A stretch of 13,729 nt of DNA. Source: Deltaproteobacteria bacterium RBG_13_61_14. Lineage in GTDB: Bacteria > RBG-13-61-14. The notes beneath the pieces are model-generated. The model ran no database searches. It saw nothing but the letters and a program-made list of their open reading frames with translations, and was not told the origin of the DNA. Each line of letters opens with the position of its first letter. Position 1 is the first letter of the stretch. The position numbers were made by a program, and so were the translations under genes. Positions 1 to 13,729 of the stretch are shown here, piece by piece. The stretch covers positions 51,790 through 65,518 of the forward strand of contig MGQK01000063.1 in NCBI GenBank assembly GCA_001797815.1. The letters are read 5' to 3'.

Positions 1-457
1 CCACCCGCTGCTGCTGGCCGCCGGAGAGCTGGCCCGGCTGGTGATGCACGCGGTCCGAAAGGCCCAGCCGCTGGAGCATATTCAGCGCGCGTTCGCGCTT
101 GGCCTGGCGCGAGAGCCGCGGCCCGTAAAGCAAGGGCATTTCCACGTTCTCCAGCGCGGAGGTGCGCGGCAGGAGGTTAAAGCTTTGAAAAACAAAGCCC
201 ATTTTCTGGTTGCGGATATAGGCCAGTTGATCGGCGGAGAAGAGGGTCACGTCTTCGCCGTCCAACACGTAGCGGCCGCGGGTGGGCCGGTCCAGGCAGC
301 CGATCAGGTTGAGCAGGGTAGTCTTGCCCGAGCCGGAGGCGCCCATGATCGCCACGAACTCGCCCCGGTCCACCTCCAGGGAAAGCCCGCGCAGGGCCGG
401 AATCTCGACCTCCCCCAGTTGGTAAACCTTGACGATGTCCTGAAGCTCGATCAGCAT
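1..457 (-). CDS. ABC transporter ATP-binding protein, MacB/LolD type (partial, C-terminus outside window)
   Basis: This is the ATPase of an ABC exporter, expected to drive a MacB-like permease encoded just beyond the left edge. The minus-strand frame from the ATG at 457 stays open to base 1 and gives about 152 residues. Visible motifs are the Walker A loop GASGSGKT at residues 39-46, a Q-loop in GFVFQSFNLLPR near residues 87-98, and the signature LSGGQQQRV at the extreme edge. The Walker B, D-loop and switch His are cut off. The sequence style (ALRGLSLEV, NLIGCLDRPTRG, FNLLPRTSALENVEMPL) is that of the MacB/LolD/FtsE family. It starts six bases after the adaptor stop codon, so it is the fourth gene of the tetR-led efflux operon. 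The upstream SD is poor (GAG in the adaptor's end), which suggests translational coupling. LolD (lipoprotein export) is the alternative, but the adaptor and outer-membrane-factor neighbours favour MacAB-TolC-type efflux. Confidence 0.93.
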   Translation of the reverse strand, partial: MLIELQDIVKVYQLGEVEIPALRGLSLEVDRGEFVAIMGASGSGKTTLLNLIGCLDRPTRGRYVLDGEDVTLFSADQLAYIRNQKMGFVFQSFNLLPRTSALENVEMPLLYGPRLSRQAKRERALNMLQRLGLSDRVHHQPGQLSGGQQQRV

Positions 458-463
458 GGCCCA

Positions 464-1654
464 TCATCTCGGTCGGCGCGAAGGCATCTTGGGCATGAAA
501 GGGTTTACCTTGCCCGCGGCTGCGCCGGGCTCAGCCATTCCGATCACCACTTCCTGCCCTTCTTTCACCTCGCCGCCGGCCAGCTCGGTAAACGCCCCGT
601 CGTTGATCCCCAGGGTGACCGGGATGCTCTCAAGCCCTTGGCCGGTGAGGACCCAGAGGCGAGGCCCGGCGGGCGCGGGTTCCGGCGCCGCCGCCGCCTG
701 ATTCTGCGGCCGGAAGCGGAGCGCGGCGTTGGGAACCTTTAACACGCCGGTGCGCTGGTCCACCTGGAAGGTGAGGTTGGCGGTCATCCCGGGCAGGAGT
801 TTCTGGTCCGGGTTGGCCGCTTTGACGATCACCGGGTAGGTGACCACGTTCTGCAAGGTGGTGGCCGCGATGCGCACCTGGCTGACCGCGCCCTGAAATT
901 TTTCTTCGCCGTAGGCGTCCACGGAAAAGGCAACCGGCTGGCCCGCTTGGATCTTGCCGATGTCCGCCTCGGGGATGCTCGCCTCCACCTGCATCTGCTT
1001 CAAGTCGGCGGCGATCACGAAGAGCGTCTGGGAGGCAAAGGATGCCACCACGGTCTGACCCTCATCCACGTTGCGCGCTACCACCACCCCGTCCACCGGC
1101 GATTTGATCGTGGTGTAATCGAGGTTGGTCTGGGAAAGAGTGAGCGCGGCCCGGGCCTGGCCGATTCCCGCCTGGGCCAGCTTGAGCTGGGCGGCCAGGG
1201 AGTCGCGGTCGGCGACGGCGCCGTCCAGATCCGATTGCGAGATCAGGTTGCGGCTGACCAATTCCCGCGAGCGCTGCAACTCCTTTTCCGCCTGGGTAAG
1301 CTTGGCCCGGACTTGTTCGACCGCGGCGAGCGCGCTCTGGAGGTTGGCCCGGTCCTGCGCGACCTTGGCCTGGTAAGCGGCCGGGTCAATCTGGGCCACC
1401 ACCTGGCCGGCCTGGACGTGATCGTTGTAGTCCACATACAGCTTTTGCACCGGCCCATTGACCTGAGTGCCCACCTGCACTTGCTGGATGGGCTGCACGG
1501 TGCCGGTGGCCTTGACCGTCTGCACCAGGTCGCCCCTTTCCACTTTCGCGGTCCGGTAGAGGTTTTGGCTCTCGTTTCGCCGCCATAACCGCCAGGCGCC
1601 CAGGCTGGCCGCCACCAGCGCCACCGCGCCCAGCACCATCAGCCAACGTTTCAT
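464..1654 (-). CDS. Periplasmic adaptor subunit, HlyD/MacA-like (membrane fusion protein)
   Basis: This 396-residue adaptor links the inner-membrane pump to the outer-membrane factor. The N-terminus has two basic residues and a hydrophobic segment (residues about 4-23), so it is an inner-membrane anchor with the rest in the periplasm. A first half-lipoyl region follows (ATGTVQPIQQVQVGTQVNG, about 50-92). Residues about 95-175 form an Ala/Gln/Lys-rich helical hairpin, and the second lipoyl half (TTIKSPVDGVVVARNVDEGQ) follows near 181-204. The beta-barrel region includes TTLQNVVTYPVIVKAANP, a stretch typical of MacA-like adaptors of ABC pumps rather than RND pumps. Near residue 320 there is a low-complexity Ala/Pro insert. 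The start is the ATG at 1654, two bases after the outer-membrane-factor stop, with AGGAG at 1665-1669 (10-base spacing). The ATPase gene begins six bases downstream. The length is normal for MacA homologues. The gene symbol is withheld because the permease is not visible. Confidence 0.93.
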   Translation of the reverse strand: MKRWLMVLGAVALVAASLGAWRLWRRNESQNLYRTAKVERGDLVQTVKATGTVQPIQQVQVGTQVNGPVQKLYVDYNDHVQAGQVVAQIDPAAYQAKVAQDRANLQSALAAVEQVRAKLTQAEKELQRSRELVSRNLISQSDLDGAVADRDSLAAQLKLAQAGIGQARAALTLSQTNLDYTTIKSPVDGVVVARNVDEGQTVVASFASQTLFVIAADLKQMQVEASIPEADIGKIQAGQPVAFSVDAYGEEKFQGAVSQVRIAATTLQNVVTYPVIVKAANPDQKLLPGMTANLTFQVDQRTGVLKVPNAALRFRPQNQAAAAPEPAPAGPRLWVLTGQGLESIPVTLGINDGAFTELAGGEVKEGQEVVIGMAEPGAAAGKVNPFMPKMPSRRPR

Positions 1655-1656
1655 GG

Positions 1657-3102
1657 TTATTTTTCTCCTATGGTGCGCTGGACCTGCGCCACCGCGGCCA
1701 GGTAGTCGAAGCGGGCGGTGACCTGGTCCGACTGGGCCTGACTCAAGGCCACCTGGGCATCGGTCACTTCCACCGCCGAGGCCCGGCCCACCTTGTAGCG
1801 CTCGTTGACCAGGTCCACGTTTTCCTGCGCTTGCTGCGCCACGAGGGTGCTCAACTCCAGGCGTTGCTTCGCGTCTTCCCGCTCGGCCACCGCCTGGCTC
1901 AAATGGAGATAAATTAACTGCTCCTGGGCCGCGCGCCGGGCGCGCGCCGAGCGAAGCTGGGCCACGGCCTGGTCAATCTGGCTGGTTTTGCGGGGGATGG
2001 CCAGGAGGTCTTGGATCACGACCGCGGGCGAAATGAACCAGTTCCAGACCAGGGGGAAATCCGCCCCGGTCCAGTTGTAGCCGGCGCTGAAGGTGAGCGA
2101 GGGGAATAAATTGGCAATGGCCCCGTTCACCGCCATGGAAGCCGCCCGTTCCTCCGCGATCGCGGCCTGCAATTCCGGCTGATGCTCGCGGGCCAGCGCC
2201 ATCAACTCCTCCAAGGTCGCGGTCTGCTCGACCGCCGCCGGCTCCGTGATCCGGTAGCCCGGCTCTTCGGCCAAGCCCATGGCCGAGTTCAAAGCCGCGC
2301 GCGCGGTCTTGACCGCGTTGCGGGCGCTGATCAGGTTCAACTGCGCATGGCCCAGGTCCACCTGGGCTTTGGTCACGTCATACTGGATGCGCCGGCCCAC
2401 CTCGAACAGCACTTTGGCCTGGTCGAGGTGAACCTGGAATTGGTGGACGGTATCTTCGGCGACCTGGGCCAGCGCCTGGGCCTGGGCCAACTGGTAATAG
2501 GCCAGCTTCACCTGAAAGGCCACCGTGTTGGTGGTGGCGCGCAGGTTCGCTTCCGCGGCCCGCTGCTGGGCAGAGGCCTGGCGAATGGCGGAATCGGTGC
2601 GGCCGAAGTCCCAGATCAACTGCTCGGCGCTGATTCCCGCGGACCAGAAGTCCGAGGACTCGTTGCTGGGAGGAGACGGAGCGGACAGCCCGGGGGTGGT
2701 CGAGGCAGGGGCTTGCACGTTGCCGGTCGCCCGGCGGTAACTGCCCTGGCCGGTGAGCGAAGGGATATAGCCGGAGATGGCCAGGCGGGTCTGCTTCTGG
2801 GCGATCACCAGGTTTTGCTGGGCCTGGACCATGGCCGGATGGTATTGCAGCGCGATGGCGACGGCCTGCTCCAGCGTCAAGGTGCTGCCCTCGCTCAAGC
2901 TCACTTCCGCCGCGGTCACGGTCCGCTCGCCCGGGGGCGCCTGGTCGCTCTTCTGGGCCTGCCGGGCCCGGTAAATGGTCGCGCAGCCCGGGAGCAGAAA
3001 ACCGGCCAGCAGGATCAAGGCCCCCTGTTGCCAGCGGATGCCCCGTCTGCGGGAAAGTCCTGGCCCCGGCGCGGCTGAACTCGCATCCATACGCACGTTC
3101 AT
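1657..3102 (-). CDS. Outer-membrane efflux factor, TolC/OprM family lipoprotein
   Basis: This is the trimeric outer-membrane channel of a tripartite efflux pump. I choose the ATG at 3102 (481 residues). It overlaps the tetR stop codon as ATGA and has AAGGAG at 3110-3115, seven bases upstream. The longer frame from 3192 would add 30 residues inside tetR and has no support. Residues about 28-40 form a hydrophobic signal ending LLPGC, a lipobox with the acylated Cys at residue 40, after an unusually long N-terminal region containing three arginines (RRR, 18-20). Two outer-efflux-protein repeats follow: LTLEQAVAIALQYHP opens the first, and NERYKVGRASAVEVTDAQVALSQAQ lies in the second, as in TolC/NodT/OprM proteins. 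Long Ala/Gln-rich helices make up the periplasmic barrel. It is the second gene of the operon, and its last codons carry the SD of the adaptor gene. Confidence 0.92.
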   Translation of the reverse strand: MNVRMDASSAAPGPGLSRRRGIRWQQGALILLAGFLLPGCATIYRARQAQKSDQAPPGERTVTAAEVSLSEGSTLTLEQAVAIALQYHPAMVQAQQNLVIAQKQTRLAISGYIPSLTGQGSYRRATGNVQAPASTTPGLSAPSPPSNESSDFWSAGISAEQLIWDFGRTDSAIRQASAQQRAAEANLRATTNTVAFQVKLAYYQLAQAQALAQVAEDTVHQFQVHLDQAKVLFEVGRRIQYDVTKAQVDLGHAQLNLISARNAVKTARAALNSAMGLAEEPGYRITEPAAVEQTATLEELMALAREHQPELQAAIAEERAASMAVNGAIANLFPSLTFSAGYNWTGADFPLVWNWFISPAVVIQDLLAIPRKTSQIDQAVAQLRSARARRAAQEQLIYLHLSQAVAEREDAKQRLELSTLVAQQAQENVDLVNERYKVGRASAVEVTDAQVALSQAQSDQVTARFDYLAAVAQVQRTIGEK

Positions 3103-3716
3103 CGCTTGGCTCCTTCTTCCGCTACACCTTGAAAAAAGATATCCAAAAACAGTTGCGCGTCCTCGGCCAGGGGCGGCGGCGTCTCTTCCCATAACCGCGC
3201 CTGGATCATGGCCGCGCAGCCCATCACAAAAACCCCGGCCGCCTTCAGGTCCGGAAGAGGCCGGAAATGACCGCGTTCCACCCCTTCTTTGAACACCTGG
3301 GCGACTGATGCCACCAGCCGGCGGTGACGGTCCTTGCCCTCCCGGTTCATCCTCGGCCCGGTAAACTCCGGGTTGAGAAATACCCGGAAGAAATTGCGGT
3401 TGGCTTCAAAGTAGCTCAGGCTTTGTTGGACAATCGCTTCCAGCTTCTGGTTCGGGGAAAGCTCCGAGTCCAGGATCTTGTCCAACTCTTGCTCCAAAGG
3501 CTCCATGCTGCTCTGCACCGCGGACTGAAGCAATTCTTCCTTGTCCTGGAAATAGAGATAGAGCGTGCCCTTGGCGATCCCGGCCTCCTTGGCCACCCGC
3601 TCCATGGTCAAGCCGGAAAGCCCCTGCTCGGTTAGCACCTTGACCACGGCCTGGTGCAAGCCTTCCTTCATCAGGGAATTCCATTTGCTCTTCCGTTCTT
3701 CGCGCAACCGGATCAT
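3099..3716 (-). CDS. TetR/AcrR-family transcriptional repressor of the efflux operon
   Basis: This one-component DNA-binding repressor of about 205 residues has an N-terminal helix-turn-helix (LTMERVAKEAGIAKGTLYLYF, about residues 36-56 from the chosen start), the TetR signature with KGTLYLYFQDKEELL. A variable helical ligand-binding and dimerisation domain follows (EALVQQSL-like helices and FFRVFLNPEF region). The frame can also start at a GTG at 3725. I prefer the ATG at 3716 because a G-run (GGGGGTG) sits about eight bases before it, while the GTG has nothing better than an adjacent CGGG. The stop overlaps the next gene's start by four bases (ATGA), so regulator and outer-membrane factor are translationally coupled. 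The promoter and an inverted-repeat operator lie 20-75 bases upstream, which predicts autorepression. The ligand is unknown; TetR regulators in this arrangement usually respond to drugs, bile salts, solvents or fatty acids. Confidence 0.93.
   Translation of the reverse strand: MIRLREERKSKWNSLMKEGLHQAVVKVLTEQGLSGLTMERVAKEAGIAKGTLYLYFQDKEELLQSAVQSSMEPLEQELDKILDSELSPNQKLEAIVQQSLSYFEANRNFFRVFLNPEFTGPRMNREGKDRHRRLVASVAQVFKEGVERGHFRPLPDLKAAGVFVMGCAAMIQARLWEETPPPLAEDAQLFLDIFFQGVAEEGAKR
3110..3115 (-). promoter_or_regulatory. Shine-Dalgarno of the outer-membrane factor gene
   Basis: The minus strand reads AAGGAG, seven bases before the ATG at 3102, inside the last codons of tetR. It decides the start of the outer-membrane factor against the longer frame beginning at 3192. 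Confidence 0.85.
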
Positions 3717-3738
3717 TTGAGGCACCCCCGAGATAATC

Positions 3739-3764
3739 GGTCATCGAAATGACCATAAGGTCAT
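3739..3764. promoter_or_regulatory. Probable TetR operator with three alternating half-sites
   Basis: Three copies of one 6-base half-site alternate in orientation: GGTCAT (3739-3744), ATGACC (3749-3754) and GGTCAT (3759-3764), separated by the 4-base spacers CGAA and ATAA. Each neighbouring pair is a perfect 6-base inverted repeat of the TGACC-type often bound by TetR regulators. The right copy overlaps the -10 box of the tetR promoter by two bases and the set covers the likely transcription start, an arrangement expected to block RNA polymerase. That the neighbouring TetR protein binds here is inference. Confidence 0.8.
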
Positions 3765-3791
3765 GATAATAACTTTAGAGTCAACTGTCAA
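3763..3791 (-). promoter_or_regulatory. Sigma70-type promoter of the tetR-efflux operon
   Basis: On the minus strand the -35 box is a perfect TTGACA (3786-3791), the spacer is 17 bases, and the -10 box is TATCAT (3763-3768, five of six matches). Transcription would start near 3756, about 40 bases before the chosen tetR ATG. It overlaps the operator, so the promoter is probably strong but repressed. Confidence 0.82.
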
Positions 3792-3896
3792 GGGCAAATT
3801 ACATTTCTCTAGTGCGAGGTCGCTGCGATTCCTTTTCGCGGCTTTTCGGTTCCGGCCAAAAGCGGACTCCGCAATTTTCCTTGCGAGCATGATTCC

Positions 3897-3925
3897 TTGA
3901 CTTTCCGTCCGGTTCCGGCTTTAAT
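3897..3925 (+). promoter_or_regulatory. Candidate promoter of the acyl-CoA synthetase-coaE pair
   Basis: TTGACT (3897-3902), a 17-base spacer and TTTAAT (3920-3925) each match the sigma70 consensus at five of six bases. The start site would fall near 3932, leaving a leader of about 20 bases. The rest of the spacer from 3726 holds the divergent tetR promoter and operator and a weak GCTTTT/AAAAGC inverted repeat (3841-3863); no gene is seen there. Confidence 0.6.
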
Positions 3926-3941
3926 TTTCAGGAAGTTCAAG

Positions 3942-3947
3942 AGGAGG
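3942..3947 (+). promoter_or_regulatory. Shine-Dalgarno of the acyl-CoA synthetase gene
   Basis: AGGAGG lies four bases before the ATG at 3952. It matches the anti-SD strongly, though the spacing is short. Confidence 0.75.
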
Positions 3948-3951
3948 CGAG

Positions 3952-5481
3952 ATGTTAGCGGAAAAGCGGAGGTCGGCCCTGGACGCGATCTTTTTCCCGA
4001 AGGCCATCGCGTTCGTGGGCGCGTCGAACAACATGAACAAGTGGGGGTTCTTGATCCTCCATAACCTGATCATGGGCGGGTATGAAGGCCCGGTCTATCC
4101 GGTCAACCCCAAGGAGAAGAACATCCTGGGGCTCCCGGCTTACCCGAGCGTGGCGGCGATCCCTCACCCGGTGGACCAGGCCATCTTCACCATCCCGGCC
4201 GAGCAGATCCCGCCGGCGATCGCCGAGGCCGGCCGCAAGGGGGTGCGCGCCGGAATTGTGATCTCCGCGGGCATGGGCGAGCTGGGCGAGCCGGGCAAGG
4301 CGCTGGAGGCGGAGATGGTCGAGCAGGCCCGCCGGTATGGCATGGTGCTGGTGGGCCCGAACGGGCAAGGCTACGCCTGCCCCCAGAGCAAGCTCTACCC
4401 CTGGATGCCGGCCTTCCTGCCGCCCCACGGCCCGATCGCGCTCATCAGCCAGAGCGGCAATATCCAGACCTGGATCCTGCAATACCTGGAGCGGGTCGGC
4501 TTCGGAGTTTCCAAGACCGTGAGCATGGGCAACGCCGCGGACCTGCAAGCCGGCGATTACCTGCGCTACCTCAAAGACGACCCGGAAACCCGGGTCATCG
4601 TCCTTTACCTGGAAGGGCTCAACCAGGGCCGCGAGTTCTTCTCGGCCGCCCAAGAGGTCTCGCCCCGCAAACCCGTGGTCCTGGTCAAGGCCGGCCGCAC
4701 CGAGGCCGGCGCCCGCGCCGCCCGCTCGCACACCGGCGTGCTGGCCGGGGCCGACCGGGTCTTTGCTGCGGCCTGCGGCCAGGCCGGGATCGTCCGCGCC
4801 GACACCCTGGAGCAGGCGGCCATCTATGCCGCGGCCTTTGCCGGGATCCCGCTCCCCGCCGGCAAGCGCGTGGGCATCGTCACCGGCGGCGGCGGGCTGG
4901 GCGTGATCGCGGCCGACGCTTGCGTGGCCGAGGGCCTGACCGTGGCCGAGCTGGGGCCCCGCACCTGCGCGCGCTTGCAGAAACTTTTGCCGCCCTGGTG
5001 GGTGCCGGGCAACCCGGTGGACATGGTGGCCGGCCTGGGCTATGCCGGCCCGCGCGAGGTAATCCCGGTCCTGTTCGAGGAAGGAGAAGTGGACGGCGTG
5101 ATCATGATCGGCCTGGGCTGGGCTCACGGCATGGTCGAGACCTATCTCAAGCACTCGCCGCTCCGAAAGCTCACCGACCTCACGCCGTTCATTGCGGACC
5201 GGCTCAAGCGCGACCGGGAGTATAACAACCGGCTCGCGGACCTGATCGAAAAATACGGCAAGCCCCTGTATATGGTCGGTCCAGCCGTGGCGCACGCGAT
5301 CGAGCGCGGCTGGGAAGGCATGAGCGATATCCTGCGCCGGGGCTACATGATCTTCCCCACCATTGAAAGCGCGGTCCAGGCCTTTGCCGCCATGGCCGAA
5401 TACCGCCGCCTCCGCGAGCTGCATCAGGCGCCGGAGGTGCGCCCGGCCGCGCCGGCCCCGGTCCGGGCGCTGGAGCGGTAA
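3952..5481 (+). CDS. NDP-forming acyl-CoA synthetase, alpha-type subunit (acetate-CoA ligase, ADP-forming-like)
   Basis: This 509-residue protein belongs to the succinyl-CoA synthetase superfamily, whose ADP-forming members interconvert acyl-CoA plus ADP and phosphate with free acid, CoA and ATP. The N-terminal CoA-binding Rossmann domain shows AIAFVGASNNMNKWG (about 18-32) and VYPVNPKEKNILG (48-60). Next come GPNGQGY (135-141) and ISQSGN (165-170), which resemble the alpha-subunit ligase-CoA domain. His260 in RSHTGVLAGAD matches the phosphorylated His region of ADP-forming acetyl-CoA synthetases. TGGGGLGVIAADA (311-323) and PGNPVDM (352-358) belong to the second flavodoxin-like domain. There is no ATP-grasp domain, so it should need a separate beta subunit; none is in this window. 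The substrate cannot be told from sequence. It lies six bases ahead of coaE, giving a CoA-centred pair. The C-terminus is Ala/Pro-rich. A degenerate, non-catalytic CoA-binding role is the alternative. Confidence 0.88.
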   Translation: MLAEKRRSALDAIFFPKAIAFVGASNNMNKWGFLILHNLIMGGYEGPVYPVNPKEKNILGLPAYPSVAAIPHPVDQAIFTIPAEQIPPAIAEAGRKGVRAGIVISAGMGELGEPGKALEAEMVEQARRYGMVLVGPNGQGYACPQSKLYPWMPAFLPPHGPIALISQSGNIQTWILQYLERVGFGVSKTVSMGNAADLQAGDYLRYLKDDPETRVIVLYLEGLNQGREFFSAAQEVSPRKPVVLVKAGRTEAGARAARSHTGVLAGADRVFAAACGQAGIVRADTLEQAAIYAAAFAGIPLPAGKRVGIVTGGGGLGVIAADACVAEGLTVAELGPRTCARLQKLLPPWWVPGNPVDMVAGLGYAGPREVIPVLFEEGEVDGVIMIGLGWAHGMVETYLKHSPLRKLTDLTPFIADRLKRDREYNNRLADLIEKYGKPLYMVGPAVAHAIERGWEGMSDILRRGYMIFPTIESAVQAFAAMAEYRRLRELHQAPEVRPAAPAPVRALER

Positions 5482-5487
5482 GCGACG

Positions 5488-6093
5488 ATGCGGGTCGTGG
5501 GCCTGACCGGCGGGATCGCCTCGGGCAAGAGCACCGTCGCCCGGATGTTCGTGGAGCTGGGCGCGCGCCTGGTGGACGCCGATCTTTTGGCCCGCCAGGT
5601 GGTGGAGCCGGACAAGCCGGCCTGGGGCGAGATCGCGGACCACTTCGGCGAAGGGGTGCTCAACCCCGACCGGACCCTGAACCGGGAGAAGCTGGCCGAG
5701 ATCATTTTCCGCGACCCGGACGAGCGCCGGGTTTTAAATGACATCACCCACCCCCGGATCGGGGCGGAAATGCTGGATCTGATCCAGCGCTTTCAGCGGG
5801 AAGGCGCCGCGGTGGTCTTGATTGACGCGGCGCTCCTGCTGGAGAGCCCGGCCACCAACTGGATTCGGCCGGTGGTGGTAGTTACCGCGGAGGAGGAGGT
5901 CCGGGCCGAGCGGATCATGGAGCGCGACGGGTTGAGCCAAGAGCAGGCGCTGGCCCGGATCCGGTCCCAGATGCGCGAGGATGAGCGCAAGACGCGGGCG
6001 GATTATGTGATTGACAATTCCGGCAGTTTGGAAGATCTTCAAGATCGGGTGGAAGAAGTTTGGATTGAGCTTTTAAGTTCAGAGGCGGATTGA
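5488..6093 (+). CDS. coaE: Dephospho-CoA kinase
   Basis: This enzyme phosphorylates the 3'-hydroxyl of the ribose in dephospho-CoA, the last step of cytosolic CoA synthesis. The 201 residues are the normal length. The N-terminal P-loop is GGIASGKST (8-16), followed by the conserved VDADLLAR (29-36), THPRI (87-91) and DAALLLES (113-120), which stands where most relatives have a D-x-PLLxE motif. The lid Arg region runs through ERDGLSQEQALARIRSQM (145-162) and the ADYVIDNSG motif is at 171-179. The ATG at 5488 lies six bases after the acyl-CoA synthetase stop with only a weak GGAG upstream, so translation is probably coupled to that gene. Base composition is like the upstream gene, and this is core chromosomal content. 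Confidence 0.96.
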   Translation: MRVVGLTGGIASGKSTVARMFVELGARLVDADLLARQVVEPDKPAWGEIADHFGEGVLNPDRTLNREKLAEIIFRDPDERRVLNDITHPRIGAEMLDLIQRFQREGAAVVLIDAALLLESPATNWIRPVVVVTAEEEVRAERIMERDGLSQEQALARIRSQMREDERKTRADYVIDNSGSLEDLQDRVEEVWIELLSSEAD

Positions 6094-6118
6094 GGCGTCG
6101 CCGGCAAAGCCGGCCTCA
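6091..6118. repeat. Hairpin after coaE
   Basis: GCCGGC (6100-6105) and GCCGGC (6109-6114) pair around an AAA loop, and TGAG (6091-6094) can pair with CTCA (6115-6118) across a bulge. No T-run follows, so it is not a classical intrinsic terminator. It may limit 3' degradation or attenuate read-through into the next small frame. Confidence 0.45.
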
Positions 6119-6137
6119 AGCAAGATAAGGATCGAGT

Positions 6138-6287
6138 ATGACTGCGGAAAGACGCAAGAGCGAGCGGAGAAAAAACGAGCGGCGGCAGAGCGATCGGCGG
6201 AAGAAAGACCGGGGGACTCCGAACCGCCGCCAGGGCGAGCGCCGGCAGGAGGACCGGAGGCGGTCCGGGACCGCGGGGAGGCTCTAG
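6138..6287 (+). CDS. 49-residue basic (E/D)RRxx pentapeptide-repeat mini-protein (hypothetical)
   Basis: A short frame from the ATG at 6138 to the TAG at 6285 encodes 49 residues, about a third of them Arg. From residue 4 the sequence falls into eight consecutive five-residue units: ERRKS, ERRKN, ERRQS, DRRKK, DRGTP, NRRQG, ERRQE and DRRRS, then a short tail. Only the fifth and sixth units depart from the (E/D)RRxx pattern. AAGG at 6127-6130 lies seven bases before the ATG, a usable SD. The strict protein-level period and the SD support real coding. No catalytic motif, signal or membrane segment is visible. Alternating acid and Arg pairs suggest a charged helix or nucleic-acid contact, but I assign no function. 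It follows coaE by 44 bases on the same strand and could be co-transcribed. A non-coding low-complexity tract is the alternative. Confidence 0.5.
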   Translation: MTAERRKSERRKNERRQSDRRKKDRGTPNRRQGERRQEDRRRSGTAGRL

Positions 6288-6295
6288 CCCTCCCC

Positions 6296-6412
6296 AGGCC
6301 TTAGGCCTTAGGCCTTAGGCATTAGTAATACAATAATGTATTGAACCGTCCGGGATTCTTCGCCGCCGTTTCTTTCCCGGGCCTAATGACTAACGCCTAA
6401 CGCCTAATGCCT
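6296..6412. repeat. Inverted pair of TTAGGCN-type heptamer arrays with nested hairpins
   Basis: The left array (6296-6325) is three AGGCCTT units, one AGGCATT and AG. The right array (6382-6412) read on the minus strand is AGGCATT, AGGCGTT, AGGCGTT, AGTCATT and AGG. Aligned as an inverted repeat they agree at 26 of 30 positions, the differences falling mostly on one variable base per unit. Between them lie AATACA/TGTATT around ATAA (6327-6342) and CCGGGA/TCCCGG (6350-6355 and 6375-6380), so nearly the whole spacer is nested dyad symmetry. The right array runs into the first possible ATG of the hydrolase. It could form a cruciform or RNA hairpin; a role as bidirectional terminator or mobile repeat is inference. 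Confidence 0.8.
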
Positions 6413-7303
6413 CTCATGTCCGCCATGATCCGCCATCGTTTCCTCACCGCCAACGGCATCCGGATGCACCTGGCCGAGGCCGGGCCACAGCCGCCGGCCG
6501 GGGATCGCCTGCCCGTGCTCTTGCTCCACGGCTTCCCGGAGCTCTGGTATTCCTGGCGGCGCCAGCTTGAGTCCCTCGGCGATACCTTCCTCTGCGTCGC
6601 CCCGGACCTGCGCGGCTACGGCCAGACCGAGATCACCCGGGCCGGCTACGACACCTTCACCCTGGCCGCGGACGTGGCGGCGCTGATGGATCAGCTCGGC
6701 GGACGGGTGAACCTGGTGGGCCATGACTGGGGCGGAATCGTGGCCTGGCACGCCGCGCTCCAATACCCGGAGAAAGTGGCCCGGTTCGCGGCCATCGCGG
6801 CGCCGCACCCGATCCGTTACTGGGAGGTGCTCTGGTCGAACTGGCGCCAGTTCAAGATGAGCCAATACGTGCTCGGGTTCCAGATTCCCTGGCTGCCGGA
6901 GTGGCAGATGAGCCGGAACCGGGGCGAGTTCCTGGCCCAAACCCTCAAGCGGAGCGCGGTCCGGCCGGGCACGTTTAAGGACGAGGACATTGAGGTTTAT
7001 CGCCAGGCCTGGTCGAACCGGGCCTCGATGCGGGCAGGGGTGAACTATTACCGGGCCGCGGTCCGCCGGCAAAGAGAGTTACAAAAGTTTTATCGAGGGC
7101 GAAAGGTGCAATGTCCTGGCCTGGTGATCTGGGGAGACAAGGATTTCGCGCTCTCGCTGGAAATGACCGAAAAGCTGGAGCGGTTTTTCGTGGATCCGCC
7201 TCGGATCGAGATTTTGCAAAATTGCGGCCACTGGGTCCAGCAGGAAGCGCCGGAAGAATGCAACCGCCTGCTCCGGGAATTCTTGAGAGAAAACCCCGGT
7301 TAA
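6407..7303 (+). CDS. Alpha/beta hydrolase, epoxide hydrolase-like
   Basis: This alpha/beta-hydrolase-fold enzyme probably opens epoxides or, less likely, cleaves carbon-halogen or ester bonds. Residue numbers refer to the longest frame (298 residues). The oxyanion loop is HGFPELWYSWR (41-51). The nucleophile elbow is GHDWGG with Asp107, which marks the epoxide hydrolase/haloalkane dehalogenase branch rather than serine esterases. The cap domain has NYYR (213-216), where epoxide hydrolases keep a catalytic Tyr. IWGDKD (241-246) supplies the acid, and CGHWVQQEAPEE holds His275. The start is undecided among ATGs at 6407, 6416 and 6425. None has a clear SD, the first lies inside the heptamer repeat, and 6425 (just before IRHRFLTANG) fits family N-termini best. 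Composition is host-like. No clear operon partner is seen, and the substrate is unknown. Confidence 0.9.
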   Translation: MPLMSAMIRHRFLTANGIRMHLAEAGPQPPAGDRLPVLLLHGFPELWYSWRRQLESLGDTFLCVAPDLRGYGQTEITRAGYDTFTLAADVAALMDQLGGRVNLVGHDWGGIVAWHAALQYPEKVARFAAIAAPHPIRYWEVLWSNWRQFKMSQYVLGFQIPWLPEWQMSRNRGEFLAQTLKRSAVRPGTFKDEDIEVYRQAWSNRASMRAGVNYYRAAVRRQRELQKFYRGRKVQCPGLVIWGDKDFALSLEMTEKLERFFVDPPRIEILQNCGHWVQQEAPEECNRLLREFLRENPG

Positions 7304-7410
7304 AGATCATCCACAGATTTCACCGATTACGCGGCTCGACCGAGCTCGCCGAGGTCAGATTTTTTCCATTGAGAAATCAGTTAACCGTTGATTGAAATTC
7401 TGCTATCCGA
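7304..7410. other. Spacer between the hydrolase and the R-M operon
   Basis: No gene is seen here. The stretch holds an imperfect hairpin around GAGCTC with outer CTCG/CGAG arms (about 7333-7351), and looks like degenerate intergenic spacer sequence. GC falls from here on. Confidence 0.4.
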
Positions 7411-7440
7411 TTGACTCTCCTGATACAATGAGCCTAAAAT
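7411..7440 (+). promoter_or_regulatory. Candidate promoter(s) of the Type I R-M operon
   Basis: TTGACT (7411-7416), an 18-base spacer and TAAAAT (7435-7440) make a plausible sigma70 promoter with a leader of about 20 bases to hsdR. An overlapping extended -10, TGATACAAT (7421-7429), is an alternative. No operator-like palindrome and no controller gene is seen. Confidence 0.6.
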
Positions 7441-7466
7441 GTTAAACTTGGGAATAAGAGAAAGTA

Positions 7467-9812
7467 ATGGCTATCAACGAAGCTGACACCTGCAGAAAGT
7501 ATGTTCTGCCCAAACTTTATGCTTCCGGGTGGAACGACGACCAGATCAGCGAACAGCGCACCTTTACCGACGGCCGCATCATGGTCGCGGGAACCAAGGT
7601 TTGGCGTGGCAAACAGAAGCGCGCTGACTACCTGCTGCGCTATCGGCCCAATCTCATGGTGGCAGTGGTTGAAGCAAAGGCCTCGCACAAGAATCCCGGC
7701 GAAGGTCTCCAGCAAGCGAAAGACTACGCCCAAATTCTCGATCTTAAATTTGCTTACGCCACCAACGGCCACGGCATTGTCGAGCACAATTTTTTAACGG
7801 GCAAGGAGTCCAACCTTAATACCTTCCCCACCCCCGAGGAACTGTGGAAACGCCTTCACGCCACTCTTGGGCTAAGTAGCGAGGATCATGAACAGCGATT
7901 CCTCGCGCCCACGTTGCCGGTTATTGGCAAGCCGCTTCGCTACTACCAGGAAATCGCCATCAATCGGGTCATCAAGGCAATCTTGAGCGGCCAGCAGCGC
8001 GTGTTGGTCAACATGGCCACCGGCACGGGCAAGACCGATGTAGCTTTTCACATTTGCTGGAAGCTTTGGAACACCCGCTGGTCTCGAACCGGGGAGCCGC
8101 GCCGCCCGCGCATCCTATATCTTTCGGACCGGTCGATCCTTGTGGATGACCCAAAGGACAAGCAGTTCGCGCCCTTCGGCGATGCCCGCTGGAAGATACA
8201 AGGTGAGGCCATTCCGAGCCGCGAGATGTATTTCGCCACCTATCAGGCCATTGCCAAGGATGAGCGACGGCCGGGCCTTTATCGCGAGTACAGCCCTGAG
8301 TTCTTCGACCTGATAGTGGTTGACGAATGTCATCGCGGCAGCGCTCGCGACGAGAGTAACTGGCGGGAGATTCTCGAGTATTTCAAGCCCGCTTATCAGT
8401 TGGGCATGACGGCAACCCCGCTGCGCGATGAGAACCGGGACACCTACGCCTATTTCGGCAGTCCGGTTTACACCTACAGTCTGCGGCAGGGCATAGACGA
8501 TGGATTCCTTGCTCCTTACCGGGTTCATCGCATCGTCACCGATGTGGACGCCACCGGCTGGCGTCCAACTAAGGACGAGCTAGACCGTTATGGTCGCCCG
8601 ATTCCGGACGAAGAATATCAAACCCCGGACTTTGAAAAGATTGTAGCCCTCAGAGCGCGCACCCAGGCAATTGCCGCGAGCATCACGGATTTTTTGCGCA
8701 GGAGCAACCCCTTTGATAAAACCATCATCTTCTGCGTTGACCAGGAGCACGCGGACGAGATGCGCCAGGCGGTTAATAACCTCAGCGCTGACTTTGTCCG
8801 TGAGCACCCTGATTATGTGGTCCGCATCGTCTCGGACGAAGGCGATATCGGACGCGGTCATTTGAGCCGGTTCCAGGAAATCGAAACAACGACCCCGGTG
8901 GTGGTAACAACCTCAAAACTTTTAACCACCGGCGTTGACATGCAGACCTGCAAGAACATCGCCATCGTCCGAGTGATCAACTCCATGACCGAGTTCAAGC
9001 AAATCATCGGCCGGGGCACCCGGGTTCGCGCCGATTATGGCAAGCTCTGGTTTTCTATCCTTGATTACACCGGCAGCGCAACCCAGCACTTTGCCGACCC
9101 GGATTTTGACGGAGACCCGATTGACCCGCCCATTGATATACCCATTTCGGAACCAATCCCGCTACCGGAACCCGAGCCGGAACCTGAACCGCCGGCAGAA
9201 CTTGAAGGCGGCCTTACTCCTGAACAGCCGGAACCGACACTTCGTAAATTTTATGTTGACGGGGGCGAGGTCAGGATTGCCGCTCGTATTGTTTATGAAC
9301 TGGATTCCAGCGGCAGACAGCTCCGGGTGGTAAAATTCACTGATTACGCTTCTGAGCAAATCCGGAGCCTTTACACCTCTGGCGCGGAGCTAAGATCCCA
9401 TTGGAGCAACGCCGAGGAGCGGGCAGAAATCATCAATTCGCTTGAAGAACGCGGCATCGCCCTTAAGCAACTGGCAGAGAATGCAAACCAGCCGGATGCA
9501 GACCCCTTTGACCTGCTCTGTTACATTGCTTACAATGCTCCGCTCCGCACCCGGCGCGAGCGTGCAGAAAAGCTCTGCAAAGGAAAAATCGACTTCTGGT
9601 TCCAGTTTCAGCCGGAGGCGCGTAAAATTCTGGAGGAAATCCTGGATAAATATATTGAGCATGGCACCGCCCAGTTCAAAATCCCGGAAATCCTAAAAGT
9701 TCCTCCGATTTCAGAACACGGCAATGTTATGGAAATTGCCGGCAAGTTTGGCGGACCTGACCCGTTACGCAAGGCCCTGGAACAGATGCAATCGCTCTTA
9801 TACGAAGCATAA
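7467..9812 (+). CDS. hsdR: Type I restriction enzyme, R (restriction/translocase) subunit, EcoEI-like
   Basis: This is the motor and nuclease subunit of a Type I R-M complex: it translocates DNA using ATP and cuts unmodified DNA away from the recognition site. The 781-residue protein has an N-terminal PD-(D/E)XK nuclease with Asp54 (RADYLL), Glu69 and Lys71 (VVEAKAS) and the QxxxY motif Q83-Y87 typical of Type I nucleases. Superfamily 2 helicase motifs follow: ATGTGKT (184-190), DECH (286-289), TAT in GMTATPLR (315-317), and QIIGRGTRV (512-520). A Pro/Glu-rich linker (about 551-580, including PEPEPEPEPP) precedes the C-terminal helical domain that docks onto the M and S subunits. All motifs are intact. 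Order and length fit the EcoEI-type (Type IB-like) family. It is the first gene of the operon; its SD is weak. A strong SD for the next gene overlaps its stop codon. Confidence 0.95.
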   Translation: MAINEADTCRKYVLPKLYASGWNDDQISEQRTFTDGRIMVAGTKVWRGKQKRADYLLRYRPNLMVAVVEAKASHKNPGEGLQQAKDYAQILDLKFAYATNGHGIVEHNFLTGKESNLNTFPTPEELWKRLHATLGLSSEDHEQRFLAPTLPVIGKPLRYYQEIAINRVIKAILSGQQRVLVNMATGTGKTDVAFHICWKLWNTRWSRTGEPRRPRILYLSDRSILVDDPKDKQFAPFGDARWKIQGEAIPSREMYFATYQAIAKDERRPGLYREYSPEFFDLIVVDECHRGSARDESNWREILEYFKPAYQLGMTATPLRDENRDTYAYFGSPVYTYSLRQGIDDGFLAPYRVHRIVTDVDATGWRPTKDELDRYGRPIPDEEYQTPDFEKIVALRARTQAIAASITDFLRRSNPFDKTIIFCVDQEHADEMRQAVNNLSADFVREHPDYVVRIVSDEGDIGRGHLSRFQEIETTTPVVVTTSKLLTTGVDMQTCKNIAIVRVINSMTEFKQIIGRGTRVRADYGKLWFSILDYTGSATQHFADPDFDGDPIDPPIDIPISEPIPLPEPEPEPEPPAELEGGLTPEQPEPTLRKFYVDGGEVRIAARIVYELDSSGRQLRVVKFTDYASEQIRSLYTSGAELRSHWSNAEERAEIINSLEERGIALKQLAENANQPDADPFDLLCYIAYNAPLRTRRERAEKLCKGKIDFWFQFQPEARKILEEILDKYIEHGTAQFKIPEILKVPPISEHGNVMEIAGKFGGPDPLRKALEQMQSLLYEA

Positions 9813-9817
9813 GGAGG
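9812..9817 (+). promoter_or_regulatory. Shine-Dalgarno of the DUF4268 gene
   Basis: AGGAGG begins at the last base of the hsdR stop codon and lies five bases before the ATG at 9823. It fixes this start and argues against an upstream in-frame ATG at 9724 inside hsdR. It is the strongest SD in the R-M operon. Confidence 0.88.
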
Positions 9818-9822
9818 ATTCC

Positions 9823-10812
9823 ATGGAAAAGGCGCTTGGATCGCTTCAACCGATTGATATCCGAGAGTTTTGGGATGATGAAGCTCGTGAATTTACTCCC
9901 TGGCTTGCAAAACCCAAAAACCTGGAACGGCTTTCTTCTACTTTGGGCATGGAACTTGAGCTGGAGGGGGTCGAAGTGCCAGTCGGCCCGTATAAAGCCG
10001 ATATCGTTGCGCAAGACATATCATCTAATAGTCGTGTTATAATCGAGAATCAACTAGATGACACCGATCACGGCCACTTGGGCAAGTTGATCACCTATGC
10101 ATCCGGCCTGGATGCCAAAATCATTATTTGGATTTCGAGAAACTTCACTGATGAGCACCGGCGCGCTATTGATTTCCTGAATGAGAATTCCGCTCCCAAC
10201 CTGCGCTTTTGGGGCCTTGCCATAAAGCTTTTCCGAATTGGCGACTCTATGCCCGCTCCGATGTTTGAGATTGTGGCAAGTCCAAATGACTATCTGGCAA
10301 GTGTTAAAGTTGACGATAAGGTTCCTTCTGAAACAAAAGCCTTGTATTTAAAGTTCTGGACTGCATTTAAGGATATCTGTTCGAGTCAGGGCACTTTATT
10401 AAGCCTGCGAAAACCGAAAGCGCAGCACTGGTTTTCAATGGCTGTCGGGCGAGGCAAGTTCTCGCTAAGCTTAACCGCAAGTGTTCAGAAAAAAAGAGTC
10501 GGTTGTGAAATCTATATGCGCGGCAAAAACGCCAAGACAGCCTTCAAACTTTTAGAGAAAGATCGCAAGACAGTTGAAGCCGTCACTGGACCATTAGACT
10601 GGCAAGAGCTACCAGACGGACAAGATTGCCGAATTTTTCTTGCCCATCCTGATGCCGACATATCAAACCAAGCTAATTGGCCGAAAGAGTTTGAATGGCT
10701 CAAGGAAAAAGCCGAGTTATTTCACAAAGTTTTCTCACCAATAATTAAGCGTTTACCGATTATGGAAGCAGATGCCGAAGAAGAAGCAAACTCAGAAAAG
10801 GAAGAAACTTAA
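9823..10812 (+). CDS. DUF4268-family protein with PD-(D/E)XK-like nuclease site, embedded in the R-M operon
   Basis: A 329-residue cytosolic protein. Its N-terminal half contains VPVGPYKADIVAQD (Asp60), then VIIENQLDDTDHGHLGKL (72-89) followed by ITYASGLDAKIIIWIS. This pattern is that of the DUF4268 family, with a nuclease-like fold in which E75-N76-Q77 takes the place of the E-x-K of classical PD-(D/E)XK enzymes. Glu44 or Glu47 could be a further ligand. The C-terminal half (about 165-310) looks like a separate alpha/beta domain with FWTAFKDI, WQELPDG and EWLKEKAELF. The tail is acidic (about 315-329). It begins ten bases after hsdR and its stop codon directly abuts the hsdM ATG, so it is an operon member rather than a passenger. 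One sampled line here (10321-10380) has 21 of 60 G or C, the lowest I noticed in the operon. Nuclease activity is inference; an accessory subunit or a second, independent defence factor are both possible. Confidence 0.88.
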   Translation: MEKALGSLQPIDIREFWDDEAREFTPWLAKPKNLERLSSTLGMELELEGVEVPVGPYKADIVAQDISSNSRVIIENQLDDTDHGHLGKLITYASGLDAKIIIWISRNFTDEHRRAIDFLNENSAPNLRFWGLAIKLFRIGDSMPAPMFEIVASPNDYLASVKVDDKVPSETKALYLKFWTAFKDICSSQGTLLSLRKPKAQHWFSMAVGRGKFSLSLTASVQKKRVGCEIYMRGKNAKTAFKLLEKDRKTVEAVTGPLDWQELPDGQDCRIFLAHPDADISNQANWPKEFEWLKEKAELFHKVFSPIIKRLPIMEADAEEEANSEKEET

Positions 10813-12348
10813 ATGGTGCGGAAAAAGAAAGTAGATGCTCCCCAGACCACCGCGCAATCGCTTGGCAGCTTGATTAAATCCTGCCGCGATATTATGCGCA
10901 AGGATAAAGGTTTGAGCACGGATATTGACCGCTTGCCCATGCTCACCTGGATCATGTTTCTAAAGTTCCTGGATGATATGGAGCAGATGCGCGAGGCCGA
11001 GGCCAAAATTGCAGGCAAGAGATTCCGACCAGCCATAGAACCCCCTTACCGCTGGCGCGACTGGGCGGCCAAGCCGGATGGGATCACCGGAGACGCGCTG
11101 ATCTCTTTTATCAATAACGAGGAACCCGCTCTGCCGGACGGAACCAAAGGCCCCGGCCTGTTTGCCTATCTCCTTTCCTTGCATGGGGCAAATGGCGGTG
11201 ACCGCCGCGATGTTATCCGGACCGTTTTCCATGAAATAAACAACCCCATGCGAAGCGGTTTTTTGCTCAAGGATGTGATCAATAAAATCAATGGAATTCA
11301 TTTCACTTCCTCCGAAGAAATCTTTACCCTCGGCCATCTCTATGAATCCATGCTAAAGCAAATGCGTGATGCCGCTGGTGAAAATGGAGAATTCTATACT
11401 CCCCGGCCCGTTGTCAAATTCATTGTGACGGTTATCAATCCCAAGCTAGGCGAGACCATCCTGGACCCTGCCTGCGGTACCGGCGGATTTTTGGCAGAAG
11501 CTTACGATCGCATCAAGAAACAATGTAAAAAAACGGAAGACAATAAGCTACTCCAGCGCGAAACCCTTTTTGGGATCGAAGCCAAGCCCCTGCCTTACCT
11601 CTTGGTCCAGATGAACCTGCTTCTGCACGGCTTGGAATATCCCAACATAGACCCCTTAAATGCCTTGCGTTTCCCGCTCCGCGAAATCGGAGATAAAGAC
11701 CGGGTGGATATAGTAATAACCAACCCGCCCTTTGGCGGCGAAGAAGAAAAAGGCATCCAGGGCAATTTCCCAGAGGACAAGCAGACCGGGGAAACAGCAT
11801 TGCTATTCCTCCAATTGATTATGCGCAAGCTCCGCCGGACTCCCAAACCCGGAAGGGCCGCGGTGATCGTTCCCAACGGCACTTTATTCGGTGATGGAGT
11901 ATGCGCGAGAATAAAGGAAGAATTACTCAAGGAATTTAATCTCCATACCATCGTCCGCCTGCCCAATGGAGTGTTTGCGCCTTATACCGGCATCCAGACC
12001 AATATCCTGTTCTTTGACCGTAAAGGTCCGACCAAACAAATCTGGTATTATGAACAGCCTTTGCCCGAGGAACGGAAAAATTACACCAAAACTCATCCTA
12101 TCCAGTTTGAGGAATTTTCAGGCTGCCTGGCCTGGTGGAAAAAACGCGAAGAAACCGAGTTTGCCTGGAAAGTCAGCGCCGAAGAAATACTTGCCAATAA
12201 CTGCAACCTCGACCGCAAGAATCCCAGCGCCAAAGACGACATAACCCACCTCCCGCCCGAGCAACTCGCCGACGATATCCTCAAAAAGGAGCAACGCATC
12301 GCTGAAATAATGGCGGAAATCAAAACCGTTCTGGCGATAAAATCATGA
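10813..12348 (+). CDS. hsdM: Type I R-M system DNA methyltransferase (N6-adenine), M subunit
   Basis: This subunit methylates the N6 of adenine in the recognition site and forms, with HsdS, the core M2S1 methylase to which HsdR binds. The 511-residue protein has the N-terminal helical HsdM domain (about 10-165, with MLTWIMFLKFLDDME), then EFYTPRPVVKFIV (193-205). The SAM-binding motif I is LDPACGTGGFLAEAYD (217-232) and the catalytic motif IV is NPPFGG (304-309), NPPF being that of N6-adenine gamma-class enzymes. IVPNGTLFG and RLPNGVFAPYTGIQTNILFF follow as in the family. The C-terminal helices (about 480-505) would contact HsdS. The ATG immediately follows the TAA of the DUF4268 gene, with AAGGA about ten bases upstream. 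Its own stop overlaps the hsdS start. All motifs are intact, so the methylase should be active. Confidence 0.96.
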   Translation: MVRKKKVDAPQTTAQSLGSLIKSCRDIMRKDKGLSTDIDRLPMLTWIMFLKFLDDMEQMREAEAKIAGKRFRPAIEPPYRWRDWAAKPDGITGDALISFINNEEPALPDGTKGPGLFAYLLSLHGANGGDRRDVIRTVFHEINNPMRSGFLLKDVINKINGIHFTSSEEIFTLGHLYESMLKQMRDAAGENGEFYTPRPVVKFIVTVINPKLGETILDPACGTGGFLAEAYDRIKKQCKKTEDNKLLQRETLFGIEAKPLPYLLVQMNLLLHGLEYPNIDPLNALRFPLREIGDKDRVDIVITNPPFGGEEEKGIQGNFPEDKQTGETALLFLQLIMRKLRRTPKPGRAAVIVPNGTLFGDGVCARIKEELLKEFNLHTIVRLPNGVFAPYTGIQTNILFFDRKGPTKQIWYYEQPLPEERKNYTKTHPIQFEEFSGCLAWWKKREETEFAWKVSAEEILANNCNLDRKNPSAKDDITHLPPEQLADDILKKEQRIAEIMAEIKTVLAIKS

Positions 12349-13529
12349 GCACGGCTTGGCCTAAAGTGAGGTTGGGAGAGGTGCTCCGAGAAGAGCGGGA
12401 GAAAATCGGATCTTTCGATGGTGATTCACTTCCCGTTTTTGGCGTCACTAATATCGACGGCGTTACCCAGACCGGTATCGAAGCAAGCGCGGACAAGTCC
12501 AACTACTTCCGACTCCGGCCCAACCGGTTTGTTTATAACCCTTACCGGATAAATGTCGGTTCACTAGGGCTTTCTTCTTCTGAACAGGACGGTATTGTTA
12601 GTCCTGCGTATGTTGTTTTCGGAACAAACGAGCGCCTTGACACGCAATTCTTACTGTATTTCTTGAAGAGCGCTCAAGGCAACCAACTTATCAACTTCCA
12701 CGGCAACCGAGGCTCTGTTCGTTCCGCTTTGCGGTTTACTGACCTTAGCCAGATCGAAATCCCCTTGCCTCCTTTGGCGGAACAACGGCGGATCGTGGCG
12801 CGGATCGAGGCACTGGCCGCCAAAATTAATGAGGCAAATAAACTTCGAGAACAAGCCGCCGAAGAAGCCGAGGCGATGTTGTCCTCGTCAATTTCAACCA
12901 TATGCTGGGATTCTTCTTCGCGAGTTGTTCTGCTGGGTGAAATCATCGGGGAGGACTCTTTAAGTAATGGGAAGTCCATTAAGCCTGCAGAGACTGGCGA
13001 TGGAATCCGTTGCCTCACGCTGTCCGCGATTCGCAAAGGGCGAATCGACATGACTTGTACAAAGTCCGTGCCATTGACCTCCATTGAAGCGCAGCCGTTC
13101 TTGGTCAGAAAGAACGACGTTTTCATCGTGCGTGGAAACGGTAGCAAAAACCTGTGCGGCCTTGCCGGTCTGGTAGAAAAGCAAGAGCCAAAAGTCATAT
13201 TCCCGGACTTGTTTATCAAAGTCCCTCTGCCATCCGACCAAATTATCCCTGAGTTTTTTGTTGCCGTTTGGAATTCATCGGCAACTCGAGAGGTTATCGA
13301 GGAGAAGGCCAGGACCACGTCTGGTATTTGGAAAATCAATCAAGGACATATCACATCAACGTCGATTCCCGTCCCCCCTCTACCTGAACAACGTCGGATC
13401 GTTGCGTATCTGGATGGGTTGCAGGCGCAGGTGGACGCATTGAAAAAACTGCAATCCGAGACTGCCGCGGAACTCGACGCCTTGCTCCCTTCCATCCTCG
13501 ACCGCGCCTTCAAAGGAGAACTCTGTTGA
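12345..13529 (+). CDS. hsdS: Type I R-M system specificity subunit
   Basis: This subunit recognises the bipartite DNA target and holds the complex together. The 394-residue protein has two target-recognition domains (about 1-138 and 192-338), each followed by a conserved helical region: IPLPPLAEQRRIVARIEAL (139-157) and IPVPPLPEQRRIVAYLDGL (341-359). The two TRDs do not look alike, so a split asymmetric target is expected; it cannot be read from sequence. TRD1 shows FVYNPYRINVGSLGLSS and VSPAYVVF, a style common in HsdS. TRD2 has FLVRKNDVFIVRGNGS. The ATG overlaps the hsdM stop by four bases (ATGA), giving coupled M-S synthesis. The C-terminus ends SILDRAFKGELC, the usual HsdS ending, so the gene is full length. 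Near-identical DNA in the two conserved regions could allow recombination between TRDs. Confidence 0.95.
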   Translation: MSTAWPKVRLGEVLREEREKIGSFDGDSLPVFGVTNIDGVTQTGIEASADKSNYFRLRPNRFVYNPYRINVGSLGLSSSEQDGIVSPAYVVFGTNERLDTQFLLYFLKSAQGNQLINFHGNRGSVRSALRFTDLSQIEIPLPPLAEQRRIVARIEALAAKINEANKLREQAAEEAEAMLSSSISTICWDSSSRVVLLGEIIGEDSLSNGKSIKPAETGDGIRCLTLSAIRKGRIDMTCTKSVPLTSIEAQPFLVRKNDVFIVRGNGSKNLCGLAGLVEKQEPKVIFPDLFIKVPLPSDQIIPEFFVAVWNSSATREVIEEKARTTSGIWKINQGHITSTSIPVPPLPEQRRIVAYLDGLQAQVDALKKLQSETAAELDALLPSILDRAFKGELC

Positions 13530-13575
13530 CGCGAGAGCTTCGCTTCTCTGACCCCGCTGTGTTCCTTCTTCTTTT

Positions 13576-13599
13576 CACCTTGCCACCTTGCCACCTTTG
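13576..13599 (+). repeat. Three tandem 8-base units (CACCTTGC type)
   Basis: Two perfect CACCTTGC copies and a third, CACCTTTG, lie head to tail just after hsdS. The spacer 13530-13729 has no supportable gene. Confidence 0.7.
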
Positions 13600-13603
13600 A
13601 AGC

Positions 13604-13624
13604 AGTGGACAGTGCACGGTGCAT
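13604..13624 (+). repeat. Three degenerate tandem heptamers (AGTGGAC type)
   Basis: AGTGGAC, AGTGCAC and GGTGCAT follow one another without gaps. The unit length equals that of the TTAGGCN-type array beside it, but the sequence differs. Confidence 0.5.
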
Positions 13625-13628
13625 CAAG

Positions 13629-13698
13629 AGGCTTTAGGCATTAGGTGGCTTAGGCTTTAGTCTAAAGCCTAAAGTCTAATGTCTAATGTCTCAAGCCT
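13629..13698. repeat. Second inverted heptamer array (AGGCTTT/AGACATT) with central palindrome
   Basis: Plus-strand units AGGCTTT, AGGCATT, an irregular AGGTGGCTT and AGGCTTT run to 13660. From 13662 the units are in the opposite orientation (on the minus strand AGGCTTT, AGACTTT, AGACATT, AGACATT, then a degenerate one). The junction is a perfect palindrome with 11-base arms TTAGGCTTTAG (13650-13660 and 13662-13672) around a single T. It is the same repeat family as 6296-6412, but here the arms almost touch. It could form a hairpin in RNA from either strand and might end hsdS transcription, though no long T-run follows. Confidence 0.78.
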
Positions 13699-13729
13699 TC
13701 GGAACCTGGGGTGGTTGCCGCACAGAATG

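Follow-up and report, generated by a model that had tools for sequence, protein, structure and literature searches.

Results

Gene order at the locus

The window, a stretch of 13,729 nucleotides from the genome of Deltaproteobacteria bacterium RBG_13_61_14 (contig MGQK01000063.1, positions 51,790 to 65,518), was found to carry four tightly packed genes on the same (+) strand. The hsdR gene (7467–9812, +; complete, with TAA at 9810–9812) encodes a 781-aa Type I restriction subunit of the EcoAI/FtnUII family (NF046051, E=0, 1021 bits; EcoEI_R_C, ResIII), which has its own N-terminal nuclease motif, ADYLL...VVEAK, and a weak HSDR_N match at aa 47–98. It is separated by ten bases (9813–9822, +; GGAGGATTCC) from the gene studied here, and a perfect Shine-Dalgarno sequence, TAAGGAGG, lies within this junction and overlaps the hsdR stop codon. 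The embedded gene (9823–10812, +; ATG at 9823, TAA at 10810–10812) encodes a 329-aa predicted two-domain nuclease of the PDC-S11/DUF4268 type. Zero bases separate its stop codon from the ATG of hsdM at 10813. The hsdM gene (10813–12348, +) encodes a 511-aa Type I methyltransferase (N6_Mtase, E=1.5e-66; HsdM_N) and overlaps hsdS (12345–13529, +), the gene of a 394-aa specificity subunit with Methylase_S matches in two stretches, by the ATGA at 12345–12348. HsdM and HsdS are both complete, so that an intact restriction-modification (R-M) set surrounds the additional gene. The position between hsdR and hsdM and the two unequal junctions had been described in an original prediction, with exact coordinates.

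The program-called open reading frame of the embedded gene begins at 9724, within hsdR; the family alignment and the Shine-Dalgarno sequence support a start at 9823. The R-M operon is flanked by ordinary genes, and further downstream on the contig are genes that we take, from our own reading of their translations, to be YidC-, MnmG- and RsmG-like. Just past hsdS, at 13629–13690 of the window, there is a short AT-rich repeat with the inverted arms TTAGGCTTTAG and CTAAAGCCTAA; an 18-base piece of it had 11 copies in the genome with at most one mismatch, compared with 0 for the reversed control.

Family assignment and conserved residues

The PADLOC profile of PDC-S11 matched the 329-aa protein at full length (E=3e-113; aa 1–310 on a 318-position model), and three of the four PDC-S11 models covered aa 1–311 (3.2e-113, 3.2e-105 and 1.1e-76). 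PDC stands for PADLOC defence candidate, a candidate class (PMC12813430), and PDC-S11 is only a computational, unvalidated single-gene candidate. The PADLOC entry is stand-alone, whereas the window copy lies between hsdR and hsdM. In a Pfam hmmscan, the protein matched DUF4268 (PF14088) alone, at E 4e-28 and over aa 174–307 rather than its whole length. NucS_C (PF01939) was matched neither by this protein nor anywhere in the window's genome, and a search of relatives gave weak matches only, which were left out of the profile comparison. No NCBIfam model matched the protein. Neither the window protein nor the family profile had a true match among PDB sequences, NADH dehydrogenase matches at E 0.35 being chance hits; NucS was not found by the family-profile search.

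Conservation was assessed in an alignment of 47 full-length homologues with 28–42% identity to the window protein, in which the conserved residues cluster in the N-terminal half. Invariant positions were W27, L28, E75, N76, Q77, H83, H85, G87, W103, H112, N120, I139, S142 and P154. D60, E20 and Y92 were each kept in 46 of the 47, D60 being absent from one member, and position 88, a lysine in the window protein, was K or Q in every homologue. The original prediction had singled out D60 and E75-N76-Q77 as a nuclease site; a coincidental string is ruled out by the presence of the triplet in 47/47 and of D60 in 46/47 homologues, the most distant of which has 28% identity.

A predicted NucS-like nuclease domain

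An AlphaFold2 model built from a 39-sequence alignment, with plasmid-derived rows left out, had a mean pLDDT of 92 and a pTM of 0.66. Its N-terminal domain (about aa 15–135; 9865–10227, +), delimited by VIA-align matches to EndoMS/NucS and by conservation, has the alpha-beta-beta-beta-alpha-beta order of PD-(D/E)XK nucleases (H13–41, E45–54, E57–65, E70–77, H84–95, E100–105). The best structural matches of this domain were EndoMS (5gke; Z 11.5, rmsd 2.4, 105 aa) and NucS (2vld; Z 11.4, model residues 19–135 on chain residues 126–231), well above the other VIA-align matches; other PD-(D/E)XK enzymes followed, including PaqCI, N.BspD6I, BamHI and Shedu. The PD-(D/E)XK-like fold that had been proposed was thus recovered, with D60 and E75 in the motif and glutamine at the lysine position in 47/47 homologues.

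The active site of Pab NucS comprises E127, D160, E174, K176, Q187 and Y191 (PMC7343888), to which E20, D60, E75, Q77, K88 and Y92 of the window protein probably correspond, a pairing derived from alignment ranges and spacing (offsets of 107 falling to 96) rather than from a printed residue alignment. With this pairing, each NucS site position has an identical or conservatively exchanged residue, apart from that of the catalytic lysine, which is a glutamine. The kinship with NucS suggested here rests on predicted structure and motif spacing. Compared with EndoMS/NucS, the window protein shares the predicted fold of the C-terminal catalytic domain, where the E, D, E and Q/KxxxY positions line up, but has glutamine for the catalytic lysine, an added C-terminal DUF4268 and no PF01939 sequence match. 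In the model and its structural alignments, the N-terminal DNA-binding and dimerisation domain of NucS is absent and the catalytic domain opens the protein at about aa 15.

DUF4268 as a separate module

The DUF4268 domain occupies about aa 173–314 (10339–10764, +), as judged by Pfam and structure matches. The gene had originally been called a DUF4268 nuclease; its nuclease character holds, but is located in the N-terminal NucS-like domain, and DUF4268 is a separate C-terminal module. The C-terminal domain resembled YbjN and type III secretion chaperones (3kxy, Z 8.3, and 6vu7, Z 8.0, by VIA-align; 3kxy, E 5e-4, by Foldseek), a weaker match that may reflect a common arrangement only.

In genomes located with the same profile, DUF4268 was the C-terminal part of several other kinds of protein: GmrSD_N/GmrSD_C proteins in L285 and L289, a GmrSD_N protein in L286, and CBS/DUF7662 proteins in L102 and L288. 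GmrSD-DUF4268 fusions have been reported earlier (PMC4619093). These Type IV fusions have DUF4268 in common with the window protein but use GmrSD_N/GmrSD_C (DUF262/DUF1524) as their nuclease; by Pfam, the window protein lacks both domains and has a NucS-like PD-(D/E)XK domain instead. In addition, a 477-aa protein (L290:2157–3587, −) has an HSDR_N nuclease-like domain fused to DUF4268, possibly a stand-alone restriction enzyme made from a Type I nuclease domain. Because the domain is common to different restriction nucleases, it more likely serves in targeting, sensing or assembly than in catalysis. One contig held several broken PDC-S11-like reading frames (L287:2591–11960, +), and a 1086-aa protein of this locus resembled DUF4268 weakly over one stretch and matched nSTAND below the threshold.

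Distribution of the family and its Type I neighbours

As a scan of contigs with one protein gave 3 loci only, the survey relied on profile searches of whole genomes; at phylum level, the search around the window's genome covered 3 genomes only. Counting partial matches, 38 of 386 genomes sampled across the domain contained the family, as did 31 of 395 from one other phylum, and there were also matches on 75 plasmids and 75 viral contigs. Most homologues on chromosomes, plasmids and viral contigs were free-standing, without R-M genes, and some of these adjoined housekeeping genes. A search for a conserved partner among 103 immediate neighbours found no family in more than 3 of them; among the commonest were Type I methyltransferases (two) and PDC-S26 (two).

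Type I-like genes lay within the fetched flank of 25 of the 139 homologue loci, and a co-directional Type I gene within 300 bp of nine, two of which were near-copies. As flank lengths differ and some contigs are short, both counts, which cover the PDC-S11/DUF4268 family alone, are lower bounds. Gene orders varied widely (X-M-S, R-M-S-X, S-M-X, X-M, X-M-S-R, S-R-X, R-X and M-S-X-R, where X is the family member), and R-X-M-S was seen only in the window among the loci examined; no fixed position between hsdR and hsdM emerged from the 139 loci. The C-terminal types of the adjacent HsdR proteins included T1RH-like, EcoEI-like and others, and L216, where the distance is 509 bp, has an EcoR124-type HsdR. 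In a quick tree of 114 rows, with many weak branches, the 8 operonic rows formed no single clade and required at least 6 label changes, which indicates several independent associations with Type I genes.

The hsdR-hsdM junction in related operons

To place the window arrangement among its relatives, we compared 40 EcoAI-type hsdR loci, taken from the genomes already sampled, and a profile search at E 1e-3 found no family member in any of them. A distantly related long form in R-M-S-X order (L077) lay outside these 40. R was followed by M on the same strand in 22 loci; the gap was at most 66 bp in 18 and 305–374 bp in two. In the remaining two of the 22, both EcoAI-type operons, hsdR and hsdM are separated by an AbiEi/AbiEii toxin-antitoxin pair (L172:7327–8819, −; L180:7398–8872, −), which takes the same slot as the window nuclease. 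Among the five closest relatives of the window R protein (L169–L173; 57–65% identity, L180 being more distant), the junction was empty in L169, L171 and L173 (about 14, 50 and 20 bp), held the AbiE pair in L172 and was lost at the contig end in L170. The empty or AbiE-holding junctions of these relatives make the hsdR-hsdM junction look like a site of accessory defence gene turnover. In another EcoAI-type operon, DUF1016_N and RhuM-family genes were observed between hsdM and hsdS (L160:6816–8272, +).

The embedded gene also differs from its surroundings in base composition. Its GC is 0.455 and its GC3 0.45, compared with 0.55 and 0.64 for hsdR, 0.51 and 0.59 for hsdM, and 0.51 and 0.55 for hsdS, and GC3 in three neighbouring genes is 0.82–0.89, far above that of the nuclease gene. 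This low GC would fit a separate acquisition; codon constraint could also account for the value of 45%.

Discussion

The reading that we favour, with a probability of about one half, is that the gene encodes an autonomous two-domain PDC-S11/DUF4268 defence nuclease and is cargo of a complete R-M operon, lodged at its hsdR-hsdM junction and co-expressed with it. The gene would have been inserted at this junction of an intact three-gene EcoAI-family operon, and its product would share the promoter and translation of the operon yet act independently. The N-terminal domain with its E-N-Q variant site most likely cuts DNA, as its NucS-like site suggests, while DUF4268 most likely directs or switches the cutting by recognizing some feature of the DNA or a protein of the phage; it may also mediate oligomerisation. 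The host would gain a further line of defence, independent of the Type I enzyme, against DNA that this enzyme fails to stop. A defence role is suggested by the PDC-S11 status, the patchy and mobile distribution, the Type I adjacency and the company that DUF4268 keeps in fusions. The catalytic activity, the DNA substrate, the defence function and the role of DUF4268 are all putative.

The tight junctions of ten and zero bases had raised the idea of a stoichiometric fourth subunit, an accessory cleavage or self-protection factor joining HsdR, HsdM and HsdS in an undescribed four-gene Type I variant. This we regard as very improbable. HsdR already has a nuclease motif of its own; the gene is absent from the closest sampled R-M operons and from all 40 sampled EcoAI-type hsdR loci; and the family is mostly free of R-M genes, occurs at almost any position where it adjoins them, and has partners from several HsdR families, at scattered points of its tree. 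Of the roles originally proposed, a separate nuclease alongside the R-M system fits best, a fit that covers its carriage and not the proposed protection by the same methylation. A looser dependence is conceivable, in which an intact Type I complex would keep the nuclease inactive and a phage that inhibits or bypasses the complex would set it free, by analogy with PrrC in ecoprrI. Such control is a tentative suggestion, in line with the tight co-translation with hsdR and hsdM, the recurrent Type I adjacency in the family, the AbiE pair that a close relative has at this junction and earlier examples, namely the Type IC locus with its PrrC and R-M-coupled accessory genes (PMC12707154). It cannot be the general mode of the family, since most members have no R-M neighbour; the HsdR families and positions vary, and the operonic members form no clade. 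For embedded copies such a role is possible. The nine homologues abutting Type I genes also fit a functional link, and it is likewise speculative that the embedded nuclease is coupled to the Type I enzyme, with DUF4268 sensing failure or inhibition of restriction before DNA is cut.

Two further alternatives concern the nuclease domain itself. As its closest fold is that of EndoMS/NucS, a mismatch repair nuclease, and some free-standing copies adjoin housekeeping genes, the protein might be a repair or structure-specific nuclease that is a chance passenger without a defence role. This seems unlikely given the patchy distribution (38 of 386 genomes), the presence on plasmids and viral contigs, the fusion of DUF4268 to restriction nuclease domains and the missing DNA-binding domain of NucS. 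Cleavage is not assured, because every aligned member has glutamine for lysine, and one lacks D60; a catalytically dead PD-(D/E)XK relative that only binds DNA or protein would explain this. We consider it rather improbable, as the whole E-D-ExQ-(K/Q)xxxY set is kept at 28–42% identity and other restriction enzymes can be active with variant residues in this motif. ExQ active sites exist, for example in BglII. In AvaII, Q161 is a metal ligand (PMC7337904).

Accessory genes within Type I operons are already known. The rlo genes are R-linked ORFs in Type I loci of Campylobacter jejuni (as cited in PMC4619093) and, like prrC in ecoprrI, are non-subunit genes inside hsd operons; their proteins differ from the window nuclease, RloF carrying DUF262 and PrrC being a tRNA anticodon nuclease. 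The autonomous cargo nuclease of the window would therefore be a further example of this arrangement. If the coupling considered above were true, the operon would combine restriction with a back-up nuclease of its own, and selection for this coupling would explain why different Type I families captured such genes repeatedly and independently. More generally, PDC-S11, a widespread candidate family, now has a concrete predicted nuclease fold, active site and two-domain layout, and point mutants can be chosen from the predicted active site. DUF4268 is a module common to unrelated restriction nucleases, which makes its targeting or sensing role testable by domain removal. Together with the AbiE pairs of its relatives, the embedded nuclease points to the hsdR-hsdM junction as a place where accessory defence genes enter the operons of this R-M lineage.
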